From contig NZ_JAGGOF010000025.1 in the NCBI RefSeq assembly GCF_018614775.1, forward strand, positions 62,001 through 126,000: a stretch of 64,000 bases of DNA, read 5' to 3'. Source of the stretch: Pseudomonas fluorescens (lineage in GTDB: Bacteria; Pseudomonadota; Gammaproteobacteria; Pseudomonadales; Pseudomonadaceae). Made by a program: the position numbers and the translations under genes. Under the pieces are notes generated by a model. It worked only from the letters and a program-made list of their open reading frames with translations, had not been told where the DNA came from and searched no databases. The first letter of the stretch is position 1; each line of letters starts with the position of its first letter. Of this stretch, positions 1 to 64,000 are shown one piece after another.

Positions 1-461
1 CATTGCTCGACTATTGCCTGGCGCGGGGCTACGAGCTGCGATTCATCGAGTTGATGCGCATGGGCCACCTGGCCAGCGACTCCAATGCATTCCTGCAGCA
101 GTTCGTCAGCCTCCAGCAATTGCTCAGCCTGATCGGTGGTCAGTACGAGTACCTGCAAGCCGACGCGCCAGTGGATGCCACGGCGGTGCGCTATGAGATT
201 CCGGGGCAGGGGCATTTTGGTGTGATTGCAAACGAAAGCGTGCCGTTTTGCCGTACCTGTTCGCGGCTGCGGTTGTCCTCCACGGGGTGGTTGCATGGTT
301 GCCTGTCGTCGAGCAATCGGCACTTCGTCGGGGACCTGCTGGACAAACCTCGTCACCAGGCGCTGCCAGCCTTGCAGCGGTTGCTGGTCAAGGCCCTGGG
401 CGATAAGCAGGAAGTGGCATTTTCCGGCGGCGCGACCGTGATGAAGATCATCGGCGGCTGA
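1..461 (+). CDS. moaA: GTP 3',8-cyclase MoaA, C-terminal part (5' end outside window)
   Basis: The reading frame is open from the left edge, so only about the last 150 residues are present. MoaA is the radical-SAM enzyme that makes the first intermediate of molybdopterin from GTP. The visible part holds its second [4Fe-4S] site, seen as FCRTC followed 13 residues later by another cysteine (LHGC, near residue 98 of the fragment), and it ends in the Gly-rich tail IIGG that the family uses near the active site. The upstream text RFIELMRMGH also fits MoaA. Pseudomonads often carry more than one moaA, so this may be a paralogue. The radical-SAM CX3CX2C motif lies outside the window and cannot be checked. 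Confidence 0.88.
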   Translation, partial: LLDYCLARGYELRFIELMRMGHLASDSNAFLQQFVSLQQLLSLIGGQYEYLQADAPVDATAVRYEIPGQGHFGVIANESVPFCRTCSRLRLSSTGWLHGCLSSSNRHFVGDLLDKPRHQALPALQRLLVKALGDKQEVAFSGGATVMKIIGG

Positions 462-469
462 TCCGGCGC

Positions 470-537
470 AATCGCGGGCAAGCCTTGCTCCCACAATGTA
501 AACACCGTACCTGTGGAGCAGGGCTTGTCCGGGATAC
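470..537. repeat. Degenerate REP pair
   Basis: Two facing half-sites, GCGGGCAAGCCTTGCTCCCACA and CTGTGGAGCAGGGCTTGTCC, form a worn version of the REP palindrome seen elsewhere in the window. It lies in the gap between moaA and the lipoprotein gene. It probably forms a hairpin in the transcript and may act as a weak end to moaA transcription. Confidence 0.55.
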
Positions 538-651
538 AGTCTCTTCATTCCCCCTGAATAAATCTGACAGCCCGCATTTCATTGAGCTGGCGCAAAAGCT
601 GCATCCCACGACCATTCGCCGGTTTTCCGACACCGGTTCTTGGAGGGTAGG

Positions 652-1257
652 ATGCGTAGCCTGGTTTTGCTGCTGGCCGTTTTGGCGCTTGGCGGTTGCA
701 TGAATGTCAGCGACATGGGAGAGGGCGTTCGTTATCACATGAGCGACGCCGGCCTGCTGGACCATAGCGACAGCCGTCGGGTGAACAACCTGCGTATCCA
801 GCCGGACTCGTTCATCTTTATTGCCCAGGGCGCCTTTGCCCCGCCAGGCAGCGCCTATCCGCGGCCCAATGTCGTGGCTGAAGAAGCCTTCAACGGTTTC
901 ATCGAATATTTCCCCATGGTCCGCCGCGCCCGGGTTCCGGAAGGCCTTGACCAGGCGATGGGCGAAGCCCGTGCCGCCGGCGCGCATTACCTGCTGTACA
1001 CCCGCTTTGCCAAGGCCGATAACCGCATCGGTAACGGCGACGAATGGGCGGATGAAGAAGCCGTGGATCGCCTGGGTGTCGATACCAGCGTGATTCAGAT
1101 CATGTTGATCGAGACCAGCACCCAGTATTTGATTGATACTGCACGCATCAAGAGTCGTGGCGGTTTACTGACGTTGCACGACACACAGCCCCAGGACCTC
1201 ATCGCCACGCCGTTGCGTGAATATGCCCGCAGCCTGCTGGGGATGAGCGACGAATAA
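652..1257 (+). CDS. DUF4823-type lipoprotein
   Basis: This 201-residue protein starts at the ATG preceded by GGAGGGTAGG. The N-terminus is a lipoprotein signal: a basic residue, a leucine-rich core, then the lipobox LGGC with Cys15 as the lipidated residue. The rest is soluble and alpha/beta in character, with motifs such as HYLLYTRFAKADNRIG. The overall text matches the DUF4823 lipoproteins of Pseudomonas as I remember them; their function is unknown. Residue +2 after Cys is Asn, not Asp, so outer-membrane sorting is expected. The DUF1285 gene follows after 13 bases and is probably co-transcribed. Confidence 0.75.
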   Translation: MRSLVLLLAVLALGGCMNVSDMGEGVRYHMSDAGLLDHSDSRRVNNLRIQPDSFIFIAQGAFAPPGSAYPRPNVVAEEAFNGFIEYFPMVRRARVPEGLDQAMGEARAAGAHYLLYTRFAKADNRIGNGDEWADEEAVDRLGVDTSVIQIMLIETSTQYLIDTARIKSRGGLLTLHDTQPQDLIATPLREYARSLLGMSDE

Positions 1258-1270
1258 ACAAGGAGTCACC

Positions 1271-1831
1271 ATGAGCGGACCGCAAAAAGCCAATGACTTG
1301 CTGGGGCAGATCCCCAAGACCAAAGGCCTGCCGCCGGTCCATTTGTGGAACCCGGATTTCTGCGGCGACATCGACATGCGCATCGCCCGGGACGGCACCT
1401 GGTATTACCTGGGCACGCCCATTGGGCGAAAGCCGATGGTCAAGCTGTTCTCCACCATCATCCGCCGCGACGGCGATGATTACTTTCTCATTACCCCGGT
1501 GGAAAAAGTCGGCATCCAGGTCGACGATGCGCCGTTCGTGGCCGTGATCCTGGAAGTCGAAGGCGAGGGGGAAGGCCAGGTGTTGCGCTTCACCTCCAAT
1601 GTCGACGAAATCATTGAGGCCGGTGGCGAGCATCCGATGCGGGTAGTGATCGATCCGCAGACCCAGGAACCCGCCCCCTATGTGCATGTGCGCAGCAATC
1701 TCGAAGCGCTGATCCATCGCAATGTGTTCTATCAGCTGGTGGAGCTGGCGGTCAGCCGCGAGATCGACGGGCAGCGCTGGCTGGGTGTGTGGAGTGGCGG
1801 GGTATTCTTTCCGATCGGCCTTGAACCCTGA
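1271..1831 (+). CDS. DUF1285 domain protein
   Basis: A 186-residue soluble protein whose start is set by AGGAGTCACC just upstream. Features that recall the DUF1285 family are the early segment IPKTKGLPPVHLWNP, the GTWYYLGTPIGRKPMVKLFS block and the C-terminal LGVWSGGVFFPIG. The family is common in proteobacteria and has no assigned enzyme activity. No signal peptide or membrane segment is visible, so it is probably cytoplasmic. It lies directly after the lipoprotein gene in the same direction and is followed by a REPIN-type hairpin that may end the transcript. Confidence 0.75.
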   Translation: MSGPQKANDLLGQIPKTKGLPPVHLWNPDFCGDIDMRIARDGTWYYLGTPIGRKPMVKLFSTIIRRDGDDYFLITPVEKVGIQVDDAPFVAVILEVEGEGEGQVLRFTSNVDEIIEAGGEHPMRVVIDPQTQEPAPYVHVRSNLEALIHRNVFYQLVELAVSREIDGQRWLGVWSGGVFFPIGLEP

Positions 1832-1839
1832 TTCACCCA

Positions 1840-1929
1840 TGTGGGAGCGAGCCTGCTCGCGATAGCGGCGTGTCAGTAACGGGTTGGTCAACTGACCCGC
1901 CGCTATCGCGAGCAGGCTCGCTCCCACAG
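1840..1929. repeat. REPIN (two facing REP palindromes)
   Basis: TGTGGGAGCGAGCCTGCTCGCGATAGCGG and its inverse complement face each other across about 30 bases. This is the standard two-REP unit of P. fluorescens-group genomes. The same unit recurs near 8.4-8.6 kb and 37.0 kb. It sits between the DUF1285 gene and the GntR promoter and can fold into one long hairpin. Confidence 0.9.
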
Positions 1930-1950
1930 TTCGTTCCTGCCAAAATTCAA

Positions 1951-1979
1951 TTGACACCCAATCATATGATGATTAGCGT
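1951..1979 (+). promoter_or_regulatory. Promoter with GntR-type dyad upstream of the GntR regulator
   Basis: A consensus -35 element TTGACA (1951-1956) is followed by the perfect palindrome ATCATATGAT (1961-1970) and GATT. The reverse complement, AATCATCATATGAT, matches the site before araF at 4620-4633 (AATCATCATACGAT) with one mismatch. A dyad inside the -35/-10 spacer suggests autorepression by the FadR-family regulator encoded just downstream. That the regulator binds here is inferred from position and from the repeated motif. Confidence 0.65.
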
Positions 1980-2012
1980 AAGCCATCTATAAGAGTGGCC
2001 CGCGGGGTTGTC

Positions 2013-2759
2013 ATGTCCAGCAGTTTTCACGCATCGACCGTCGATTGGCTGGGTGGCTGGATCGCCGCCGGCCAGGTCAAGCCTGGGCAAACCATCAAGG
2101 TCGAAGCAGACCTGGGCGAGCAACTGGGTGTCAGCCGCACGGTGATTCGCGAGGCCATCAAGACCCTGGTCGCCAAAGGCATGCTGGAAGTCGGGCCGAA
2201 AGTCGGCACGCGAGTGTTGCCGGTGCGTCGCTGGAATCTGTTCGATCCGCAAGTGGTCGGCTGGCTGTCGCGCAGCGGTCTGCCGGAAAACTTTGTCGAT
2301 GACCTGCAGGACCTGCGCCGTACCATCGAACCGATGGCGGTGCGCTGGGCCTGCGAGCGGGCCACGGCCGATCAGGTGCAGGCGATTCGCCTGGCCTATC
2401 ATGCCCTGGAGCGGGCCGTGGACAGCGGCGCCGATTACAACCGCGCCGACCAGTTCTTCCACGAGTGCATCCTCGCCGCCAGCCATAATCAATTCATCGA
2501 ACAGATGGTCCCCGCCCTCGGGGCGCTGCTGGCGGTATCCTTCGAAGTGTCCGCCGCCGATCCGGATGAACTGCGACGCACATTGCCTATCCATAAGGAC
2601 ATCGCCGAAGCCATTGCCGCCCGTGACGCGGCGCGCGGCGTCTGGGCGTGCATGACCCTGATCGACAACGCCGACCTGGCCATCAAACGCTTTTACCCCA
2701 ATGTCATGGCCGGTCGCCTCGATCCTGCCGGACAAGCCGGGAACAGGAGATTCCAATGA
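2013..2759 (+). CDS. GntR/FadR-family transcriptional regulator of the galactose/arabinose locus
   Basis: A 248-residue regulator. Residues ~5-75 form the winged helix (LGEQLGVSRTVIREAIKTL is the recognition region) and the remainder is an all-helical FCD ligand domain (DLQDLRRTIEPMAVRWA, ADQFFHECILAASHN). DgoR of E. coli, which answers galactonate pathway intermediates, is of this type. I prefer the ATG at 2013, preceded by GCGGGG, over the in-frame GTG at 1995. The stop overlaps the start of the lactonase gene (ATGA), so the two are translationally coupled. It probably represses itself and araFGH through the shared dyad upstream of both; the ligand is likely a pathway lactone or acid, which is inference. 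Confidence 0.85.
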   Translation: MSSSFHASTVDWLGGWIAAGQVKPGQTIKVEADLGEQLGVSRTVIREAIKTLVAKGMLEVGPKVGTRVLPVRRWNLFDPQVVGWLSRSGLPENFVDDLQDLRRTIEPMAVRWACERATADQVQAIRLAYHALERAVDSGADYNRADQFFHECILAASHNQFIEQMVPALGALLAVSFEVSAADPDELRRTLPIHKDIAEAIAARDAARGVWACMTLIDNADLAIKRFYPNVMAGRLDPAGQAGNRRFQ

Positions 2760-3631
2760 AGTGGAAGGCTGTGACGGAACACCGTGCCCAACTGGGCGAA
2801 GGGCCCTTCTGGGACGAGCCGACCCAGGCGCTGTATTGGGTCGATATCGCCGGCAAGCAGGCGCTGCGGCTGATCGGCGCCAATGTGCAGATCTGGCAGA
2901 TGCCCGAACATGTCTCGGCCTTTATCCCGACCCAGAGTGGCGACGCGCTGGTCACCCTGAGCAGCGGTGTCTATCGGTTGGACCTGGATTCGCCGGGGCT
3001 GGAACCGCGCTTGACGTTGCTGTGCATGGCCGACCCGCAGCCGGGCAACCGTCCCAACGAGGCCCGGTGCGACGTCTTGGGCCAACTCTGGCTTGGCACC
3101 ATGCAGAACAACATCGGTGACGCGGGTGAAGACTTGCCGGTCGAGCGGCGCTCCGGCGGGCTGTTTCGCGTCGGCGGCGATGGCCGGGTCATGCCGTTGT
3201 TGCGCGGGTTAGGCATCCCCAACACGTTGCTCTGGAGCCCGGACGGCACCACGGTGTATTTCGGCGAAAGCCTCGACGGCACGTTGTACAAGCACTTTAT
3301 CTACCCCGAAGGCAACCTGGCGCCGGCCGAGGTCTGGTTTGGTCCGCACCCGCGTGGCGGGCCCGATGGCTCGGCGATGGATGCCCGGGGTTATGTCTGG
3401 AATGCGCGCTGGGACGGCAGTTGCCTGTTGCGTTTGCACCCCGATGGCCATGTCGATCGGGTGATCGAATTGCCCGTCAGCCGTCCCACCAGTTGCGTGT
3501 TCGGTGGCGAAGACCTCAAGACCCTGTACATCACCAGCGCGGCGAGCCCACTGGGGCATCCGCTGGACGGTGCGGTGCTGTCGATGCGAGTCGATGTGCC
3601 AGGCGTCGCGTGCACGAGGTTTGCCGGTTAA
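2756..3631 (+). CDS. SMP-30/gluconolactonase-family sugar lactonase
   Basis: This 291-residue six-bladed beta-propeller hydrolyses a sugar lactone to the aldonic acid. Family signs are the N-terminal metal-ligand segment LGEGPFWDE, NRPNEARCD in the second blade, GIPNTLLWSPDGTTVYF, and the closing RPTSCVFGGEDLKTLYITS. The ORF is open further upstream, but the ATG at 2756, inside the stop codon of the GntR gene and preceded by AGGAG, is the natural start. Position between a sugar-acid regulator and a sugar dehydrogenase makes galactono- or arabinono-lactone the likely substrate, converting the product of the SDR enzyme downstream. Confidence 0.87.
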   Translation: MKWKAVTEHRAQLGEGPFWDEPTQALYWVDIAGKQALRLIGANVQIWQMPEHVSAFIPTQSGDALVTLSSGVYRLDLDSPGLEPRLTLLCMADPQPGNRPNEARCDVLGQLWLGTMQNNIGDAGEDLPVERRSGGLFRVGGDGRVMPLLRGLGIPNTLLWSPDGTTVYFGESLDGTLYKHFIYPEGNLAPAEVWFGPHPRGGPDGSAMDARGYVWNARWDGSCLLRLHPDGHVDRVIELPVSRPTSCVFGGEDLKTLYITSAASPLGHPLDGAVLSMRVDVPGVACTRFAG

Positions 3632-3691
3632 ATCCCAAAATATGGGATGTAAATATATATATTGAGATTAGCTGGCGGCCGGGTTTATAGT
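3632..3691 (+). promoter_or_regulatory. Promoter plus 17-bp inverted repeat, copy 1 (upstream of sugar dehydrogenase)
   Basis: The perfect dyad ATCCCAAAATATGGGAT (3632-3648) lies 13 bases before a strong promoter, TTGAGA (3662-3667), an 18-base spacer and TATAGT (3686-3691). The same arrangement, with the same gaps, stands before dgoK at 11429-11488. The dyad centre is near -57 from the expected start site, a place used by activators. The adjacent IclR gene at 15.9 kb is the most likely regulator, but this is inference. Confidence 0.7.
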
Positions 3692-3743
3692 CGGCTCCAT
3701 CAGTAATACGCACTCACACTAAAAAAACAAAACAGGTGAAGTG

Positions 3744-4580
3744 ATGCAACGATCCCCATCCATGGCTCAAGCGCTTTGCTTGCCGCCCGTGCCGGAGCCG
3801 CCGAAAGGCGAACGCCTGAAGCACAAGGTCGTCCTGCTGACTGGCGCCGCCCAGGGGATTGGCGAGGCGATCGTCGCCGCCTTCGCCTCGCAACAGGCAC
3901 GGCTGGTGATCAGCGATATCCAGGCGGAAAAGGTCGAGCAAGTTGCCGCACTGTGGCGTGAACGCGGCGCGGATGTCCAGGCGATGAAAGCCGACGTGTC
4001 GCAGCCACGCGACCTCGATGCCATGGCCCGTCGCGCCGTCGAATTGCACGGGCGCATCGACGTGCTGGTGAACTGCGCCGGCGTGAACGTTTTCCGTGAC
4101 CCGCTGGAGATGACCGAGGATGACTGGCGCCGCTGTTTCGCCATCGACCTCGATGGCGCCTGGTACGGCTGCAAAGCAGTCTTGCCGCAGATGATCGAGC
4201 AAGGCGTGGGCAGCATCATCAACATCGCCTCCACCCATTCGTCCCACATCATTCCCGGCTGTTTCCCCTACCCGGTGGCCAAGCATGGCCTGCTAGGCCT
4301 CACGCGCGCCCTGGGCATCGAATACGCGCCCAAAGGGGTCCGCGTGAACGCCATTGCGCCGGGGTATATCGAAACCCAACTGAACGTCGACTACTGGAAC
4401 GGCTTTGCCGATCCCCAGGCCGAACGCCAGCGTGCGCTGGATCTGCACCCGCCACGGCGTATCGGGCAACCGATCGAAGTGGCAATGACGGCCGTGTTCC
4501 TGGCCAGTGATGAAGCACCTTTTATCAATGCCTCATGCATCACCATCGATGGTGGACGTTCGGTCATGTACCACGACTGA
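3744..4580 (+). CDS. SDR-family sugar 1-dehydrogenase (probable D-galactose/L-arabinose dehydrogenase)
   Basis: A 278-residue classical short-chain dehydrogenase. It shows the nucleotide-binding TGAAQGIG near residue 38, NCAGVN, and the catalytic YPVAK. The acidic residue in ISDIQ after strand 2 favours NAD. The ATG at 3744 follows AGGTGAAGTG; a GTG directly before it is also possible. An extra ~25 N-terminal residues precede the Rossmann fold. The gene follows the lactonase and precedes the sugar importer, and it shares an almost identical promoter module with dgoK, so the probable job is oxidising the imported sugar to its lactone. The exact sugar is not shown by the sequence. Confidence 0.8.
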   Translation: MQRSPSMAQALCLPPVPEPPKGERLKHKVVLLTGAAQGIGEAIVAAFASQQARLVISDIQAEKVEQVAALWRERGADVQAMKADVSQPRDLDAMARRAVELHGRIDVLVNCAGVNVFRDPLEMTEDDWRRCFAIDLDGAWYGCKAVLPQMIEQGVGSIINIASTHSSHIIPGCFPYPVAKHGLLGLTRALGIEYAPKGVRVNAIAPGYIETQLNVDYWNGFADPQAERQRALDLHPPRRIGQPIEVAMTAVFLASDEAPFINASCITIDGGRSVMYHD

Positions 4581-4610
4581 ATATTCCTGGGTTGCAGTCG
4601 GAAAATTCGC

Positions 4611-4640
4611 CTGTCATCCAATCATCATACGATATGACTA
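4611..4640 (+). promoter_or_regulatory. GntR-type operator upstream of araF
   Basis: AATCATCATACGATATG (4620-4636) matches the reverse complement of the dyad in the GntR promoter (1958-1974) at 14 of 17 positions. A possible promoter, CTGTCA followed by TATGAC, overlaps it. This suggests that the GntR regulator represses the importer operon directly. The rest of the 174-base gap shows AT-rich leader sequence and the araF ribosome site AAGGAG. Confidence 0.6.
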
Positions 4641-4754
4641 TTTAGGCCTATGCTGTGTAGCAACTTGATGTAACCGTCCAGCCTGCGCTTTCCCACCCAC
4701 GGTGGAGCAGAAACTGGACGTCTGGCTTTCAATAAAAAAAACAAGGAGTCAACT

Positions 4755-5759
4755 ATGAAGCATCGTCGTGGGATCCGTTCCCTGTGCCGCGTCGCCCTGG
4801 CCGTTGCCGCGGTCGGTCTCAGCAGTAGCTTGCTGGCGGCTGAAGAAGTGAAGATCGGTTTTCTGGTCAAGCAGGCCGAGGAGCCTTGGTTCCAGACCGA
4901 GTGGGCGTTCGCCGAGAAGGCGGGCAAGGACAAAGGCTTCAAGGTGATCAAGATCGCCGTGCCGGACGGCGAGAAAACCCTCTCGGCCATCGACAGCCTC
5001 GCCGCCAACGGTGCCAAGGGTTTTGTGATCTGCCCGCCGGACGTGTCCCTCGGCCCGGCCATCATGGCCAAGGCCAAGCTCAATGATCTGAAAGTCATTG
5101 CCGTCGATGACCGTTTCGTCGATGCCAACGGCAAGTTCATGGAAGACGTCCCGTACCTGGGCATGGCCGCGTTCGAAGTCGGCCAGAAGCAGGGCGCCGC
5201 CATGGCTACCGAAGCGAAAAAACGCGGCTGGGACTGGAAAGAAACCTACGCCGTGATCAACACCTACAATGAACTGGACACGGGCAAGAAGCGCACCGAC
5301 GGTTCGGTGGATGCCCTCAAGAAAGCCGGTATTCCGGATGACCACATCCTCTTCACCGCGCTCAAGACCCTCGACGTACCGGGCAGCATGGACTCCACCA
5401 ACTCTGCACTGGTGAAACTGCCGAGCGGCGCGAAGAACCTGATCATCGGCGGCATGAACGACAACACCGTGCTGGGCGGCGTGCGCGCCACCGAAAGCGC
5501 CGGCTTCAAGGCGGCCAACGTGATCGGGATCGGCATCAACGGCACCGACGCCATCGGCGAGCTGAAGAAACCCGACAGCGGCTTCTTCGGTTCGATGCTG
5601 CCTAGCCCGCACATCGAGGGCTACAAGACCGCCGAGATGATGTACGAGTGGATCACCACCGGCAAGGAACCGCCGAAGTACACCGCGATGGACGAGGTGA
5701 CGCTGATCACCCGCGAGAACTTCAAGCAGGAGCTGGAAAAAATCGGCCTGTGGAACTGA
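4755..5759 (+). CDS. araF: L-arabinose/D-galactose ABC transporter, periplasmic binding protein AraF
   Basis: A 334-residue periplasmic sugar-binding protein with a signal peptide of about 29 residues ending at LLAAEE. The mature text is strikingly close to E. coli AraF: KIGFLVKQAEEPWFQTEW, PDGEKTLSAIDSLA, GMNDNTVLGGVRATE and GFFGSMLPSPHIEGYK. E. coli AraF binds L-arabinose and also D-galactose and D-fucose, which suits the oxidative galactose genes around it. Start is at the ATG after AAGGAGTCAACT. It is first in an araFGH operon under a GntR-type dyad. Confidence 0.93.
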   Translation: MKHRRGIRSLCRVALAVAAVGLSSSLLAAEEVKIGFLVKQAEEPWFQTEWAFAEKAGKDKGFKVIKIAVPDGEKTLSAIDSLAANGAKGFVICPPDVSLGPAIMAKAKLNDLKVIAVDDRFVDANGKFMEDVPYLGMAAFEVGQKQGAAMATEAKKRGWDWKETYAVINTYNELDTGKKRTDGSVDALKKAGIPDDHILFTALKTLDVPGSMDSTNSALVKLPSGAKNLIIGGMNDNTVLGGVRATESAGFKAANVIGIGINGTDAIGELKKPDSGFFGSMLPSPHIEGYKTAEMMYEWITTGKEPPKYTAMDEVTLITRENFKQELEKIGLWN

Positions 5760-5825
5760 CGGCTGGTTGATTCAAAAGCGGTCCTGGCAACGGGGCCGCT
5801 TGATCTCTGTGAGTTCGAGGTGGTT

Positions 5826-7370
5826 ATGCAAGCGCAAACAGCGACACAACAACACAACATCGGCGGCAGCCTGCGGTTCAACGGGATCGGCAAGACCTTT
5901 CCCGGCGTGCAGGCGCTGGCCAATATCAGTTTCGTCGCACATCCGGGGCAGGTCCATGCCTTGATGGGCGAGAACGGCGCGGGCAAGTCCACGTTGCTGA
6001 AGATCCTCGGCGGCGCCTACATCCCGAGCAGCGGCGAGCTGCAGATCGGCGAGCAGACGATGGCCTTCAAATCCACCGCCGACAGCATCGCCAGCGGCGT
6101 GGCGGTGATCCACCAGGAATTGCACCTGGTGCCGGAAATGACCGTCGCCGAGAACCTGTTCCTGGGCCATCTGCCGGCTCGCTTTGGCCTGGTCAATCGC
6201 GGGCTGCTGCGCCAGCAGGCGCTGAAGCTGCTCAAGGGCCTGGCCGATGAGATCGACCCGCAGGAAAAGGTCGGTCGCCTGTCCCTCGGTCAGCGCCAAC
6301 TGGTGGAAATCGCCAAGGCTCTGTCCCGTGGCGCCCACGTCATTGCTTTCGATGAGCCGACCAGCAGCCTTTCGGCGCGGGAAATCGATCGGCTGATGGC
6401 GATCATCGCGCGGTTGCGGGACGAGGGCAAAGTGGTGCTGTATGTCAGCCATCGCATGGAAGAGGTGTTCCGCATCTGTAACGCGGTGACGGTGTTCAAG
6501 GACGGTCGCTACGTACGCACCTTCGAGGACATGAGCGAGTTGACCCACGATCAGTTGGTCACCTGCATGGTCGGTCGTGATATCCAGGACATCTACGATT
6601 ACCGTCCCCGCGCGTGCGGCGAAGTGGCGCTGCGGGTTGATCGCCTGCTGGGTCCGGGGCTGCGTGAACCGGTGAGTTTCCAGGTGCACAAGGGTGAAAT
6701 CCTCGGGCTGTTCGGGCTGGTGGGGGCTGGTCGTACCGAGCTGCTGCGTTTGCTCAGCGGCCTGGAGCGCCAGACCGAAGGCAGCCTGGTCCTGCATGGC
6801 GAGGAACTGAAGCTGCGCTCACCTCGGGACGCCATCGGCGCCGGCGTGCTGCTCTGCCCGGAAGACCGCAAGAAGGAAGGCATCATGCCCCTGGGCAGTG
6901 TGGCCGAGAACATCAACATCAGCGCCCGCAGCAGCCATTCCACCCTCGGTTGCCTGTTGCGCGGCGAGTGGGAGCGGGGCAATGCCGACAAACAGATCAA
7001 GGCGCTGAAAGTGAAGACCCCGACGGCAGGGCAGAAAATCATGTACCTGTCCGGCGGCAATCAGCAGAAGGCGATCCTCGGTCGCTGGCTGTCGATGCCG
7101 ATGAAGGTCCTGCTGCTGGACGAGCCGACCCGCGGCATCGACATCGGCGCCAAGGCCGAGATCTACCAGATCATCCACAACCTGGCGGCCGACGGCATCG
7201 CGGTGATTGTGGTGTCCAGCGACCTGATGGAAGTGATGGGCATTTCCGACCGAATCCTGGTGCTCTGCGAAGGGGTCATGCGTGGCGAGCTGCCGCGTGA
7301 CCAGGCCAATGAATCCAACCTGCTGCAACTGGCGCTGCCACGCCAACGCGTTGCCGACGCGGCGAACTGA
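5826..7370 (+). CDS. araG: Sugar ABC transporter ATPase AraG
   Basis: A 514-residue tandem ATPase of the CUT2 sugar-import family. The first cassette has Walker A GENGAGKST, signature LSLGQRQ and Walker B VIAFDEP. The second has the altered P-loop GLVGAGRTELL usual in this family, signature LSGGNQQK and LLLDEPTRGIDIGAK. It drives uptake through AraH. I chose the ATG at 5826, placed after GAGG, rather than the GTG two codons earlier. It begins 66 bases after araF and ends nine bases before araH. Confidence 0.93.
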   Translation: MQAQTATQQHNIGGSLRFNGIGKTFPGVQALANISFVAHPGQVHALMGENGAGKSTLLKILGGAYIPSSGELQIGEQTMAFKSTADSIASGVAVIHQELHLVPEMTVAENLFLGHLPARFGLVNRGLLRQQALKLLKGLADEIDPQEKVGRLSLGQRQLVEIAKALSRGAHVIAFDEPTSSLSAREIDRLMAIIARLRDEGKVVLYVSHRMEEVFRICNAVTVFKDGRYVRTFEDMSELTHDQLVTCMVGRDIQDIYDYRPRACGEVALRVDRLLGPGLREPVSFQVHKGEILGLFGLVGAGRTELLRLLSGLERQTEGSLVLHGEELKLRSPRDAIGAGVLLCPEDRKKEGIMPLGSVAENINISARSSHSTLGCLLRGEWERGNADKQIKALKVKTPTAGQKIMYLSGGNQQKAILGRWLSMPMKVLLLDEPTRGIDIGAKAEIYQIIHNLAADGIAVIVVSSDLMEVMGISDRILVLCEGVMRGELPRDQANESNLLQLALPRQRVADAAN

Positions 7371-7379
7371 GAGGTAATC

Positions 7380-8348
7380 ATGACCATTCAAAACAATGCA
7401 CTGCCAACGGCACGCAAACCCCTGGACCTGCGTCGTTTCCTCGATGACTGGGTCATGCTGCTGGCGGCCATCGGCATCTTCGTGCTCTGCACCCTGATGA
7501 TCGACAACTTCCTGTCGCCGTTGAACATGCGAGGCCTGGGCCTGGCCATTTCCACCACCGGCATCGCCGCCTGCACCATGTTGTATTGCCTGGCGTCCGG
7601 GCACTTCGACTTGTCGGTCGGCTCGGTAATTGCCTGTGCCGGCGTGGTCGCCGCCGTGGTAATGCGCGACACCAACAGCGTGTTCCTCGGTGTCAGTGCG
7701 GCGCTGGTGATGGGGCTGATTGTCGGCCTGATCAACGGCATCGTCATCGCCAAGCTGCGGGTCAATGCGTTGATCACCACGCTGGCAACGATGCAGATCG
7801 TTCGCGGCCTGGCCTACATCTTCGCCAACGGTAAAGCGGTGGGCGTGTCCCAGGAGTCGTTCTTCGTGTTCGGCAACGGCCAGATGTTCGGGGTCCCGGT
7901 GCCGATCCTGATCACCATCGTCTGCTTCCTGTTCTTCGGCTGGTTGCTGAACTACACCACCTACGGGCGCAACACCATGGCCATTGGTGGCAACCAGGAA
8001 GCGGCGTTGTTGGCGGGTGTTAACGTTGATCGCACCAAGATCATCATCTTCGCCGTGCACGGCGTGATCGGCGCCCTGGCCGGGGTGATCCTGGCTTCGC
8101 GCATGACCTCGGGCCAGCCGATGATCGGCCAGGGCTTTGAACTGACCGTGATCTCGGCCTGCGTGCTGGGCGGGGTGTCGTTGAGCGGCGGTATCGGCAT
8201 GATTCGCCATGTGATTGCCGGGGTGCTGATCCTGGCGATCATCGAAAACGCGATGAACCTGAAGAACATCGACACCTTCTACCAATACGTCATCCGCGGC
8301 TCGATCCTGCTGCTGGCCGTGGTGATCGACCGCTTGAAGCAACGCTGA
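7380..8348 (+). CDS. araH: Sugar ABC transporter permease AraH
   Basis: A 322-residue inner-membrane permease with about eight to ten hydrophobic segments. Family motifs include LASGHFDLSVGSV, the coupling segment NTMAIGGNQEAALLAGV and VLGGVSLSGGIG. It forms the channel for the AraF/AraG importer. The start follows GAGGTAATC. It is the last gene of the operon; a run of REP palindromes follows and may end or stabilise the transcript. Confidence 0.93.
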   Translation: MTIQNNALPTARKPLDLRRFLDDWVMLLAAIGIFVLCTLMIDNFLSPLNMRGLGLAISTTGIAACTMLYCLASGHFDLSVGSVIACAGVVAAVVMRDTNSVFLGVSAALVMGLIVGLINGIVIAKLRVNALITTLATMQIVRGLAYIFANGKAVGVSQESFFVFGNGQMFGVPVPILITIVCFLFFGWLLNYTTYGRNTMAIGGNQEAALLAGVNVDRTKIIIFAVHGVIGALAGVILASRMTSGQPMIGQGFELTVISACVLGGVSLSGGIGMIRHVIAGVLILAIIENAMNLKNIDTFYQYVIRGSILLLAVVIDRLKQR

Positions 8349-8370
8349 AAGCTGCATTGCCCGGGCGGGC

Positions 8371-8590
8371 CCCTTCGCGGGCAAGCCCGGCTCCCACAGG
8401 ATTCTGTGCCGGCCAAAGTTCTCTTGTGGGAGCCGAGCTTGCTCGCGATGAGGCCGGCAAATCCAACACCAAAGTAACCTGAGCCACCGCTATCGCGAGC
8501 AGGCTCGCTCCCACAGGTTTATGTGCCAATCCCAAAACCGGGGTATGCCATGTAACCCTGTGGGAGCGAGCCTGCTCGCGATGGCGTCAT
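8371..8590. repeat. Cluster of four REP palindromes
   Basis: Four REP units alternate in orientation: about 8375-8399, 8425-8457, 8487-8516 and 8558-8586. The last two carry the exact GAGCCTGCTCGC core, while the first two carry variants (AAGCCCGGCTCC and GAGCTTGCTCGC). Two REPINs of different subfamilies appear to have landed next to each other. The whole gap between araH and the next gene is made of these. Confidence 0.88.
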
Positions 8591-8605
8591 CCCTGACGCC
8601 AACCC

Positions 8606-8986
8606 TCACCCAGCCTTGCGCAACGCCTCAACCAACTCCTGCTTACGCATTTTCGAACGCCCGGGAATGTTCTTCGCCCGGGCTTCCTTCATCAGGCTGT
8701 CCACCGTCTGCGTTCCATGAGAGGCCTTGCTGCTGCGCGGATGACCTTCACGGGTCTTGGCAGCGCGGCGGGCGGATTCCTTGCGATCGGTGTTCTTCTC
8801 AGCGGCCGGTTTCTCCTTCCCCGAACCGCCGGAGCGTTCGCCGCCGCCCGACTGCTTGTTCACCGTCGCCCAAGCGCGGGCTTCGGCCTTGTCTTCGGAC
8901 AAGCCCTTCTTCTCGTAGCTTTCTTCGATGTGCTCGGCCTTGCGCTTTTGCTCGGTGGTGTATTTGTCTTTGCTTCCACGAGGCAT
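8606..8986 (-). CDS. Small basic protein with a C-terminal Rho-N/SAP-like segment
   Basis: A 126-residue, very hydrophilic and basic protein. The N-terminal half is Lys/Glu-rich (KYTTEQKRKAEHIEESY, GLSEDKAEARAWATVNK). A Gly/Ser/Lys linker follows, and the C-terminal ~35 residues (VDSLMKEARAKNI, MRKQELVEALRKA) look like the helix-extended-helix fold of Rho N-terminal/SAP DNA- or RNA-binding domains. Such proteins are often labelled plasmid stabilisation proteins in Pseudomonas without functional proof. Start is well supported by AGGAGGAAGACCTC. It may be a stress-related nucleic-acid-binding protein; that is inference. Confidence 0.7.
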   Translation of the reverse strand: MPRGSKDKYTTEQKRKAEHIEESYEKKGLSEDKAEARAWATVNKQSGGGERSGGSGKEKPAAEKNTDRKESARRAAKTREGHPRSSKASHGTQTVDSLMKEARAKNIPGRSKMRKQELVEALRKAG

Positions 8987-9016
8987 GAGGTCTTCCTCCT
9001 CTTGTGTGAGCAGAGG

Positions 9017-9364
9017 CTACTGGCTGGCGCCGCCGCCTTCGGAACCCGAACCACCGGTGGTGGTTTTCGAGCCCACGCCGGTCTCGGCGTTATCGGGTGC
9101 GGTAGAGTCCGGGGTGTTCATCCCGCCCTGGCGACCCGTGTCATTGCCTTGCACCCGCGGATCGGTACCGGTGGCCGGAGGTTGACCATTGTTCAAGGTG
9201 CCGCCGCCGGTTCCGTCGGTGTTCAACTTGGGCAGGCCTTGCGTGGCCGGAGAGTTGGGCGCCGGCACCGGGTCGGTCGGCCCGGTGCCGGAAGTGGTCG
9301 CCGCGAACGCCGCCGAAGAGAGCAGCGTGGCAAGTGTGAATGCAGTCAGCCTTGAAGTGATCAT
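9017..9364 (-). CDS. Secreted low-complexity Gly/Thr/Pro-rich protein
   Basis: A 115-residue protein with a clear signal peptide (MITSRLTAFTLATLL, cleavage near AFAA). The mature part is almost wholly Gly, Thr, Pro, Ser, Asn and Asp with no hydrophobic core, so it should be disordered. The start follows GGAGGCGACACC. The previous gene in the same direction ends up downstream of it with about 30 bases between, so the two may be co-transcribed. I do not recognise a family and no function can be given. Confidence 0.65.
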   Translation of the reverse strand: MITSRLTAFTLATLLSSAAFAATTSGTGPTDPVPAPNSPATQGLPKLNTDGTGGGTLNNGQPPATGTDPRVQGNDTGRQGGMNTPDSTAPDNAETGVGSKTTTGGSGSEGGGASQ

Positions 9365-9446
9365 GGTGTCGCCTCCATTTTTTTGAATGCTTGCCTGATC
9401 TTGGGCTGCGCCCGAGCCGCGGGGTGCCTTGGCGGCGACGAATGGT

Positions 9447-10103
9447 CTAATCGCTCAGGCCGGCTTCCTCCATGAACTGGCTGAGGAAGTCTTTGAGTCG
9501 CTCGTGGCGGATCAGCGCCATACGTTGTCCCGTAGCGGTCTGGAAGCCATCGCACAGGTGCAACAATTTGGTCTGGAAGTGATCGAGGCAGTAACGCCTG
9601 TCGTCATAATCCCTGGAGATGGCCAAAGGGTCCTGAGGGTCATAGAGAACGCTGCCCATGCGTCCGGCGACGTAAAACGTCCGGGCAACGCCGAGCAAGC
9701 CCAGTGAGTCGAGGCGATCAGCGTCCTGGAGGATTTTTGCCTCCAGCGTGACTGCAGCAATATTGGCTGAAAAGCTGTGAGCTTCAATGGCATGGGCAAC
9801 GGCGCTGATTTTTTCGCCGGGCCAGTCGAGTGTGGACAACAGCGTCGCTGCTTTGTCCGCCGCCAGGCGAGATGCCTGGTCGCGCAACGGCGAATTCTTT
9901 TCCAATGCCACACAGTCGTGCAGCAATGTTGCCGCGAGGAGGATGGACATATCGCCGCCTTCATGGCGCTCAAGTGCGCGAACGTTGCTCCAGACCCGTT
10001 GCAAATGCGACAGATCGTGAGCGCCGTCCCCGGAAGGTTCCAGCGCATGGGGCAGCAGTTGAGTGGCTAGGGCCTGCAATGGAGCGAAGTCGGCAGCGAA
10101 CAT
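9447..10103 (-). CDS. HD-domain metal-dependent phosphohydrolase
   Basis: A 218-residue protein of the YedJ-like HD superfamily. Metal-ligand motifs are visible: GAHDLSHLQRV (first His), LLHDCVALEK (HD), AIEAHSFSA and AKILQDADRLDSLG. The fold is known to hydrolyse phosphate esters or nucleotides; the substrate here is unknown. I place the start at the ATG at 10103, which has GAGGAACTGTC before it. The ORF is open 18 codons further, but that start has no ribosome site. Confidence 0.82.
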   Translation of the reverse strand: MFAADFAPLQALATQLLPHALEPSGDGAHDLSHLQRVWSNVRALERHEGGDMSILLAATLLHDCVALEKNSPLRDQASRLAADKAATLLSTLDWPGEKISAVAHAIEAHSFSANIAAVTLEAKILQDADRLDSLGLLGVARTFYVAGRMGSVLYDPQDPLAISRDYDDRRYCLDHFQTKLLHLCDGFQTATGQRMALIRHERLKDFLSQFMEEAGLSD

Positions 10104-10218
10104 GACAGTTCCTCGGATGCACGCGCCCGATGACTCGGGGCGCGCGATTGTTTTCATATGTGACGAGCGGCTGTTAGCGGCTTAGTATGGCGCTTTCAAT
10201 TGGCTACAAGGCCTGTTC

Positions 10219-10701
10219 ATGTCGATCGAGATCCGTCCGGCGCAACCCAGCGATGCGCCTCAAATCCTTGCTTTCATCACCGAACTGGCCGATTACGAAA
10301 AGGCCCGTCACGAAGTCATCGCCAGTGTGGCCGACATCGAGCGCAGTCTGTTCAGCGAAGGCGCAACCGCCCATGGCTTGATCTGCCTGCGCGATAGCGT
10401 GCCGATCGGGTTTGCGGTGTTCTTCTTCAGCTATTCCACCTGGCTGGGCAGCAACTGCCTGTACCTCGAAGACCTGTACATCACGCCCGACCAGCGCGGC
10501 GGCGGGGCGGGCAAGACGTTGTTGCGGCACCTGGCAAAGATCGCCTGCGACAACGATTGCGGTCGTTTCGAATGGAGTGTCCTGGACTGGAACACCCCGG
10601 CGATCGAGTTCTACAAATCCCTCGGCGCGCAGCCACAGGAGGAGTGGGTGCGCTACCGCATGGACGGCAAGGTGCTCAGGGATTTCGCCCAAGGCAACTG
10701 A
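10219..10701 (+). CDS. GNAT-family N-acetyltransferase
   Basis: A 160-residue single-domain GNAT enzyme. The acetyl-CoA binding region is LYLEDLYITPDQRGGGAGKTL (motif A, Q/RxxGxG/A), followed by WNTPAIEFYKSLGAQP (motif B). The N-terminus MSIEIRPAQPSD and the LYLEDLY block resemble diamine or spermidine/spermine acetyltransferases and thialysine acetyltransferase. It starts divergently from the HD-domain gene, 115 bases away. The acceptor is not known; a polyamine or small amine is the most likely guess. Confidence 0.85.
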   Translation: MSIEIRPAQPSDAPQILAFITELADYEKARHEVIASVADIERSLFSEGATAHGLICLRDSVPIGFAVFFFSYSTWLGSNCLYLEDLYITPDQRGGGAGKTLLRHLAKIACDNDCGRFEWSVLDWNTPAIEFYKSLGAQPQEEWVRYRMDGKVLRDFAQGN

Positions 10702-10706
10702 ATGGT

Positions 10707-11339
10707 TCAGGCATGGGCGGCGGATGCCCACTGGGCAAACCCCGGCCGCTGCTCCAGGCGCTTGCAGTACGCGGCCACGGCCGGGTAGGCCGGACGCTCC
10801 ATGGGCGTCTGGCGCCAGCGGTGCACGGACAGGCCGATGAGTACGTCAGCGAGGGAGAACGCTGAGCCCGCCACATAGGCACCCGTCTGGTTCAACTGCT
10901 GCTCCAGCAAGCCCATCTTCTCGTTCCAGCCCTTGATCCCGGCGGCGATACGCTGCGGGTCCTGGCAATCCGGATCCTTACGCACCAGGGCGTAAAATGG
11001 ATACCCCCATGACGGGTTGAGTTCCGTTGCCTGCCAATCCATCCACTGTTCGATCCGTGCCCGAGCGGCGGGCTCGACCGGCAAAAGATCACTACGGCCA
11101 TGCTTGCCCACCAGGTAGCGACAGACCGTGTTCGATTCCCAGAGCACGCCATTCTCGTCAATGATCACCGGAACCTGGGCGTTGGGATTCAGAGCGAGGA
11201 ATTCCGGCGAGTGGGTCGAGTTGAAGCCGATGCCCCAGTCTTCCCGATCGTAGGCGATTTCCAGTTCCTGACAGGTCCATAGCACTTTTCTGACGTTGAT
11301 TGACGAGGTGCGACCGAGAATCTTCAGCAGTTGTCCCAT
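10707..11339 (-). CDS. Glutathione S-transferase family protein
   Basis: A 210-residue cytosolic-type GST. The thioredoxin-like N-domain has LLKILGRTSSINVRKVLWT, with a Ser-rich glutathione site, then NAQVPVIID (cis-Pro) and LWESNTVCRYL (the Glu-Ser pair that holds the gamma-glutamyl group). The helical C-domain contains FSLADVLIGLSVHRW with the conserved N-capping Asp. I use the ATG at 11339, giving the normal N-terminus; a 32-codon upstream extension has no support. Its substrate is unknown. Confidence 0.87.
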   Translation of the reverse strand: MGQLLKILGRTSSINVRKVLWTCQELEIAYDREDWGIGFNSTHSPEFLALNPNAQVPVIIDENGVLWESNTVCRYLVGKHGRSDLLPVEPAARARIEQWMDWQATELNPSWGYPFYALVRKDPDCQDPQRIAAGIKGWNEKMGLLEQQLNQTGAYVAGSAFSLADVLIGLSVHRWRQTPMERPAYPAVAAYCKRLEQRPGFAQWASAAHA

Positions 11340-11428
11340 TACGTTTTCCCTGAGAGTTGAGGCATCCGGATGGAAAACGTAGCAGGGTCGCGGGCGGATA
11401 GCGACGGATTCGAACGGCTCTGATGGAT

Positions 11429-11488
11429 ATCCCAATATATGGGAGTGTTATTTATATATTGAGATTTGATTATCCCCAGGTTTATAGT
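11429..11488 (+). promoter_or_regulatory. Promoter plus 17-bp inverted repeat, copy 2 (upstream of dgoK)
   Basis: ATCCCAATATATGGGAG (11429-11445) is followed after 13 bases by TTGAGA (11459-11464), an 18-base spacer and TATAGT (11483-11488). Spacing is identical to the module at 3632-3691. Similarity continues into the leader, where both copies have AACAGGTGAAG before the start codon. The dyad very probably binds one regulator that controls both transcription units. Confidence 0.72.
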
Positions 11489-11528
11489 CCGCTCACTCAC
11501 TGCCAAAAAAACAGAACAGGTGAAGCGG

Positions 11529-12512
11529 ATGCAGGCGCAATTGATCGCGCTCGATTGGGGGACCACCTCACTACGGGCTTACAAACTCGCCGCCGGAGGC
11601 GAAGTGCTGGAGCAGCGCTCGCTGTCGTCGGGGATCATGCAGTTGCCTGCGGGCCCGCGTACCGTGGCCGGCCAGGTGTGTGTCGACGGTTTCGAGCTGG
11701 CGTTCGACGAGGCCTGCGGCGACTGGCTCGACGCTCAGCCAGGCCTGCCCGTCATTGCGTGCGGTATGGTCGGCAGTGCCCAGGGCTGGCGTGAAGCGCC
11801 TTACTGCGACACACCCGCCAACGTCGCCAATCTCGGACATTCCCTACAAACGATTCGGAGCCTGCGCGGTGTCGATGTGCACATCGTGCCCGGTGTGATC
11901 CAGCGTTCACGGCTGCCGAACGTCATGCGTGGCGAAGAAACCCAGGTGCTCGGTGCCTTGCACAGCCTGCCAAACGAAGCCGTGCTGATCGGCCTGCCCG
12001 GCAGCCATTCGAAATGGGTGGAAGTGGCCGACGGCTGCATTGTGCATTTCGACACCTTCATGACCGGCGAGATTTTCGCTGTGCTCAGCGACCACAGCAT
12101 CCTCGGCCGGACCCAGCAGCGCGGCGCGGCGTTCGACGGTGTGGCGTTTGATCGCGGTGTGCAGGTCGCGCTGTCGGCGGACGGCCAGATCGGCCCCTTG
12201 TCCACCGTGTTCAGCGCCCGCAGCCTGGGGTTGACTGGCGAGCTCGGCAGCGGTGCCCAGGCGGACTACCTTTCCGGATTGTTGATCGGTCATGAGCTGG
12301 CGGCGCTCGCCAGCGTACAGCGCCAGCGGCGCAACAGCGGCCACTTGCCGACGGTGGTGCTGATCGGCAACTCGCAACTGTGCGCCCGTTATCAACGGGC
12401 TCTCGACGCCTGCGGTTTTGCCCGGGTGACCCTGGCCGAACAGGCCACCGAACGGGGTTTGTGGCAACTGGCCGTGGCGGCCGGGTTGCTCGATTCCACC
12501 GCATCGCGTTAA
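11529..12512 (+). CDS. dgoK: 2-dehydro-3-deoxygalactonokinase DgoK
   Basis: A 327-residue sugar kinase that phosphorylates 2-keto-3-deoxygalactonate to KDPGal with ATP. The N-terminal LIALDWGTTSLRAYKL is the phosphate-binding strand of the ASKHA fold, as in E. coli DgoK, and GLPGSHSKWVEV plus FMTGEIFAVLS are family blocks. The ATG at 11529 follows AGGTGAAGCGG. It opens a dgoKAD operon; dgoA follows after 18 bases. It is slightly longer than E. coli DgoK (about 292 residues). Confidence 0.92.
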   Translation: MQAQLIALDWGTTSLRAYKLAAGGEVLEQRSLSSGIMQLPAGPRTVAGQVCVDGFELAFDEACGDWLDAQPGLPVIACGMVGSAQGWREAPYCDTPANVANLGHSLQTIRSLRGVDVHIVPGVIQRSRLPNVMRGEETQVLGALHSLPNEAVLIGLPGSHSKWVEVADGCIVHFDTFMTGEIFAVLSDHSILGRTQQRGAAFDGVAFDRGVQVALSADGQIGPLSTVFSARSLGLTGELGSGAQADYLSGLLIGHELAALASVQRQRRNSGHLPTVVLIGNSQLCARYQRALDACGFARVTLAEQATERGLWQLAVAAGLLDSTASR

Positions 12513-12530
12513 CCGAACTGGAGGTCTGAC

Positions 12531-13151
12531 ATGCTCACTCAAGCACTGGCGCACAACGGGCTGATCGCGATCTTGCGCGGTCTGCGGCCCGAAGAGGCGG
12601 CAGCCATTGGCGAAGTCCTGTATAGCGCCGGATTTCGCGTCATCGAAGTGCCGCTCAATTCCCCCGAGCCGTACGAAAGTATTCGCATCCTGCGCAGCAC
12701 CTTGCCCGCCGATTGCCTGATCGGCGCCGGCACCGTGCTTACGCCGGAGCAGGTGGAGCTAGTGAAAGCCGCCGGCGGCCAAGTGATCGTCATGCCCCAC
12801 AGCGACCCCAAGGTATTGCGGGCGGCGAAAGCGGCCGGGTTGTACCTGTCGCCAGGCGTTGCGACGCCGACTGAAGCTTTCGCCGCACTGGCCGAAGGCG
12901 CCCACGTCCTGAAGATGTTTCCCGCCGAGCAAATGGGCCCGGCGGTGGTCAAGGCCTGGCTCGCGGTGCTGCCGGCCGGGACTGTGCTGGTGCCGGTGGG
13001 CGGGATTACCCCGGACAACATGGCGGTGTTCGTCGAGGCCGGGGTCAAGGGTTTCGGCCTCGGTTCCGGGTTGTTCAAGCCGGGGATGACCGCAGATGAA
13101 GTGGCGGTGCGTGCCAAGGCCTATGTGGCCGCGTGGAATGCCTTGAACTGA
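12531..13151 (+). CDS. dgoA: 2-dehydro-3-deoxy-6-phosphogalactonate aldolase DgoA
   Basis: A 206-residue class I aldolase that splits KDPGal into pyruvate and D-glyceraldehyde 3-phosphate. The Schiff-base lysine lies in [13 protein letters not shown], the general-acid glutamate in [13 protein letters not shown], and the phosphate site in [10 protein letters not shown] and GFGLGSGLF. Length matches E. coli DgoA. Ribosome site CTGGAGGTCTGAC precedes the ATG. In E. coli-type loci the aldolase can be fused to or adjacent to the dehydratase; here it is a separate gene between dgoK and dgoD. Confidence 0.94.
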
Positions 13152-13200
13152 AGACTTTTCCAGCGCCCCGGGCGCTGCATCTGACAAGAGAGACAACAAG

Positions 13201-14349
13201 ATGAAAATCACCAAACTGACCACGTTTATCGTTCCGCCGCGCTGGTGCTTCCTCAAGGTCGAAACCGACGAGGGCGTGACCGGCTGGGGCGAGCCTGTGG
13301 TCGAGGGTCGTGCCCACACCGTGGCGGCAGCCGTTGAGGAATTGTCCGACTACCTGATCGGCAAAGACCCGCGCAACATCGAAGACATCTGGACCGTGCT
13401 CTATCGCGGTGGCTTCTATCGCGGCGGCGCCGTGCACATGAGCGCGCTGGCCGGCATCGACCAGGCGCTGTGGGACATCAAGGGCAAGGCCCTGGGCGTG
13501 TCGGTCAGCGATTTGCTCGGCGGCCAGGTGCGCGACAAGATCCGCGTGTATTCGTGGATCGGCGGCGACCGGCCGGCCGACACCGCCCGCGCGGCGAAAG
13601 AGGCCGTGGCACGAGGTTTTACAGCGGTGAAGATGAACGGCACCGAAGAGCTGCAATTTCTCGACACCTTCGAGAAGGTCGATCTGGCCCTGGCCAACGT
13701 CGCGGCGGTGCGCGATGCGGTCGGGCCGAACGTCGGCATCGGCGTGGACTTTCATGGTCGTGTGCACAAGCCGATGGCCAAGGTGCTGATGAAGGAACTC
13801 GACCCGTACAAGCTGATGTTCATCGAAGAACCGGTGCTCAGCGAAAACTACGAGGCCCTCAAGGAGCTGGCGCCGCTGACCAGCACCCCGATTGCCCTGG
13901 GCGAGCGGCTGTTCTCGCGCTGGGATTTCAAGCGGGTGCTCAGTGAAGGCTACGTCGACATCGTCCAGCCGGACGCGTCCCACGCCGGCGGCATCACCGA
14001 GACCCGCAAGATCGCCAACATGGCCGAAGCCTATGACGTGGCGTTGGCGCTGCATTGCCCGCTGGGCCCGATTGCCCTGGCGGCCTGCCTGCAACTGGAC
14101 GCCGCTTGCTACAACGCGTTCATCCAGGAGCAAAGCCTGGGCATCCACTACAACGAGAGCAACGACCTGCTGGACTACATCAAGGATCCGCAGGTGTTCG
14201 ATTACGACAAGGGCTTCGTGAAAATCCCCAACGGCCCGGGCCTCGGCATCGAGATCAACGAGGAATACGTCATCGAACGCGCGGCCATCGGCCACCGCTG
14301 GCGCAACCCGATCTGGCGCCATGCCGATGGCAGTTTTGCCGAGTGGTGA
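13201..14349 (+). CDS. dgoD: D-galactonate dehydratase DgoD
   Basis: A 382-residue enolase-superfamily enzyme, the same length as E. coli DgoD, that converts D-galactonate to 2-keto-3-deoxygalactonate. Seen are the capping domain ([15 protein letters not shown]), [12 protein letters not shown], the Mg ligands in [14 protein letters not shown] and [12 protein letters not shown], and the catalytic histidine region LHCPLGPIA. It starts 49 bases after dgoA behind AAGAGAG. With dgoK and dgoA it completes the lower half of the oxidative galactose route. Confidence 0.94.
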
Positions 14350-14372
14350 GTGAGTCCTGACTCTCTCGGTTT

Positions 14373-14484
14373 GATCGTTCCCACGCGCTGCGTGGGAATG
14401 CAGCCGGGGGGCGCTCTGCGTCCCTTTCAAAGCCGAACGCGGAGCGTCCGCTGAGGCGTTTCCACGCAGAGCGTGGGAACGATC
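14373..14484. repeat. 112-bp inverted-repeat element inside the dgo operon
   Basis: GATCGTTCCCACGC at the left edge and GCGTGGGAACGATC at the right edge are perfect inverse complements. The arms also hold internal CTGCGTGGGAA and TCCACGCAGAG palindromes. This CGTTCCCACGC type of repeat differs in sequence from the GAGCCTGCTCGC REP family. It fills the gap between dgoD and the transporter gene and could make a stable RNA hairpin that lowers downstream expression. Confidence 0.8.
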
Positions 14485-14521
14485 GGCTCATCCTCAATAA
14501 CCATAAAAAGAGGCACCTCAC

Positions 14522-15832
14522 ATGCAAGCGCACACCCCGAGCGCGCCGGCGTCGTTGGTGACGCCCAGCCGCAAGCGTTTTTTCATCATGGTCCTGCTGT
14601 TCATCACCGTGGTGATCAACTACCTGGATCGCAGCAACCTGTCGATCGCCGCCCCCGCGCTGACCAGTGAGCTGGGCATCGATCCCATTCATGTCGGGCT
14701 GATTTTCTCGGCGTTCGGTTGGACCTACGCGGCCATGCAGATTCCCGGTGGCTGGCTGGTGGACCGGGTGCCGCCGCGCATCCTCTACAGCGTGGCACTG
14801 CTGCTATGGTCGGCGGCCACGGTGATGCTCGGTTTCGCCGCCAGCTTCATCGCGTTGTTCGTGTTGCGCATGGCGGTCGGAGCCCTGGAGGCGCCGGCCT
14901 ATCCCATCAACAGCCGTGTGGTCACCACCTGGTTTCCTGAACGCGAGCGCGCCACCGCCATCGGTTTCTACACGTCCGGGCAGTTTGTCGGGCTGGCCTT
15001 CCTGACGCCCGTACTGGCGTGGTTGCAGCACGCATTCGGTTGGCACATGGTGTTCGTGGCGACCGGTGCCGTGGGCATTATCTGGGCGGCCATCTGGTAC
15101 GCGGTGTATCGCGAGCCTCGGGATTTCAAAGGCGCCAACGCCGCCGAAATCGAACTGATCCGCGAAGGGGGCGGGCTGGTGGATATTCAGGCCGATACGG
15201 CCAAGGCCAAGGCGAAATTCAGTTGGTCCGACCTGGGTATCGTCCTGACCCAGCGCAAGCTGTGGGGCATCTACCTGGGGCAGTTCTGCCTCAACTCCAC
15301 GTTGTGGTTTTTCCTGACATGGTTCCCGACCTACCTGGTGAAATATCGCGGCATGGATTTCATCAAGTCCGGCCTGCTGGCGTCGCTGCCATTTCTCGCA
15401 GCCTTCATTGGCGTGCTGTGTTCCGGTTTCTTCTCCGACTGGCTGATCCGCCGCGGCGCCACGGTGGGCTTCGCGCGCAAGCTGCCGATCATTGGCGGCT
15501 TGCTGATCTCCACCTCGATCATCGGCGCCAACTTCGTCGAATCGACGCCGCTGGTGATTGCCTTCCTGGCCCTGGCGTTCTTCGGCAATGGCCTGGCGTC
15601 AATCACCTGGTCGCTGGTTTCCACACTGGCACCGGCGCGGTTGCTCGGGCTGACAGGTGGGGTATTCAACTTCATTGGTAACCTGGCGGCCATCGCCACG
15701 CCGATCGTCATCGGCTTCCTGGCCAGTGGCGATTCGTTTGCCCCGGCCATCACCTACATCGCCGTTCTGGCACTGGTTGGCGCGCTGTCCTACATCCTGC
15801 TGGTCGGGAAGGTCGAGCGCATCGAGTTGTAG
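14522..15832 (+). CDS. dgoT: MFS transporter of the ACS family, probable D-galactonate transporter
   Basis: A 436-residue 12-helix carrier. The N-terminal helix ends in INYLDRSNLSIAAPALTSELG, a signature of the anion:cation symporter group that includes E. coli DgoT. Other family blocks are GWTYAAMQIPGGWLVDRVPPR, GALEAPAYPINSRVVTTWFP and LNSTLWFFLTWFPTYLVK. It should import galactonate with protons. The gene stands after dgoD and the inverted-repeat element and before the IclR regulator. Its close relative at 49.4 kb shares the same blocks. Substrate is assigned from context. Confidence 0.85.
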   Translation: MQAHTPSAPASLVTPSRKRFFIMVLLFITVVINYLDRSNLSIAAPALTSELGIDPIHVGLIFSAFGWTYAAMQIPGGWLVDRVPPRILYSVALLLWSAATVMLGFAASFIALFVLRMAVGALEAPAYPINSRVVTTWFPERERATAIGFYTSGQFVGLAFLTPVLAWLQHAFGWHMVFVATGAVGIIWAAIWYAVYREPRDFKGANAAEIELIREGGGLVDIQADTAKAKAKFSWSDLGIVLTQRKLWGIYLGQFCLNSTLWFFLTWFPTYLVKYRGMDFIKSGLLASLPFLAAFIGVLCSGFFSDWLIRRGATVGFARKLPIIGGLLISTSIIGANFVESTPLVIAFLALAFFGNGLASITWSLVSTLAPARLLGLTGGVFNFIGNLAAIATPIVIGFLASGDSFAPAITYIAVLALVGALSYILLVGKVERIEL

Positions 15833-15891
15833 TCCTACGGGGCGGGCGACCATAATGCCGCCCGTTCCCCGCTCACTGTTGAAGGCCGGCC

Positions 15892-16695
15892 ATGCAGCAA
15901 GACGATCCAAAAATCACCAAGGAAGCAGCGCCCACGGGCACCCAGACGTTGCTGCGCGGCCTGGGTGTGGTCCAGGCAGTCGCCGGCGGCGCCCGCGACT
16001 TGAAGGAAATCGCCCGGTTGATCGGCACCACCCGCAGCACCACCCATCGCCTTGCCAGTTGCCTGGTGGACGAGCGTTACCTGCGCGTGGTCCCGCAGGT
16101 GGGTTACCTGCTGGGGCCGAAGCTGATCGAGTTGGGTTTCCAGGCCCGGGAGGAACTGCCGCTGGTGAGCCTGGCCGGGCCGTATCTGGACGAATTGTCG
16201 GCCCTTACCGGGGACACCGTGCACCTGGCGATCCGCGAGGGCGACGAGGTCTTGTACCTGTTGAAGAATCCGGGGCGTAACGGCCCGGAAATGCGCTCGC
16301 GGGTGGGGCATCGCATGCCACTGGCGCGCACCGGGATCGGCAAGGCATTGATGCTCGATGATCCGCAGGAGAATTGGCAACGCTTGTACGAAATCAGTCT
16401 GCCTGCCGGTGGAAAGAATCAGTTCTGGCCCGAGCATCAGGAGCAATCCTGGGAACAGTTCCAGCAGCGGATGGTGGAATATGTGGCGGGGGGCTATGCG
16501 TTCGACCTGGAGGACAACGAACCGTCGATTCGCTGTGTGGCGGCGCCGATTCGTGATGCCGGCAAGCGGATCGTCGCCGGTATCAGCATCGCCAGCACCG
16601 TGCCGTACATGCCACTGGAAAAAATGGCCGAGCTGATTCCCCTGGTCAAAGGGGTCACAGCCCGACTGTCGGCGGAGCTGGGGGCCAAGGTCTGA
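15892..16695 (+). CDS. IclR-family transcriptional regulator
   Basis: A 267-residue regulator: an N-terminal winged helix (LLRGLGVVQAVAGGARDLKEIA, TRSTTHRLASCL) and a C-terminal GAF-like effector domain (TGDTVHLAIREGDEVLYL, AIGKAL-type segment GIGKALMLDD, VAAPIRDAGKRIVAGISI). It lies 59 bases after the transporter, in the same direction. IclR proteins bind short palindromes, often as activators with a sugar-acid effector, so this is the best candidate for the two ATCCCA-N5-TGGGAT dyads of the locus. No copy of that dyad is seen before its own gene. Confidence 0.87.
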   Translation: MQQDDPKITKEAAPTGTQTLLRGLGVVQAVAGGARDLKEIARLIGTTRSTTHRLASCLVDERYLRVVPQVGYLLGPKLIELGFQAREELPLVSLAGPYLDELSALTGDTVHLAIREGDEVLYLLKNPGRNGPEMRSRVGHRMPLARTGIGKALMLDDPQENWQRLYEISLPAGGKNQFWPEHQEQSWEQFQQRMVEYVAGGYAFDLEDNEPSIRCVAAPIRDAGKRIVAGISIASTVPYMPLEKMAELIPLVKGVTARLSAELGAKV

Positions 16696-16750
16696 TTAGT
16701 GGCCTGTGTGGCTAATTCATGCACTCAAATTAACCATACAAGCCACTGCG

Positions 16751-17803
16751 TCAGGCCTTGAGGGTCGCCATGTCGATGACAAAGCGATACTTCACGTCGC
16801 CGGCGATCATGCGGCTGTAGGCCTCGTTGATCTGGCGGATGTCGAGCATTTCAATGTCGCAGGTGATGTTGTGTTCGGCGCAGAAATCCAGCACCTCCTG
16901 GGTTTCGGCAATTCCGCCGATCAACGAACCGGCCAGAACCCGACGGCCCATGATCAGATTGGCCGCATGGACTGGTGGATCGATCGGTTCGACCAAGCCT
17001 ACCAGGATGTGCACACCGTCGAAGCGCAGGGTGCCGAGGTAGGGATTGAGGTCGTGCTGAACCGGAATGGTGTCGAGCAGGAAGTTGAAGCGCCCGGCCG
17101 CAGCGGCCATCTGCTCGGCGTCGGTGGACACGATCACATGATCGGCACCCTGGCGACGGGCCTCTTCAGCCTTGCTGGCCGAGCGGGTGAACAACGTGAC
17201 TTCCGCCCCCATGGCCTTGGCAAACTTGATGCCCATGTGACCGAGGCCGCCCATGCCAAGTACGCCGACCTTGTCACCGGCCTTTACGCCATAGTGCTTG
17301 AGGGGTGAATAGGTGGTGATGCCGGCGCAGAGAATCGGTGCGGCGCTGGCCGGGTCGAGTGCGGCGGGGATGCGCAACACGAAGTGCTCATTGACCACGA
17401 TGCTGTTGGAGTAACCACCCATGGTATGCCCGCCGCTGATACGGTCCGGGCTGGCGTAGGTCTGGGTCATGCCTTGGTAGCAATATTGTTCCAGGTCAGC
17501 ATGGCAGGCTTCGCACTCGCGGCAGGAATCGACCATGCAGCCTACACCCACCAAGTCGCCGATCTTATAGCGGGTGACATTCGCACCAACGGCGGTAACC
17601 TTGCCTACGATCTCGTGGCCGGGCATCAGCGGGTAGACAGCGATGCCCCATTCGTTGCGAGCCTGGTGGATATCAGAGTGGCAGACGCCACAGTAGAGAA
17701 TCTCGATTGCCACGTCGTCGGCCTGCGGGCTGCGCCGCTCGAACTTGATGGGGGCGAGGGGCGCGGTGGGCGATTGAGCGGCGTATCCGATGGCGGTGTA
17801 CAT
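16751..17803 (-). CDS. Zinc-dependent NADP-linked alcohol/aldehyde reductase (YahK/CAD type)
   Basis: A 350-residue medium-chain dehydrogenase. The catalytic zinc site is visible in YCGVCHSDIHQAR and MPGHEIVG, the structural zinc cysteines in SCRECEACHADLEQYC, and the dinucleotide loop in VLGMGGLGHMG. The SRSASK-like segment after it (FTRSASKAEEA) favours NADP. E. coli YahK/Ahr are broad aldehyde reductases of this type. An AraC gene starts divergently 176 bases away, an arrangement like YqhC/YqhD in aldehyde defence. Substrate is not fixed by the sequence. Confidence 0.9.
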   Translation of the reverse strand: MYTAIGYAAQSPTAPLAPIKFERRSPQADDVAIEILYCGVCHSDIHQARNEWGIAVYPLMPGHEIVGKVTAVGANVTRYKIGDLVGVGCMVDSCRECEACHADLEQYCYQGMTQTYASPDRISGGHTMGGYSNSIVVNEHFVLRIPAALDPASAAPILCAGITTYSPLKHYGVKAGDKVGVLGMGGLGHMGIKFAKAMGAEVTLFTRSASKAEEARRQGADHVIVSTDAEQMAAAAGRFNFLLDTIPVQHDLNPYLGTLRFDGVHILVGLVEPIDPPVHAANLIMGRRVLAGSLIGGIAETQEVLDFCAEHNITCDIEMLDIRQINEAYSRMIAGDVKYRFVIDMATLKA

Positions 17804-17979
17804 GATGAACCTCGCTAAGCAGTGAACAGAGGCAATCTATTCTGGGAGCCAGGGCGGCATCCGGCGATGGCGATTCCTCCGGGTGTCATGCCTAATCCTC
17901 CGACCTTGGCCGTGGATTTATCCTATGGGACGCCAGACCTGCGATGATGTTCCTACCCTTTTTCCGTGAAGTTTCCCCC

Positions 17980-18870
17980 ATGTTGCTGACCCGTCATCTC
18001 GATGCGAACGCGGCGCTGGTTTCGCTGATCGAACCCTTGGCAACCCGTGATGGTTTCATTCCTACGCGCCTGCCTGGCGTGCAACTGCTGCGCTGCAGCC
18101 AGGACATCGCCCGTGGCCCGCAGCTCTACGAGCCGAGTCTGGTGATCATCGCCCAGGGCAGCAAACTGGCCTACCTCGGACCGCGCACGCTGGAGTATGG
18201 CGCCGGGCACTACCTGATCCAGGCGCTGCCGGTGCCGTTCGAGTGCGAAACCTATGCCATGCCTGATGCTCCGCTGCTCGGGATATCCGTTGCAATCGAT
18301 CGGGCGTTGTTGGGCGAACTGGTGCTGGCCATGGGGTTGATGCCGGGACGAAGCCTCGCGGCCCAGACGCCGGAATCCATGACCAGCGCCGTACTCGATG
18401 GCGCCATGCGCGGGTGCGTCGAACGTTTGTTGCAGTGCTTGCACGACCCGGTGGAATGCCAGGTCATGGGCCAGGCACGACTGCGTGAACTGCTCTTCGC
18501 CGCCTTGCGCGGGCCCCAGGCCGATGTCTTGCGGGCGTTGGTGGAGCAGCAGGGTCAGTTCGCCCGGATTGCAGCGTCCCTGAGCCATTTGCACGCGCAC
18601 TTCACCGAGCCGCTCAACGTCGAGACGTTGGCCAGTTGCGCGAACATGAGCGCCTCGACGTTCCATGAGCATTTCAAGCGCAGCACATTGTTATCGCCAG
18701 TGCAGTACCTCAAGCGCCTGCGTTTGCTAAAGGCACAGCGGCTGCTGCTGGTCGAGGGCAAGGGCGTGGCCCAGGTCGCCCATGAGGTGGGTTACCAGAG
18801 TTCGTCGCAGTTCAGCCGGGAGTACAAGCGCTACTTCGAGCGCAGTCCCGGGGAGGAGCGCGTGGCGTGA
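17980..18870 (+). CDS. AraC-family regulator with AraC_N domain
   Basis: About 296 residues. The N-terminal half is the AraC_N type (SLVIIAQGSKLAYLG, HYLIQALPVPFECE), and the last ~100 residues hold the two helix-turn-helix motifs (NVETLASCANMSASTFHEHF and VAQVAHEVGYQSSSQFSREY). I use the ATG at 17980; an ATG at 17944 in frame would add 12 residues and neither has a strong ribosome site. It faces away from the alcohol dehydrogenase gene and probably activates it in response to a toxic aldehyde, by analogy with YqhC. Confidence 0.82.
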   Translation: MLLTRHLDANAALVSLIEPLATRDGFIPTRLPGVQLLRCSQDIARGPQLYEPSLVIIAQGSKLAYLGPRTLEYGAGHYLIQALPVPFECETYAMPDAPLLGISVAIDRALLGELVLAMGLMPGRSLAAQTPESMTSAVLDGAMRGCVERLLQCLHDPVECQVMGQARLRELLFAALRGPQADVLRALVEQQGQFARIAASLSHLHAHFTEPLNVETLASCANMSASTFHEHFKRSTLLSPVQYLKRLRLLKAQRLLLVEGKGVAQVAHEVGYQSSSQFSREYKRYFERSPGEERVA

Positions 18871-18922
18871 GTTTGCAATGAGCCCGCTCCCACATTGGAT
18901 AGCGGCGCATAGTTAAGCAGGC

Positions 18923-18953
18923 AAAAAAAAGGCCCCCATTCAGGGAGCCTTGC
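18923..18953 (-). terminator. Rho-independent terminator of etfQO
   Basis: Read on the minus strand, AAGGCTCCCTGAATGGGGGCC folds into a hairpin followed by eight T residues. It lies 17 bases past the etfQO stop codon. Confidence 0.85.
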
Positions 18954-18969
18954 TGTTCAGCGAGTCGGC

Positions 18970-20634
18970 TTACATGTTCGGATAAGTCGGGCCACCGGCG
19001 CCTTCAGGCGTCACCCAGGTAATGTTCTGTGCAGGGTCCTTGATGTCGCAGGTCTTGCAGTGAACGCAGTTCTGGGCGTTGATCTGGAAGCGTTTTTCGC
19101 CGTCCTCCTTGGTGACCACTTCGTACACGCCGGCCGGGCAATAGCGTTGGGCCGGTTCGTCGTACAGCGGCAGGTTCTTGCTGATCGGGATGCTCGGGTC
19201 GGTCAGCTTCAGGTGGCAAGGCTGTTCCTCTTCATGGTTGGTACCGGAGATGAACACCGAGCTGAGCTTGTCGAAGCTGAGCTTGCCGTCGGGTTTCGGG
19301 TAGTCGATCTTCTTGCAGTCGGCCGCCAGCTTCAGGCAGGCGTAGTCGGGCTTGGTGTCGTGCAGAGTGAACGGCAATTTGCCGCCGAAGATGTTCTGGT
19401 CGAGCCAGTTGAAGCCGCCGCCGATGATCGCACCGTACTTGTGGATCGCCGGGCCGAAGTTGCGGCTGGCGAACAGCTCTTCATATAGCCAGCTGGCCTT
19501 GAACGCGTCGACGTAGGTGGTCAGTTCGTCGGCGCCTTCGGAGCCGGCGAATAGCGCATCGGCCACCGCGTCGGCGGCGAGCATGCCGGACTTCATGGCG
19601 GTGTGGCTGCCCTTGATCTTGGCGAAGTTCAGGGTACCCAGGTCGCAACCGATCAGCGCGCCGCCCTTGAAGACCATTTTCGGCAGCGAGTTCAGGCCGC
19701 CCTTGCAGATGGCGCGGGCCCCGTAGCTGACGCGCTTGCCACCTTCCAGGTACTGCTTTAGCACCGGGTGATGCTTGAGGCGCTGGAACTCGTCGAAGGG
19801 CGACAGGTAGGTGTTGCTGTAGGACAGGTCGACGATCAGGCCGACCACCACCTGGTTGTTTTCCAAGTGATAAAGGAACGAGCCGCCGGTGTTCTCGGTG
19901 CCCATGATGTCCAGCGGCCAACCGGCGGTGTGCACCACCAGGCCCGGTTGGTGCTTGGCCGGGTCGATTTCCCAGATTTCCTTCAGGCCGATGCCGTAGT
20001 GCTGGGCGTCGGCGTCGCTGGCGAGGTTGAAGCGCTTGATCAGTTGCTTGCCGATGTGCCCACGGCAGCCTTCGGCGAACAGCGTGTACTTGCCGCGCAA
20101 CTCCATACCGGGTGTGTAGAGGCCTTCTTTGGGATGGCCTTCACGGTCGACACCCAGGTCACCGGTGATGATCCCGCGAACCACGCCGTTCTCGTCGAAC
20201 AGCGCTTCCTGGGCGGCGAAGCCCGGGTAGATTTCCACGCCCAGGTTCTCGGCCTGCTGGGCCAGCCAGCGGCACAGGTTGCCCAGCGAAATAATATAGT
20301 TGCCTTCGTTGTGCATGGTCTTGGGCACGAAGAAGTCAGGGATTTTGCTCGCGCTGTCGGCGTTCTTCAGGACATAAATGTCATCGCGCTTGACCGGGGT
20401 GTTCAACGGCGCGCCAAGTGCTTTCCAATCCGGGAACAGCTCGTTGAGGGCACGGGGTTCGAACACCGCGCCGGAGAGAATGTGCGCACCGACCTCGGAG
20501 CCTTTTTCGACCACGCAGACGCTGATTTCCTTACCGGCTTCGGCGGCCTTCTGTTTCAGTCGGCAAGCGGCAGACAGGCCAGCGGGGCCGGCACCGACGA
20601 TGACCACGTCGAATTCCATGTATTCGCGTTCCAC
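18970..20634 (-). CDS. etfD: Electron transfer flavoprotein-ubiquinone oxidoreductase
   Basis: A 554-residue membrane-associated enzyme that passes electrons from reduced ETF to ubiquinone. The FAD site is FDVVIVGAGPAGLSAACRL near the N-terminus. The middle carries the quinone-binding region, and the C-terminal end has the [4Fe-4S] cysteines (CPAGVYE ... CVHCKTCDIKDP) and the PEGAGGPTYPNM tail. A GTG start at 20634 is chosen because AGGAGA lies 7 bases before it; the ATG at 20619 has no such site. It is divergent from etfBA, as in P. aeruginosa PA2951-PA2953. Confidence 0.95.
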   Translation of the reverse strand: MEREYMEFDVVIVGAGPAGLSAACRLKQKAAEAGKEISVCVVEKGSEVGAHILSGAVFEPRALNELFPDWKALGAPLNTPVKRDDIYVLKNADSASKIPDFFVPKTMHNEGNYIISLGNLCRWLAQQAENLGVEIYPGFAAQEALFDENGVVRGIITGDLGVDREGHPKEGLYTPGMELRGKYTLFAEGCRGHIGKQLIKRFNLASDADAQHYGIGLKEIWEIDPAKHQPGLVVHTAGWPLDIMGTENTGGSFLYHLENNQVVVGLIVDLSYSNTYLSPFDEFQRLKHHPVLKQYLEGGKRVSYGARAICKGGLNSLPKMVFKGGALIGCDLGTLNFAKIKGSHTAMKSGMLAADAVADALFAGSEGADELTTYVDAFKASWLYEELFASRNFGPAIHKYGAIIGGGFNWLDQNIFGGKLPFTLHDTKPDYACLKLAADCKKIDYPKPDGKLSFDKLSSVFISGTNHEEEQPCHLKLTDPSIPISKNLPLYDEPAQRYCPAGVYEVVTKEDGEKRFQINAQNCVHCKTCDIKDPAQNITWVTPEGAGGPTYPNM

Positions 20635-20788
20635 AGGCTATCTCCTACTCAAGGCTCACGGTTTTTCTAATTGGAGGTTTGGCGTTGCATCCGTTGTTTC
20701 CTTCGCGAAGTCGACGAAAGCGACAATGGATGACACGCCGTTCTCTCTTGGCGGCGCATTATATCTACACCACTCTCAGGGTCCAATA

Positions 20789-20798
20789 CAAACGTTTG
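20789..20798. promoter_or_regulatory. PsrA/FadR-like operator in the etf intergenic region
   Basis: CAAACGTTTG is a perfect 10-bp palindrome and is extended on the right by TTTG. It fits the PsrA consensus of a CAAAC/GTTTG pair. PsrA, a TetR-type sensor of long-chain acyl groups in Pseudomonas, is reported to control the etf genes in P. aeruginosa. Here the site lies 155 bases before the etfQO start and about 380 before etfB, so it may mainly repress etfQO. Confidence 0.7.
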
Positions 20799-20931
20799 TT
20801 TGAAATTGCCGCAGCCCAGATAAATCACTGACGTACGGCTTATGACTGGCCATTTTGCCGTATTGACCGGAATAGGCGTTCCGGTCAAGATACGGTCGGT
20901 TTTGCGCTCGCCGTAGGCTGACTGTTGGTTT

Positions 20932-21105
20932 CAAGAGCACCTCTAAAGACAGGGCGAAGGCAGCAAAGTGACATATTGCGTGGCTCGGATGCGCAGTTTA
21001 CACGCCGCGATATTGAATGACTCATCGGTCCTCACCGACCCGTGGTCTTCACTCCCGTGAGCAGGTCATGTGTGGTTCATGCCGGCGTTTTTAGAGGTGC
21101 CCTTG
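20932..21105. repeat. 174-bp segment bounded by 16-bp imperfect inverted repeats
   Basis: The left end reads CAAGAGCACCTCTAAA and the right end, read on the other strand, CAAGGGCACCTCTAAA: 15 of 16 match. The interior holds no ORF of note. The size and ends recall a MITE, but no target-site duplication is visible at the edges (TTT on the left, CGC on the right). It could instead be a long-range RNA stem in the etfB leader. It ends 69 bases before the etfB start. Confidence 0.5.
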
Positions 21106-21174
21106 CGCCCATGAGCATCAACCGCCAGGTTCGCCTAGGCGACTTTCTTTTCACCGGAGAGTAACGAGGAATCC

Positions 21175-21924
21175 ATGAAGGTTCTTGTAGCTGTCAAACG
21201 AGTGGTCGACTATAACGTCAAGGTTCGCGTCAAAGCGGACAACTCCGGCGTCGACCTCGCCAACGTCAAGATGTCGATGAACCCTTTCTGCGAAATCGCC
21301 GTAGAAGAAGCCGTCCGCCTGAAGGAAAAGGGCGTTGCGACTGAGATTGTCGTCGTCTCCATCGGCCCGACCACCGCTCAGGAGCAACTGCGCACCGCGC
21401 TGGCACTGGGTGCCGATCGCGCCATCCTCGTCGAATCCGCCGAAGACCTGACCTCCCTGGCCGTGGCCAAGCTGCTCAAGGCCGTTGTCGACAAGGAACA
21501 GCCTCAGTTGGTGATCCTCGGCAAACAGGCCATCGACAGCGACAACAACCAGACCGGCCAGATGCTCGCTGCATTGAGCGGCTACGGCCAGGGCACGTTC
21601 GCGTCCAAGGTTGAAGTCAGCGGCGACAGCGTCGCCGTGACCCGTGAAATCGACGGCGGCGCGCAGACCGTTTCGCTGAAACTGCCGGCCATCGTCACCA
21701 CCGACCTGCGTTTGAACGAGCCGCGTTATGCGTCCCTGCCAAACATCATGAAAGCCAAGAAGAAGCCGCTTGAAGTGCTGACGCCTGATGCTTTGGGCGT
21801 TTCAACCGCTTCCACCAACAAGACCGTGAAAGTCGAAGCGCCGGCTGCACGCAGCGCGGGCATCAAGGTCAAGTCGGTGGCTGAATTGGTCGAGAAACTG
21901 AAAAACGAAGCGAAGGTAATCTAA
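21175..21924 (+). CDS. etfB: Electron transfer flavoprotein beta subunit
   Basis: A 249-residue subunit with the family opening [20 protein letters not shown] and the AMP-binding core [21 protein letters not shown]. The recognition-loop lysine region [28 protein letters not shown] is intact. With EtfA it accepts electrons from acyl-CoA and other dehydrogenases and hands them to EtfQO. The start follows GGAGAGTAACGAGGAATCC. etfA begins two bases after its stop codon, so expression is coupled. Confidence 0.95.
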
Positions 21925-21926
21925 AC

Positions 21927-22856
21927 ATGACTATCTTGGTAATCGCTGAACACGACAACAAGGCGCTGGCGCCGGCCACGCTGAACACCGTTGCCGCCGC
22001 TGCCAAAATCGGTGGCGACGTTCACGTCCTGGTGGCAGGCGCAGGCGTGGGTGCCGTGGCTGAAGCCGCTGCGAAAATCGCTGGCGTGGCAAAAGTGCTG
22101 TCGGCCGATAACGCCGCCTACGCCCATCAACTGCCGGAAAACGTTGCACCGTTGGTCGCCGAGCTGGGCAAGGGCTACAGCCACATCCTGGCCGCCGCCA
22201 CGTCCAACGGCAAGAACATCCTGCCGCGCGTTGCCGCTGCCCTGGACGTCGACCAGATATCCGAGATCATCTCGGTAGAAAGCGCCGACACCTTCAAGCG
22301 TCCGATCTACGCCGGTAACGCCATTGCCACTGTGCAATCGAACGCTTCGGTCAAGGTCATCACCGTCCGCGCCACCGGTTTCGACCCGGTTGCCGCTGAA
22401 GGTGGTTCGGCTGCTGTCGAAGCCGTAGGCACTGCTCATGACGCCGGTATCTCCAGCTTCGTCAACGAAGAACTGGCCAAGTCCGATCGTCCTGAACTGA
22501 CCGCCGCCAAGATCGTCGTTTCCGGCGGCCGTGGCATGCAGAACGGTGACAACTTCAAGCACTTGTACGCCCTGGCCGACAAGCTGGGCGCCGCCGTCGG
22601 TGCTTCCCGCGCCGCCGTGGACGCCGGTTTTGTACCCAACGACATGCAGGTCGGCCAGACCGGCAAGATCGTTGCGCCACAGCTGTACATCGCCGTCGGT
22701 ATCTCCGGCGCGATCCAGCATCTGGCCGGCATGAAAGACTCCAAGGTGATCGTTGCGATCAACAAGGACGAAGAAGCACCGATCTTCCAGGTGGCCGACT
22801 ACGGCCTGGTGGCGGATCTGTTTGAAGCAATCCCTGAATTGGAGAAGCTGGTCTGA
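21927..22856 (+). CDS. etfA: Electron transfer flavoprotein alpha subunit
   Basis: A 309-residue FAD-binding partner of EtfB. The N-terminal domain begins [20 protein letters not shown]. The C-terminal FAD domain shows [38 protein letters not shown] and [17 protein letters not shown], all ETF-alpha signatures. Length is normal. A strong terminator follows at 22923, so etfBA is a two-gene unit. Confidence 0.95.
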
Positions 22857-22922
22857 TCTGAATAAAGCTCCGGGCTTTTGGTTCTGATGCAGCTCATCCG
22901 AGCAGATGCTGGGCTCGCTGGG

Positions 22923-22958
22923 AAGTCCGATGCCAGATCGTTGGCATCGGACTTTTTT
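22923..22958 (+). terminator. Rho-independent terminator of etfBA
   Basis: AAGTCCGATGCCA and TGGCATCGGACTT form a 13-bp perfect stem with a 4-base loop region, followed by a run of T residues. The reverse strand could also fold, so it may help insulate the convergent beta-helix gene. Confidence 0.9.
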
Positions 22959-22984
22959 ATGCCTGTTGAAAGGGGAGTAGATCC

Positions 22985-24946
22985 TCAGGGCCAGTTTCTG
23001 ACCAGAAGACCGTCAGGCCCAACCGTATAATTCAAAGGACGTCCCAGGCCTGGGATAATCGGCTTTCTTCCGAGGCTGTCGAAGTTCTCATTGTCATGGG
23101 TCCCGTAGCAGTCAATCGCAACGTTGTTGGCTGACCGATGAGCTGTTGAGCTACCCAGACTTAAAGTGCGTCCTGTGGCCGCTTTATAGGCAGACGCATC
23201 GAAAACGCAGTTAACAACACTGACAAAACCAATTTGAGGGGTGTCCAGCGAAATATCATTATCGTTGTAGTTGCTTCCGAGCTTCACGACTACATTGTCA
23301 AGGCTCAAACCCTTTAGCTGGGCGTGCCCACCCCAATAGCATCTGAGACGAGTGGCGCTGGAGTCGCGGATATGGATCTCTGATTTTTTGCTACCCATCA
23401 AGAAGCCATAAATTGCGTCGGCATCAATCACTTTCAAATGATAATGAACTTTGCTTTGGCGGGTGTCCGCTGCGCCAACGCGCAATACAAATCCGCGCGA
23501 TGGCGGCATTCTTATTTTTTCAAGCCTGATATTGACGATCTCGGAATCAGCACCGTTGAAAGGGAGGAAAGCATAGTCAAATGAGATGCCACCTTGTGCT
23601 GTCGTGGCGTCTACGCCGCTGATAGAGATGTTTCTTGGAGGCAGCAATTTCCGCTGGGGGCTATAGTGGTCTTCGGTGGGAAAACTGATCAGTTCGCAGG
23701 CCTGTTTGCTGAAAATTTTTATGTTTCTAATAATAATGTTCGAAGGTAGTGCGTAAGTTTCTGGCTGATCCGCCAGGCCTATAGCGCTGTCGTCAAGGAC
23801 CAGAATGCATGTGGTTCGCGTCTGCGCTTTATCCACGAACTGAAAAGTGCAGTTCTCTACGATCAGCCTCCCTCGCAGTTCACCATAATCGGTGCGCATG
23901 CCCAAGGCACTCCAAGAGCGTGTCATGAACTTGCAGTCGAGTATTTCGATGACGGAGTCGTCGCTGCCCGTACCAAACGAGCAACCTTTTCCATGGAAGA
24001 CGCAATTTCTGACCTGAATGTCCTGAGCATTGAAGTGACAGTGGAAGGCTTCCAGTTCGGAGTCGGTGACACTGATGTTACGAATGTTATTGCCGTCAAT
24101 GGTCTTCCATCCGGTATTTCCCGAGATATTAGAGAAGGTTATTTTTAAACACGTATTGAGAATCACGTCATAGACGGCTTTTGGAGAAATTCCTGGCTGG
24201 TAAGCCGGCCACCCATAGCCAGGTAAGTTGATGCCGAAGAAGGAAACACTGTAACAATCGTTGCAGCTGGTGAGGGCATAATAAGGGTCGTCGTCAAACA
24301 CCTTGCAGATACAACGAAAGCCGATCACATCGACCAAATCACGACTTACCTGAAAAATCGGGAAAGTGACCGGCCCTTGGACGTCCATGGACGGTGCCTT
24401 GATCCTTAGTCTACTTTGCGGAAGCTTGCGCAATTTGATTTTTGCCGTTGAGGACTTGGAGTAGTCAAAGCTCAGCGGGTAGATCAATCGTCCGTATTTG
24501 GTCATCAGTGTGACCGTGCTTTTTTTTTGAGGTGTGTTGGTGTCGCCATTGCGGAAAATATAAATATCGTCACTGGATACTACGACAAAACTTTCGGCGT
24601 ACTCGTCAATGATATCGGCGGGCAGTACGCCACTGAGATCTGTGCCCAGATAATTCAGCCGCGCGGGGTCAAAATCGCCCTTGGCACCAGAAAAACTCAG
24701 CTGTTTGCGCTGGTCTGGATGTTCCATGATCGCAAGGCCACCGGACTCCAAGATCAAATGAGCGTTGGCAAAGTCAACGTCTGTATAGATCAGGACTCGC
24801 TGTTTTATCAGAAACTGACCCGATGCAGAAATGGCTTTGTTTTCAAGGAAGGCGGCATCGGAACACTGTTGAAATGCGAGGGTGTCGTCGGTTATACCAT
24901 CGCCCACGGCCCCGAAATCCCGAACATCAAGATGGGAGTTATTCAT
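22985..24946 (-). CDS. Right-handed beta-helix protein, pectate-lyase-3/tailspike-like
   Basis: A 653-residue protein that opens with DVRDFGAVGDGITDDTLAF, the entry motif of Pectate_lyase_3 domains found in phage tailspikes, polysaccharide depolymerases and epimerases. The body is a long series of short Asn/Ile/Val-rich strands (IIIRNIKIF, DVTDSELEAF-like turns, IQVRNCVFHGKG, IEILDCKFM), as expected for a parallel beta-helix of many coils. The ATG at 24946 has GAGGAAC before it; an upstream ATG at 24961 is less likely. No signal peptide. Base composition is lower in GC than the flanking etf genes, which points to transfer. No phage genes adjoin it. Enzymatic activity is unproven. Confidence 0.78.
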   Translation of the reverse strand: MNNSHLDVRDFGAVGDGITDDTLAFQQCSDAAFLENKAISASGQFLIKQRVLIYTDVDFANAHLILESGGLAIMEHPDQRKQLSFSGAKGDFDPARLNYLGTDLSGVLPADIIDEYAESFVVVSSDDIYIFRNGDTNTPQKKSTVTLMTKYGRLIYPLSFDYSKSSTAKIKLRKLPQSRLRIKAPSMDVQGPVTFPIFQVSRDLVDVIGFRCICKVFDDDPYYALTSCNDCYSVSFFGINLPGYGWPAYQPGISPKAVYDVILNTCLKITFSNISGNTGWKTIDGNNIRNISVTDSELEAFHCHFNAQDIQVRNCVFHGKGCSFGTGSDDSVIEILDCKFMTRSWSALGMRTDYGELRGRLIVENCTFQFVDKAQTRTTCILVLDDSAIGLADQPETYALPSNIIIRNIKIFSKQACELISFPTEDHYSPQRKLLPPRNISISGVDATTAQGGISFDYAFLPFNGADSEIVNIRLEKIRMPPSRGFVLRVGAADTRQSKVHYHLKVIDADAIYGFLMGSKKSEIHIRDSSATRLRCYWGGHAQLKGLSLDNVVVKLGSNYNDNDISLDTPQIGFVSVVNCVFDASAYKAATGRTLSLGSSTAHRSANNVAIDCYGTHDNENFDSLGRKPIIPGLGRPLNYTVGPDGLLVRNWP

Positions 24947-24961
24947 TTTTCTGTTCCTCAC

Positions 24962-25252
24962 GTTTTTTGTTGTTCACACTACGTAGGATCCGGTGATCGG
25001 TTACCTGTCAGCGGAATCTACAGCGTAGATGAGGGGTGATTCGCAAGGGAGTCTTCAGTGTTACGTCAAGTTTCCGACCGGCATCCAAGATGGAGCGCTC
25101 GTTTGAGTTGTATCTGGCTGACGTCTGATCTGTGGCGAGGTTTTGTGTTTTTGATACTTGTCCGTGCCCGTGACATTTTCCTCTGGGAACAGAGATCATA
25201 ACTGCCTAGCGGCATCCGCTTTTTCAAACCGGTATCTGCACAGGATTTAGAT
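24962..25252. other. Divergent intergenic region with no recognised element
   Basis: This gap separates the beta-helix gene from the solute-binding protein gene. It is of lower GC than the surroundings and presumably holds both promoters. I see no repeat, RNA gene or convincing small ORF in it. Confidence 0.5.
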
Positions 25253-26077
25253 ATGGACAGGTTTTACATCGTTGCGCTGTCGCTACTGTTGGGTTTGCCT
25301 GCGGTCTCTACGCAAGTCCTAGCGCTGGGCAAATGTGAGCGACTGATCGCCACAGGCAGCCCGGATGCGCCGCCGTATCTCTGGCAAGATCCCCAGGACC
25401 CCAAGCATCTGATTGGTGCCGGCGCCGATCTGCTGGTGCAAGTTGCTGCGGAGCTGGGGATCAAGATCGAACTGCTTTATGCCGGCAAGCGTGCCCAGGC
25501 ACTGGACGAGGTGCGCAGTGGACGCATGGACTTGTTCACCGACACGCCTCTGACCACGACCGGGCTCGAAGCCCTGGACTATGTTCATCCTCCATTACTG
25601 GAGAACGATTACCTGGTCTGGACCCGCAAGGATTCGACGCTGATCATCAACCGGCCGGAGGATCTTCACGGACATCCCGGCGCCTTGTCGGAAAAGTCTC
25701 GTATGACTGCAGGATTCGGCGTTTTTGCCGAGCAGCAATTGTCCCTGACCCGTACACCCAACCTGACCCAGGCCTTTCAGAAATTGCTGCTGGGAGAGGT
25801 GGAATACGTCCTCGCAGGGCGCTATTCGGGCCTGGCGATGGCGCAGACACTGGGCATGGCGAACGACCTGCAAGCCGCACCGCAACCGGTGGATAAACCC
25901 GGGCTGTTCCTCGCGGTTTCCCATAACTCCGCCTGCAACGACCCATGGTTGCGCGGACAGCTGGCGCAAAAGATGACAGAATTGGCCGCGTCCGGCCTGA
26001 CGGAGGCTGTGTTACAGCGCAATCTCGAGCGTTGGAACACCCAGTTGCCGCCACCCGTTGGTGCCCCAAAACAGTAG
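25253..26077 (+). CDS. Periplasmic solute-binding protein (SBP_bac_3 type)
   Basis: A 274-residue secreted protein with a signal peptide (hydrophobic core ALSLLLGLPAVST, cleavage near QVLA). The mature part follows the family-3 binding fold: GSPDAPPYLWQD, LIGAGADLLVQVAAELGIKIE, and ALDEVRSGRMDLFTDTPLT. These bind amino acids or related small molecules. No permease or ATPase gene is adjacent, so it may be an orphan receptor or act with a distant partner. The lipoprotein pair starts 9 bases later, so co-transcription is possible. Confidence 0.8.
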   Translation: MDRFYIVALSLLLGLPAVSTQVLALGKCERLIATGSPDAPPYLWQDPQDPKHLIGAGADLLVQVAAELGIKIELLYAGKRAQALDEVRSGRMDLFTDTPLTTTGLEALDYVHPPLLENDYLVWTRKDSTLIINRPEDLHGHPGALSEKSRMTAGFGVFAEQQLSLTRTPNLTQAFQKLLLGEVEYVLAGRYSGLAMAQTLGMANDLQAAPQPVDKPGLFLAVSHNSACNDPWLRGQLAQKMTELAASGLTEAVLQRNLERWNTQLPPPVGAPKQ

Positions 26078-26086
26078 GGAACATTA

Positions 26087-26446
26087 GTGACTATTCGACC
26101 TCTTTTCGCTGCCCTGGCCGTTCTGGCTCTGGCGGGTTGCGCAGCCGATCCGGCGCCGAATGAACAGATCCGCCTGACTGAACAGGCCTTGGAGCAAGCC
26201 CGGGCCGTGGGCGCCAACGCCGACGAAGTACCTGAGTTGAAACTGGCTGAAGAAAAGTTCGCCCGGGCCAAATCGAACATGGCCGACGAGTCCTACAAGA
26301 AGGCCCGCATGCGCGCCGAGCAGGCTGAGCTGGATGCCCGCCTGGCCGAAGCGAAGGTGCTGACCCTCAAGAGCCAGGAGCAACTGAATGTGCTCGTCAC
26401 GCGTATCAAGCGCTTGCGCAAACAGCTGAGGGAGGATGCCCAATGA
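26087..26446 (+). CDS. DUF4398 domain lipoprotein
   Basis: A 119-residue lipoprotein starting at GTG behind AGGGAACATTA. The signal ends in the lipobox LAGC (Cys18). The mature chain is one long charged helix with a heptad-like pattern (QIRLTEQALEQARAVG, ELKLAEEKFARAKSNM), the DUF4398 style. It overlaps the next gene by ATGA, so the two proteins are made together and probably act together at the cell envelope. The function of the family is unknown. Confidence 0.82.
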   Translation: MTIRPLFAALAVLALAGCAADPAPNEQIRLTEQALEQARAVGANADEVPELKLAEEKFARAKSNMADESYKKARMRAEQAELDARLAEAKVLTLKSQEQLNVLVTRIKRLRKQLREDAQ

Positions 26447-27252
26447 AGCGCTCTCATGTCCTCGGCGGCCTGGTCCTCTCAGGCCTCGCCAGTCTGTATG
26501 GTTGCGCGGGCCAGCGCAGCGAAGCTGCGCTTGATCAGGCCAGCGCCGATTTCCAGAAGGTCAAGGAAGACGCCAACGTATTGCGTGCCGCCCCCAAGGA
26601 TGTGATTCGCGCCGGTGAGTCCCTGGCCCGCGCCGATCGCCTGTCCACCTACTGGGGCAGCGGTGAAGATGTGCAGCACTACGCCTACCTGAGCCAGCGC
26701 TACAGTGCGATCGCCCGGGAGCACAGCAATCAGGTGCTCAACGAAGAGCGCGCTGCCAAGCTCGAGCTGGAGCGCCAGCGACTGCAATTGGCTTTGCGCG
26801 AGTCCAAGCTGCTGAGCGTGCAGCAGCAAGGCAAGTGGCTTGAAGAACAGATCATGGCAATGGCCACCACCCAGACCGATCGGGGGCTGGTGATGACGTT
26901 GGGGGATGTGCTGTTCGACACTGGCGAAGCCGAGTTGAAGAACTCGGCCAATCGGGTCGTGCTGAAGATCGTGCAGTTCCTGCAGCTCAATCCCAAGCGC
27001 GTGGTGCGCATCGAAGGCTATACCGACAGCACCGGCGGCAGGCAGGAGAACCTCAAGCTGTCCCGTGACCGCGCGCAGGCGGTGGCGGATGTGCTGGTGG
27101 ACCTGGGCATTGAAGAGAAGCGCATCCAAGTCGAAGGCTACGGCGATGAATACCCGGTGGACGTCAACGCTTCCGAGCGTGGCCGGGCCCAGAACCGTCG
27201 TGTCGAGATCGTGTTCTCCGACGAAAAAGGCCAGCTCGGCGCCGCCCGCTGA
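26443..27252 (+). CDS. OmpA-family peptidoglycan-binding lipoprotein
   Basis: A 269-residue lipoprotein. The lipobox is SLYGC (Cys21), followed by ~130 residues of helical, coiled-coil-like sequence (DUF4398-like repeats), then an OmpA C-terminal domain (residues ~145-262). This has VLFDTGEAELKNSANRVV, RIEGYTDSTGGRQENLKLS and the closing SERGRAQNRRVEIVF, including the Asp and Arg that bind diaminopimelate of peptidoglycan. It likely links the outer membrane to the wall, with the small lipoprotein upstream as partner. A terminator follows 18 bases later. Confidence 0.87.
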   Translation: MKRSHVLGGLVLSGLASLYGCAGQRSEAALDQASADFQKVKEDANVLRAAPKDVIRAGESLARADRLSTYWGSGEDVQHYAYLSQRYSAIAREHSNQVLNEERAAKLELERQRLQLALRESKLLSVQQQGKWLEEQIMAMATTQTDRGLVMTLGDVLFDTGEAELKNSANRVVLKIVQFLQLNPKRVVRIEGYTDSTGGRQENLKLSRDRAQAVADVLVDLGIEEKRIQVEGYGDEYPVDVNASERGRAQNRRVEIVFSDEKGQLGAAR

Positions 27253-27270
27253 GGGCGGCGTCACTGGAAA

Positions 27271-27301
27271 ACCCGGCCCTTCAAAGGTGCCGGGTTTTTT
27301 T
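27271..27301 (+). terminator. Rho-independent terminator after the OmpA-like lipoprotein
   Basis: ACCCGGC, an 11-base loop, then GCCGGGT followed by seven or more T residues. Confidence 0.88.
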
Positions 27302-27322
27302 AGCCCTGCGAATAGGGAGTCA

Positions 27323-27351
27323 GTACAGTTGGGGCTGTCACTGCACTGTAC
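27323..27351. promoter_or_regulatory. Dyad upstream of the MocR gene
   Basis: GTACAGT (27323-27329) and ACTGTAC (27345-27351) are perfect inverse complements 15 bases apart. Related half-sites occur downstream (AACTGT, CAGTACA, ACTGTT). MocR regulators typically bind paired repeats in their own promoter regions, so this is a candidate operator for the gene at 27448. Confidence 0.55.
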
Positions 27352-27447
27352 GGTCGAGTAATCTGGCAACTGTCCCAGTACACTTCTAAACTGTTCCGGT
27401 ATCGTTTCCCACAAGAATAAAATGCCCGTGAAATCGAGTGCTGCGTC

Positions 27448-28890
27448 ATGACCAACCTCCTGCTCTATCAGCGTATTGCTCAACAGTTGGCCGAAGACAT
27501 CCGCCGCGGCGTGTACCAGCCCGGTGAACGTGTGCCTTCGGTGCGCAAGATGAGCTCGCAGCTCAACGTCAGCCACGCCACCGTGTTGCAGGCCTACGCG
27601 AACCTTGAAGACCAGGGCCTGATTCGCGCGCGGCCGCAATCGGGTTACTACGTGCACCAGACGCCGGCCCTGACGGCGCCGACGCCGGACATCGCACGGG
27701 TCGAGCGCCCGGGGCTGGTGACCCGCAGCAGCATCATCCAGCAGGTGTTGGTCGAGTCGCGTCGCGAAGGGGTGTTTCCCTTGGGGGCGGCCGTACCAAG
27801 CGTTGATTACCTACCAGTGCGGGCCTTGCACCAGCAGTTGGCGAAGGTCACGCGCTTCCACAGCCCACGGGCGTTCAGCTACATGTTCAGCCCAGGCTTC
27901 GAGCCGTTGCGCCGCCAGGTGGCGATTCGGATGCGTGATGCCGGCGTGGTGGTGGATCCCTCCGAGGTGGTGATTACCCACGGTTGTGTCGATGCCCTGC
28001 AAATGTCCTTGCGCGTACTGACCCGGCCAGGGGACCTGATCGCCGCCGAGTCGCCGACCTACTACGGGCTGTTGCAGCTGGCGGATCTGCTGGGTCTCAA
28101 GGTCATTGAGATTCCCAGTGACCCGGTTACCGGCATGAGCCTTGAAGCGTTGCAACTGGCGGCCAACCAGTGGTCGATCAAGGCGCTGGTGCTGACCACG
28201 CGCCTGAGCAACCCGTTGGGCGGGACCATGCCCGAGGAGCGCCAAAAACAACTGCTGCGCCTGGCGTCGGATTTCGACATCCAGATTGTCGAGGATGATA
28301 TCTACGGCGAGCTGATGTTCGAGCAGGGGCGCACCAAGGCCCTCAAGGCTTACGACCGGCTGGACCGGGTCATCTACTGTTCGAGTTTTTCCAAGACCTT
28401 GTCGCCGGGCGTACGCATTGGCTGGATGATCGCGGGGAAATTCCAGCAGGAGATACAGCGGCTCCAGACCTTCAGTACCCACTCGGCGTGCAGCGTCACG
28501 CAGATGGGCATTGCGGCGTACCTGGAAAATGGCGGCTACGACCGGCACTTGCGCCATATCCGCCAGGAGTATCGCAAGAACCTCAGCGCGTTCCAGTTGG
28601 CGGTGCAGCAATACTTCCCCGAAGGCACGCAAATGAGTCGTCCCACTGGCGGGTTCATCCTGTGGGTCAGCCTACCGGGGCGGGTCAACACCCAGGAGTT
28701 ACATGTCCGGGCGTTGCAACAGGGCATCAGCATCGCCCCAGGGTTGATCTTCAGTAATACCGAGCAGTTCAACCATTGCATCCGTCTGAACTGCGGCACG
28801 CCCTGGAACCGCGAGGCAGAGCGGGCGTTGATGACATTGGGGCTATTGGCCACCCAGTTGTGCCAAGAAACGGCGAACGGTTTTTTATAG
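27448..28890 (+). CDS. MocR-family regulator (GntR helix-turn-helix fused to aminotransferase-like domain)
   Basis: A 480-residue fusion. Residues ~1-75 are a GntR winged helix (GVYQPGERVPSVRKMSSQL, SHATVLQAYANLE). From ~100 on it is a fold-type I aminotransferase: the PLP lysine lies in YCSSFSKTLSPGVRIGWM and the cofactor Asp/Tyr region in VEDDIYGEL. Such proteins sense PLP or amino compounds rather than act as enzymes. No operon partner is next to it; its target is unknown and may be only itself. Confidence 0.9.
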   Translation: MTNLLLYQRIAQQLAEDIRRGVYQPGERVPSVRKMSSQLNVSHATVLQAYANLEDQGLIRARPQSGYYVHQTPALTAPTPDIARVERPGLVTRSSIIQQVLVESRREGVFPLGAAVPSVDYLPVRALHQQLAKVTRFHSPRAFSYMFSPGFEPLRRQVAIRMRDAGVVVDPSEVVITHGCVDALQMSLRVLTRPGDLIAAESPTYYGLLQLADLLGLKVIEIPSDPVTGMSLEALQLAANQWSIKALVLTTRLSNPLGGTMPEERQKQLLRLASDFDIQIVEDDIYGELMFEQGRTKALKAYDRLDRVIYCSSFSKTLSPGVRIGWMIAGKFQQEIQRLQTFSTHSACSVTQMGIAAYLENGGYDRHLRHIRQEYRKNLSAFQLAVQQYFPEGTQMSRPTGGFILWVSLPGRVNTQELHVRALQQGISIAPGLIFSNTEQFNHCIRLNCGTPWNREAERALMTLGLLATQLCQETANGFL

Positions 28891-28976
28891 AAATCAATGG
28901 TTTAACCTGATTTGCTTGTCAGCGCCTCATTATCAGGCGAGCATGAGGGCTTCTGCCGTAACTGCCATTGTGTTTT

Positions 28977-29450
28977 ATGAAAACCATTGCCCCTGCTGCC
29001 TGGGTTTTGATCGGCCTGCTGAGCGCGTTCCATACGCAAGGTGTCGTGGCGGCTTCGGTGCAGGAGAAAACGCTCTCCAGCGCTACCAGAGAGACGTCGA
29101 AAAAAACCGCGGAGACCAAAAAGGCTCCTGCTAAAAAAACAGCCCCGGTCAAGAAGAAACGCGCGCCCATCACTTCCAAGAGCAAATCCGCCCATGAGGT
29201 CGCCAAGACCCCATTGCCGCCGGCCAGGCTGGACTTGAGCCTGCCCCGTGAAATGGTCGAGCAATTGCAGCCACCGGGTAAGGTCGTGTCGCCCAAGCAC
29301 GAGCCGCTATTGCCGTCGATGTTCGACCAGAAACCTGGCCCCTTCCAGCTCAACGGCCGATTGCTGAGCAACGAGATGCAGCTGCCGCTACGCAATCCGG
29401 AGCGCAGTGAAGTGGAAGGCGCTGCGCTGGAATTCGAATTCAAGCAATGA
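28977..29450 (+). CDS. Secreted Lys/Ala/Pro-rich protein of unknown function
   Basis: A 157-residue protein with a signal peptide (MKTIAPAAWVLIGLLSAF, cleavage near VVAA). Residues ~30-70 are a basic Lys/Ala/Pro tract (KKAPAKKTAPVKKKRAP), which explains why similar Pseudomonas proteins get mislabelled as translation initiation factor 2. The C-terminal half is more ordered (LDLSLPREMVEQLQPPG, MFDQKPGPFQLNGRL). The second ATG is chosen because it gives the clean signal peptide; no good ribosome site is seen. Confidence 0.65.
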   Translation: MKTIAPAAWVLIGLLSAFHTQGVVAASVQEKTLSSATRETSKKTAETKKAPAKKTAPVKKKRAPITSKSKSAHEVAKTPLPPARLDLSLPREMVEQLQPPGKVVSPKHEPLLPSMFDQKPGPFQLNGRLLSNEMQLPLRNPERSEVEGAALEFEFKQ

Positions 29451-29591
29451 TCCATCATGCAGTTTGTCGCTGACCGTTGGGTCATCTGCGCTGCGGACGA
29501 AAAAACCCCCGGACGGTAATTTAAAACAGGTGTTTTAGCCGTTACTCTGTGTTCTGTTAGCAACCATTACCATCGTGAGGATGTTGTCGTC

Positions 29592-29846
29592 ATGAAGTGC
29601 CGTGAGGGCTGTGGCGCCTGCTGCATCGCCCCTTCCATCAGCTCGCCGATCCCAGGCATGCCCCAAGGCAAGCCGGCGGGAGAACGTTGCGCGCAGTTGT
29701 CGGTCGATAATCTGTGCCGGATTTTCGGCCAGCCGCAGCGTCCTGCGGTGTGCTCGGCGTTCGATGCCGACGTCGAAGTCTGCGGCAGCAGCAGTGAGGA
29801 AGCCATCCGCTTGATCGGTTGGTGGGAGCAGGTCACCGCTGCGTAA
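29592..29846 (+). CDS. YkgJ-family cysteine cluster protein
   Basis: An 84-residue protein with the cysteine pattern MKCREGCGACC, then C in GERCAQL, NLCRIF and AVCSAF, matching the short YkgJ/CxxCxxCC group that likely binds zinc or an iron-sulfur cluster. The ATG follows GAGGATGTTGTC. It ends 47 bases before the START-domain gene and may share its transcript. Cytoplasmic; function unknown. Confidence 0.82.
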   Translation: MKCREGCGACCIAPSISSPIPGMPQGKPAGERCAQLSVDNLCRIFGQPQRPAVCSAFDADVEVCGSSSEEAIRLIGWWEQVTAA

Positions 29847-29893
29847 TGGGGCAATGTCGCAATTCAAACGAACGAACAATAAGGAAAAAAATT

Positions 29894-30503
29894 ATGGGTT
29901 CGCTGCATCGTATGGCCGTGTTGTGTGGGTTGACTGTGTTGATGGCAACCGCAACCGCCCAGGCGCAAGACTGGCAGGTTGCCAAGGAGCAGGACGGCAT
30001 CAAGGTTTCACTCAGCGAAGTGACCGGCTCCAAGTACAAGGCCTATCGCGGCGTGACCGTGATGAAAACCACCATGGCCAAGCTGCGCGCGCTACAGGAA
30101 GACGTCGCTGGCGCCTGTGCCTGGATTCATGAATGCAAGAGCCAGAAGCTGCTCAAGCACGAAGGCAATCAGAGCTGGACCTACAACCCAGTTCAACACG
30201 CCGTGGCCTGTAACGTCCCGCGACTCGGTGCTGGAAGTCACCACCGAGGAGGGCGCCGATGGCAGCCTGACCCGCAAGCTCAAAGGCGTGCCCACCTACC
30301 TGCCGGAAGAAAAAGGCTTTGTGCGGGTTGCCCAAGTCGACGGCTATTGGAAATTCACGCCCAAGGGGGCGGACCAGATCGAGGTAACCTACCAGGTCCA
30401 CACCGAGCCAGGGGGCGATGTCCCGTCCTGGTTGGCGAACAAGTTCGTGGTCGATGCGCCGTTCAATACCTTGAAAGCCCTGAAGGAACGCGCCGAGAAA
30501 TAA
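29894..30503 (+). pseudogene. START-domain lipid-binding protein, interrupted by a +1 frameshift
   Basis: The gene starts at ATG 29894 behind AAGGAAAAAAATT with a signal peptide ending ATAQAQD. Residues up to NQSWTY (near 30183) read as a START-like domain. The rest of the domain (QFNTPWPVTSRDSVLEV to LKALKERAEK, stop at 30503) continues in another frame. Removing one A from TACAACCCAG at 30182-30187 restores a single ~202-residue protein. In the first frame translation would run on to 30535 with unrelated text. Either a recent loss of function or a sequencing error. Intact relatives are secreted proteins with an unknown hydrophobic ligand. Confidence 0.82.
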
Positions 30504-30521
30504 CCGCCGCTGGCTTCCCAC

Positions 30522-30546
30522 GAGACCGCCCATGAGGCGGTCTTTT
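30522..30546 (+). terminator. Terminator after the START-domain gene
   Basis: AGACCGCC and GGCGGTCT form an 8-bp stem around CATGA, followed by TTTT. Confidence 0.75.
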
Positions 30547-30641
30547 CATGCGCGCCGTCCAACCACCCGGTGGAACGAATGTTCAGGCCTCAATGTCGAG
30601 ATAAAGGTAATCCAGGCCCTGAATCGATCAAGGAGACACCG

Positions 30642-30878
30642 ATGCAAAAGTGGGAAATCACTTTCGTGGATGATCATGGCGAAGCCATCGCCGAGCAGTT
30701 CGACTATGACCAGGAGCCCACGATGGAGCAGGCGGCACAACTGATTCGCGAGCGGCTGCTTCCGGTGCCCGCCAAGCTGGATCTCAATGACCTGGAAGGG
30801 CGTACCGAAGACCCGACGGTCAAGAGCCTCAAGTCCCAGCACAGCATCGAAATCATCAGCATTACACCGATTTCATGA
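30642..30878 (+). CDS. Small conserved-looking acidic protein, function unknown
   Basis: A 78-residue protein starting at the ATG after AAGGAGACACCG, a very good ribosome site. The sequence is ordered (MQKWEITFVDDHGEAIAEQF, QAAQLIRERLLPVPAKL, HSIEIISITPI) and suggests a small alpha/beta fold. No signal, membrane segment or metal motif is seen. It lies alone between two terminators, 201 bases before the RraB-like gene. I do not recognise a family. Confidence 0.65.
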   Translation: MQKWEITFVDDHGEAIAEQFDYDQEPTMEQAAQLIRERLLPVPAKLDLNDLEGRTEDPTVKSLKSQHSIEIISITPIS

Positions 30879-31078
30879 AATCCTTGGCTGGCCTCGCTTG
30901 GCAGCGGCCCTCACTTGAAGCTACTCTGCAATCGAGATCAGCGAAAGGATCACCAAGGTCCGGTCTTGTCAGCTACATGCTTGTGTCCCGACGGCAGTTT
31001 GAGGCCGTAGCGCATGCGACCTGCGGGTGGCGTGCACGGGAAGACGGAAAGTCTATCCATCAGTTAGGAGGACGATTC

Positions 31079-31420
31079 ATGAGCACAGCCTATCAAGAAG
31101 ACATCAGCACCAGCGTGTTGCGCCGCATGAAAGAAGGCGGTTTCGATTTCTCCCGATTCCATCCCATCGAGTTCTACGCCATTTTCCCGGACGAGGAGCG
31201 GGCGCGCAGGGCGGCAGGTCATTTTCGGGGGGAATCATTGAACGCGCAGATCAGTGCACGGGACGACGGGGCCTGGTCGCTTGAATTGAGCCGGGTGATG
31301 TACGCGACCTACGATGACATCGGAGACTTCGAGCAAGACTTCGAGGCGGTCGTCGAACCCTTGGGTGGCGTGATCGAAGGTTGGGGGGTCAAGCAGGAGA
31401 TCCGGCGGCTGCAAGCCTGA
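31079..31420 (+). CDS. RraB-family protein (ribonuclease E regulator-like)
   Basis: A 113-residue protein. The block FDFSRFHPIEFYAIFPDEERARRAA followed by the segment ending DDIGDFEQDFEAVVEPLGGVIEGWGV is typical of the RraB/DUF695-like family, whose E. coli member binds RNase E and alters its activity. The start at 31079 follows AGGAGGACGATTC; the ORF is open 68 codons upstream but without support. Whether this protein acts on RNase E is not shown. A terminator follows. Confidence 0.75.
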   Translation: MSTAYQEDISTSVLRRMKEGGFDFSRFHPIEFYAIFPDEERARRAAGHFRGESLNAQISARDDGAWSLELSRVMYATYDDIGDFEQDFEAVVEPLGGVIEGWGVKQEIRRLQA

Positions 31421-31443
31421 TCGTTCACCCCTGCAACCAGAAT

Positions 31444-31471
31444 AACGGCTGACCCATGGGTCGGCCGTTTT
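31444..31471 (+). terminator. Terminator after the RraB-like gene
   Basis: AACGGC-TG-ACCCATGGGT-CG-GCCGTT, a nested palindrome with a TTTT tail. It also contains the perfect palindrome ACCCATGGGT. Confidence 0.8.
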
Positions 31472-31518
31472 CATGTGTGAGGCAAGCCGCCATGGAGGCA
31501 AGGCGTGCCTGCGATGGC

Positions 31519-32325
31519 TTATTGGCCTTGCTTACGTCCCGCCATGTGCTTCAGATAGCCCACCAGCAGGTCCAGCTCCGAGTCCGGTAACACCGTCGCC
31601 GAAAACCCTGGCATCTTGCCTTGGGGCCAGCGACGCAGGCCCTGCGGGTCGCGGATGTAGCGCTTGAGGAAATCCCCGGAGAAGTATTCGGTCGGATTGA
31701 AGGGAATGTTCAGGTCAGGACCGAACTGCGCATCACCTGCGCCATTGAGCCGATGACACGCCAGGCAATGCTTCTGGAGCAATGCGAAACCCTGGTTGAC
31801 CGGATCGTCCTTGGCGAGATTGGGTGCCGGCAGCAGGGCGGGGAAGCGTTCGGCCACCGACCGCAGTCGTTTGATGGTGGCTACCGCGTACGGCCATTGT
31901 TCGGGGCTGATATGGCCGGCCTGAGGATCGGTCCAGACCAGATAGAACGGCCCGGCACTGGACTTGCCCTCACCCAGCGACGGCCAAGGGTTCGCCGGGT
32001 CTTCAATCGCCAACCAGGCTTGGGCACCGCTGCTGTTGAGCAGTGGCGCGGCCGGCATCTCGGCAGCGAAGCCGTCCAGGGCAATGGCCTGCAAGTGGTC
32101 GGTGGGCTGGACGCCTTTCAGTAGCGCGGCCAGCGGCACGGCGCGATAGCTCATCGGTTTCTTGTAGGACACGTCCTCGGGGATCTGGACCGTCCGGGCT
32201 TCGGGGTGCTTGAGCAGCGCTTCGGTTTGCCAGGTGCGCGCGTTCTCACCCAGTTCCAGCACCAGCTGCGCGGCGTACAAGGGCGTACTGAGCAGCAACG
32301 CCCCGAGCATGATGAGAGCTTTCAA
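31519..32325 (-). CDS. Periplasmic c-type cytochrome
   Basis: About 268 residues. A signal peptide (LIMLGALLLSTPLYAA) is followed by ~170 residues that resemble molybdopterin-type sulfite-oxidase-like or DUF-type periplasmic domain text (YRAVPLAALLKGVQPTDHLQAIALDGFAAEM), then a cytochrome c domain with heme motif CLACH and the axial Met region in GKMPGFSATVLPDSELDLLVGYL. I place the start at TTG 32325, giving a lysine before the hydrophobic core; ATG 32310 is the alternative and the ribosome site is weak for both. It should carry electrons in the periplasm; its partner is unknown. Confidence 0.8.
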   Translation of the reverse strand: MKALIMLGALLLSTPLYAAQLVLELGENARTWQTEALLKHPEARTVQIPEDVSYKKPMSYRAVPLAALLKGVQPTDHLQAIALDGFAAEMPAAPLLNSSGAQAWLAIEDPANPWPSLGEGKSSAGPFYLVWTDPQAGHISPEQWPYAVATIKRLRSVAERFPALLPAPNLAKDDPVNQGFALLQKHCLACHRLNGAGDAQFGPDLNIPFNPTEYFSGDFLKRYIRDPQGLRRWPQGKMPGFSATVLPDSELDLLVGYLKHMAGRKQGQ

Positions 32326-32445
32326 GTGGGGCGCTTTCCATGTCGAGGAGGGCAGCAAAGATTGGCACAGCCACCGCGACTCGAACAGCGAGCCCAGCAC
32401 ATTTTTGGCGATACGCACTTGAAGAAATGCGGCGGCGCGTACGAC

Positions 32446-32541
32446 CTAGCCGATCACCTTGGTGATATTCGGCAAAATCAACAGCAGCGTCGTGGCAAAG
32501 AGAATGAGCCCCGCTTGACGAACTTTCGAATGTTTGAACAT
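32446..32541 (-). CDS. Possible small single-pass membrane protein (31 residues)
   Basis: MFKHSKVRQAGLILFATTLL begins a 31-residue ORF: a basic N-terminus, then one hydrophobic helix (about residues 11-27) and a short tail. GGCGGG lies a few bases before the ATG. It ends 120 bases before the cytochrome gene in the same direction and might be co-transcribed. Conservation has not been tested, so this is tentative. Confidence 0.4.
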   Translation of the reverse strand: MFKHSKVRQAGLILFATTLLLILPNITKVIG

Positions 32542-32927
32542 GGCTGACCCGCCTTTATTGTTATTTCCTGAGGCCAGCCTGCATATCCATGACGGCTGGC
32601 GTTGCACTTCCTGTCTGACAAGGGGTCTCGGCAAAACCCGACGACATGCTTGTACAAGGTTTACATTAGGGGCCGCAGCCGCATTGGCTTAGATCCAATT
32701 CATATCAATCGTATGTCTCTCGCTATAAAAAAGGCATGAGGCCTATTGCCATCTGCTTGCAGGCCCTTTTGCTAGACGGCTTGCCTTCCTGAAACGGTTA
32801 ACCCGATAGCTCACTACCGTTCGTCTGAGCGTGGCCGTCAGCCTCATTGAGCATTGCGGTCATTGAATCAGTGACCGCTGGGCTTATGGTGGAGATCTCG
32901 TATTACGCCCCGTGGCTAGAGGATGTC
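32542..32927. other. Intergenic region without recognised genes
   Basis: About 385 bases between the small membrane ORF and the thiolase remnant. The part around 32690-32740 is AT-rich (CAATTCATATCAATCG, CGCTATAAAAAAGG) and may hold promoters in both directions. No RNA gene, repeat or supported ORF is seen. Confidence 0.5.
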
Positions 32928-33978
32928 ATGACCCAGGCTTTGATTTTCGATGCATTGCGTACGCCGCGTGGCAAGGGCAAGGCTGATGGTGCCTTGTACA
33001 GTGTCAAGCCGGTAAGCCTGGTGGGCGGGTTGCTCAGCGCCTTGCAGCAGCGCATGCGCCTGGACACCCGTCAGGTTGACGACATCGTGCTGGGGTGTGT
33101 GACGCCCGTGGGCGAGCAAGGCGCCGATATCGCCAAGACCGCTGCATTGATAGCCGACTGGGATGTCAGCGTCGCGGGTGTGCAGCTCAACCGGTTCTGG
33201 CCACTTCATTCCCCAGGGTATCGGTGCCGATCTGATCGCCACCCTGGAGGGCTTCAGCCGCGAGGACGTCGATGCCTACGCGCTGCATTCCCAGCAAAAA
33301 GCCGCACGGGCGCGGGCTGACGGTTCGTTCGACAAGTCTCTGGTGGCTGTAAGGGACCAGAATGGCATTGTGTTGCTGGACCACGATGAATTCATCCGCA
33401 CCGACGCCACGCTCGAAGGCCTGGGCAAACTCAGGCCGAGTTTCGAAGCCGTGGGCCAGATGGGCTTCAACGGCACCGCGTTGCGGGTCTACAGCCATGT
33501 CGAGCGAATCAATCATGTGCACACGGCGGGCAACAGCTCCGGGATCGTCGACGGTGCGGCGCTGATGTTGATCGGTTCCGAGGCCAAGGGGCGCGCGCTG
33601 GGCCTGCAACCTCGGGCGCGCATTGTCGCTACGGCCGTTACCAGCACCGAACCGACCATCATGCTCACCGGCCCGGCGCCAGCCACCCGCAAGGCCTTGA
33701 TCAAGGCCGGATTGCGGATCGAGGACATTGACCTGTTCGAAGTCAACGAAGCATTCGCTTCAGTCGTGCTCAAGTTCATCAAGGACATGGCCATCGACCC
33801 CTCCAAGGTCAACGTCAACGGTGGCTCCATCGCCTTGGGGCATCCCTTGGGCGCCACCGGGTGCGCAATCCTCGGCACCTTGCTCGATGAGTTGGAAGCC
33901 CGGCGCCTGCGCTATGGCCTGGCGACCCTGTGTGTCGGCGGCGGCATGGGCATTGCCACTGTCATTGAACGCCTCTGA
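32928..33978 (+). pseudogene. Acetyl-CoA acetyltransferase (thiolase) with internal out-of-frame deletion
   Basis: The start (ATG 32928 behind GAGGATGTC) and the first 90 residues, ending [10 protein letters not shown], are normal thiolase. At about 33197-33203 the text jumps to [10 protein letters not shown] in another frame and then runs to a normal end ([34 protein letters not shown]). Compared with the ~400-residue family, about 53 residues are missing, including the NRFCASGLEAV block with the acyl-accepting cysteine. A frameshift adds to the loss, so no active enzyme can be made. The gene pairs with the fadB-like gene, as PA1736/PA1737 do in P. aeruginosa. Confidence 0.87.
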
Positions 33979-34004
33979 GCCCTGACTTCAAGGAACACTT
34001 TTTC

Positions 34005-36149
34005 ATGACCGATGCCATCCGCTACGAAACCGGCGACGACCGGATCGTCGTCTTGACCCTGGACTTGCCGGGCCAGAGCGCCAACACCATGAACGCGGCC
34101 TACCGCGAGGCCATGGCAGCCTGCGTGACCCGATTGGTCGCTGAGAAAGATTCAATCGCCGGCGTGATCATCACCTCGGCCAAGCAAACCTTCTTCGCCG
34201 GCGGTGACCTCAACGAACTGGTCAAAGTCGGTAAACCCGAGGCCCAGGCGTTCTATGAGAGGGTTCTGGGGCTCAAGGCGCAACTGCGCACTCTGGAAAC
34301 CTTGGGTAAACCGGTGGTGGCGGCGATCAACGGCGCGGCGCTGGGCGGAGGCTGGGAAATCTGCCTGGCCTGTCATCATCGCGTGGCGCTGGATCACCCG
34401 TCGGTGCAGATCGGCCTGCCGGAAGTCACCCTCGGCCTGCTGCCGGGCGGCGGCGGGGTGGTGCGGATGGTTCGCCTGCTCGGTCTGGAAAAGGCGTTGC
34501 CGTATCTGCTGGAGGGGAAAAAGATCCATCCACAACAAGCGTTGCAGGCGGGCTTGCTCGACGAATTGGCACAGGATCATCACGAGCTGCTGGCCAAATC
34601 CAGGGCCTGGATTCTTGCCAACCCCAGCGTGGTCCAGCCGTGGGATGCGCGGGGCTATCGGATTCCGGGCGGCACACCGAGCGACCCGAAGGTCGCGCAA
34701 ATGTTGGCGATTGCGCCTTCGATCCTGCGCAACAAGACCCAGGGTTGCCTGCCTGCGCCGGAGAAGATCCTTTGCGCCGCCGTGGAGGGCGCCCAAGTGG
34801 ACTTCAACACCGCGCACCTGATCGAAGCCCGCTATTTCACCGAGCTGACCACCGGCCAGGTGGCAAAAAACCTGATTGGCACCTTCTGGTTCCAGCTCAA
34901 CGAAATCAAGGCCGGCGGCTCGCGCCCGCAGGGACTTGCGCCCTACCTGACGCGTAAGGTCGGCGTTCTCGGTGCCGGCATGATGGGGGCCGGTATTGCC
35001 TATGTCAGTGCCATCGCGGGGATTCAGGTGGTGCTCAAGGACGTCGACCTGGCCTCGGCTGAAAAGGGCAAGGCCCGTTCGGCCGCGCTGCTGGACAAGA
35101 AGGTCACCCGTGGCCAGCTTGGCGCCGAGCAGCGCGCCGCGACGCTGGCGCGGATTCACCCCAGCGACAGCGACGCTGACCTGGCAGGTTGCGATCTGAT
35201 CATCGAAGCGGTGTTCGAAGATCGCCAATTGAAAGCTCAGGTATCGGCCGCCGCCCAGGCCGTGGCGGGGCTCGAAGCGGTGGTCGCCTCCAATACCTCA
35301 ACACTGCCGATCACCGGCCTGGCCCTGGCAGTGGCCGACCCGACGAAATTCATTGGCCTGCATTTCTTCAGCCCGGTGGAAAAGATGCCCTTGGTGGAAA
35401 TCATCAAGGGCGCGCGCACCAGCGTTGAGACGCTGGCGCGGGGTTTCGATTTTGTCCTGCAGATCAACAAGACGCCGATTGTGGTCAACGACAGTCGTGG
35501 TTTCTTTACTTCGCGGGTGTTTGGCACCTTCACGAACGAAGGTATCGCGATGCTCGGCGAGGGTGTAAGTGCACCGATGATCGAAACCGAAGCGCGCAAG
35601 GCCGGGATGCCGGTCGGGCCTCTGGCCGTCTCTGACGAAGTTTCCCTCAGCCTGATGAGCCATATCCGCGCGCAAACCGCCCAAGACCTGCGTGCAGAAG
35701 GGAAAGAGCCGATTGAGCACCCGGCCTTCGCCGTGATTGACTTGCTGCTCCACGAGTACAAGCGGCCTGGCAAGGCTGCCGGCGCCGGTTTCTATGACTA
35801 TCCGGCTACGGGGCAAAAACAGCTTTGGCCAACGCTCAAAAGCAGGTTCGAGAAAGTTGACGCGCAGATTTCGCCACAGGATATCCGCGATCGCCTGCTG
35901 TTCATCCAGGCGCTGGAAACCGTACGCTGCGTGGAGGAGGGCGTGCTCACCTCGACAGCCGATGCCAACGTAGGGTCAATCTTCGGTATTGGCTTTGCGG
36001 CCTGGACCGGTGGTGCGCTGCAGTTCATCAATCAGTACGGCCTGCAGGATTTCGTTGCCCGTGCCCAGTACCTGGCCGAGCAATACGGCGAACGTTTCTC
36101 GCCGCCGGCCTTGTTGTTGGAAAAAGCCGCCAAGCGGGAATTGTTCTGA
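34005..36149 (+). CDS. Multifunctional enoyl-CoA hydratase/3-hydroxyacyl-CoA dehydrogenase (FadB/FadJ type)
   Basis: A 714-residue fusion enzyme of beta-oxidation. Residues ~1-190 are a crotonase domain (ITSAKQTFFAGGDLNEL, AAINGAALGGGWEICLACHH, GLPEVTLGLLPGGGG with the two oxyanion/acid regions). Residues ~310-490 are the NAD-binding part (VGVLGAGMMGAGIAYVSA) with the catalytic His in GLHFFSPVEKMPLVEI. Two C-terminal 3HCDH domains follow. It starts 27 bases after the thiolase remnant and is intact. With its thiolase partner broken, it would depend on another thiolase. Same size as PA1737. Confidence 0.92.
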   Translation: MTDAIRYETGDDRIVVLTLDLPGQSANTMNAAYREAMAACVTRLVAEKDSIAGVIITSAKQTFFAGGDLNELVKVGKPEAQAFYERVLGLKAQLRTLETLGKPVVAAINGAALGGGWEICLACHHRVALDHPSVQIGLPEVTLGLLPGGGGVVRMVRLLGLEKALPYLLEGKKIHPQQALQAGLLDELAQDHHELLAKSRAWILANPSVVQPWDARGYRIPGGTPSDPKVAQMLAIAPSILRNKTQGCLPAPEKILCAAVEGAQVDFNTAHLIEARYFTELTTGQVAKNLIGTFWFQLNEIKAGGSRPQGLAPYLTRKVGVLGAGMMGAGIAYVSAIAGIQVVLKDVDLASAEKGKARSAALLDKKVTRGQLGAEQRAATLARIHPSDSDADLAGCDLIIEAVFEDRQLKAQVSAAAQAVAGLEAVVASNTSTLPITGLALAVADPTKFIGLHFFSPVEKMPLVEIIKGARTSVETLARGFDFVLQINKTPIVVNDSRGFFTSRVFGTFTNEGIAMLGEGVSAPMIETEARKAGMPVGPLAVSDEVSLSLMSHIRAQTAQDLRAEGKEPIEHPAFAVIDLLLHEYKRPGKAAGAGFYDYPATGQKQLWPTLKSRFEKVDAQISPQDIRDRLLFIQALETVRCVEEGVLTSTADANVGSIFGIGFAAWTGGALQFINQYGLQDFVARAQYLAEQYGERFSPPALLLEKAAKRELF

Positions 36150-36234
36150 CCACCAGTGAGGGCTTGCCTGGGACCGTGTTTCAAGGCAGGCTCTGGGGTG
36201 TGCAATATTCCCATCATCGTGTCAGGTATTTTTT

Positions 36235-36966
36235 ATGTCGCTACGCATCTGCATTTTGGAAACCGATATCCTGCGTCCGGAACTGGTCGACCAATATCAG
36301 GGGTACGGGCAGATGTTCCAGCGGCTGTTTTCCCAGCAGCCGATAGCAGCCGACTTTATCGTGTACAACGTGATGGAGGGGCACTACCCGGATGATAGCG
36401 AGCAGTTCGACGCCTATCTGGTAACCGGTAGCAAGGCCGACTCCTTCGGCACCGATCCCTGGATTCAAACGCTCAAGACCTACCTGCTGGACCGCTATCA
36501 GCGGGGCGACAAATTGTTGGGCGTGTGCTTTGGTCATCAATTGCTGGCGCTGTTGCTGGGCGGCAAGACCGAGCGCGCCAGCCAAGGCTGGGGCGTCGGC
36601 ACCCATCGCTATAAACTCGCCGCCAAGGCGCCATGGATGAACCCGGTGAAGGAAGAGCTGACGCTGCTCATCAGCCACCAGGACCAGGTCACCGAATTGC
36701 CCGAAAACGCCACGGTGATCGCCTCCAGCGATTTTTGTCCGTTCGCCGCCTATCACATCAACGACCAGGTGCTGTGCTTCCAAGGCCACCCGGAGTTCAT
36801 CCACGATTATTCCCGGGCCTTGCTGGACATTCGCCAGCAGCACCTGGGCGAGCAGATCTACAGCCAGGGCATGGCGAGTCTCGACCAGGAACACCACGGC
36901 ACCACCGTGGCGGAGTGGATGATGCGCTTTGTTGCCCACAAGCCGCAGGCGATGACCCAGGACTGA
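36235..36966 (+). CDS. Class I glutamine amidotransferase-like protein
   Basis: A 243-residue triad glutaminase domain. The nucleophile elbow is GVCFGHQLLALLLGG (Cys near residue 100) and the His/Glu pair lies in CFQGHPEFIHDY. The oxyanion region AYLVTGSKADSF is also present. Stand-alone proteins of this kind resemble GMP synthase amidotransferase subunits and gamma-glutamyl hydrolases, and some work in polyamine breakdown. No partner synthase is adjacent. A REPIN follows. Confidence 0.85.
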   Translation: MSLRICILETDILRPELVDQYQGYGQMFQRLFSQQPIAADFIVYNVMEGHYPDDSEQFDAYLVTGSKADSFGTDPWIQTLKTYLLDRYQRGDKLLGVCFGHQLLALLLGGKTERASQGWGVGTHRYKLAAKAPWMNPVKEELTLLISHQDQVTELPENATVIASSDFCPFAAYHINDQVLCFQGHPEFIHDYSRALLDIRQQHLGEQIYSQGMASLDQEHHGTTVAEWMMRFVAHKPQAMTQD

Positions 36967-36985
36967 AACATTGCTGAAGACTCAA

Positions 36986-37077
36986 TGTGGGAGCGAGCCT
37001 GCTCGCGATGGGGCCAGCACGTCCAGTGTCGCAGCAGGCTGACCCACCGCTATCGCGAGCAGGCTCGCTCCCACCAG
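36986..37077. repeat. REPIN (two facing REP palindromes)
   Basis: TGTGGGAGCGAGCCTGCTCGCGATGG and, facing it, CCGCTATCGCGAGCAGGCTCGCTCCCAC with about 38 bases between. Same family as at 1840-1929 and in the second half of the cluster at 8.5 kb. It fills the convergent gap between the amidotransferase and corA. Confidence 0.9.
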
Positions 37078-37088
37078 GGCGCGCGCAC

Positions 37089-38060
37089 CTACAACCACCC
37101 AGACCGCTTGAAGCTGGCCCACAGCGCGGTGCATCCCACGCCGATAAGGCTCAACACCAGGAAATACCCATAGTGCCAGGTCAGCTCCGGCATGTTCTCG
37201 AAGTTCATCCCATAAATCCCGGCCACCGCCGTCGGAAACGCCAGGATCGCTGCCCAGGCCGCGAACTTTCTCTGAACCACGCTCTGGCGCGATGCCTCGA
37301 GCAGCACGCCTATTTCGATGGTCTGGCTGGCGACATCTGCCAGCGTTGCCAGGTCTTCCATCTGCCGTGTGACATGAATCTGCACATCGCGGAAATAGGG
37401 CGTCATGTTCTTGTCGATGAAGGGGAAGTCCAGCTTCTGCAATTCTTCGCTGATCTCCACCATCGGCGCCGCATACCGGCGCAGACGCAACACGTCGCGG
37501 CGCAGGCTGTGCAGATTCTGGATATCGCGCTCATTCAATGCACTGCACAACACATTGCGTTCCAGCTCATCGATCTCGGCGTGAATGGCTTCTCCCACCG
37601 GCTGATAATTTTCGATCACGAAGTCGAGAATGGCGTAGAGGACGAAATCCTCCCCATGCTTGAGCAGGATGGGCCGCGCCTCACAGCGTTGTCGGACATG
37701 GGCGTAGGACGCTGAGTGGCCGTTACGGGCGGTGATGATGTAACCCTTGCCGGCAAAGATATGGGTTTCGATGAACTGCAGCTTGCCGTCCTTGCGGATT
37801 GGCGAGTAGGTGACGATAAACAGCGCATCGCCGAAGGTTTCAAGCTTGGGGCGGCTGTGCTTCTCCATCGCATCTTCAATCGCCAGCTCGTGCAGATTGA
37901 ATTGACGCTGCAGGTTGGTCAGCTCCTGGGCGCTGGGTTCTTCGAGACCGATCCAGACAAAGTGTCCGGGCTTCGCCGCCCAGGCGCTGCCTTCGTCAAG
38001 GGTGATATTGGTGACTTTCTTACCGGCGCTGTAAACCGCAGCAGCAACGACTCTACCCAT
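37089..38060 (-). CDS. corA: CorA-family divalent cation transporter
   Basis: A 323-residue inner-membrane protein. The N-terminal ~255 residues form the cytoplasmic funnel (FNLHELAIEDAMEKHSRPKL, DALFIVTYSP). Two C-terminal helices follow: the pore helix ending in the hallmark YGMNF, then ENMPELTWHYGYFLVLS and the second helix, closing with the basic tail FKRSGW. It moves Mg, Co or Zn ions; the family includes both CorA and ZntB, and the sequence alone does not separate them. Confidence 0.9.
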   Translation of the reverse strand: MGRVVAAAVYSAGKKVTNITLDEGSAWAAKPGHFVWIGLEEPSAQELTNLQRQFNLHELAIEDAMEKHSRPKLETFGDALFIVTYSPIRKDGKLQFIETHIFAGKGYIITARNGHSASYAHVRQRCEARPILLKHGEDFVLYAILDFVIENYQPVGEAIHAEIDELERNVLCSALNERDIQNLHSLRRDVLRLRRYAAPMVEISEELQKLDFPFIDKNMTPYFRDVQIHVTRQMEDLATLADVASQTIEIGVLLEASRQSVVQRKFAAWAAILAFPTAVAGIYGMNFENMPELTWHYGYFLVLSLIGVGCTALWASFKRSGWL

Positions 38061-38195
38061 GGTGGTGATTCACTTCTTATTGGAAAAAATGGCAATGCAG
38101 GCGGCATTCAGCTTAGCGCGCCCTATGGCTTGAGAGTCAGCAAAATCCGCCGAGTTTCCCGGGCCAAGGAAAATCCGTCATGGGCGGGTTTGCGC

Positions 38196-38918
38196 TCAAG
38201 CCGTTTGGACTTGCCGGTCCAATGAAGCGATGCAGTCACGCATTTGCTCACGGCATTGGGCGATGAGTTGGGGCATGTCGTCCATAGTCATCCCCGCTGT
38301 AGGAATCGGTGGCAGCGAGCGTATGAGAATGTCACCGCTGCGCCAGCGATCGAGGCGCATATGCTTGACGTAATTGCTGACGCACACCGGGACAATCGGC
38401 ACTCCGGCGGCTATGGCCATCTGGAACGCGCCTTTCTTGAACGGCAACAGGTCTTCGCCAAGGTTGCGCGTGCCTTCGGGGAACACCCAGATCGACGTAT
38501 CCTCGTGTTGCAACGTATGGGTGGTGGTCAGCATCGACTGGCGCGCCTTGATCGCGTTGCCACGGTCGATCAGCACATTACCGGCCAGCCAGAACAGTTG
38601 CCCGAACAGCGGCACCCACTTCAGGCTTTTCTTGCCGATGCACACGGTACGGCGGGGCACCACGTTACCGAACACAAACAGGTCATAGTTGGATTGGTGG
38701 TTGGCGATGATCACGCAGCTCTGGGGTTTATTCACCAGCGTGGCCACGTCGGCCCTGAACCGCAAGCGCAGAATCCACATCGCCGGCAGTGCATACAACC
38801 TGGCGCATAAACGGCTGTTGTCCGCGTTGAACGGCCGGCAGGCGCCGATGAGCACCCCCAGCACACCCGCCAGAATAAAATTCAGACCCATCAACAACAT
38901 ACGCAGTGCAAACAACAT
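38196..38918 (-). CDS. plsC: 1-acyl-sn-glycerol-3-phosphate acyltransferase (PlsC family)
   Basis: A 240-residue membrane-bound enzyme that makes phosphatidate. It has an N-terminal hydrophobic helix (residues ~1-25), the catalytic NHQSNYD, GNVLIDRGN (motif II), FPEGTRNLG (motif III) and VPIVPVCVSNY (motif IV). The ATG at 38918 follows GGGGCCTGTG; an in-frame ATG 12 bases earlier has no better site. It stands alone between corA and the crotonase. A second plsC elsewhere in the genome is likely. Confidence 0.9.
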   Translation of the reverse strand: MLFALRMLLMGLNFILAGVLGVLIGACRPFNADNSRLCARLYALPAMWILRLRFRADVATLVNKPQSCVIIANHQSNYDLFVFGNVVPRRTVCIGKKSLKWVPLFGQLFWLAGNVLIDRGNAIKARQSMLTTTHTLQHEDTSIWVFPEGTRNLGEDLLPFKKGAFQMAIAAGVPIVPVCVSNYVKHMRLDRWRSGDILIRSLPPIPTAGMTMDDMPQLIAQCREQMRDCIASLDRQVQTA

Positions 38919-39082
38919 CACAGGCCCCATTGGGACAAAAGGTGGCGCAGTGTACGGATGTGCACTGTTTTCAGCAATTGTCCCTATAGAGGTAGGAGAT
39001 GGACGATGTTTGTGAAGATGTTTCCCAATAGCGTGACGGAAGCAGGCTAGAGCGGTTGCGGACTTTTAAACGGCGTATGTAG

Positions 39083-39113
39083 GAAAAAGCCCGACGCTGG
39101 GGTCGGGCTTTTC
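39083..39113 (-). terminator. Terminator of the crotonase gene (works on either strand)
   Basis: AAAAAGCCCGACGCTGGGG and GTCGGGCTTTT form an AGCCCGAC/GTCGGGCT stem flanked by A and T runs on both sides. Confidence 0.85.
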
Positions 39114-39131
39114 GTTTCGAAAGCAGGCTTG

Positions 39132-39821
39132 TTAACCCAGGTGCTCCTGATCCAGCAGAATTGCCCTGTCCAGCGTCTCCAGCAGCGCCTTGCGGACTTT
39201 CAGCTTGGTGTTCTTGTGGGCGCTCATGTTCAGTTTCTTCAACTGGCGTGCTGCTTCCAGCGCTGCACCTTGCAGTTCTTCAGCCGACACTACCTTGTCG
39301 AGGAAACCCGCACCCACGGCGTCCTGCGGGTTGAACATCTCAGCATTGATCACCGAGCGGTGAAACGCCGACTTGCGCAGGCGATCACGGGCCAGCTCAA
39401 TACCGGCATGGTGCATGGTCATGCCGATCTGCACCTCATTCAGACCAATGCTGAACGGCCCGTCCACGCCAATGCGGTAGTCCGCCGACAGCAGCAGGAA
39501 CGCCCCTTTGGCCACCGCATGCCCTGGGCACGCGACGACAACGGGGAAGGGGTGCGACAACAGTCGACGGGCCAGCGTCGAGCCCGCCGTGACCAGGCTC
39601 ACCGCTTGCTGGGGGCCAGCCGTCATGACCTTCAGATCGTAACCGCCCGACAAGATCCCCGGTTGCCCGGTAATGATCACCACCGCCCGATCCGCTGTCG
39701 CCTGGTCCAGCGCAGCATTGAACGCGACAATCACATCGGGCGAGATGGCATTCACTTTGCCATTGTTCAAGGTCAGGGTCGCGATACCGTCTTCGAAATG
39801 GTAGGCAATCAGGTCGCTCAT
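39132..39821 (-). CDS. Crotonase/enoyl-CoA hydratase-family protein
   Basis: A 229-residue single-domain crotonase. It has DGIATLTLNNGKVNAISPD at the N-terminus, the oxyanion-hole segments SGGYDLKVM and ACPGHAVAKGAFLLLSADY, and FSIGLNEVQIGM. The usual catalytic glutamates are not obvious at both positions: the residue after GLNEVQIGM keeps one Glu, so hydratase, hydrolase or isomerase activity is open. The ATG at 39821 has AAGGAATAGCGTC before it. No fatty-acid genes adjoin it on this strand. Confidence 0.85.
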   Translation of the reverse strand: MSDLIAYHFEDGIATLTLNNGKVNAISPDVIVAFNAALDQATADRAVVIITGQPGILSGGYDLKVMTAGPQQAVSLVTAGSTLARRLLSHPFPVVVACPGHAVAKGAFLLLSADYRIGVDGPFSIGLNEVQIGMTMHHAGIELARDRLRKSAFHRSVINAEMFNPQDAVGAGFLDKVVSAEELQGAALEAARQLKKLNMSAHKNTKLKVRKALLETLDRAILLDQEHLG

Positions 39822-40127
39822 GACGCTATTCCTTGTAAGAGAAGTGACGCAGACGTTACCCACCGGCGCAGGCCAGGTAAAGCGCCGTGACTGACTCACC
39901 GGTCAGCCCCAGGCCCCACAAACAGCCTGGCCTGCCCATCCTGTCCCACCTTCATCCCTGGCACCGCGCCCACACGAACCCGGAGATTGGCCGGTTTGTC
40001 ATGTCCCGGCGGGTTTGAAATGCCCGAACACCTTAACCGCATGAAAATTCTGAAAAAACCTTTGCCATCGGAAAGCCTTTCGACTACATTAGCGCGCCTC
40101 GACAGACTGAACAGTTTGTCGAGATAC

Positions 40128-40217
40128 GGTGAAGTGTCCGAGTGGCTTAAGGAGCACGCCTGGAAAGTGTGTATACAGGAAACTGTATCGAGAGTTCGAA
40201 TCTCTCCTTCACCGCCA
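40128..40217 (+). tRNA. serT-GGA: tRNA-Ser (anticodon GGA)
   Basis: A 90-base class II tRNA. The acceptor stem is GGTGAAG/CTTCACC, discriminator G, and the 3' CCA is encoded. The anticodon arm CACGC-CTGGAAA-GTGTG gives anticodon GGA (reads UCC/UCU). The long variable arm (TATACAGGAAACTGTAT) and the T loop GTTCGAATC are all normal. The symbol follows common naming and is a guess. A long minus-strand ORF over it is an artefact. Confidence 0.95.
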
Positions 40218-40228
40218 CATTCTGCAAA

Positions 40229-40275
40229 CACAAACCCTTGATTTTCCTGGAGAAAGTCGGGGGTTTGTGGTTTTT
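40229..40275 (+). terminator. Terminator of tRNA-Ser
   Basis: CACAAACCC (40229-40237) pairs with GGGTTTGTG (40261-40269) across a 23-base loop that can itself fold, followed by GTTTTT. Confidence 0.8.
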
Positions 40276-40413
40276 GGCGTCTGGAAAAAGGGCGATATGG
40301 GACTCGACAGCAATTCTGAGTGCTGATTGCGTTGTCTCCAAAGAGCGGTCAGAACGTGTTGCACTAACGGCGTGAGCCGCTGCGCTATAGCTGGTTAAAA
40401 ATTGCGTCAGGAA

Positions 40414-40931
40414 TTAGCGGAGCGGCAACATTAATGTAACTGGTGAAAGCTCCGGGCACGCTATAAAGCCAGCGTATTTTATATAGAAGTCCGACAGGCG
40501 CTCATTAAGCGGGTGGACAATCAACGCGGTAGAGCCAATGGTAGCCGACGCGGTAATTGTTCGTTCAATCGCGTCTTGCAACAAGTCGAGCGCAAAACCT
40601 TGGCCTTGAGCTTCGAGGGTAATCCCCATGCGACCCAGGAGTGTCACTGGACGTTCGGGGAGTTGCGTTGGCGGCTCTTTGGAACCACATGCTCGGGGGC
40701 AACCGAACCGCTCGACAGCGTGTAATACCCCATGACGATAGGCGTATCCTTGCGGCAGATGACGTAGACCACGGCCTGCTTTGCCGCTTGAGCCTTTCGC
40801 GCCTGTCGTAGAAGGTAATCGTTGATCGACTGCATGCCTGAATCGAACTCATCCAGGATGTGGTCATCGTTCAGCTTTTCTGGAGCTCTCAGCTCCACCG
40901 TTTGGGCCTTTCGAGAAGTTGTTGCAGGCAC
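40414..40931 (-). pseudogene. GNAT toxin of a DUF1778/GNAT toxin-antitoxin pair, frameshifted
   Basis: Residues 1-~92 (LRAPEKLNDDHILDEFDSG, KQAVVYVICRKDTPIVMGYY, LSSGSVAPEHVV) are in one frame, which ends after QRNSPNVQ at 40644. The rest (VTLLGRMGITLEAQGQGFAL, LIVHPLNERLSDFYIKYAGF, LSPVTLMLPL) is in the next frame, to 40414. One extra G in the CCCCG run at about 40655-40660 would join them as SPERPVTLLGRMG. Intact relatives (TacT/AtaT type) acetylate aminoacyl-tRNA and halt translation. As written, the acetyl-CoA loop is cut off from the N-terminal part, so the toxin should be dead. Confidence 0.8.
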
Positions 40932-41190
40932 TTGTTGCCTCGAATCGGGTTGGCGTCCATGGCCTGTTCGAATGCGTCAAATGCAACATCGTCGAGAAGG
41001 AACAGCCGCTTATCCAGAATGACTTCCTCTGCTTTCTGACAAGCAGCTTCCAGGATGAAGCTGGTTCGATCACGACCGGACATTGCCGCTGCCAGATCGA
41101 TCAGGTTCCGTTTTTTTCGTCCGCTCTCATGTTGATGGAAACGGGTTTGGATCTTTCTACGGTTTCTATGCTTGAGGTGCTTACGGTCAT
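40889..41190 (-). pseudogene. DUF1778 antitoxin, frameshifted
   Basis: ATG 41190 (behind GGCGGGACTACTT) opens MTVSTSSIETVERSKPVSIN, a ribbon-helix-helix start. After RADEK the frame breaks and ends early. Adding one A to the seven-A run (41111-41117 on the plus strand) gives RADEKKRNLIDLAAAMSGRD and then TSFILEAACQKAEEVILDKR to the normal end at 40889. Its 3' end overlaps the toxin start by 43 bases, the usual layout. Both partners are therefore broken by one base each. Confidence 0.78.
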
Positions 41191-41684
41191 AAGTAGTCCC
41201 GCCTTGGAAATGTCTCAGTACTTCGCTTAATGTGATCTTCGTTTGAGAGATCTATCGATTGAGTTTTGAAGCCGTTGAATCGGTTCCAGGGCAACGGTAC
41301 ATCTGCGTGTAGCTGGTTGCTATACGCTGCGCAAGCCCATCGACCCCGCCCAACCCACTTCGTAATCTACATAACAACTGCATTTCAGGCCGGAAAAGCC
41401 TCCGCAAGGTTGGCCGCATCCAGCCCGAGGCGAAGCCCATCATGTTCAGACGCTCGCTGCCGCTGAACCATCTGATCCCATCCGTTCGGGCGAGCGACGA
41501 AAGTGGTACAGCCTAGAGCGATTCGGGAGCCGGCTTTGTTTTCAAGCGCCAGTCAGAAAGCCCAGGGACGTCCCCAGCTTTCGCCGTTACGCCGGATGGT
41601 TATACTCATTCATCAAAACGTACCTCATGGGGGCGTTGTGTGCGTCAAGGAGGGCGCCTGGCATAGCCTGCCAGAGATAAGACC
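41191..41684. other. Gap after the toxin-antitoxin remnant, nothing recognised
   Basis: About 490 bases with only short overlapping ORFs and no RBS-supported start. Base composition is lower in GC than typical genes here. It may be worn accessory DNA linked to the tRNA-Ser site. No copy of the tRNA 3' end is visible that would mark an attachment site. Confidence 0.45.
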
Positions 41685-41786
41685 ATGCAGAAATACAGTA
41701 TGAGCGGCGCAGGACTGGAGAAAGTTCATGTCAAAATTGCCAAGCTGATGGCCGAGACGGAAAAATACAATGGGGCTGGACAATGA
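41685..41786 (+). CDS. Possible 33-residue ORF coupled to the next gene
   Basis: MQKYSMSGAGLEKVHVKIAK begins a short helical, charged peptide that ends in a TGA overlapping the ATG of the following secreted protein (ATGA). The Leu/Lys/Glu pattern recalls the short coiled-coil ORFs of Pseudomonas that read like ELEKLxAEIAKLxAET. No strong ribosome site is seen. Tentative; it may be the remnant of a longer gene. Confidence 0.35.
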   Translation: MQKYSMSGAGLEKVHVKIAKLMAETEKYNGAGQ

Positions 41787-42262
41787 AAAGGATCTCTCAC
41801 ACCGTTATCGCCTTGACGGCGATCATCGCGTTTTCAACGACCGCCTCTGCTGAGTCGCCTTCCCTCAGTGCTGCTCGCAGCCTGGTTACCCAGGAAAAGA
41901 TCGGCAGGAATCTGCCTTCCCTCGCACTGTTGGCGGGAAAAAACACGACCACCTACGCAATGATTGCCGAAAAACTGGGTAACGCGCGGGCGAACAGTGC
42001 GTTGTCCGAAGAAATCAACGCGTTGTTGCCGCGCTACCAACCCAAGTGGGATGAGAACCTTGCCGTGGCCTATGAGCAGTCGTTCTCCCCGGAGGAGTTG
42101 TCATCCCTGGCGACGGAAGGTCGTGCATCGAAGTACGCATCGAAAGTGCGGGAGCGGCAAGCAGAGATCGGTCAATACATGCAGTCGAGTTCCAAGCCGC
42201 TCCTGACCGCGCTGGTGTCGGAAGCGCTCAAGGCGGCGCTGACTAAAAGCATCGCCCAATAG
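41783..42262 (+). CDS. Secreted protein of unknown function
   Basis: A 159-residue protein with a signal peptide (MKRISHTVIALTAIIAF, cleavage near ASAES). The mature part is mostly helical: ARSLVTQEKIGRNLPSL, LGNARANSALSEEINALL, YEQSFSPEELSSLATEGR and ALVSEALKAALTKS. The SFSPEELSSLATEGRASKY segment resembles DUF2059-type periplasmic proteins, but the match is weak. A weak upstream ORF overlaps its start. Function unknown. Confidence 0.65.
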   Translation: MKRISHTVIALTAIIAFSTTASAESPSLSAARSLVTQEKIGRNLPSLALLAGKNTTTYAMIAEKLGNARANSALSEEINALLPRYQPKWDENLAVAYEQSFSPEELSSLATEGRASKYASKVRERQAEIGQYMQSSSKPLLTALVSEALKAALTKSIAQ

Positions 42263-42349
42263 CGGGTCAAGCCAATGTGATGGGCGGCGTTGGATTTCTT
42301 TGAGCAGGTCCCAGTCCAACAGCAAATCCGCGCAAAGCCTGCGCCGATG

Positions 42350-43165
42350 CTATCTGTCCGGCACGCCTGGCACGTCCATGTTTATCCTGCGCCAGGCCGC
42401 TTCGGAAAAGCTGTAGACCGAGAAAGCAATCAGTCCCAAGGCCATGACCATCAACGCCACTCCGCCGGCCGGCAGATTCTGCACCGCATCGAGGGCATCT
42501 TTCATCCCGGGTGGGTCCATGGCTTTGTAGGTCGAACCACTGACGATCAGCAGCAGGGCGATTTCGATAAACACCACCCCTCGTGCAATAAGACCGAAGC
42601 GCGACACCGGACGCACATAGCGCATGACGTCTTCGTCTGCTTCAAAGTACTTCTCGAATGACGCCTTCCAGCCTTTGATAATGTGCGCAATGCCCACGCC
42701 CAGAGGCACGAGGGCGATGAGGTAGACCAGCACATTCGAGTGGTCCCAGGACAACAGGTGCGCGAGCAGGTCCTGGCTCTGTCCGCCGCCGGAGCCGCCC
42801 GAACGTCTGATGCCACTGATGAGCAGGCTCAAGGCAAAGAACGCCAACGCGCCGTTGACCAGGCCGCCGGCCAATAAACCTGCCCGGATCACCCAGCCCT
42901 TGAGGTCTTTACCGTGATGGTCGACATCACGGGTGGCTTGCAGCACGCGCCAACCGGCGAAGGCGAGCAGCCCGGCCACCACCAGCGCCACCAGCGCATG
43001 GCCGAAGGGTTGGCTGAGCAACATTTCCAGACTCTTGTGGCTGTCCTTCGGGGTGCTCGAATCTTTGGCGGCCAGCAAGGCAAAAAGGCCGATGATCAGG
43101 TAAATAACGCCACGGGCGGCATAGCCGCCGCGTGCCAGTAGAACCAGGCTCTGGTGTGGAGACAT
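42350..43165 (-). CDS. DUF1206 integral membrane protein
   Basis: A 271-residue inner-membrane protein with six predicted helices arranged as three similar pairs. Each repeat starts with an RxGxxARGVxY-like motif (LARGGYAARGVIYLIIGLFA; RPVSRFGLIARGVVFIEIAL) and ends with a helix plus W/FR (VVAGLLAFAGWRVLQ; ALGLIAFSVYSFSE). This threefold repeat is the mark of DUF1206. Function is unknown; stress-linked expression is often suggested. The gene stands alone. Confidence 0.88.
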   Translation of the reverse strand: MSPHQSLVLLARGGYAARGVIYLIIGLFALLAAKDSSTPKDSHKSLEMLLSQPFGHALVALVVAGLLAFAGWRVLQATRDVDHHGKDLKGWVIRAGLLAGGLVNGALAFFALSLLISGIRRSGGSGGGQSQDLLAHLLSWDHSNVLVYLIALVPLGVGIAHIIKGWKASFEKYFEADEDVMRYVRPVSRFGLIARGVVFIEIALLLIVSGSTYKAMDPPGMKDALDAVQNLPAGGVALMVMALGLIAFSVYSFSEAAWRRINMDVPGVPDR

Positions 43166-43249
43166 AAAATCAGCTTCCGTAGACGTGTTACAGAAGCAGA
43201 CCCGTGGCGCTGCGAGGGGTTCGATTGAAGTTCGGCGTTCAGTACGGCA

Positions 43250-44308
43250 TCAGAGATGATCCGCATCAATCACCGCTTGGGCGAAGGCGTGCGGATCTTC
43301 CTGTGGCAGGTTGTGGCCGATGCCGCCGCTGATCAACCGGAACGCGTACTTGCCCGTGAAGCGCTTGGCGTAATCCGCCGGCGCCGGGTGCGGCGCTCCA
43401 TTGGCGTCACCTTCCAGGGTGATGGTCGGCACGCTGATGGAGGGCGCCGTCGCCAGTTGCTGTTCCAACGCGTCGTAGCGGCTTTCACCCTTGACCAGCC
43501 CCAGGCGCCAGCGGTAATTGAATACCGTGATGTCAACGTGGTCAGGGTTTTCCAGGGCCTTGGCGCTCCGGTCGAATGTGGCGTCATCGAACGCCCATTT
43601 CGGCGAAGCCGATTGCCAGATCAACTTGGCGAAATCATGGGTATTTTTCTCATACCCGGCGCGGCCGCGATCGGTGGCGAAATAGAACTGATACCACCAC
43701 TGCAACTCAGCCTTGGGCGGCAGCGGATTCTGCCCGGCCGCCTGGTTGCCGATCAGATAGCCGCTGACCGACACCAACGCCTTGACCCGCTCCGGCCATA
43801 GCGCCGAGACGATGTCCGCCGAGCGCGCGCCCCAATCGTAGCCGCCGAGCACCGCGTGCTTGATCTTCAGTGCATCCATGAAGTCGATGACATCGCTGGC
43901 CAGGGCGGCCGGTTGACCGTTGCGCAGGGTTTTCGCGGACCGGAAGTGCGTCTCGCCGTAGCCACGGGCATACGGCATCAGCACCCGATAACCCTTGGCG
44001 GCAAGCAAGGGGGCCACCTCGTCATAGCTGTGGATATCGTAGGGCCAGCCGTGCAGGAGAATCACCACCGGGCCGTCGGCCGGGCCTGTTTCGGCATACG
44101 CCACGTCCAGCAAGCCTGCCTCGATGTGCTTCAGTGGGCCGAACGGCGCGGGCGTCACCTGGGCGGCGCCCGCTTCGGTCGAGGCCGACGGCGCGCCGGT
44201 AGCCGATTGCGCGTTGGCCGCGCCGAGTGCGCCGAGCAGGGTGAGGGCCAGAATCGACGAACCGAACAGATGACGCTGGGTCTTGCCGTGCTGCATTGCC
44301 TTCTTCAT
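43250..44308 (-). CDS. Exported alpha/beta-hydrolase (epoxide hydrolase/dehalogenase group)
   Basis: A 352-residue protein with a signal peptide (LFGSSILALTLLGALGAANA). The hydrolase core has the oxyanion motif LLHGWPYD, the nucleophile Asp in GGYDWGARSAD and the catalytic His in GGIGHNLPQEDP. An Asp nucleophile and HGWP-type motif place it with epoxide hydrolases and haloalkane dehalogenases. It acts in the periplasm or outside. The ATG at 44308 has GGAGGCACCACC before it. A long upstream open frame is not coding. Substrate unknown. Confidence 0.85.
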   Translation of the reverse strand: MKKAMQHGKTQRHLFGSSILALTLLGALGAANAQSATGAPSASTEAGAAQVTPAPFGPLKHIEAGLLDVAYAETGPADGPVVILLHGWPYDIHSYDEVAPLLAAKGYRVLMPYARGYGETHFRSAKTLRNGQPAALASDVIDFMDALKIKHAVLGGYDWGARSADIVSALWPERVKALVSVSGYLIGNQAAGQNPLPPKAELQWWYQFYFATDRGRAGYEKNTHDFAKLIWQSASPKWAFDDATFDRSAKALENPDHVDITVFNYRWRLGLVKGESRYDALEQQLATAPSISVPTITLEGDANGAPHPAPADYAKRFTGKYAFRLISGGIGHNLPQEDPHAFAQAVIDADHL

Positions 44309-44483
44309 GGTGGTGCCTCCGTTGCGTGCCGTGGTCAGGGGCTCTGGGCGATCCCCTTCAAACCGTGGAGGCATTTGAACGTGGCGAGGTGTCTGGGCTG
44401 TGTCGGATTCATGAGCGGGTGAAACATCGTGTACCGGGATATCGTTCAGACACACTGCGATACACGACAGGATGGGAGGATGG

Positions 44484-44798
44484 TCAAAGCGCCAGGATTG
44501 CATTGGCCAGTTGCTGATCGGATACCGAAGGATCCTTGAGCACTTCGCGAATATGGGCAAACGCCGCCTCCACGCGGGCGCCGCGAATGTCGCCGTTGCT
44601 GGCGACGAAAGCGGCGGCGTCGTCCTTGGCCGCCAGCACGATCTTGTCGTCCTTGAACGAGCTGCTGGTGCCTTTGCTGGCGCTCATGCTCAAGCTTACG
44701 GTGAGGTCGGTGGTCATGACGAAGCTGGTGGCGTGGGCCTGGGTGCCCGTCAGGCAGCACGCCAGGCACAACATGCGAAGCGGGTGTACGGTTTTCAT
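44484..44798 (-). CDS. DUF2388 secreted protein
   Basis: A 104-residue protein with a signal peptide ending at THA-like GTQAHATSF. The mature text (TSFVMTTDLTVSLSMSAS, SSFKDDKIVLAAKDDAAAFV, GARVEAAFAHIREVL) is the DUF2388 pattern, a Pseudomonas family of small periplasmic or secreted proteins, often in several copies. Function is unknown. It lies upstream of the hydrolase gene in the same direction, but 175 bases separate them. Confidence 0.83.
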   Translation of the reverse strand: MKTVHPLRMLCLACCLTGTQAHATSFVMTTDLTVSLSMSASKGTSSSFKDDKIVLAAKDDAAAFVASNGDIRGARVEAAFAHIREVLKDPSVSDQQLANAILAL

Positions 44799-45009
44799 GA
44801 AAAGCTCGAAGCGTTGCAAATGGGAAGCGCACCCTAACAAGGGCGAGTCCATGGCAACTTCATGAGCTTTGCAAAGGATTGTTAAAAAGTGCACGGCGCT
44901 GCCGGGTGCCCGGGTTTACAGTCTTTGACAATTTCACGACAAAGCTGCCAAAGATTGTCGGCCGACCGCCACCTAGCATGGGCGCATCCCAACCTCATCG
45001 GATGTCACC

Positions 45010-45801
45010 ATGTCTATTTCGCTTCGCCTATTGTGCCTGTCTTCCGTTTGCCTGCTGCTCCCGGCCACCGCCCTGCGCGCCGAGGACTGGCATTACAGCT
45101 TGCATGCCGGCGCCGCTAGCGCGCCACGTTACAGCGGCGCTACCGAGCGTGCGCTGGTGCCGATGCTCGGAGGAGGAATCACCAGTCCCGGCGGGTTCTT
45201 CCTGGACACCGACAAGGGCTTGGGCTGGGCGTTCGATGGCGACGACTTCGGCCTCAGTGTCTATGTCAACGGCAGCGCCTCGCGCAAAGATCGACGTTCC
45301 AAATTCAAAGGCTCGGACGAACTCAATGGCATGGGTTCAATCAAGTCGCGCCCTGTGCTGGGCCTGGACGGGACCTACCACCTGGGCGCGGTGATCCTGG
45401 GCGCCAACTTTGAACATGCCGCAGAAGAGGACAAGGACGAGCCCGACACCGGATCGGCCTACAATCGTCTGAAATTGAGCCTGAGCCTGCCGCTGTACAA
45501 GGGGCGGATGGGCGAGCTGGTGGGCAGTGTCAACAGCCAGTTTGGCGACAGTGATTACGTGCGCACCTGGTACGGCGTCAGCGAGGCCCAGGCGTCGCGC
45601 AGCCAATTTCATGCCTACAGTGCCCGTGGCGGGATGTTCAGCCGCGGTGCAGAGTTGACCTGGACGCTGCCGATCGACGAGCGTTGGAGTGTATCGACCG
45701 TGGCGACGGTCGATTACCTGGCGAACGACGCTGCCGACAGCCCGATTGTCGAGCGCCGTTTGCAGAGCTCGCTGGCCGCGCAGGTGATCTACTCGTTCTG
45801 A
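45010..45801 (+). CDS. mipA: MipA/OmpV-family outer-membrane protein
   Basis: A 263-residue protein with a signal peptide ending LRAEDW. The mature chain is a series of amphipathic beta strands and closes with the outer-membrane signal VIYSF. The N-terminal HYSLHAGAASAPRYSGATER and GWAFDGDDFGLSVYVNG fit MipA/OmpV. E. coli MipA is a scaffold for murein synthase, and related proteins answer to antimicrobial peptides. It converges on the two-component genes with a 23-base gap, which suggests but does not show that they regulate it. Confidence 0.87.
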   Translation: MSISLRLLCLSSVCLLLPATALRAEDWHYSLHAGAASAPRYSGATERALVPMLGGGITSPGGFFLDTDKGLGWAFDGDDFGLSVYVNGSASRKDRRSKFKGSDELNGMGSIKSRPVLGLDGTYHLGAVILGANFEHAAEEDKDEPDTGSAYNRLKLSLSLPLYKGRMGELVGSVNSQFGDSDYVRTWYGVSEAQASRSQFHAYSARGGMFSRGAELTWTLPIDERWSVSTVATVDYLANDAADSPIVERRLQSSLAAQVIYSF

Positions 45802-45824
45802 CGCCTGCGCCTGCCCGGCGCGGT

Positions 45825-47111
45825 TTAGCGCTGGACGGGCCAGGTCATGCGCAAGGAAGCGCCGCCCAAAGCCGAATCCCCCGCTTGCACCTGGCCTCCA
45901 TGGGACTGCGCGACGCGACGCACCAGCGCCAGCCCCAGGCCGAATCCTCCGGTGCGCCGATCACGACTGGTGTCGAGCCGCGAGAACGGTTCAAAAATCT
46001 TCTCCCGCCCCTCTACCGGTACACCCGGACCATCGTCGTCGACCTGCAACCGATAGTGATCAGCGTTGCGCAACAGCGATACGTGGACGTGACCGTCGGC
46101 ATAACGAATGGCGTTGCGCAGCAGATTGATCACTGCCCTGGCCATGAAGCGCGGTTCGATGTCGAACGTCTCGACCTGGCAGGCCACCACACGCACCTCG
46201 ATGTGACCGGCCTCGGCCTCCAGCGTGACACTGGCGACCACGCTGTCCAGCCAGCTACTGGCTTCGATGCGTTGCAGGCTGATTGCCGTCGCACCGTGTT
46301 CCAGGCTGGCGTAAGTCAGCAGCTCGGAAACCATGTCTTCCAACTCACCGAGGTCTGCGTACATGTCATCGATCAATTGACGGGCATTGGCAGGATCCTG
46401 GCATTGCTTGAGCTGGTCGAGTTCGAAGTTCAGGCGTGCGATGGGCGTGCGCAGCTCATGGGAGACCGCATTGGTCAGTTCTCGCTGGTTGGCGATCAGG
46501 CCTTCGATGCGCGCGGCCATGAGGTCGAAATGCCCGGCTACTTCGCTGATGCTGGAACGCTGGGACATGCGGACCCGCGCTGATAGATCATTGTCCCCGA
46601 AGCGTTGTGCGGCCAGGCGCAGCCTTTCCAGGTCGCGCCAGTGTGGACGCACCCAGAAGAACAGAATGATGCCCACCAATACCGCCAGCATCAGGTAGGC
46701 GGCGCCGATGTAAAACGGTATGAAGTTGGGCTCGAGCGGCAGCTTGAGGCTCAGCAATTGATTGCCGTTGTCGATGCGGCTGAAGAGCTGCGTGTACTTG
46801 TCACGCAGCACCAGTTTGTTATCGGCCAGTAACTTTTTCTCGGCGTCGCTCAGTGCCAGCTGATCGGCTTGTACCAGCGCCAACTCAAGGCCGGAATCAG
46901 GACGCAAGGCCTCCAGTTGCTGTTCTCGCTGTTCGCCATGCACATCGCGCAGTTGCTTGACCAAGGCCTGCGCCTGCCCGCGAAACGACTCGCGGTGGAA
47001 GGTCTGCATCTGCCCGTCGAGCAGCGCATCGAAAGTATGCTCGACCGCCTGCAATGCCAGGACCAGGCCGATTGCGAGCATCAGATACAGGCCAAGGAAA
47101 AGGCGCAGCAT
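45825..47111 (-). CDS. Sensor histidine kinase (RstB-like)
   Basis: A 428-residue inner-membrane kinase. Order: a helix at residues ~3-23, a ~110-residue periplasmic sensor domain, a second helix (~132-153), HAMP, then the phosphoacceptor SHELRTPIARLNFELDQL, and the ATPase domain with NLLRNAIRYADGHV (N box), VDDDGPGVP (G1) and GGFGLGLALVRR (G2). It begins directly after the response regulator's stop with no gap. The periplasmic domain is rich in acidic residues, as in sensors of cations or peptides. Confidence 0.92.
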   Translation of the reverse strand: MLRLFLGLYLMLAIGLVLALQAVEHTFDALLDGQMQTFHRESFRGQAQALVKQLRDVHGEQREQQLEALRPDSGLELALVQADQLALSDAEKKLLADNKLVLRDKYTQLFSRIDNGNQLLSLKLPLEPNFIPFYIGAAYLMLAVLVGIILFFWVRPHWRDLERLRLAAQRFGDNDLSARVRMSQRSSISEVAGHFDLMAARIEGLIANQRELTNAVSHELRTPIARLNFELDQLKQCQDPANARQLIDDMYADLGELEDMVSELLTYASLEHGATAISLQRIEASSWLDSVVASVTLEAEAGHIEVRVVACQVETFDIEPRFMARAVINLLRNAIRYADGHVHVSLLRNADHYRLQVDDDGPGVPVEGREKIFEPFSRLDTSRDRRTGGFGLGLALVRRVAQSHGGQVQAGDSALGGASLRMTWPVQR

Positions 47112-47828
47112 CTACAATTCCCAGGCGAAGGGGTTGAACAGGTAGCCCTTGCCCCAGATGGTCTTGATACACACCGGTTCGCGTGGATTGTCCTTGAGCT
47201 TGCCCCGCAGTTTGCTGATATAGACATCGACACTGCGGTTCATGCCATCGAAGGCAATGCCACGCATCTGATTGAGAATGTCATCACGGGACAACGTTAA
47301 TCCAGCATTGTCCGCCAGCAGCCAGAGCAGTTCGAATTCCATGGTGGTGAGTTCGATCAGCTCGCCGGCCAGGCGTGCTTCACGGCAGGTCCGGTCGATC
47401 GTCAGGCGGCCGAATTCCAGGACACTCCCGGCGGTGCTTTGTGGCGTATGGCGGCGCTGCAAGGCGCGCAGGCGTGCAAGCAGCACAGGGGGCTTGATGG
47501 GCTTGATCACATAGTCATCGGCGCCGGACTCCAGGCCGAGGATATGGTCCAGGTCGTCCTCCCTGGCGGTGAGGATGACGATCGGTGTATCGCTGAGTGC
47601 GCGAATCTCCCGGCAGACGTGCAAGCCACTCTGGCCGGGCAGCATGAGATCAAGAACAACCATCGTCGGTTTGAACTCGATGAACGCGCCCAGGGCAAGG
47701 TCGCCTCGGTGCACTTCACGTACGTCAAAGCCATGTTGCGCGAGGAAACTTGCGATCAACCCGCTGAGCTTTTCGTCGTCCTCCACCAGCAAGACTTTGC
47801 CCGAACCCGAGTCATCCATAATGACCAT
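47112..47828 (-). CDS. OmpR-family response regulator (RstA-like)
   Basis: A 238-residue regulator: receiver domain with acidic pair VEDDEKL, phosphoacceptor Asp in VVLDLMLPG and the switch lysine in DDYVIKPIKP, then a winged helix (LTTMEFELLWLLADNAGLTL, RSVDVYISKLRGKLKDNP, IKTIWGKGYLF). The ATG at 47828 is chosen; a GTG precedes it and an ATG at 47819 is possible. It forms a two-gene operon with the kinase. The convergent mipA gene is a plausible target. Confidence 0.92.
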   Translation of the reverse strand: MVIMDDSGSGKVLLVEDDEKLSGLIASFLAQHGFDVREVHRGDLALGAFIEFKPTMVVLDLMLPGQSGLHVCREIRALSDTPIVILTAREDDLDHILGLESGADDYVIKPIKPPVLLARLRALQRRHTPQSTAGSVLEFGRLTIDRTCREARLAGELIELTTMEFELLWLLADNAGLTLSRDDILNQMRGIAFDGMNRSVDVYISKLRGKLKDNPREPVCIKTIWGKGYLFNPFAWEL

Positions 47829-47921
47829 CACTCACGCTGAAAAAGTGCGTGCATTATGCCGTCAAGCCGCTGCCGAGACTATTGCCGCCGGTGACAAAAC
47901 GCGCTGAACAGGGCGGGTAAG

Positions 47922-48908
47922 TCAGGTATTCAACGGCAACTGCGGCGTATCCGGATTCAACTGCTGCTTTCTGAATTGCCCCGGCGGCTGCCCGTGGATC
48001 TGCCGAAAGCGCCGGGAGAAATAGGCCTCGTCGGCAAACCCGCACAACCGCGCCACTTCACCCACCGGGCGCGTTCCATTGAGCAGATAGTTGCGTGCCG
48101 CGTGCATCCGTCGCTCCAGCACCAGTTCGGTGAAGGTCTTGCCGATTTCCTTGCGCAGCCAGTGGGTCAGGTAGGTCGGTGACAGGTAAGTCGCGGCCGC
48201 CACCTTGATCAGGTTGAGGTCGGGGTCGGCGATGTTCTTGCGCAGGTATTCGGACATCCGGCCCAACGCATCGCGGCGACTGACTTCGGCGGCATTCTCT
48301 TCCGCCAACCGTTTGAGCGGTTCGGCGTAGAGGGTGCAGACACTGCCGATCAATTGCAGCAACAGGCCCTTGAGCATCTCGCGGGTGCCGAACTGGCGAT
48401 TTTCATCGAGCAGGCGCATCTGCTCGATCAGGCCGCAGACCCGGGCGAAATCCTCATCGCCCAGGATGAAGTCCAGGTGTTCCTGGAAGCGGAAGGGCGA
48501 CAACTCCGGTGCCAGCAGAATCGACACTTCCTCCAGGTCCATCGGGTCGCACTGCAAATGCGGCAGCAGGAAGGTCTGGGAAAAGTTGATCACCATGAAG
48601 TTGCTGTTGGCCGGGTGCGGGATCACATGCACCCGGTGGGGCAGGATGAAGGCCAGGGTATTGCGCGGGAATGGACGTTCGGCGTTGCCGACGTGTTGCA
48701 CCGTATCGCCGCCCAGGTTGATCTGGATCTGAAAGTACTCATGGCGATGGGGGCTGGTTTCGGCGCGCCGTCCCTTCTTGTCGCGGATGTAGAAGTCCGT
48801 CAATTCACTGCGCTGCTGCATGACATAGGTGGGGACTCGGCTCGGTGCGGGCATCTCCTGGGAATCCTCTACGGGTACATGGCGATGGCTGTGATTGTGA
48901 GCGCGCAT
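47922..48908 (-). CDS. AraC-family regulator of the adjacent sugar-acid operon
   Basis: A 328-residue regulator: an N-terminal cupin sensor (SPHRHEYFQIQINLGGD, LAFILPHRVHVIPHP), a linker of helices, and a C-terminal double helix-turn-helix (LIKVAAATYLSPTYLTHWLR; VGEVARLCGFADEAYFSRRF). It is divergent from the MFS-FAH-SDR-dehydrogenase operon with 509 bases between, so it very likely controls that operon. In-frame ATGs further in exist, and none has a clear ribosome site, so the start is uncertain. Confidence 0.87.
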   Translation of the reverse strand: MRAHNHSHRHVPVEDSQEMPAPSRVPTYVMQQRSELTDFYIRDKKGRRAETSPHRHEYFQIQINLGGDTVQHVGNAERPFPRNTLAFILPHRVHVIPHPANSNFMVINFSQTFLLPHLQCDPMDLEEVSILLAPELSPFRFQEHLDFILGDEDFARVCGLIEQMRLLDENRQFGTREMLKGLLLQLIGSVCTLYAEPLKRLAEENAAEVSRRDALGRMSEYLRKNIADPDLNLIKVAAATYLSPTYLTHWLRKEIGKTFTELVLERRMHAARNYLLNGTRPVGEVARLCGFADEAYFSRRFRQIHGQPPGQFRKQQLNPDTPQLPLNT

Positions 48909-49417
48909 CCGACTGACTTACAAGGAGTTATACGATGAGAGGTCCTGTGCGTGAGTTTTTGGTGTTCTCCGGGTAGAAGATGGTTGTCCAAAACCATTAA
49001 TCCGCATTTGAAGAATTTCTCTTTTTAAAACAGTGAGTTGTGAGTTATGTAAAAAGGCTCTAAAAAAACCAGCTGATTTGTATTTTTTGGACAGGGCCCA
49101 TCCGTGTAGCTTCGAGCGAAAAAAACGATCTAACGCTTCGGTTGATTTTGAATGGTTGTACGACCACTGTAAGGCCACGCAACCGACGCTTATCCAAAAA
49201 CAATCAAGAGGTGCGCTCATCATGAAGCGGTTTCCATTACTCGCTGACCCTCCCGACGTTTCCCACGGCACAGCCTGTTGCGCGGTGTCTTGCACCGTCT
49301 GACACCGGCGGTTCGCATTTCTCATTCCAGTAGCAATCGTGCTGCCCCGACATCGAGGGCAACGGCTTCGGCTGCTCGTAAACATTTCGACGCTTCTAAC
49401 AATAACGAGGTCTACTC
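48909..49417. promoter_or_regulatory. Long AT-rich divergent control region with hairpin
   Basis: The part 48980-49150 is strongly AT-rich and probably contains the operon promoter and AraC sites. AAGGAGTTATACGATG (48922-48937) could start a 13-codon ORF ending at 48976. GGTGTC (49286-) and GACACC (-49309) form a hairpin near the end of another short ORF (49222-49302). A leader this long before an AraC-controlled operon leaves room for control after initiation. Confidence 0.45.
49222..49302 (+). CDS. Possible 26-residue cysteine-containing leader peptide
   Basis: ATG 49222 has AGAGGTG ten bases before it and encodes MKRFPLLADPPDVSHGTACC followed by six more residues (AVSCTV) and a stop. Three cysteines cluster at the C-terminal end. 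A hairpin overlaps the end of the ORF and the MFS gene begins 115 bases later, so attenuation is possible. Nothing beyond the ribosome site supports translation. Confidence 0.3.
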   Translation: MKRFPLLADPPDVSHGTACCAVSCTV

Positions 49418-50767
49418 ATGTCGAATTCCCACACCTCCCAGACCACCGCCGCGCCGGTGATCACCGGCGCCCGGGACGCTGCAGTGCCGCAGCGACTGCC
49501 GTCGCGGCGGCGCTGGTTCATGCTGTCGTTGCTGTTGATCGCGACCATCATCAACTACATCGACCGGGTGAATATCTCGATTGCTGCACCGTTCCTGGCC
49601 AAGGACCTGGGCCTGGACAAGATTGAAATGGGCCTGATCTTTTCCGCCTTTGCCTGGACTTATGCACTGGCATTGGTGCCCGCCGGGTTCATTGCCGACC
49701 GCTTCGGTTCCCGCTTCACCTACGGGGTGTCGCTGATCAGTTGGTCGACCGTCACCGTGTGCCAGGGTTTCGCCACGGGGTTTGCCTCATTGTTCGGGCT
49801 ACGCCTGGCGGTGGGCGCGATGGAAGCGCCGGCATTTCCGGCCAACAGCCGGGCGGTCACGGTGTGGTTCCCGGCGCGCGAGCGGGGCATGGCGAGCAGT
49901 ATCTACGTCTGCGGCCAATACCTGGGCACGGCGCTGTTTACTGGCGCGCTGCTTTGGCTGGCAACGACCTACGACTGGCGGCATGTTTTCTACAGCACCG
50001 GCGCCCTCGGTGTCGTGTTTGGCGTGGCCTGGCTGTACCTTTATCGCGACCCGATGAACTGCAAGAAAGTCAGCAAGGAAGAGTTGAAGTACATCGAAGC
50101 CGGGGGCGGGCTGGTCAAGAGCAGCCAGGAGCGCACCCGCTTCAACTGGCGGCAGATTACGGAGCTGTTCAGCTACCGTCAGGTCTGGGCGATCTGTATC
50201 GGTAAGTTCGCCAGCACCTCGGCGCTGTACTTTTTCCTCACATGGTTTCCGACCTACCTGATCGAAGAGCGTCAACTGACCATGATCAAGGCCGGAATTT
50301 TCGCCGTGCTGCCGTTCGTGGGCGCGACCGTCGGCATCCTGCTGGCGGGGATCGTCTCCGACCTGTTGATTCGCCGTGGCTATTCGCTGTCCTTCGCACG
50401 CAAGTTGCCCCTGGTGGTCGGATCGATGCTGGGCATGTCCATTGTCCTGGTGAATTTCACCGATTCGAACGTGATCTGCATTGCCATCCTGACCATCGCC
50501 TTCTTCGCCCAAGGCATCGCCTCGTCCTCGTGGGCGGCGGTCTCGGAAGTGGCGCCCAAGGAACTGATCGGGCTGACTGGCGGCGTCACCAGCCTGGCCG
50601 CCAACATCGGCGGCATTGTCACCCCCATCGTGATCGGCGCGATCGTCCACAAGACCGGCTCGTTCGCCCTGGCCTTCTGGTTCATCGGCGGCGTGGCGCT
50701 GATCGGCACGTTGTCCTATTCGTTGTTGCTCGGCCGCCTGTATCGCATTGAACTCAAGGCGCGCTGA
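49418..50767 (+). CDS. MFS transporter, ACS family (sugar-acid/carboxylate importer)
   Basis: A 449-residue 12-helix carrier. ATIINYIDRVNISIAAPFLA, AFAWTYALALVPAGFIADRF, GAMEAPAFPANSRAVTVWFP and TSALYFFLTWFPTYLI are blocks shared with the galactonate-type carrier at 14522 in this window. These transporters bring in hexonates, glucarate, tartrate and similar acids with protons. The start is at ATG 49418, behind AACGAGGTCTACTC. It is first in a four-gene operon with an FAH-family hydrolase, an SDR and a 2-hydroxyacid dehydrogenase. Confidence 0.9.
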   Translation: MSNSHTSQTTAAPVITGARDAAVPQRLPSRRRWFMLSLLLIATIINYIDRVNISIAAPFLAKDLGLDKIEMGLIFSAFAWTYALALVPAGFIADRFGSRFTYGVSLISWSTVTVCQGFATGFASLFGLRLAVGAMEAPAFPANSRAVTVWFPARERGMASSIYVCGQYLGTALFTGALLWLATTYDWRHVFYSTGALGVVFGVAWLYLYRDPMNCKKVSKEELKYIEAGGGLVKSSQERTRFNWRQITELFSYRQVWAICIGKFASTSALYFFLTWFPTYLIEERQLTMIKAGIFAVLPFVGATVGILLAGIVSDLLIRRGYSLSFARKLPLVVGSMLGMSIVLVNFTDSNVICIAILTIAFFAQGIASSSWAAVSEVAPKELIGLTGGVTSLAANIGGIVTPIVIGAIVHKTGSFALAFWFIGGVALIGTLSYSLLLGRLYRIELKAR

Positions 50768-50873
50768 GTCAAGAAAACCGTTTTTCTCCAAGACGAGGCG
50801 GCATTCCTCCAACTTCACCCGGGATTGCCGCCGTACGCTGACACCACCAACAGGACTTTTTACCAGGATGAAC

Positions 50874-51560
50874 ATGCCCGAGTACGTCTTTACCCCGGAC
50901 CTGCCAGTGACTTTGCCGGTGGTCGGCACCCCGCAGCGTTTTCCCGTCGGCCGGGTGTTTTGTGTCGGTCGCAACTACCCATGGCCAGACAGCCAAGGCC
51001 AGAACCGCCAGCCACCGGTGTTCTTCATGAAGCCGGCCAGCACGGTGGTGGATGCGGTCGGTGAAGTGCCGTATCCGTCGGTGACGGAAGAGTTCGTCCA
51101 CGAAATCGAATTGGTCGTGGCCATCGGTGAGGGCGGCGCGAACATTCCCGAGAGCCAGGCGCTGGCTTATGTCTGGGGCTACGCCGCCGGGCTTGATCTG
51201 ACCCGGCGCGATGTCCAGCGCATGGCCAAGCGCAACGGCTTGCCTTGGGAGGGCGCAAAGGTGTTCGACGCAGCGGCGCCAATGACCGCCATCGTGCCGG
51301 TCTCACGGGCGGGGCACCCAGACGGCGAGTTGTGGTTGAGCGTGAACGGCGAAGAGCGCCAGCGCGACAGCCTCGACAGCCAGATCTGGTCGGTCAGCGA
51401 AATGATCAGTCGCATTTCCCAGTCGGTGGCATTGCGGGCCGGCGACCTGATCATGACCGGCAGCCCGGCTGGCGTCGATCTGCTGCAACCGGGTGACGTC
51501 ATCACCGCCGGCATCGATGGCATTGGCCAGCTGGAAATGAGCATCGGTCAAAGGCCTTGA
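50874..51560 (+). CDS. Fumarylacetoacetate hydrolase (FAH)-family protein
   Basis: A 228-residue FAH-fold enzyme. [12 protein letters not shown] starts the catalytic domain, [14 protein letters not shown] follows, and the metal ligands are in [15 protein letters not shown] (two Glu) and further Asp residues ([12 protein letters not shown]). FIGP-type ending [16 protein letters not shown] is normal. Size is that of fumarylpyruvate hydrolases and acylpyruvases, which cleave C-C bonds of 2,4-diketo acids. Beside an SDR, a role on a 2,4-diketo-3-deoxy sugar acid is plausible but unproven. The ATG at 50874 follows AGGATGAAC. Confidence 0.87.
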
Positions 51561-51600
51561 TCCCGCGCCCGTCAAATTGATTCGAGAAAGGAACAACAAC

Positions 51601-52359
51601 ATGCCCAACCCATTGAAAGTGGCTTTGGTCACCGGTGCCGGCAGCGGAATTGGCCGTGCGGTGGCCCTGGGGCTCATAGCCGACGGCTACACGTTGGTAT
51701 TGGCCGGTCGCCGGCCAGAACCCTTGCAGGCCTTGGTCGAGCTGGCGGCCTGCGAAGAGCGCGAAGCCCTGGCGGTGCCCACCGATGTGCGTGACCCGGC
51801 CAGTGTCGATGCCCTGTTCGCCACCATTGCCGAGGCTTACGGCCGTCTGGACGTCGTGTTCAACAACGCCGGGGTCAACGCGCCCGCCGTGCCGCTGGAT
51901 GAGTTGACGTTCGAGCAGTGGCGCAACGTCATCGACACCAACCTCAACGGCGTTTTCCTCTGCGCCCGTGGCGCCTTCGGCCTGATGCGCCGGCAACAGC
52001 CACAAGGTGGGCGGATCATCAACAACGGTTCGATCTCGGCCCATACCCCACGGCCTTTCAGCAGTGCCTACACCGCCAGCAAGCATGCGGTGCTGGGGTT
52101 GACCAAATCCCTGGCGTTGGACGGGCGCGAATACAACATTGCCTGCAGCCAGATCGACATCGGCAACGCCCTCACCGAAATGTCGGTGCGCATGACCAAA
52201 GGCGTGCGCCAGGCCAACGGCAACATCGCGGTAGAGCCGATGGTCGACGTCAAGCACGTGGCCGATGCCGTGCGCTATATCGCCGGCCTGCCGTTGTCGG
52301 CCAACGTCCTGAACATGACTGTCATGGCCACGGCCATGCCGTTTGCCGGCCGCGGTTGA
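51601..52359 (+). CDS. SDR-family oxidoreductase
   Basis: A 252-residue classical SDR: cofactor motif [18 protein letters not shown] after strand 2 (the Arg pair favours NADP), [10 protein letters not shown], catalytic Ser in INNGSISAH and [11 protein letters not shown]. Unusual is the segment [14 protein letters not shown] after the catalytic strand. Starts 40 bases after the FAH gene behind GAAAGGAACAACAAC. SDR/FAH pairs occur in non-phosphorylative sugar-acid pathways where the SDR oxidises C4 of a 2-keto-3-deoxy acid. That role here is inference. Confidence 0.88.
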
Positions 52360-52391
52360 GCCGGCGTTTTTATTCGTTTGATGAGGTCCAC

Positions 52392-53348
52392 ATGAAGCCA
52401 GAAGTCTTGCAGCTCAGCCCGATCCTGATCCCAGAAATCAACACCCGGCTCAGCGAGCTGTTCACGGTGCGGCGCTATTTCGAACAGGCCGACAAACCGG
52501 CGTATTTGCAGGCGCACGGCGCCAACATTCGCGGCGTGATCACCGGCGGGCACACCGGCATCAGCCAGGCGATCATGGCGCAGTTGCCGAAACTGGAAGT
52601 GGTGGCGGTCAACGGCGTGGGCACTGACGCCGTTGACCTGGCTTACGCCCGGGACCGCGGCATCCGCGTCACCGCCACCATCGGCGCGCTGACCGAGGAC
52701 GTCGCCGACCTGGCCATGGGCCTGTTGATCGGCGTCTGCCGTGGCCTGTGCACCGGTGACCGTTACGTGCGCTCCGGCCAGTGGCCACAGAGCCCAACCC
52801 CCTTGGCACCGCTGCCGCTGGCGCGCCAGGTATCCGGCATGCGCATCGGCATCGTCGGCATGGGCCGGGTCGGTCGCGCCGTGGCGACCCGCGCGGCGGC
52901 GTTCGGCTGCCCGATCAGCTACACCGATCTGCAGCCGATGAGCGACGTGCCTCACACCTTCGTCGCCGACCTCAAGCAACTGGCGGCCGGCAGCGACGCC
53001 CTGATCCTGGCGGCGGCCGCCGATAAGGCCGAAGCCATCATCAACGCCGAGGTGTTGCAAGCCCTGGGCAAGGGCGGTTACCTGATCAACGTGGCCCGGG
53101 GCAAACTGGTCAACGAGGTCGACCTGGTCGCGGCGCTGGCGGCCGGTGATATCGCCGGCGCCGGGCTGGATGTGTTCGTCGATGAACCCAACGTACCCGA
53201 AGCGCTGTTCGGCCATGAGCACGTGGTGCTGCAACCCCATCGCGCCAGCGCGACATTGCAGACCCGCACGCGGATGGGAGAAATGGTCGTGGCAAGCCTG
53301 GTGGACAGTTTCGCCGGGCGCGTACCGCAGGGGTGTGTAACGGGCTGA
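52392..53348 (+). CDS. D-2-hydroxyacid dehydrogenase (GhrB/hydroxypyruvate-reductase type)
   Basis: A 318-residue enzyme of the D-isomer-specific family. Cofactor motif GIVGMGRVGRAVA, catalytic Arg in LINVARGKLV, Glu in FVDEPNVPEAL and His in VVLQPHRASATLQTRTRM. The chain uses a short N-terminal substrate domain (GANIRGVITGGHTGI, VVAVNGVGTDAVDL). It reduces glyoxylate, hydroxypyruvate or another 2-keto acid, or works in the other direction. It is last in the operon, 32 bases after the SDR; the convergent binding-protein gene begins four bases beyond its stop. Confidence 0.88.
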   Translation: MKPEVLQLSPILIPEINTRLSELFTVRRYFEQADKPAYLQAHGANIRGVITGGHTGISQAIMAQLPKLEVVAVNGVGTDAVDLAYARDRGIRVTATIGALTEDVADLAMGLLIGVCRGLCTGDRYVRSGQWPQSPTPLAPLPLARQVSGMRIGIVGMGRVGRAVATRAAAFGCPISYTDLQPMSDVPHTFVADLKQLAAGSDALILAAAADKAEAIINAEVLQALGKGGYLINVARGKLVNEVDLVAALAAGDIAGAGLDVFVDEPNVPEALFGHEHVVLQPHRASATLQTRTRMGEMVVASLVDSFAGRVPQGCVTG

Positions 53349-53352
53349 CGGT

Positions 53353-54099
53353 CTATTGCCCGACAGGTTGCTCGTAGCGTCGCTGGATACGTTCCAGCTC
53401 GCCAGACTGGCGCAACTGCTCCAGGGCGTGGGTCCACGCGGCGACTACCTCGTCTTCAGAGTCGGGGCTGAAGGCGATGTAGAGCGACGAGCGATAAAGT
53501 TCGACGGGAACCTGTCGCAGCGTGCCGGGGGCAATGTTCAACCGGTGGCTGTAGTAGGTCACGCCGGCGTCAGTGTCGCCGACGATGATATCGGTGCGGT
53601 CGGCGAGCAGCATGAGATAGAGCTGCTGGCTGGTGGTGGCGCTTCTGTCGAGGTTGGTGAAGCCCTGTGAGTGCAGCGTGTCAGGCACCAGCCCGGCATG
53701 TCGCGTGGTGATCTGCGGCGCATGCAGCAGTTGGTCAAGCGAATCAATCGGTGGTGCATTGGCCAATTGATAGGCATGAATGGATTCCTCCACGATCGGC
53801 CCCACCCACTTGTACAGCGGCTCGCGTTCTGGCGTGCGGAACAACGAATACATGATGGTCTTGTGCCGGGTCTTCAAGAGCTGGCTGGCTCGCATGCTGG
53901 GTTGCAGCTGAACCTCGAAGTCATCCCCCGTCAGTGCCATGATCGCCCGGACAATTTCCGTGGTCATGCCGGTGAGCTCATCGTGCTCCTGATAGTTATA
54001 CGGTGCCCACTCTTCGGTCACGACCTGATATTGCTCGGCTCTGGCCCCAGTACCGAGTAATAGATAAAGCAACACTGCTGCAGGTGCCGAGTGTTTCAC
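53353..54099 (-). CDS. Periplasmic solute-binding protein (SBP_bac_3 type)
   Basis: A 248-residue secreted protein starting at GTG 54099 behind GGTGGACAT. The signal peptide is KHSAPAAVLLYLLLGTGARA. The mature part begins EQYQVVTEEWAPYNYQEHDE and contains LTGMTTEIVRAIMALTGDDF, the family-3 fold; similar stand-alone proteins are common in pseudomonads. RASQLLKTRHKTIMYSLFRT marks the second lobe. No transport partners are next to it. The ligand is unknown. Confidence 0.8.
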   Translation of the reverse strand: MKHSAPAAVLLYLLLGTGARAEQYQVVTEEWAPYNYQEHDELTGMTTEIVRAIMALTGDDFEVQLQPSMRASQLLKTRHKTIMYSLFRTPEREPLYKWVGPIVEESIHAYQLANAPPIDSLDQLLHAPQITTRHAGLVPDTLHSQGFTNLDRSATTSQQLYLMLLADRTDIIVGDTDAGVTYYSHRLNIAPGTLRQVPVELYRSSLYIAFSPDSEDEVVAAWTHALEQLRQSGELERIQRRYEQPVGQ

Positions 54100-54171
54100 A
54101 TGTCCACCGGGTGAGCCGTTGATAGCGGTTTTGATTGGAGAGTCAGGTAAGCATAGCCGCAAAAAAGCTGG

Positions 54172-55146
54172 CTAACGCCCATTGGCGTTCGCGGGTGGAA
54201 CTGGACCGGACGTCAGGATGATTCGAACGGCCATGATCACGCCGATCAGGACGGCGGCAAGGCCCGAGGCTTCCAGTGGTGTCGGCAGTCGATGATGAAA
54301 TCCCAAGCCAAGTAGCGTGGCGAACAGTGACTCCAGTGCTATCAATTGCCCGGACAATACCATAGGCAGACGACGTGACGCGGCGTTCCAGGCCCAGGCG
54401 CCGACGACGGATGACATGAGGGCGATGACAAAGGCCCAGAGGTACAAATCTCCAGCCAGAGAAAAACTGAAACCCAGGCTCGGTAATTTGAGAAGCCCGA
54501 GCGTCTGTATGGCCGGTAACAGGCACAAGGTGCCCAAGCCGGCGCCTGCCATCATCAGGCCGGTCCAGGCGCCTGACGCGTTGTGTGGAAGTTTTGACGA
54601 CGCGCGCTGGTTCAATACGCTGAATATCAGCCACAAGGCAACGGCACCGATTGAAAAAAACAATCCCATCAGCCAGGAGTCATCGTTGGCAATGGGTTGA
54701 TTGATCGCGCCGAGATTCGTCAGTAAAAGTCCAGTCGTCAGGACAGCCAGCGGGATCGCGAGCTTGCGCCACTGGATGGTTTTTGCGCTGGCATTGCCGA
54801 GCAACGCGAGCAGGGCCGGCACCATTCCAATCAATGCCGGGGTCAGTACCGGCCCACCAAAAATGATGCCTGCGGCGATGCACGCGCTATAACCCAGATA
54901 CCCGATCACACCCAGGCCTGCCGCCAGCAACCACTGATCACGGCGCAAGAGACGAAGCTGGACTTGATAGCGAATCATGAACGCCAAGCCCAGGGCGCCT
55001 GCGATCAGAAACCGCACGACCATCAAGTCGTAGACGGTGTAGGCACCGGTGACGTACGGTGCAATGAAGTTCAGGGCCCAGCTCAACGTCGCGATCACCG
55101 CGAGGATCACGCCAACGACAACGCTTGAATAGGCCTGGACCCTCAC
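54172..55146 (-). CDS. EamA-family (DMT) exporter
   Basis: A 324-residue inner-membrane protein with ten predicted helices in two EamA repeats. VVGVILAVIATLSWALNFIA begins helix 1, and MVVRFLIAGALGLAFMI and the second-repeat segment YLWAFVIALMSSVVGAWAWN are typical. The GTG start at 55146 overlaps the stop of the DUF3916 gene (GTGA) and has GGGGAACC before it, so translation is coupled. Members export amino acids, metabolites or metallophores. The DapF-like gene is divergent and close. Confidence 0.87.
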   Translation of the reverse strand: MRVQAYSSVVVGVILAVIATLSWALNFIAPYVTGAYTVYDLMVVRFLIAGALGLAFMIRYQVQLRLLRRDQWLLAAGLGVIGYLGYSACIAAGIIFGGPVLTPALIGMVPALLALLGNASAKTIQWRKLAIPLAVLTTGLLLTNLGAINQPIANDDSWLMGLFFSIGAVALWLIFSVLNQRASSKLPHNASGAWTGLMMAGAGLGTLCLLPAIQTLGLLKLPSLGFSFSLAGDLYLWAFVIALMSSVVGAWAWNAASRRLPMVLSGQLIALESLFATLLGLGFHHRLPTPLEASGLAAVLIGVIMAVRIILTSGPVPPANANGR

Positions 55147-55643
55147 GCGGGTTCCCCGATACACCACCAGTGGACATCGACCTCATCGTCGCGCTGGGTG
55201 GCGTCATGCCCATGCTCAATGAATGAGTCGGGCAGAACCAGGGCAAGCTTTTCGCTCAAACGTAGCGGAGCCAGGGTGTTGTGCTGCCCCAGAAAACCCA
55301 GGTAATAGTCACGGTCATAAAACACCGTGACTTCACTCTGGTGCACCCAGGGCCACACCAGCAGGCAGGCGACGCGGTAATAACCTTGGCCGCGATCCGC
55401 CGCACGGGATAAATGGGCCGCAGCTTCGAGCGACTGTTGCACACAGAAGGCCTGTACTTCGATGGGCGCTTGCGAGCCCTGCACCAGGCAAGTGTGTACC
55501 GGGATTTTCCAGTGGGTGAACCGCTGGTCCTCATAGCTGCGAGGATAGTAGTTACCGTTGAACCTCACGGCCCAGCGCTCCAAGGCACGGAGACGGCGGG
55601 GGATGCCCCGAAGTTTTTTGTTGCTGAGGGCCAGTCTGCGCAA
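55143..55643 (-). CDS. DUF3916-like protein
   Basis: A 166-residue soluble protein with no signal peptide. KLRGIPRRLRALERWAVRFN and HWKIPVHTCLVQGSQAP, then YYRVACLLVWPWVHQSEVTVFYD, agree with the DUF3916 family as I recall it; its function is unknown. It is the first gene of a coupled pair with the EamA exporter and starts divergently from the DapF-like gene, with 202 bases between. Joint action with the exporter is suggested only by the coupling. Confidence 0.65.
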   Translation of the reverse strand: MRRLALSNKKLRGIPRRLRALERWAVRFNGNYYPRSYEDQRFTHWKIPVHTCLVQGSQAPIEVQAFCVQQSLEAAAHLSRAADRGQGYYRVACLLVWPWVHQSEVTVFYDRDYYLGFLGQHNTLAPLRLSEKLALVLPDSFIEHGHDATQRDDEVDVHWWCIGEPA

Positions 55644-55845
55644 GGGATGTCCTTATGGTGCTCTGCGGGAGTGAACGTTCGGGTAGCCGTTATAGCTTCT
55701 TTCACTGCCTCCTTACGGAACAAAATCATCGATTGGAACGGGTAGCTTAGTGCTAGGGTCGTCTGGCTTCAATGTCCTCACTGACAGCGTCAACGCATGA
55801 ACAGCAGACTTTCATGCGCCACTTCATCCCCTGAAGAACATTCCC

Positions 55846-56649
55846 ATGCCGCTGAAATTTCACAAGATGCACGCCAACGGCGATGACTTTGTCATCGTCG
55901 ACTCGCGGAACTCGGCCAATCCAATCACCAGCGCCTTGGCTCGGCGGATGGGTGATCGGAACCGGGGGATCGGTTTCAATCAACTGGCAGTGCTGCTCGA
56001 TTGCAACGATGCCGATGCGCGTGTGGTGTTCTGGAATGCCGATGGTTCTGCGCTGGACGTTTGTGGCAGCGCAACGCGAGGTGTTGCGGACCTGCTCATG
56101 CGCGAATCAAATGCCACTTCGATAACGCTGCGCACCCACCGTGGTTTGCTCGCTTGCGAGCGAACCACCGTCGGGACAATTTCCGTCGCCATGGGCCAGC
56201 CGCTTTTTGGCTGGTCGGACGTGCCCCTCGCTCGGGAGTTGGATACCCTTGTTTTACCCCTTGCCGGCGATCCAGCCGCTTGCAGCATGGGTAATCCGCA
56301 TTGCACTTACTTTGTGGATGATCTGGCAGTCATTGATATAGCGAGAACGGGGCCAGCCATCGAAACCAACGCGCTGTTTCCCCTCAAAACCAATGTACAT
56401 TTCGTCCAGGTCATCAACCGTCAGCACATTCGATTGCGCATATGGGAGCGTGGCGGCGCGATTGCGCTGGGTTCGGGTTCCTGCTCGTGTGGTGCTGTTG
56501 TTAACGGGATTCGCCGGGGCTTGCTGGACGGCTGCGTTGAGGTTGAATGCGATGGGGGAAGCGTGACGGTTAGATGGGACGGCGTGGGGAGTGTTTTTCT
56601 TGCGGGACCGGTGGAGAGCGTTTTTTCAGGAACGATGTCCTGTGAATAA
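55846..56649 (+). CDS. Diaminopimelate-epimerase-fold racemase (DapF paralogue), second cysteine missing
   Basis: A 267-residue DapF-fold protein. MPLKFHKMHANGDDFVIVDS opens it (DapF has GNDF, here GDDF). The first catalytic Cys is kept in ADGSALDVCGSATRG, and the substrate residues in SMGNPHCTYF, LKTNVHFVQV and WERGG are kept. In true DapF the second catalytic Cys sits in GETLACGTG; here the text is AIALGSGSCSCG, with Leu or Ser at that place, though a Cys follows four residues on. It is probably not the housekeeping DapF. It may act on another amino acid. Divergent from DUF3916/EamA. Confidence 0.75.
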   Translation: MPLKFHKMHANGDDFVIVDSRNSANPITSALARRMGDRNRGIGFNQLAVLLDCNDADARVVFWNADGSALDVCGSATRGVADLLMRESNATSITLRTHRGLLACERTTVGTISVAMGQPLFGWSDVPLARELDTLVLPLAGDPAACSMGNPHCTYFVDDLAVIDIARTGPAIETNALFPLKTNVHFVQVINRQHIRLRIWERGGAIALGSGSCSCGAVVNGIRRGLLDGCVEVECDGGSVTVRWDGVGSVFLAGPVESVFSGTMSCE

Positions 56650-57065
56650 GAAGCCAGGGATGCCCCGTTGGTTTTGTTCGCCAAAGAGGCCAGGGCATCT
56701 TCGATACTTGCTTCGAAAGACAGATGCTCAGACATCTCCAGCCAGGCGGGTGATTGCTACAGCCATACGACTCATACCGCCGGCTTCAGCAGTGATTTTG
56801 TGGGCTTCTGCAAGCCTGCGGACTCGGCTTGCAACGCTGGCGACAGCTGTTTTTGGCTCATCGGAACGTCCTCTTCTGACGTTTGAACGTTGGCATGGCC
56901 GCGCTTCTTCTGTCTCACGGCCGATAGGCCTGCATCGCCTGGCGTCGCCGTATCGAGCAGCCTCCGTGTTGGCCAACGTTGTCCGGGGCTGGCCCATGCA
57001 TAATCTCAGCTAGTCTCAATCGGAATCATTTACAATGCCGCACCTTCGTAGAGGCTTGGCATTAC
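56650..57065. other. Gap with a possible broken small gene on the minus strand
   Basis: On the minus strand, ATGAGCCAAAAAC near 56862 has GAGGACGTTCCG before it. It reads MSQK and then, only if one A is added to the A run, TAVASVASRVRRLAEAHKIT and onwards to a stop at 56728 that overlaps a second short ORF (MSEHLSFEASIEDALASLAN, from 56735). The combination looks like a decayed pair of small genes. I see no known family. Confidence 0.35.
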
Positions 57066-58094
57066 GTGGACGCTTTTTCTCTTGTCTACCGGCACCTGAT
57101 CGAATGGGTGGTCGCGCCCGTCACCGAGCAGTTCCTCGGCATTTTCAATCTGAATGGCCGCCTCGGAGTGCTGTTTCTCTGCGCTTCCTACGCCGTCGCC
57201 TATGGCCTGTTCCATTTCAGGAAACGTCGCGGCCTGACCGATGCCCGTTCGTTCTGGCAGTTTATCGGCGGCAGCCGGGTGCATCTGCATCGGTCGGCGT
57301 TGCTGGATTACCGCTACTACTTCGTGCGGGCGATTCTCAAGATTGCCTTGGTGTTGCCCGTGGTGCATTGGGTGGACCCGTACATCTTGCGGTCCGGCGA
57401 TTACCAGGCGTTTTTCAGCAACCTCTGGGGCGCTCGCCCGCACCTGGGTGACGGCCTTTCGCTTGCTTTGCTCTATGGATTGGGCGTGTTTCTGGTCAAG
57501 GATTTCGTCCACTACTGGGCGCACCGGGCTTTCCACTCGCGTTGGCTGTGGGCGTTTCACAAGGTCCATCATTCGGCACCGGTGCTGGTGCCGGCCACGG
57601 CGAGCCGGGTGCATTTTGTCGAGAAGATTGTCGAGAAACTCGCTGTCACCGCGTGCCTGGGCCTTTTCGCGGGAGGGTTTTGGTATGCCTGCGGTGGTGA
57701 GGTCAGCCGCTATACGCTGTTCGGTGTGACCTACCTGGTGTTCATCTTCAATAGCCTGGCGGCCAACCTGCGCCACACCCATGTGTGGCTGTCGTTCGGG
57801 CCGGTGGTTGAGCATGTGCTGAACAGCCCGGCCCAGCACCAGATCCACCACAGCGACGCGCCCCGTCATTTCAACCGGAACTTCGGCATCAACCTGTCGC
57901 TGTGGGATTGGATGTTCGGCACGCTCTATGTCACCCGTTCTCAGCCCGAAATTTTGAGTTTCGGCACCGGGCAGAGGGACCTGCAGCGTTACTCGACGGT
58001 CTACGGTTTGATCGTCATGCCCTTTGTTGAAGTTGCCGGCAAACTGCTGGCCAAGCGCTCGCGAGGGAGCAAGGTTCAAGCGCCTTATTCATAG
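57066..58094 (+). CDS. Fatty acid hydroxylase/sterol desaturase-family membrane enzyme
   Basis: A 342-residue membrane di-iron enzyme. Hydrophobic segments surround three histidine clusters: DFVHYWAHRAFH, FHKVHHS and QHQIHHSD, which bind the di-iron centre. An extra HTHVWLSFGPV lies before the last. Members hydroxylate or desaturate lipids, sterols or carotenoids; the substrate is unknown. I place the start at GTG 57066, 11 bases after GAGG, giving MDAFSLVYRHLIEWVV. Upstream in-frame codons are possible. It stands alone. Confidence 0.85.
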   Translation: MDAFSLVYRHLIEWVVAPVTEQFLGIFNLNGRLGVLFLCASYAVAYGLFHFRKRRGLTDARSFWQFIGGSRVHLHRSALLDYRYYFVRAILKIALVLPVVHWVDPYILRSGDYQAFFSNLWGARPHLGDGLSLALLYGLGVFLVKDFVHYWAHRAFHSRWLWAFHKVHHSAPVLVPATASRVHFVEKIVEKLAVTACLGLFAGGFWYACGGEVSRYTLFGVTYLVFIFNSLAANLRHTHVWLSFGPVVEHVLNSPAQHQIHHSDAPRHFNRNFGINLSLWDWMFGTLYVTRSQPEILSFGTGQRDLQRYSTVYGLIVMPFVEVAGKLLAKRSRGSKVQAPYS

Positions 58095-58172
58095 CGTCAT
58101 GCTTGTTCATTTGGAGCGTTGCCTTTCCACCGTTCAGAGTGCACTCCCGTCTCTCGTCAGAACGCATAACCT

Positions 58173-58300
58173 GTGGCGAGGGAGCTTGCTCCCGCAGGCC
58201 GCGCAGCGGCCCAAAACAGACGTCCCGGTGGGGCAGGTCAAACGCGTTCAATGCTGATGGAGCTGCTGCGCAGCCCAGCGGGAGCAAGCTCCCTCGCCAC
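58173..58300. repeat. REPIN of a second family (GAGGGAGCTTGCTCCC type)
   Basis: GTGGCGAGGGAGCTTGCTCC at the left edge and GGAGCAAGCTCCCTCGCCAC at the right edge are perfect inverse complements, about 85 bases apart. The core AGGGAGCTTGCTCCC differs from the GAGCCTGCTCGC REP at 1.8 and 37 kb. The middle also holds a GCTGCGCAGC palindrome. Confidence 0.88.
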
Positions 58301-58329
58301 GGTTACATGCAGGAGCGATGTTATCGGGT

Positions 58330-58608
58330 TTACAACGTCGACCCCGCCGGCGCCGCGTCCAGGCGTCGGGCAATGACATCCATCACATCACAACCATCGC
58401 GCAGCGGGATGCAGCACAGTTGTGCCAGGTCTTGAAGAGTTGCTGGGTCGACCGGCTGCCCGTCGCGCATGGCGAGGTTCTCCAGGAATTGGGTGGCGGC
58501 ACGGATACGGTAGGCGGCTGCATCGAGCAGCACATGTAGCGGGGCGGTGGTGTCGACGTAGAGGGGTTGGTCGTCGGCGTTGCTGGTGAGACCCATGTAT
58601 CGGTTCAT
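58330..58608 (-). CDS. Small Pseudomonas protein of unknown function (DUF3077-like)
   Basis: A 92-residue soluble protein starting at ATG 58608 behind GGAGCTTACTT. APLHVLLDAAAYRIRAATQF and VMDVIARRLDAAP suggest a helical fold. It resembles the short DUF3077/DUF6124-type proteins that pseudomonads carry in several copies, but I am not sure of the family. No neighbours give a clue. Confidence 0.6.
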   Translation of the reverse strand: MNRYMGLTSNADDQPLYVDTTAPLHVLLDAAAYRIRAATQFLENLAMRDGQPVDPATLQDLAQLCCIPLRDGCDVMDVIARRLDAAPAGSTL

Positions 58609-58941
58609 AAGTAAGCTCCACTGGAAAAGTTTCGCTACCCATCGTCGCCAAACGAAAGGTGGCAACTGTACGCAGGTTGGCGAACCGGAGTGGAAGCCGG
58701 CAGACCCGAGGGCCTCCCGCGTACAGATGCCATAAAGGCAACTCTACAGATGCTACAGCGCCTGCAACAAGCAAGCGCTTTCGCACACCACTGCGGGTCG
58801 CCAAACCCGGTCGCCATTTGGACGACGGAAAAACTATGTCGCCACGGCCGGAATTACGCAATGGATTGATGTGGAGGGGGATTCCCAATGATGTGTAGGA
58901 CGTTGCCTGAACTTGGCCGACCCGGTAAACACTCCCATCTT
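58609..58941. other. Gap before the polysaccharide cluster, nothing recognised
   Basis: About 330 bases. Short ORFs occur on both strands, but none has a good ribosome site. GGTGGCAACTG and CAGTTGCC-like text is present, without a clear terminator for the minus-strand cluster that ends at 58942. Confidence 0.45.
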
Positions 58942-60048
58942 TTAGCGCTTTGGACACACCTGTGTCGCAGCGAAACGGTTCGCCCAGAGATTGTCCTGGC
59001 GAAATTGCCGGATGGTGGAATGATCACTTGGGCAGTTGAGCGCTTCGACGGCGGTTTGACGCAAGTCCGTGTCCCCCTCCACCAACCACACCCCCGGCGC
59101 TTGGCTGCGCAGGGCCATTTCACCGAAGCAGGTGGAGATGACGGGTAAGCCGAGGGCGCGGTATTCGTAGTATTTGATCGGGTCGACCGACGCCGTCAGG
59201 GGGGTGAGCTTGAACGGGATCAAACCCACCGAAAACGTCGCCATGGCGGCGATTGCATCGGCGTGGGCGCACTCGGGGATCAGCTCGACATTGGCCGGCA
59301 ATGCGCAGGGCGCCGGTGTGAACACGGGGCCGATCAGGCGCACCGGATTTGCCGGGTTGGCGCGGGCCAGTGCGGCGACCAGTTCCCAATCGAACCAGTG
59401 GCCCATCGTGCCGACATAACCGAGTACCTGTTGCTTTGCGCCCAGGTCCAGGTGCTCTACCGGTGCCAGATGCTGCAGGTCGCAGGCATTGAGTGCCAGT
59501 TCGACGTGGTTCGCCACGCCCTGAAGTCTGTCGTGCAGGGGCGTGGAGGACGCCAGCACACGGGACACCCGCCGTATGAGCTGTGCTTGACGTCGCCCCA
59601 TCGACCGCCGTGACAGGCCTTGATAGAAGGCTGGAAAATCATCCATGGCATCGTAGACGGCATAACGGTCGGGCAGGCGCTTGAGCAGTTGCAGCGCCAG
59701 TTCCGAGGGTTTTCCGACACAGATCATGCATGGGCCATCGGCGGCAAACTGCGCAACGGTCCTGAACGTGTTGCGCCACAGCAGCTTGAGTATCAGCGCC
59801 GAGCCCGGCATGGGCTCGATGGGCAGCGCCAGGGGGTTACAGAGCTGCAGCCACGGTGGAACGCTGAAGTGTTGCGGGGTGGCAACCGACGGCCTGCGCG
59901 TGAAGTCGTTCAGCGACGGCAAGCGTGTCGGATACGGGTCGATCCACAACACCGGTTCTGCGGTCAGGTCGTGGTACCAGTGGACAAAATGATGAGGGCG
60001 CTGGCTGAAACTGGCCCAGGGCACCGGGGACAGATAGATCATGCGCAT
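58942..60048 (-). CDS. Glycosyltransferase (GT4-like, GT-B fold)
   Basis: A 368-residue glycosyltransferase. MRMIYLSPVPWASFSQRPHH is the N-terminal domain start often seen in polysaccharide loci (WxxxRxQH-like). VGYVGTMGHWFDWELVAALA begins the C-terminal domain. VGLIPFKLTPLTASVDPIKY plus YEYRALGLPVIST is the nucleotide-sugar site with the EX7E-like pattern. It overlaps the wecB stop by about ten bases, so the two are coupled. It adds a sugar to a growing repeat unit; donor and acceptor are unknown. Confidence 0.85.
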   Translation of the reverse strand: MRMIYLSPVPWASFSQRPHHFVHWYHDLTAEPVLWIDPYPTRLPSLNDFTRRPSVATPQHFSVPPWLQLCNPLALPIEPMPGSALILKLLWRNTFRTVAQFAADGPCMICVGKPSELALQLLKRLPDRYAVYDAMDDFPAFYQGLSRRSMGRRQAQLIRRVSRVLASSTPLHDRLQGVANHVELALNACDLQHLAPVEHLDLGAKQQVLGYVGTMGHWFDWELVAALARANPANPVRLIGPVFTPAPCALPANVELIPECAHADAIAAMATFSVGLIPFKLTPLTASVDPIKYYEYRALGLPVISTCFGEMALRSQAPGVWLVEGDTDLRQTAVEALNCPSDHSTIRQFRQDNLWANRFAATQVCPKR

Positions 60049-61148
60049 GGTTGGAAATGCTGCCTCAGCACATCGACAATGCGTTCAGCCGCCTTGCCAT
60101 CGCCATAGGGGGAAATCCCACGGGCCATGCTCCGATAGGCCTGGGGGTCATCGAGCAAGCGTTGGGCCTGTTCGAGGATGGTGTCCCGGTTGGCCCCCAC
60201 CAGCTTGACCACACCCAGGTTGACCGCTTCCGGACGCTCGGTTTCCTCACGCAGTACCAGGACCGGTTTGCCGAGTGCCGGCGCTTCCTCCTGCACGCCG
60301 CCGGAGTCGCTGATAATCAGGTACGAGCGCTTCATGGCGGCGATAAACGGGGCGTAGTCCAGCGGCGCGCACAGGATGATGTTGGGTACCGGGCCGAGCA
60401 ACAAATAGGCCACGTCCTTGACGTTGGGATTGGGGTGTACGGGGTACAGAATCTGGACGTCCGGGTTGCGTTCGGCCAGGCATTTGAGCGCCTGGCAGAT
60501 GTTCTGGAACGGTTCGCCGAAGTTTTCCCGTCGATGAGCCGTCACCAGCACCAGGCGCTTGCTGGCGTCCAGTTCGATATCCGAGGGCAAGGTATGCGCC
60601 GCCGTCATCAGCAAAGCGTCGATCACGGTATTGCCCGTCAGGGTGACGGCGGCCGGGGCAATGCCCTCGCGCAGCAGGTTATCCACGGCACATTGAGTCG
60701 GTGCGAAATGCCAGCGGGCCAGTTTGCTGGCGATCACGCGGTTGGCTTCTTCAGGAAAGGGGTTGCCGATATCGCCGGTGCGCAGGCCTGCTTCGACATG
60801 GCCAAAGGGAACCTGCCGATAGAAGCACGCCAAGGCCGCGCTCATCACTGTTGTCGTGTCGCCTTGGGCCAGGACGACATCCGGTTGCTCGGTCTTCAGC
60901 ACATCGTCGAGTGCCAGCAGCAGTCGCGCCGTCAACGTCGCCAGCGATTGGTCGGGTTGCATGATGTCCAGATCCAGGTCCGGCACAATGCCGAAAAATG
61001 CCAGCACCTGGTCGAGCATGCCTCGATGCTGGGCGGTGGCCAGCACCCGACAATCGATATTTTCCTGTGCCTGGAGCGCCTTGATCACCGGGGCCATCTT
61101 GATGGCTTCCGGACGGGTGCCGACGATGCAAAGTACCTTGCGGGTCAT
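60039..61148 (-). CDS. wecB: UDP-N-acetylglucosamine 2-epimerase (non-hydrolysing)
   Basis: A 369-residue GT-B-fold epimerase that turns UDP-GlcNAc into UDP-ManNAc, a precursor for surface polysaccharides. VLCIVGTRPEAIKMAPVIKA opens it; VLAQGDTTTVMSAALACFYR, VEAGLRTGDIGNPFPEEANR, LVTAHRRENFGEPF and ISDSGGVQEEAPALGKPVLV are family signatures with the catalytic Asp, Glu and His regions. The ATG at 61148 follows AGCAGGC. It starts 13 bases after the GMC oxidoreductase gene ends. Confidence 0.94.
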   Translation of the reverse strand: MTRKVLCIVGTRPEAIKMAPVIKALQAQENIDCRVLATAQHRGMLDQVLAFFGIVPDLDLDIMQPDQSLATLTARLLLALDDVLKTEQPDVVLAQGDTTTVMSAALACFYRQVPFGHVEAGLRTGDIGNPFPEEANRVIASKLARWHFAPTQCAVDNLLREGIAPAAVTLTGNTVIDALLMTAAHTLPSDIELDASKRLVLVTAHRRENFGEPFQNICQALKCLAERNPDVQILYPVHPNPNVKDVAYLLLGPVPNIILCAPLDYAPFIAAMKRSYLIISDSGGVQEEAPALGKPVLVLREETERPEAVNLGVVKLVGANRDTILEQAQRLLDDPQAYRSMARGISPYGDGKAAERIVDVLRQHFQPCA

Positions 61149-61161
61149 GCCTGCTGATGTC

Positions 61162-62736
61162 CTATCGTTGGTTTGCAAGGGCGCGTCCTATCCGGTCCGC
61201 GTTGGCCATGATGGTCAGGGTGTGGGATTTTTCGGTAAGGATGGGCAGACAGGCCCCGTCGACAACGTGCACGCCGGGCAGTCCGGCGACTTCCCCCAGG
61301 CTATCGGTCTGCCCGACCTCGGGCCTTGCGTGCATGGGCAGGGTTCCAGCGTAGTGGATGTCCGTCCCCGGTTTGGCAACGGTGAAACTCATCGGCATCA
61401 ACAGCGCACCCAGCCTCCAATAGATCCGACGCAGCCTGGCCTCGGCGGTTTTCATCAGCCCGGGTGCCTCGGCTTGCAGGGCGCCGGTGATGCTCAGCGA
61501 ACCGTCCGGGCGTAACCTCGCCATGTTGTTGGACAGATGACCGGGAAGGAAGATATTGGCGACCAGACAGGCCCTCAGCAGATTGTTCAGCAGCTCGATG
61601 CCGAGGCGTTTGCTCATGGGCAGGCGACTGACAAACTCGCTCATCGGCAAGCCCGTGGTGCTGAACGTCGAGCCGAAAGCGCGGGTGTCAGCCGCCAACT
61701 CCAGGGCGAACGACAGCTGTCCCAGGCCAAATGTCGGAACCCTTGGGGTCCCGAGCATCGCTGGCTGCCATAACAGGAAGGCGGCCGTGGGTGACGATAG
61801 CAGTCGCACCGCAGCGGTGTAGTTCAGCTGCTTGAGGACGAGCCGGGTGGAGGCCAGCGTTCCTGCCGCCAGCAGGAGGCGCTTGGCGCAGAAATGCTGG
61901 GAGGAATGCCGGTTGGTGATCAGCCAGGAACCGTCCGCTTGCTGCAGAAGGTTATCCACCAGAACGCCTTGGGCGTGCCGGAAGCCCGGATACTGCTTGA
62001 GTTTGACAAGTTCTTGCGACGCGCTGTACAGCGCCTGGTTCTGGCACCCCCACAGGCAGTTGCCAGACAGGTCACAGGCCTTGCGTGCTTCCAGGGGCTG
62101 GCTCAAGGCTGCCACTCTGGCGCGGCCGAGACGAAACCCCAGCTCGGGAAACGCCTGCTGGCAGCGTGTGTAGCGATCAAGCAGTCGCTGGTGCAGCGGG
62201 TCCATCGGCAAGGGCGGCTGGGACCATGCATCGAGGCCGAAATAGCTGGAAAGATCGTCATCTGCCTGACCACTGATACCGATTCGCCGGGACACCGTTT
62301 CGTAGGATTTCTCCAATTCGCCGTAGTCGAAGGGAAGTCCGGGCAGATCGCTGGCGCTAAGACGTGCAACGCCACAGCCCCAGGCATTTGACAGGCCACC
62401 TGTGGCCAGCGAGCCGACACCGGTGAAATTGTGGGTTTCGATGCGGTTGCCCGCGTTGAACCCGCGAAAGACATGGGCGTGAGTGGGCGTCTTCAACTTG
62501 GGGGAAACCGCGTCCGATTGGCTCAAGGCGTGGAAGTTTTCACCGATCAACCATTTCCACTGGGCTTCGTCATGGGGCCTGCTGGTGAGGTACGGGGCAA
62601 GCGGCGCCGCTGATGAGCCAGCATCGACCTGGGCATCGACCATGAGCACGGTCAGGCCGGCCTTGACCAGTGGATAGGCCGCTGAAGTCCCGGCCGGCCC
62701 ACTGCCGACAATGATCACATCGAATTCAGGTTTCAC
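61162..62736 (-). CDS. GMC-family FAD oxidoreductase in a polysaccharide locus
   Basis: A 524-residue flavoprotein. FDVIIVGSGPAGTSAAYPLV is the FAD motif, and GGLSNAWGCGVARLSASDLP the GMC flavin-attachment region. CDLSGNCLWGCQNQALYS carries three cysteines and is ferredoxin-like, as in some cluster GMC enzymes. The C-terminal HVVDGACLPIL and HTLTIMANADRIG is the usual closing block. The GTG start at 62736 overlaps the end of the epimerase gene. It should oxidise an alcohol, perhaps on a sugar or lipid carrier; the substrate is unknown. Confidence 0.85.
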   Translation of the reverse strand: MKPEFDVIIVGSGPAGTSAAYPLVKAGLTVLMVDAQVDAGSSAAPLAPYLTSRPHDEAQWKWLIGENFHALSQSDAVSPKLKTPTHAHVFRGFNAGNRIETHNFTGVGSLATGGLSNAWGCGVARLSASDLPGLPFDYGELEKSYETVSRRIGISGQADDDLSSYFGLDAWSQPPLPMDPLHQRLLDRYTRCQQAFPELGFRLGRARVAALSQPLEARKACDLSGNCLWGCQNQALYSASQELVKLKQYPGFRHAQGVLVDNLLQQADGSWLITNRHSSQHFCAKRLLLAAGTLASTRLVLKQLNYTAAVRLLSSPTAAFLLWQPAMLGTPRVPTFGLGQLSFALELAADTRAFGSTFSTTGLPMSEFVSRLPMSKRLGIELLNNLLRACLVANIFLPGHLSNNMARLRPDGSLSITGALQAEAPGLMKTAEARLRRIYWRLGALLMPMSFTVAKPGTDIHYAGTLPMHARPEVGQTDSLGEVAGLPGVHVVDGACLPILTEKSHTLTIMANADRIGRALANQR

Positions 62737-64000
62737 GCGGGGCTTCACTTCCAAGAAACAGCCGGCCGGCAAGCGGCTGGCATAACGGGGTCACTGCGTG
62801 CCACGCCAGTGCTTTGAGCGAAGTCCATCCCAACGCCATCAGTGTGGAGGCGAAGCTGCGGTGCGGTTGCGTGCCGAAAAACCGCTTCGCTCCCAATGGA
62901 CTGGCTTCGGCAATAATGAGTGCAGCCTGTAAGCGCCAGGACAGGTCCTGTCCATCGGGCGTATTGAGGATGCCAGGATGGTCGAGCAGGGTCACCAGAA
63001 CCGGCCAGCGCCGCAACCGCTGCGAGCGAATGGCCGGCCAGGTTTTGCCGGCCTGTTCCAGGGCTTTTGCGTATCGACTGACCAGACTTCTCGGTGGCGG
63101 GCTGTCGAGCAGGTAGCTCAGCAGCACGTAGCCTTCTTGCAGGCGCTGCCGACGTTGCCCCCGACCGGAACGGTGCAGGCCGTCAGCCAGGGGGCGCAGC
63201 TCGATACCGAGTGTCTGCAGGGCGGGCGCACTGTCCATCGCGGGCAGATGGATCAGCGAGAAAATCCGCTCCAATCCCATCTTCGCGCTCAGCGATGGGC
63301 CGAGGCATCGGCGCAGCAGCTTGAGCAGCGCCACCGGCAAGGGCACCGGCAGACGTACTGCGTGGACTCTGTACGCTGCGATTGCCATGAGAAAGCGGCC
63401 AAAGGAAACAGGCACTATCGCGCCCAGGTTCAGGACGTTGCCGCTGATATTTTCTCGCTCGACCACGGCCAGTATCGACGCCGCGAGGTCGTCGACGTGA
63501 ATCGGCTGCACGCAAGGCGCAGGCAGCAATATCGGAATGACCGGGAACCGCCGAACCAGCCCGGCCAACAGGCCAAAGAGCCCGCGCTCCGGACCGCCGT
63601 ACACCTGGCCCGGACGAATCACCACACCGCCGGCCGCCAGCACGGCTTGCTCGATCCGCCATTTGGTCCGGCCGTAGGTCCCCGGGGCAGCGGCCTCGGC
63701 GGTCTGGCTGGAGATGAAGATGAACCTGGCCGAGGCTTGTCCGGCACAATGGATCAGCCCTTGGGCGGCTCGCACTTCGTCGTCCGCGCCCAGGCTTGCA
63801 TTGGCTGATGTATTGGCCGCCAGGTGGATAAACACCTGCACGCCTGCCGGGCAGTCCGCAAGGGCGCCCGCCAGGTCGTAGGGCAGCCAGGCATGGGCTG
63901 GGGAGCAGGGTCTACGCGTGGCGCAGATGACCTCGTGGCCATGCGCTGCCGCCCGGGACGTCAGCTGCTGCCCGATGTAACCCGTGGCGCCGGTAATCAG
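62726..64000 (-). CDS. NAD-dependent epimerase/dehydratase with C-terminal extension (5' end outside window)
   Basis: The frame runs open to the right edge, where LITGATGYIGQQL is the Rossmann motif, so only a few N-terminal residues are missing. FIFISSQTAEAAAPGTYGRTK contains the SDR-type Tyr/Lys pair (YGRTK), and GVVIRPGQVYG follows. About 290 residues of extended SDR are joined to ~130 C-terminal residues with no recognised domain. Such enzymes modify nucleotide sugars. Its stop overlaps the start of the GMC gene, so at least four genes here form one transcript. Confidence 0.83.
   Translation of the reverse strand: MITGATGYIGQQLTSRAAAHGHEVICATRRPCSPAHAWLPYDLAGALADCPAGVQVFIHLAANTSANASLGADDEVRAAQGLIHCAGQASARFIFISSQTAEAAAPGTYGRTKWRIEQAVLAAGGVVIRPGQVYGGPERGLFGLLAGLVRRFPVIPILLPAPCVQPIHVDDLAASILAVVERENISGNVLNLGAIVPVSFGRFLMAIAAYRVHAVRLPVPLPVALLKLLRRCLGPSLSAKMGLERIFSLIHLPAMDSAPALQTLGIELRPLADGLHRSGRGQRRQRLQEGYVLLSYLLDSPPPRSLVSRYAKALEQAGKTWPAIRSQRLRRWPVLVTLLDHPGILNTPDGQDLSWRLQAALIIAEASPLGAKRFFGTQPHRSFASTLMALGWTSLKALAWHAVTPLCQPLAGRLFLGSEAPRET

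Follow-up and report, generated by a model that had tools for sequence, protein, structure and literature searches.

A conserved Pseudomonas gene unit encoding two dehydrogenases and a dyad-less FAH-family protein, probably for a sugar-acid-like compound

In the non-phosphorylative pathway known as Route III, an L-KDR, L-KDF or KDP 4-dehydrogenase is followed by a 2,4-diketo-acid hydrolase (PMC6336799, PMC11199699), and the hydrolase carries a His-Glu pair, reported as His83/Glu86 in the Herbaspirillum enzyme (PMC6336799). Among FAHD proteins, those tested in PMC10825186, E. coli YcgM included, are described as strong oxaloacetate keto-enol tautomerases, and a D102A R106A protein is reported to have less than 0.1% activity. 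A theoretical study (PMC8398924) assigns the His-Glu dyad to water activation for hydrolysis and implicates K123/D102 and Q109 in ketonisation and decarboxylation. The same study proposes that the dyad-held water also helps ketonisation, so loss of the dyad might weaken tautomerisation too.

The window analysed here is a stretch of 64,000 nucleotides of the Pseudomonas fluorescens contig NZ_JAGGOF010000025.1. At 47922-53348 an initial annotation had described an AraC/MFS/FAH/SDR/2-hydroxyacid dehydrogenase operon, and Pfam confirms the five families:

47922-48908, minus strand: AraC-family regulator (Pfam), divergent from the catabolic genes
49418-50767, plus strand: MFS transporter (Pfam; NCBIfam TIGR00893, D-galactonate transporter subfamily)
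50868-51560, plus strand: FAH-family protein, 230 aa, dyad-less (Pfam PF01557; ATG start at 50868 read from the sequence)
51601-52359, plus strand: SDR dehydrogenase/reductase, 252 aa (Pfam)
52392-53348, plus strand: D-2-hydroxyacid dehydrogenase (HADH), 318 aa, GhrB/hydroxyphenylpyruvate-reductase-like (Pfam)

As in Route III, an SDR and an FAH-family protein are encoded with a sugar-acid-type transporter and a regulator. Unlike Route III, whose hydrolases have 284-296 aa and the His-Glu pair, the unit has a shorter, dyad-less FAH, encodes no dehydratase or lactonase, and includes a 2-hydroxyacid dehydrogenase.

Gene content and conservation of the unit

The plus-strand genes run MFS-FAH-SDR-HADH with gaps of 100, 40 and 32 bases; the FAH reading frame has an upstream TTG start in the ORF list, and the ATG at 50868 was taken instead. 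The five genes are one compact unit whose linkage is more than chance, because all five are kept in order and orientation in 67 of the 69 Pseudomonas loci with the dyad-less FAH type (loci longer than 9000 bases, leaving out the dyad-bearing paralogue L108). In one exception (L094) the MFS gene was not found and the remaining genes are partial; in the other (L062) the AraC gene is not visible because the contig starts just before the MFS gene. The commonest neighbour cluster outside the unit occurs in 12 loci, among clusters filtered for presence in at least 6 loci and adequate codon periodicity. Downstream DapF, DUF3916, EamA and SBP genes were rejected as members because they lie near the unit in only some loci. 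The lack of a dehydratase stated in the initial annotation is borne out: ORFs and Pfam reveal no sugar-acid dehydratase, dioxygenase or isomerase within the unit, and no neighbour cluster is found in more than 12 loci. The operon is present in 47 of 199 sampled Pseudomonas genomes, about a quarter. These were chosen by FAH identity, with the G067 paralogue left out and the split copy in G034 included, and 8 of the 47 (G034, G077, G189, G157, G068, G024, G152 and G085) were assigned by FAH identity alone, without neighbour genes.

A sugar-acid-type transporter had been proposed, and the MFS protein scores 398.4 bits where the NCBIfam 'D-galactonate transporter' subfamily (TIGR00893) requires 395, its nearest solved sequence being the D-galactonate transporter 6e9n. 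Relatives of the AraC protein adjoin dyad-bearing FAH genes in other Pseudomonas (61-63%) and sit within two betaproteobacterial units that hold the HADH-FAH-SDR trio (55-59%). The unit probably serves the uptake and conversion of a sugar-acid-like compound.

The SDR carries N114, S144, Y157 and K161 together with an NADP-type G36-R37-R38 in all 131 rows aligned at 70% identity or more (107 distinct, with the window counted). It is generic, reaching no NCBIfam cut-off among 25 of 221 families, and its relatives occur in tetronate clusters. In the HADH, R236, E265, H283 and D179 are present in 115 of 115 rows aligned at 60% identity or more (113 distinct, with the window counted); following the catalytic and cofactor motif rules of 2-hydroxyacid dehydrogenases, we take the first three to be the Arg-Glu-His catalytic set of the D-2-hydroxyacid dehydrogenases and D179 to mark the NAD type. 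The earlier description of this enzyme as GhrB-like stands as a GhrB/glyoxylate-reductase likeness, yet the protein falls far below those equivalog cut-offs in NCBIfam. On these single-position readings, the two dehydrogenases apparently use opposite cofactors, NADP for the SDR and NAD for the HADH.

Loss of the hydrolase dyad in the FAH-family protein

Membership of the FAA_hydrolase superfamily is clear (PF01557, 175.5 bits against a cut-off of 23.9), and the site of the dyad reads GRNYPW where GRNYxxHxxE is expected. Among aligned FAHs from trio units, the dyad His occurs in 0 of 122 rows and GRNYxW in all 122 (103 distinct), such that Trp39 after GRNYx is invariant; the aligned FAHs from elsewhere, 15 of 15, keep both dyad residues. 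The 137-row alignment leaves out window duplicates (L003, L005, L119), the partial L094, hits under 190 residues and the distant L001 and L159, both with HxxE, and keeps near-identical rows. In a tree of 66 of these rows, with close Pseudomonas rows thinned and all others in, the dyad-less proteins form one side of a single branch (96/87).

The metal-site and enolising residues E79, E81, D110, R114 and K131 are found in 122 of 122 trio FAHs and Q117 in 121 of 122. For comparison, Glu73 of FAHD1 is a metal ligand, and D110 and R114 are the equivalents of D102 and R106 by motif spacing and a constant offset. As aligned, the dyad-less FAH retains the residues that have been proposed to act in enolising and decarboxylating 2-oxo acids, and this protein, named as a hydrolase, may perform a different step. 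It could still hydrolyse via another base. A structural model has a NagK/FAHD1-like fold (pLDDT 90.3, TM about 0.8 to FAHD1); its confidence is low at 36-44, where the lid used to be. The protein thus resembles the FAHD1/YcgM oxaloacetate tautomerase-decarboxylases in fold, metal-site residues and a D-R-Q-K set matched by motif spacing, and differs from them in lacking the His-Glu dyad, in its invariant Trp39 and in its catabolic-type operon. The initial annotation had remarked that the protein is shorter than described diketo-acid hydrolases and that its chemistry may differ; it has 230 aa, whereas the NCBIfam diketo-acid hydrolase model spans 284 positions and 8gsr 296, and the missing dyad agrees with the second remark.

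Relatives in Betaproteobacteria and neighbouring aldarate genes

The HADH-FAH-SDR trio recurs with a different transporter and regulator in Betaproteobacteria, a class assigned from kinship and from Comamonas and Cupriavidus records. Family searches around two trio-carrying genomes gave 71 places, 40 of which were picked for spread: 13 have HADH, SDR and FAH, 5 have HADH and SDR, and 22 have HADH only, 4 of these under the 60% HADH limit. A class-wide HADH search matched 1 of 369, the window's own genome. Plasmid records were covered for 40 of 165 and 40 of 212. FAH is missing, as judged within the locus only, from five loci with both HADH and SDR: L233, L238, L243, L253 and L256. Some HADH relatives have MFS and LysR genes as neighbours but neither SDR nor FAH (L099, L254, L260; LysR by eye). 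All three families also occur with a normal FAH in Azospirillum, where locus L159 has an SDR relative (62%) close to a CtBP-like HADH and to a longer FAH that carries the dyad. Loci from the SDR search have the trio in L161 and L162 only, the neighbours of the others having been compared with the query set only. A citrate-synthase-like protein that, by eye, begins with an HTH-like segment is encoded divergently from many of the betaproteobacterial units.

Is there a link to a substrate class? Of the 40 betaproteobacterial loci, 4 have galactarate, glucarate or talarate genes next to relatives of the unit, one of these loci being a full trio; the other 36 have none of the aldarate genes searched for. 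L238 has GarD, KdgD and GudD around SDR-HADH. Two loci have an HADH without SDR and FAH, beside a talarate/galactarate dehydratase (L236) or, with an MFS relative, beside GarD and KdgD (L257). In L225, the only one of the 13 full-trio loci with an aldarate gene, GarD lies about 5 kb from an FAH-AraC-SDR-HADH unit. GarD occurs no more than about 7 kb away in 3 of 39 genomes, where about 0.09 would be expected (P about 1e-4 by a rough, after-the-fact Poisson estimate). Dehydratases near unit relatives are C6-type, and those that pass their cut-off are aldarate, not aldonate, enzymes. Just beyond the AraC gene, two Pseudomonas lineages carry a GudD-related gene, an MFS gene and, by eye, a LysR gene. 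KdgD is present in 46 of 47 operon-bearing genomes, G001 being the exception, against 121 of 152 other Pseudomonas genomes, uncorrected for kinship (20 of the 32 genomes without KdgD are listed, and all 47 operon-bearing genomes are placed). The genome of the window encodes GudD, on another contig, and KdgD; the window itself contains no GarD, GudD, TalrD or KdgD. The likeness to the aldarate clusters (GarD, GudD, KdgD) is that SDR, HADH and MFS relatives lie in or beside them in a few Betaproteobacteria, whereas the Pseudomonas unit has no dehydratase and its GudD is elsewhere. A TTT system for galactarate/glucarate is reported in Halomonas (PMC5812351), and the same source describes TTT binding proteins as very abundant in Betaproteobacteria, so their presence tells little.

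Proposed chemistry and competing explanations

How could two dehydrogenases and a dyad-less FAH act together? We hypothesize that, under AraC control, the MFS protein takes up an aldarate-class substrate, a hydroxylated (di)carboxylic sugar acid, which is converted via a 2-oxo-acid intermediate. The NAD-type HADH would interconvert a D-2-hydroxy acid with the corresponding 2-oxo acid, the NADP-type SDR would act on a carbinol or ketone, and the FAH, between the dehydrogenases, would be a keto-enol tautomerase of the 2-oxo acid, possibly a C3 epimerase or decarboxylase. Overall, a rare aldarate would be isomerised or epimerised without net redox change, and the product would enter the ordinary GudD/GarD-KdgD route encoded elsewhere. 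We infer the substrate class, direction, FAH activity and cofactor use, and we hold the parts of this proposal with differing strength. The general part, that the FAH is not a hydrolase and the chemistry centres on a 2-oxo acid, is somewhat favoured. That two dehydrogenases and an FAH tautomerase/decarboxylase take an aldarate-class or hydroxy-dicarboxylic acid through a 2-oxo acid is put forward tentatively, and its aldarate-isomerisation form is doubtful. Rather unlikely as a complete scheme is a redox-isomerisation (epimerase) module for rare aldarates, in which one dehydrogenase forms the 2-oxo acid, the dyad-less FAH acts as C3 tautomerase/epimerase, and the other dehydrogenase, using the opposite cofactor, reduces it back in an altered configuration, so that an aldarate of no use otherwise could feed the GudD/GarD-KdgD route. 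Searches of the open-licence literature found no description of such a catabolic route.

The main rival is conversion of tartrate, a C4 aldarate, to D-glycerate: the SDR would oxidise tartrate to oxaloglycolate/dihydroxyfumarate, the FAH would tautomerise and decarboxylate this to hydroxypyruvate, and the HADH would form D-glycerate. Tartrate dehydrogenase, oxaloglycolate reductase and dihydroxyfumarate decarboxylase activities exist, the HADH belongs to the glyoxylate/hydroxypyruvate reductase group, and oxaloglycolate is the 3-hydroxy form of oxaloacetate, on which FAHD1-type proteins are described as acting. The citrate synthase fold, which binds oxaloacetate, is that of the protein divergent from many betaproteobacterial units, and in one of five loci listed an isomerase gene (302.6 against a 2-oxo-tetronate isomerase cut-off of 325) adjoins a related FAH-AraC pair. 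The window's genome also has a MOFRL glycerate kinase followed by an apparent pyruvate kinase (by eye), but no homologue of this glycerate kinase turned up at E 1e-15 in other loci, many of them short, and its linkage to the unit was rejected as support. With the nearby dehydratases C6-type and the FAH-less variants requiring a different decarboxylase, the tartrate route is unlikely. Less probable again is a reductive route for assimilating a keto or diketo sugar acid (e.g. a 2-keto- or 2,5-diketo-aldonate), with import by the MFS protein, reduction of the 2-keto group by the HADH and of another keto group by the SDR, and clearance of enols by the FAH. GhrB-type enzymes are 2-ketoaldonate reductases, and both the NADP-type SDR motif and the HADH relatives beside MFS and LysR genes fit this explanation; however, it leaves the FAH a secondary role, and the cut-off-passing dehydratases nearby act on aldarates.

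The initial annotation had favoured the chemistry called Route III in PMC6336799: the SDR would oxidise a 2-keto-3-deoxy sugar acid at C4, giving a 2,4-diketo acid that the FAH would split by hydrolysis into pyruvate and a hydroxy acid. The pairing of SDR and FAH with a sugar-acid-type transporter, superfamily membership, the described clusters of that route (PMC6336799) and the Azospirillum locus would suit it. However, the Route III hydrolase has a His-Glu pair and the trio FAHs, 122 of 122, have lost the dyad, and for this reason the hydrolytic route is unsupported; moreover, five loci keep HADH and SDR without FAH, the SDR lies under every cut-off among those 25 of 221 NCBIfam families, and the HADH would have no clear role. 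This route is thus unlikely, and of the earlier interpretation a self-contained unit for sugar-acid uptake and conversion stands while diketo-acid hydrolysis does not. A dehydratase-free reading with metasaccharinic acids (HADH, then SDR, then hydrolase) was rejected because the dyad is lost, and a literature search for it brought up no paper. The remaining explanation, a gentisate-type aromatic pathway with the FAH as fumarylpyruvate hydrolase (NagK), derives from the closest solved structures, which are named (putative) fumarylpyruvate hydrolases and are 49% and 46% identical (4maq and 6j5y, 46-50% in the structure search). Both keep an H-A-R-E stretch and differ in gene context, FAHs of gentisate-type clusters (L115, L117, L118, by eye) keep the dyad and branch elsewhere, and the unit has AraC, MFS, SDR and HADH as neighbours rather than a dioxygenase or isomerase. 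An aromatic substrate, which the initial annotation had named as the outcome against its own proposal, is accordingly highly improbable.

FAH-family proteins are routinely annotated as fumarylacetoacetate hydrolases. A conserved dyad-less clade encoded with two dehydrogenases offers a natural test case for the divergence of hydrolase, decarboxylase and tautomerase chemistry in the superfamily, and the proposed redox isomerisation, if true, would be a new function for it. The unit points to what is probably a sugar-acid route in about a quarter of the sampled Pseudomonas genomes and in several apparently betaproteobacterial genera.

A discrete five-gene unit in Pseudomonas

The families that the initial annotation assigned to this operon were each verified by Pfam, and the unit lies between two other gene groups in the window:

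45825-47831: RstA/RstB-like two-component pair adjoining the operon (best match, under the equivalog cut-offs)
47922-53348: divergent AraC-family gene, then, on the plus strand, MFS transporter, FAH-family protein, SDR and GhrB-like D-2-hydroxyacid dehydrogenase (HADH)
54172-56649: EamA, DUF3916 and diaminopimelate-epimerase (TIGR00652, above cut-off) genes

Gaps of 100, 40 and 32 bases separate the four plus-strand genes, and the FAH protein is 230 residues long. Those of its relatives that are named and at least 60% identical come from Pseudomonas, as does the genus sample, and the window's genome is assigned to this genus accordingly. An FAH of this type, which lacks the hydrolytic His-x-x-Glu pair (the dyad) of the family, is encoded in 69 Pseudomonas loci of more than 9 kb, and 67 of these keep all five genes in order and orientation. 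The exceptions are L062, where the contig ends before any visible AraC gene, and L094 of Pseudomonas fluorescens PS862, where no MFS match was found; in the latter the operon is apparently broken, and matches to AraC, FAH, SDR and HADH are partial. Clustering of neighbours after a codon-periodicity filter gave, beyond the unit, a largest cluster of 12 loci. Because no other neighbour cluster exceeds this size, the unit is regarded as discrete and placed in many contexts. It is present in 47 of the 199 genomes of our genus sample, eight of the 47 being called from FAH identity only. The EamA, DUF3916 and diaminopimelate-epimerase genes, alone or jointly, occur a few kb from the operon in L042, L046, L048, L060, L068 and L091; they are outside the operon, though recurrent near it in several Pseudomonas. 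Relatives of the RstA/RstB-like pair lie on the operon's opposite side in L035.

Dyad loss in the FAH protein

The catalytic pair is described as His83 and Glu86 in a Herbaspirillum FAH-family diketo-acid hydrolase (PMC6336799) and as His30 and Glu33 in FAHD1 (PMC8398924). FAH proteins encoded with HADH and SDR (the trio) read GRNYxW instead of GRNYxxHxxE, and the stretch after this motif is shortened. In a 137-row alignment the dyad His is found in 0 of 122 trio rows, its position being held by Pro (91), Ser (15), Gly (8), Gln (4), Thr (2), Asp (1) or Arg (1), and the Trp is present in all 122. His and Glu are both kept in each of the 15 non-trio rows, which comprise FAH-AraC pairs, gentisate-type clusters, Caulobacter and Uliginosibacterium copies and a YcgM-like copy from the window's own genome.

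Other residues are retained in the trio rows, with Glu79, Glu81, Asp110, Arg114 and Lys131 in 122/122 and Gln117 in 121/122; judging from the spacing of the motifs and a uniform offset of 8, they correspond to FAHD1 positions 71, 73, 102, 106, 123 and 109, respectively. The theoretical analysis in PMC8398924 assigns the hydrolase reaction to the dyad, and ketonisation and decarboxylation to K123/D102 and Q109, while allowing that water held by the dyad could also assist product ketonisation. Tautomerase activity of a D102A R106A double mutant is given as <0.1% in PMC10825186, which judges decarboxylation minor, whereas PMC12176266 holds it central.

In a maximum-likelihood tree of 66 rows a single branch (96/87) separates the 51 dyad-less sequences from all others, and the dyad-bearing FAH-AraC pairs lie next to them. 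The AlphaFold2 model predicts a NagK/FAHD1 fold (pLDDT 90.3), with confidence below 50 at residues 36-44. In the FAH-AraC pairs of L108-L114, a dyad-bearing FAH (55-60%; percentages are identities to the window's protein) adjoins an AraC gene (61-63%), and MFS, SDR and HADH matches are absent around the pair; in L113 an isomerase gene slightly under the 2-oxo-tetronate isomerase cut-off adjoins it.

Relatives of the unit and their neighbours

Among 40 betaproteobacterial loci fetched of 71 listed, HADH, SDR and FAH occur together in 13, HADH and SDR in five, and an HADH relative alone in 22. Records from Comamonas, Cupriavidus and apparent relatives show the order HADH-FAH-SDR-TTT (a binding-protein transport family), and some carry another TTT gene past HADH. 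A citrate-synthase-like gene whose protein start appears helix-turn-helix-like by eye is divergent from this run in many Betaproteobacteria, and such proteins, including those of the Burkholderia loci below, are possibly metabolite-sensing regulators, again as judged by eye. Examples of citrate-synthase-like genes are L149 6765-7931, L150 6737-7921 and L153 11641-12888. L224 and L225 have the order FAH-AraC-SDR-HADH-TTT, with AraC 55-59% identical.

How essential is the FAH protein? HADH, SDR and TTT are kept in L233, L243, L253 and L256, and SDR-HADH in L238, and within these five loci FAH is absent even at E 1. If FAH is dispensable, as its absence from these five loci suggests, it is unlikely to be a committed C-C cleaver, as in the initially proposed route of C4 oxidation by the SDR and diketo-acid hydrolysis by FAH. 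A dispensable FAH would instead fit an aid to tautomerisation or decarboxylation that also proceeds slowly unaided. The Azospirillum argentinense plasmid p5 locus (L159 1075-9744) speaks for the initially proposed type of route in that locus, as it resembles a hydrolytic set: it holds the same three enzyme families, but its FAH is longer and keeps the dyad, lying with a CtBP-like HADH ~6 kb from the SDR (62%), near which are a TRAP transporter and a lactonase-like gene.

Elsewhere, an SDR relative (64%) is the last gene of a Rhizobium cluster annotated as threonate/erythronate (L154), and another lies downstream of a D-erythronate-dehydrogenase relative (L179). In Burkholderia L153 and L157, a run of SDR (63%), MFS (53-56%) and VOC genes ends with a citrate-synthase-like gene; an HADH gene is divergent, and FAH is absent from these loci. 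Two-gene units of HADH (52-66%) and MFS (42-44%) beside a LysR-like gene (L099 12689-15035, L254, L260), from which SDR and FAH are absent, perhaps serve keto-acid uptake and reduction.

Aldarate genes are neighbours in four of the 40 betaproteobacterial loci (full trios 1/13, HADH-SDR pairs 1/5, HADH-only 2/22). L238, from a 2.0-Mb genome, carries galactarate dehydratase (GarD), KdgD, SDR (74%), HADH (66%), TTT proteins, glucarate dehydratase (GudD) and an aldehyde dehydrogenase. NCBIfam cut-offs are exceeded by GarD, KdgD and GudD, and the galactarate dehydratase gene is divergent from a LacI-like gene. One TTT gene separates HADH (70%) from an L-talarate/galactarate dehydratase (above cut-off) in L236, GarD and KdgD lie near HADH (62%) and MFS (64%) in L257, and in L225 a full FAH-AraC-SDR-HADH set has GarD ~5 kb away. 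By a rough, post hoc estimate, GarD above cut-off within ~7 kb of HADH occurs in 3/39 genomes versus ~0.09 expected. In P. grimontii (L081, apparently one contig with L266) and L103, a GudD-related gene, an MFS gene and a LysR-like gene lie directly past AraC; because the L266 GudD relative scores 260 bits, far under the cut-off of 829, its substrate is unsure. KdgD is found in 46/47 operon-bearing versus 121/152 other Pseudomonas genomes (Fisher P 0.0013, uncorrected for kinship).

Proposed redox isomerisation

The catalytic residues of SDR and HADH are both intact in the aligned rows. HADH D179, which we take to be the NAD-type cofactor position, is present in 115/115 rows. SDR G36-R37-R38 is present in 131/131 rows, and a motif of this Gly-Arg-Arg type is read as NADP-type under the rule of PMC11199699. 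With NAD oxidation and NADPH reduction, redox isomerisation would run downhill; HADH would then possibly oxidise and SDR reduce, opposite to the initially proposed direction.

The unit is built from known protein families, and in the open-licence literature searched we found no paper describing it. In our model, the MFS protein would import a hydroxylated (di)carboxylic acid, one dehydrogenase would convert it to a 2-oxo acid, FAH would shift a proton at C3 of this acid or decarboxylate it, and the other dehydrogenase would reduce the product. An alternative hypothesis is that the substrate is tartrate, decarboxylated to hydroxypyruvate and reduced to D-glycerate. The citrate-synthase-like neighbour and the preference of FAHD proteins for oxaloacetate fit this form, which we consider the less likely one. 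Glycerate kinase neighbours are lacking in the loci examined and the nearby dehydratases are C6-type, both of which favour an isomeric aldarate. In this isomeric-aldarate form, without carbon loss, the product would pass to GudD/GarD and KdgD, and GudD and KdgD are both present in the window's own genome.
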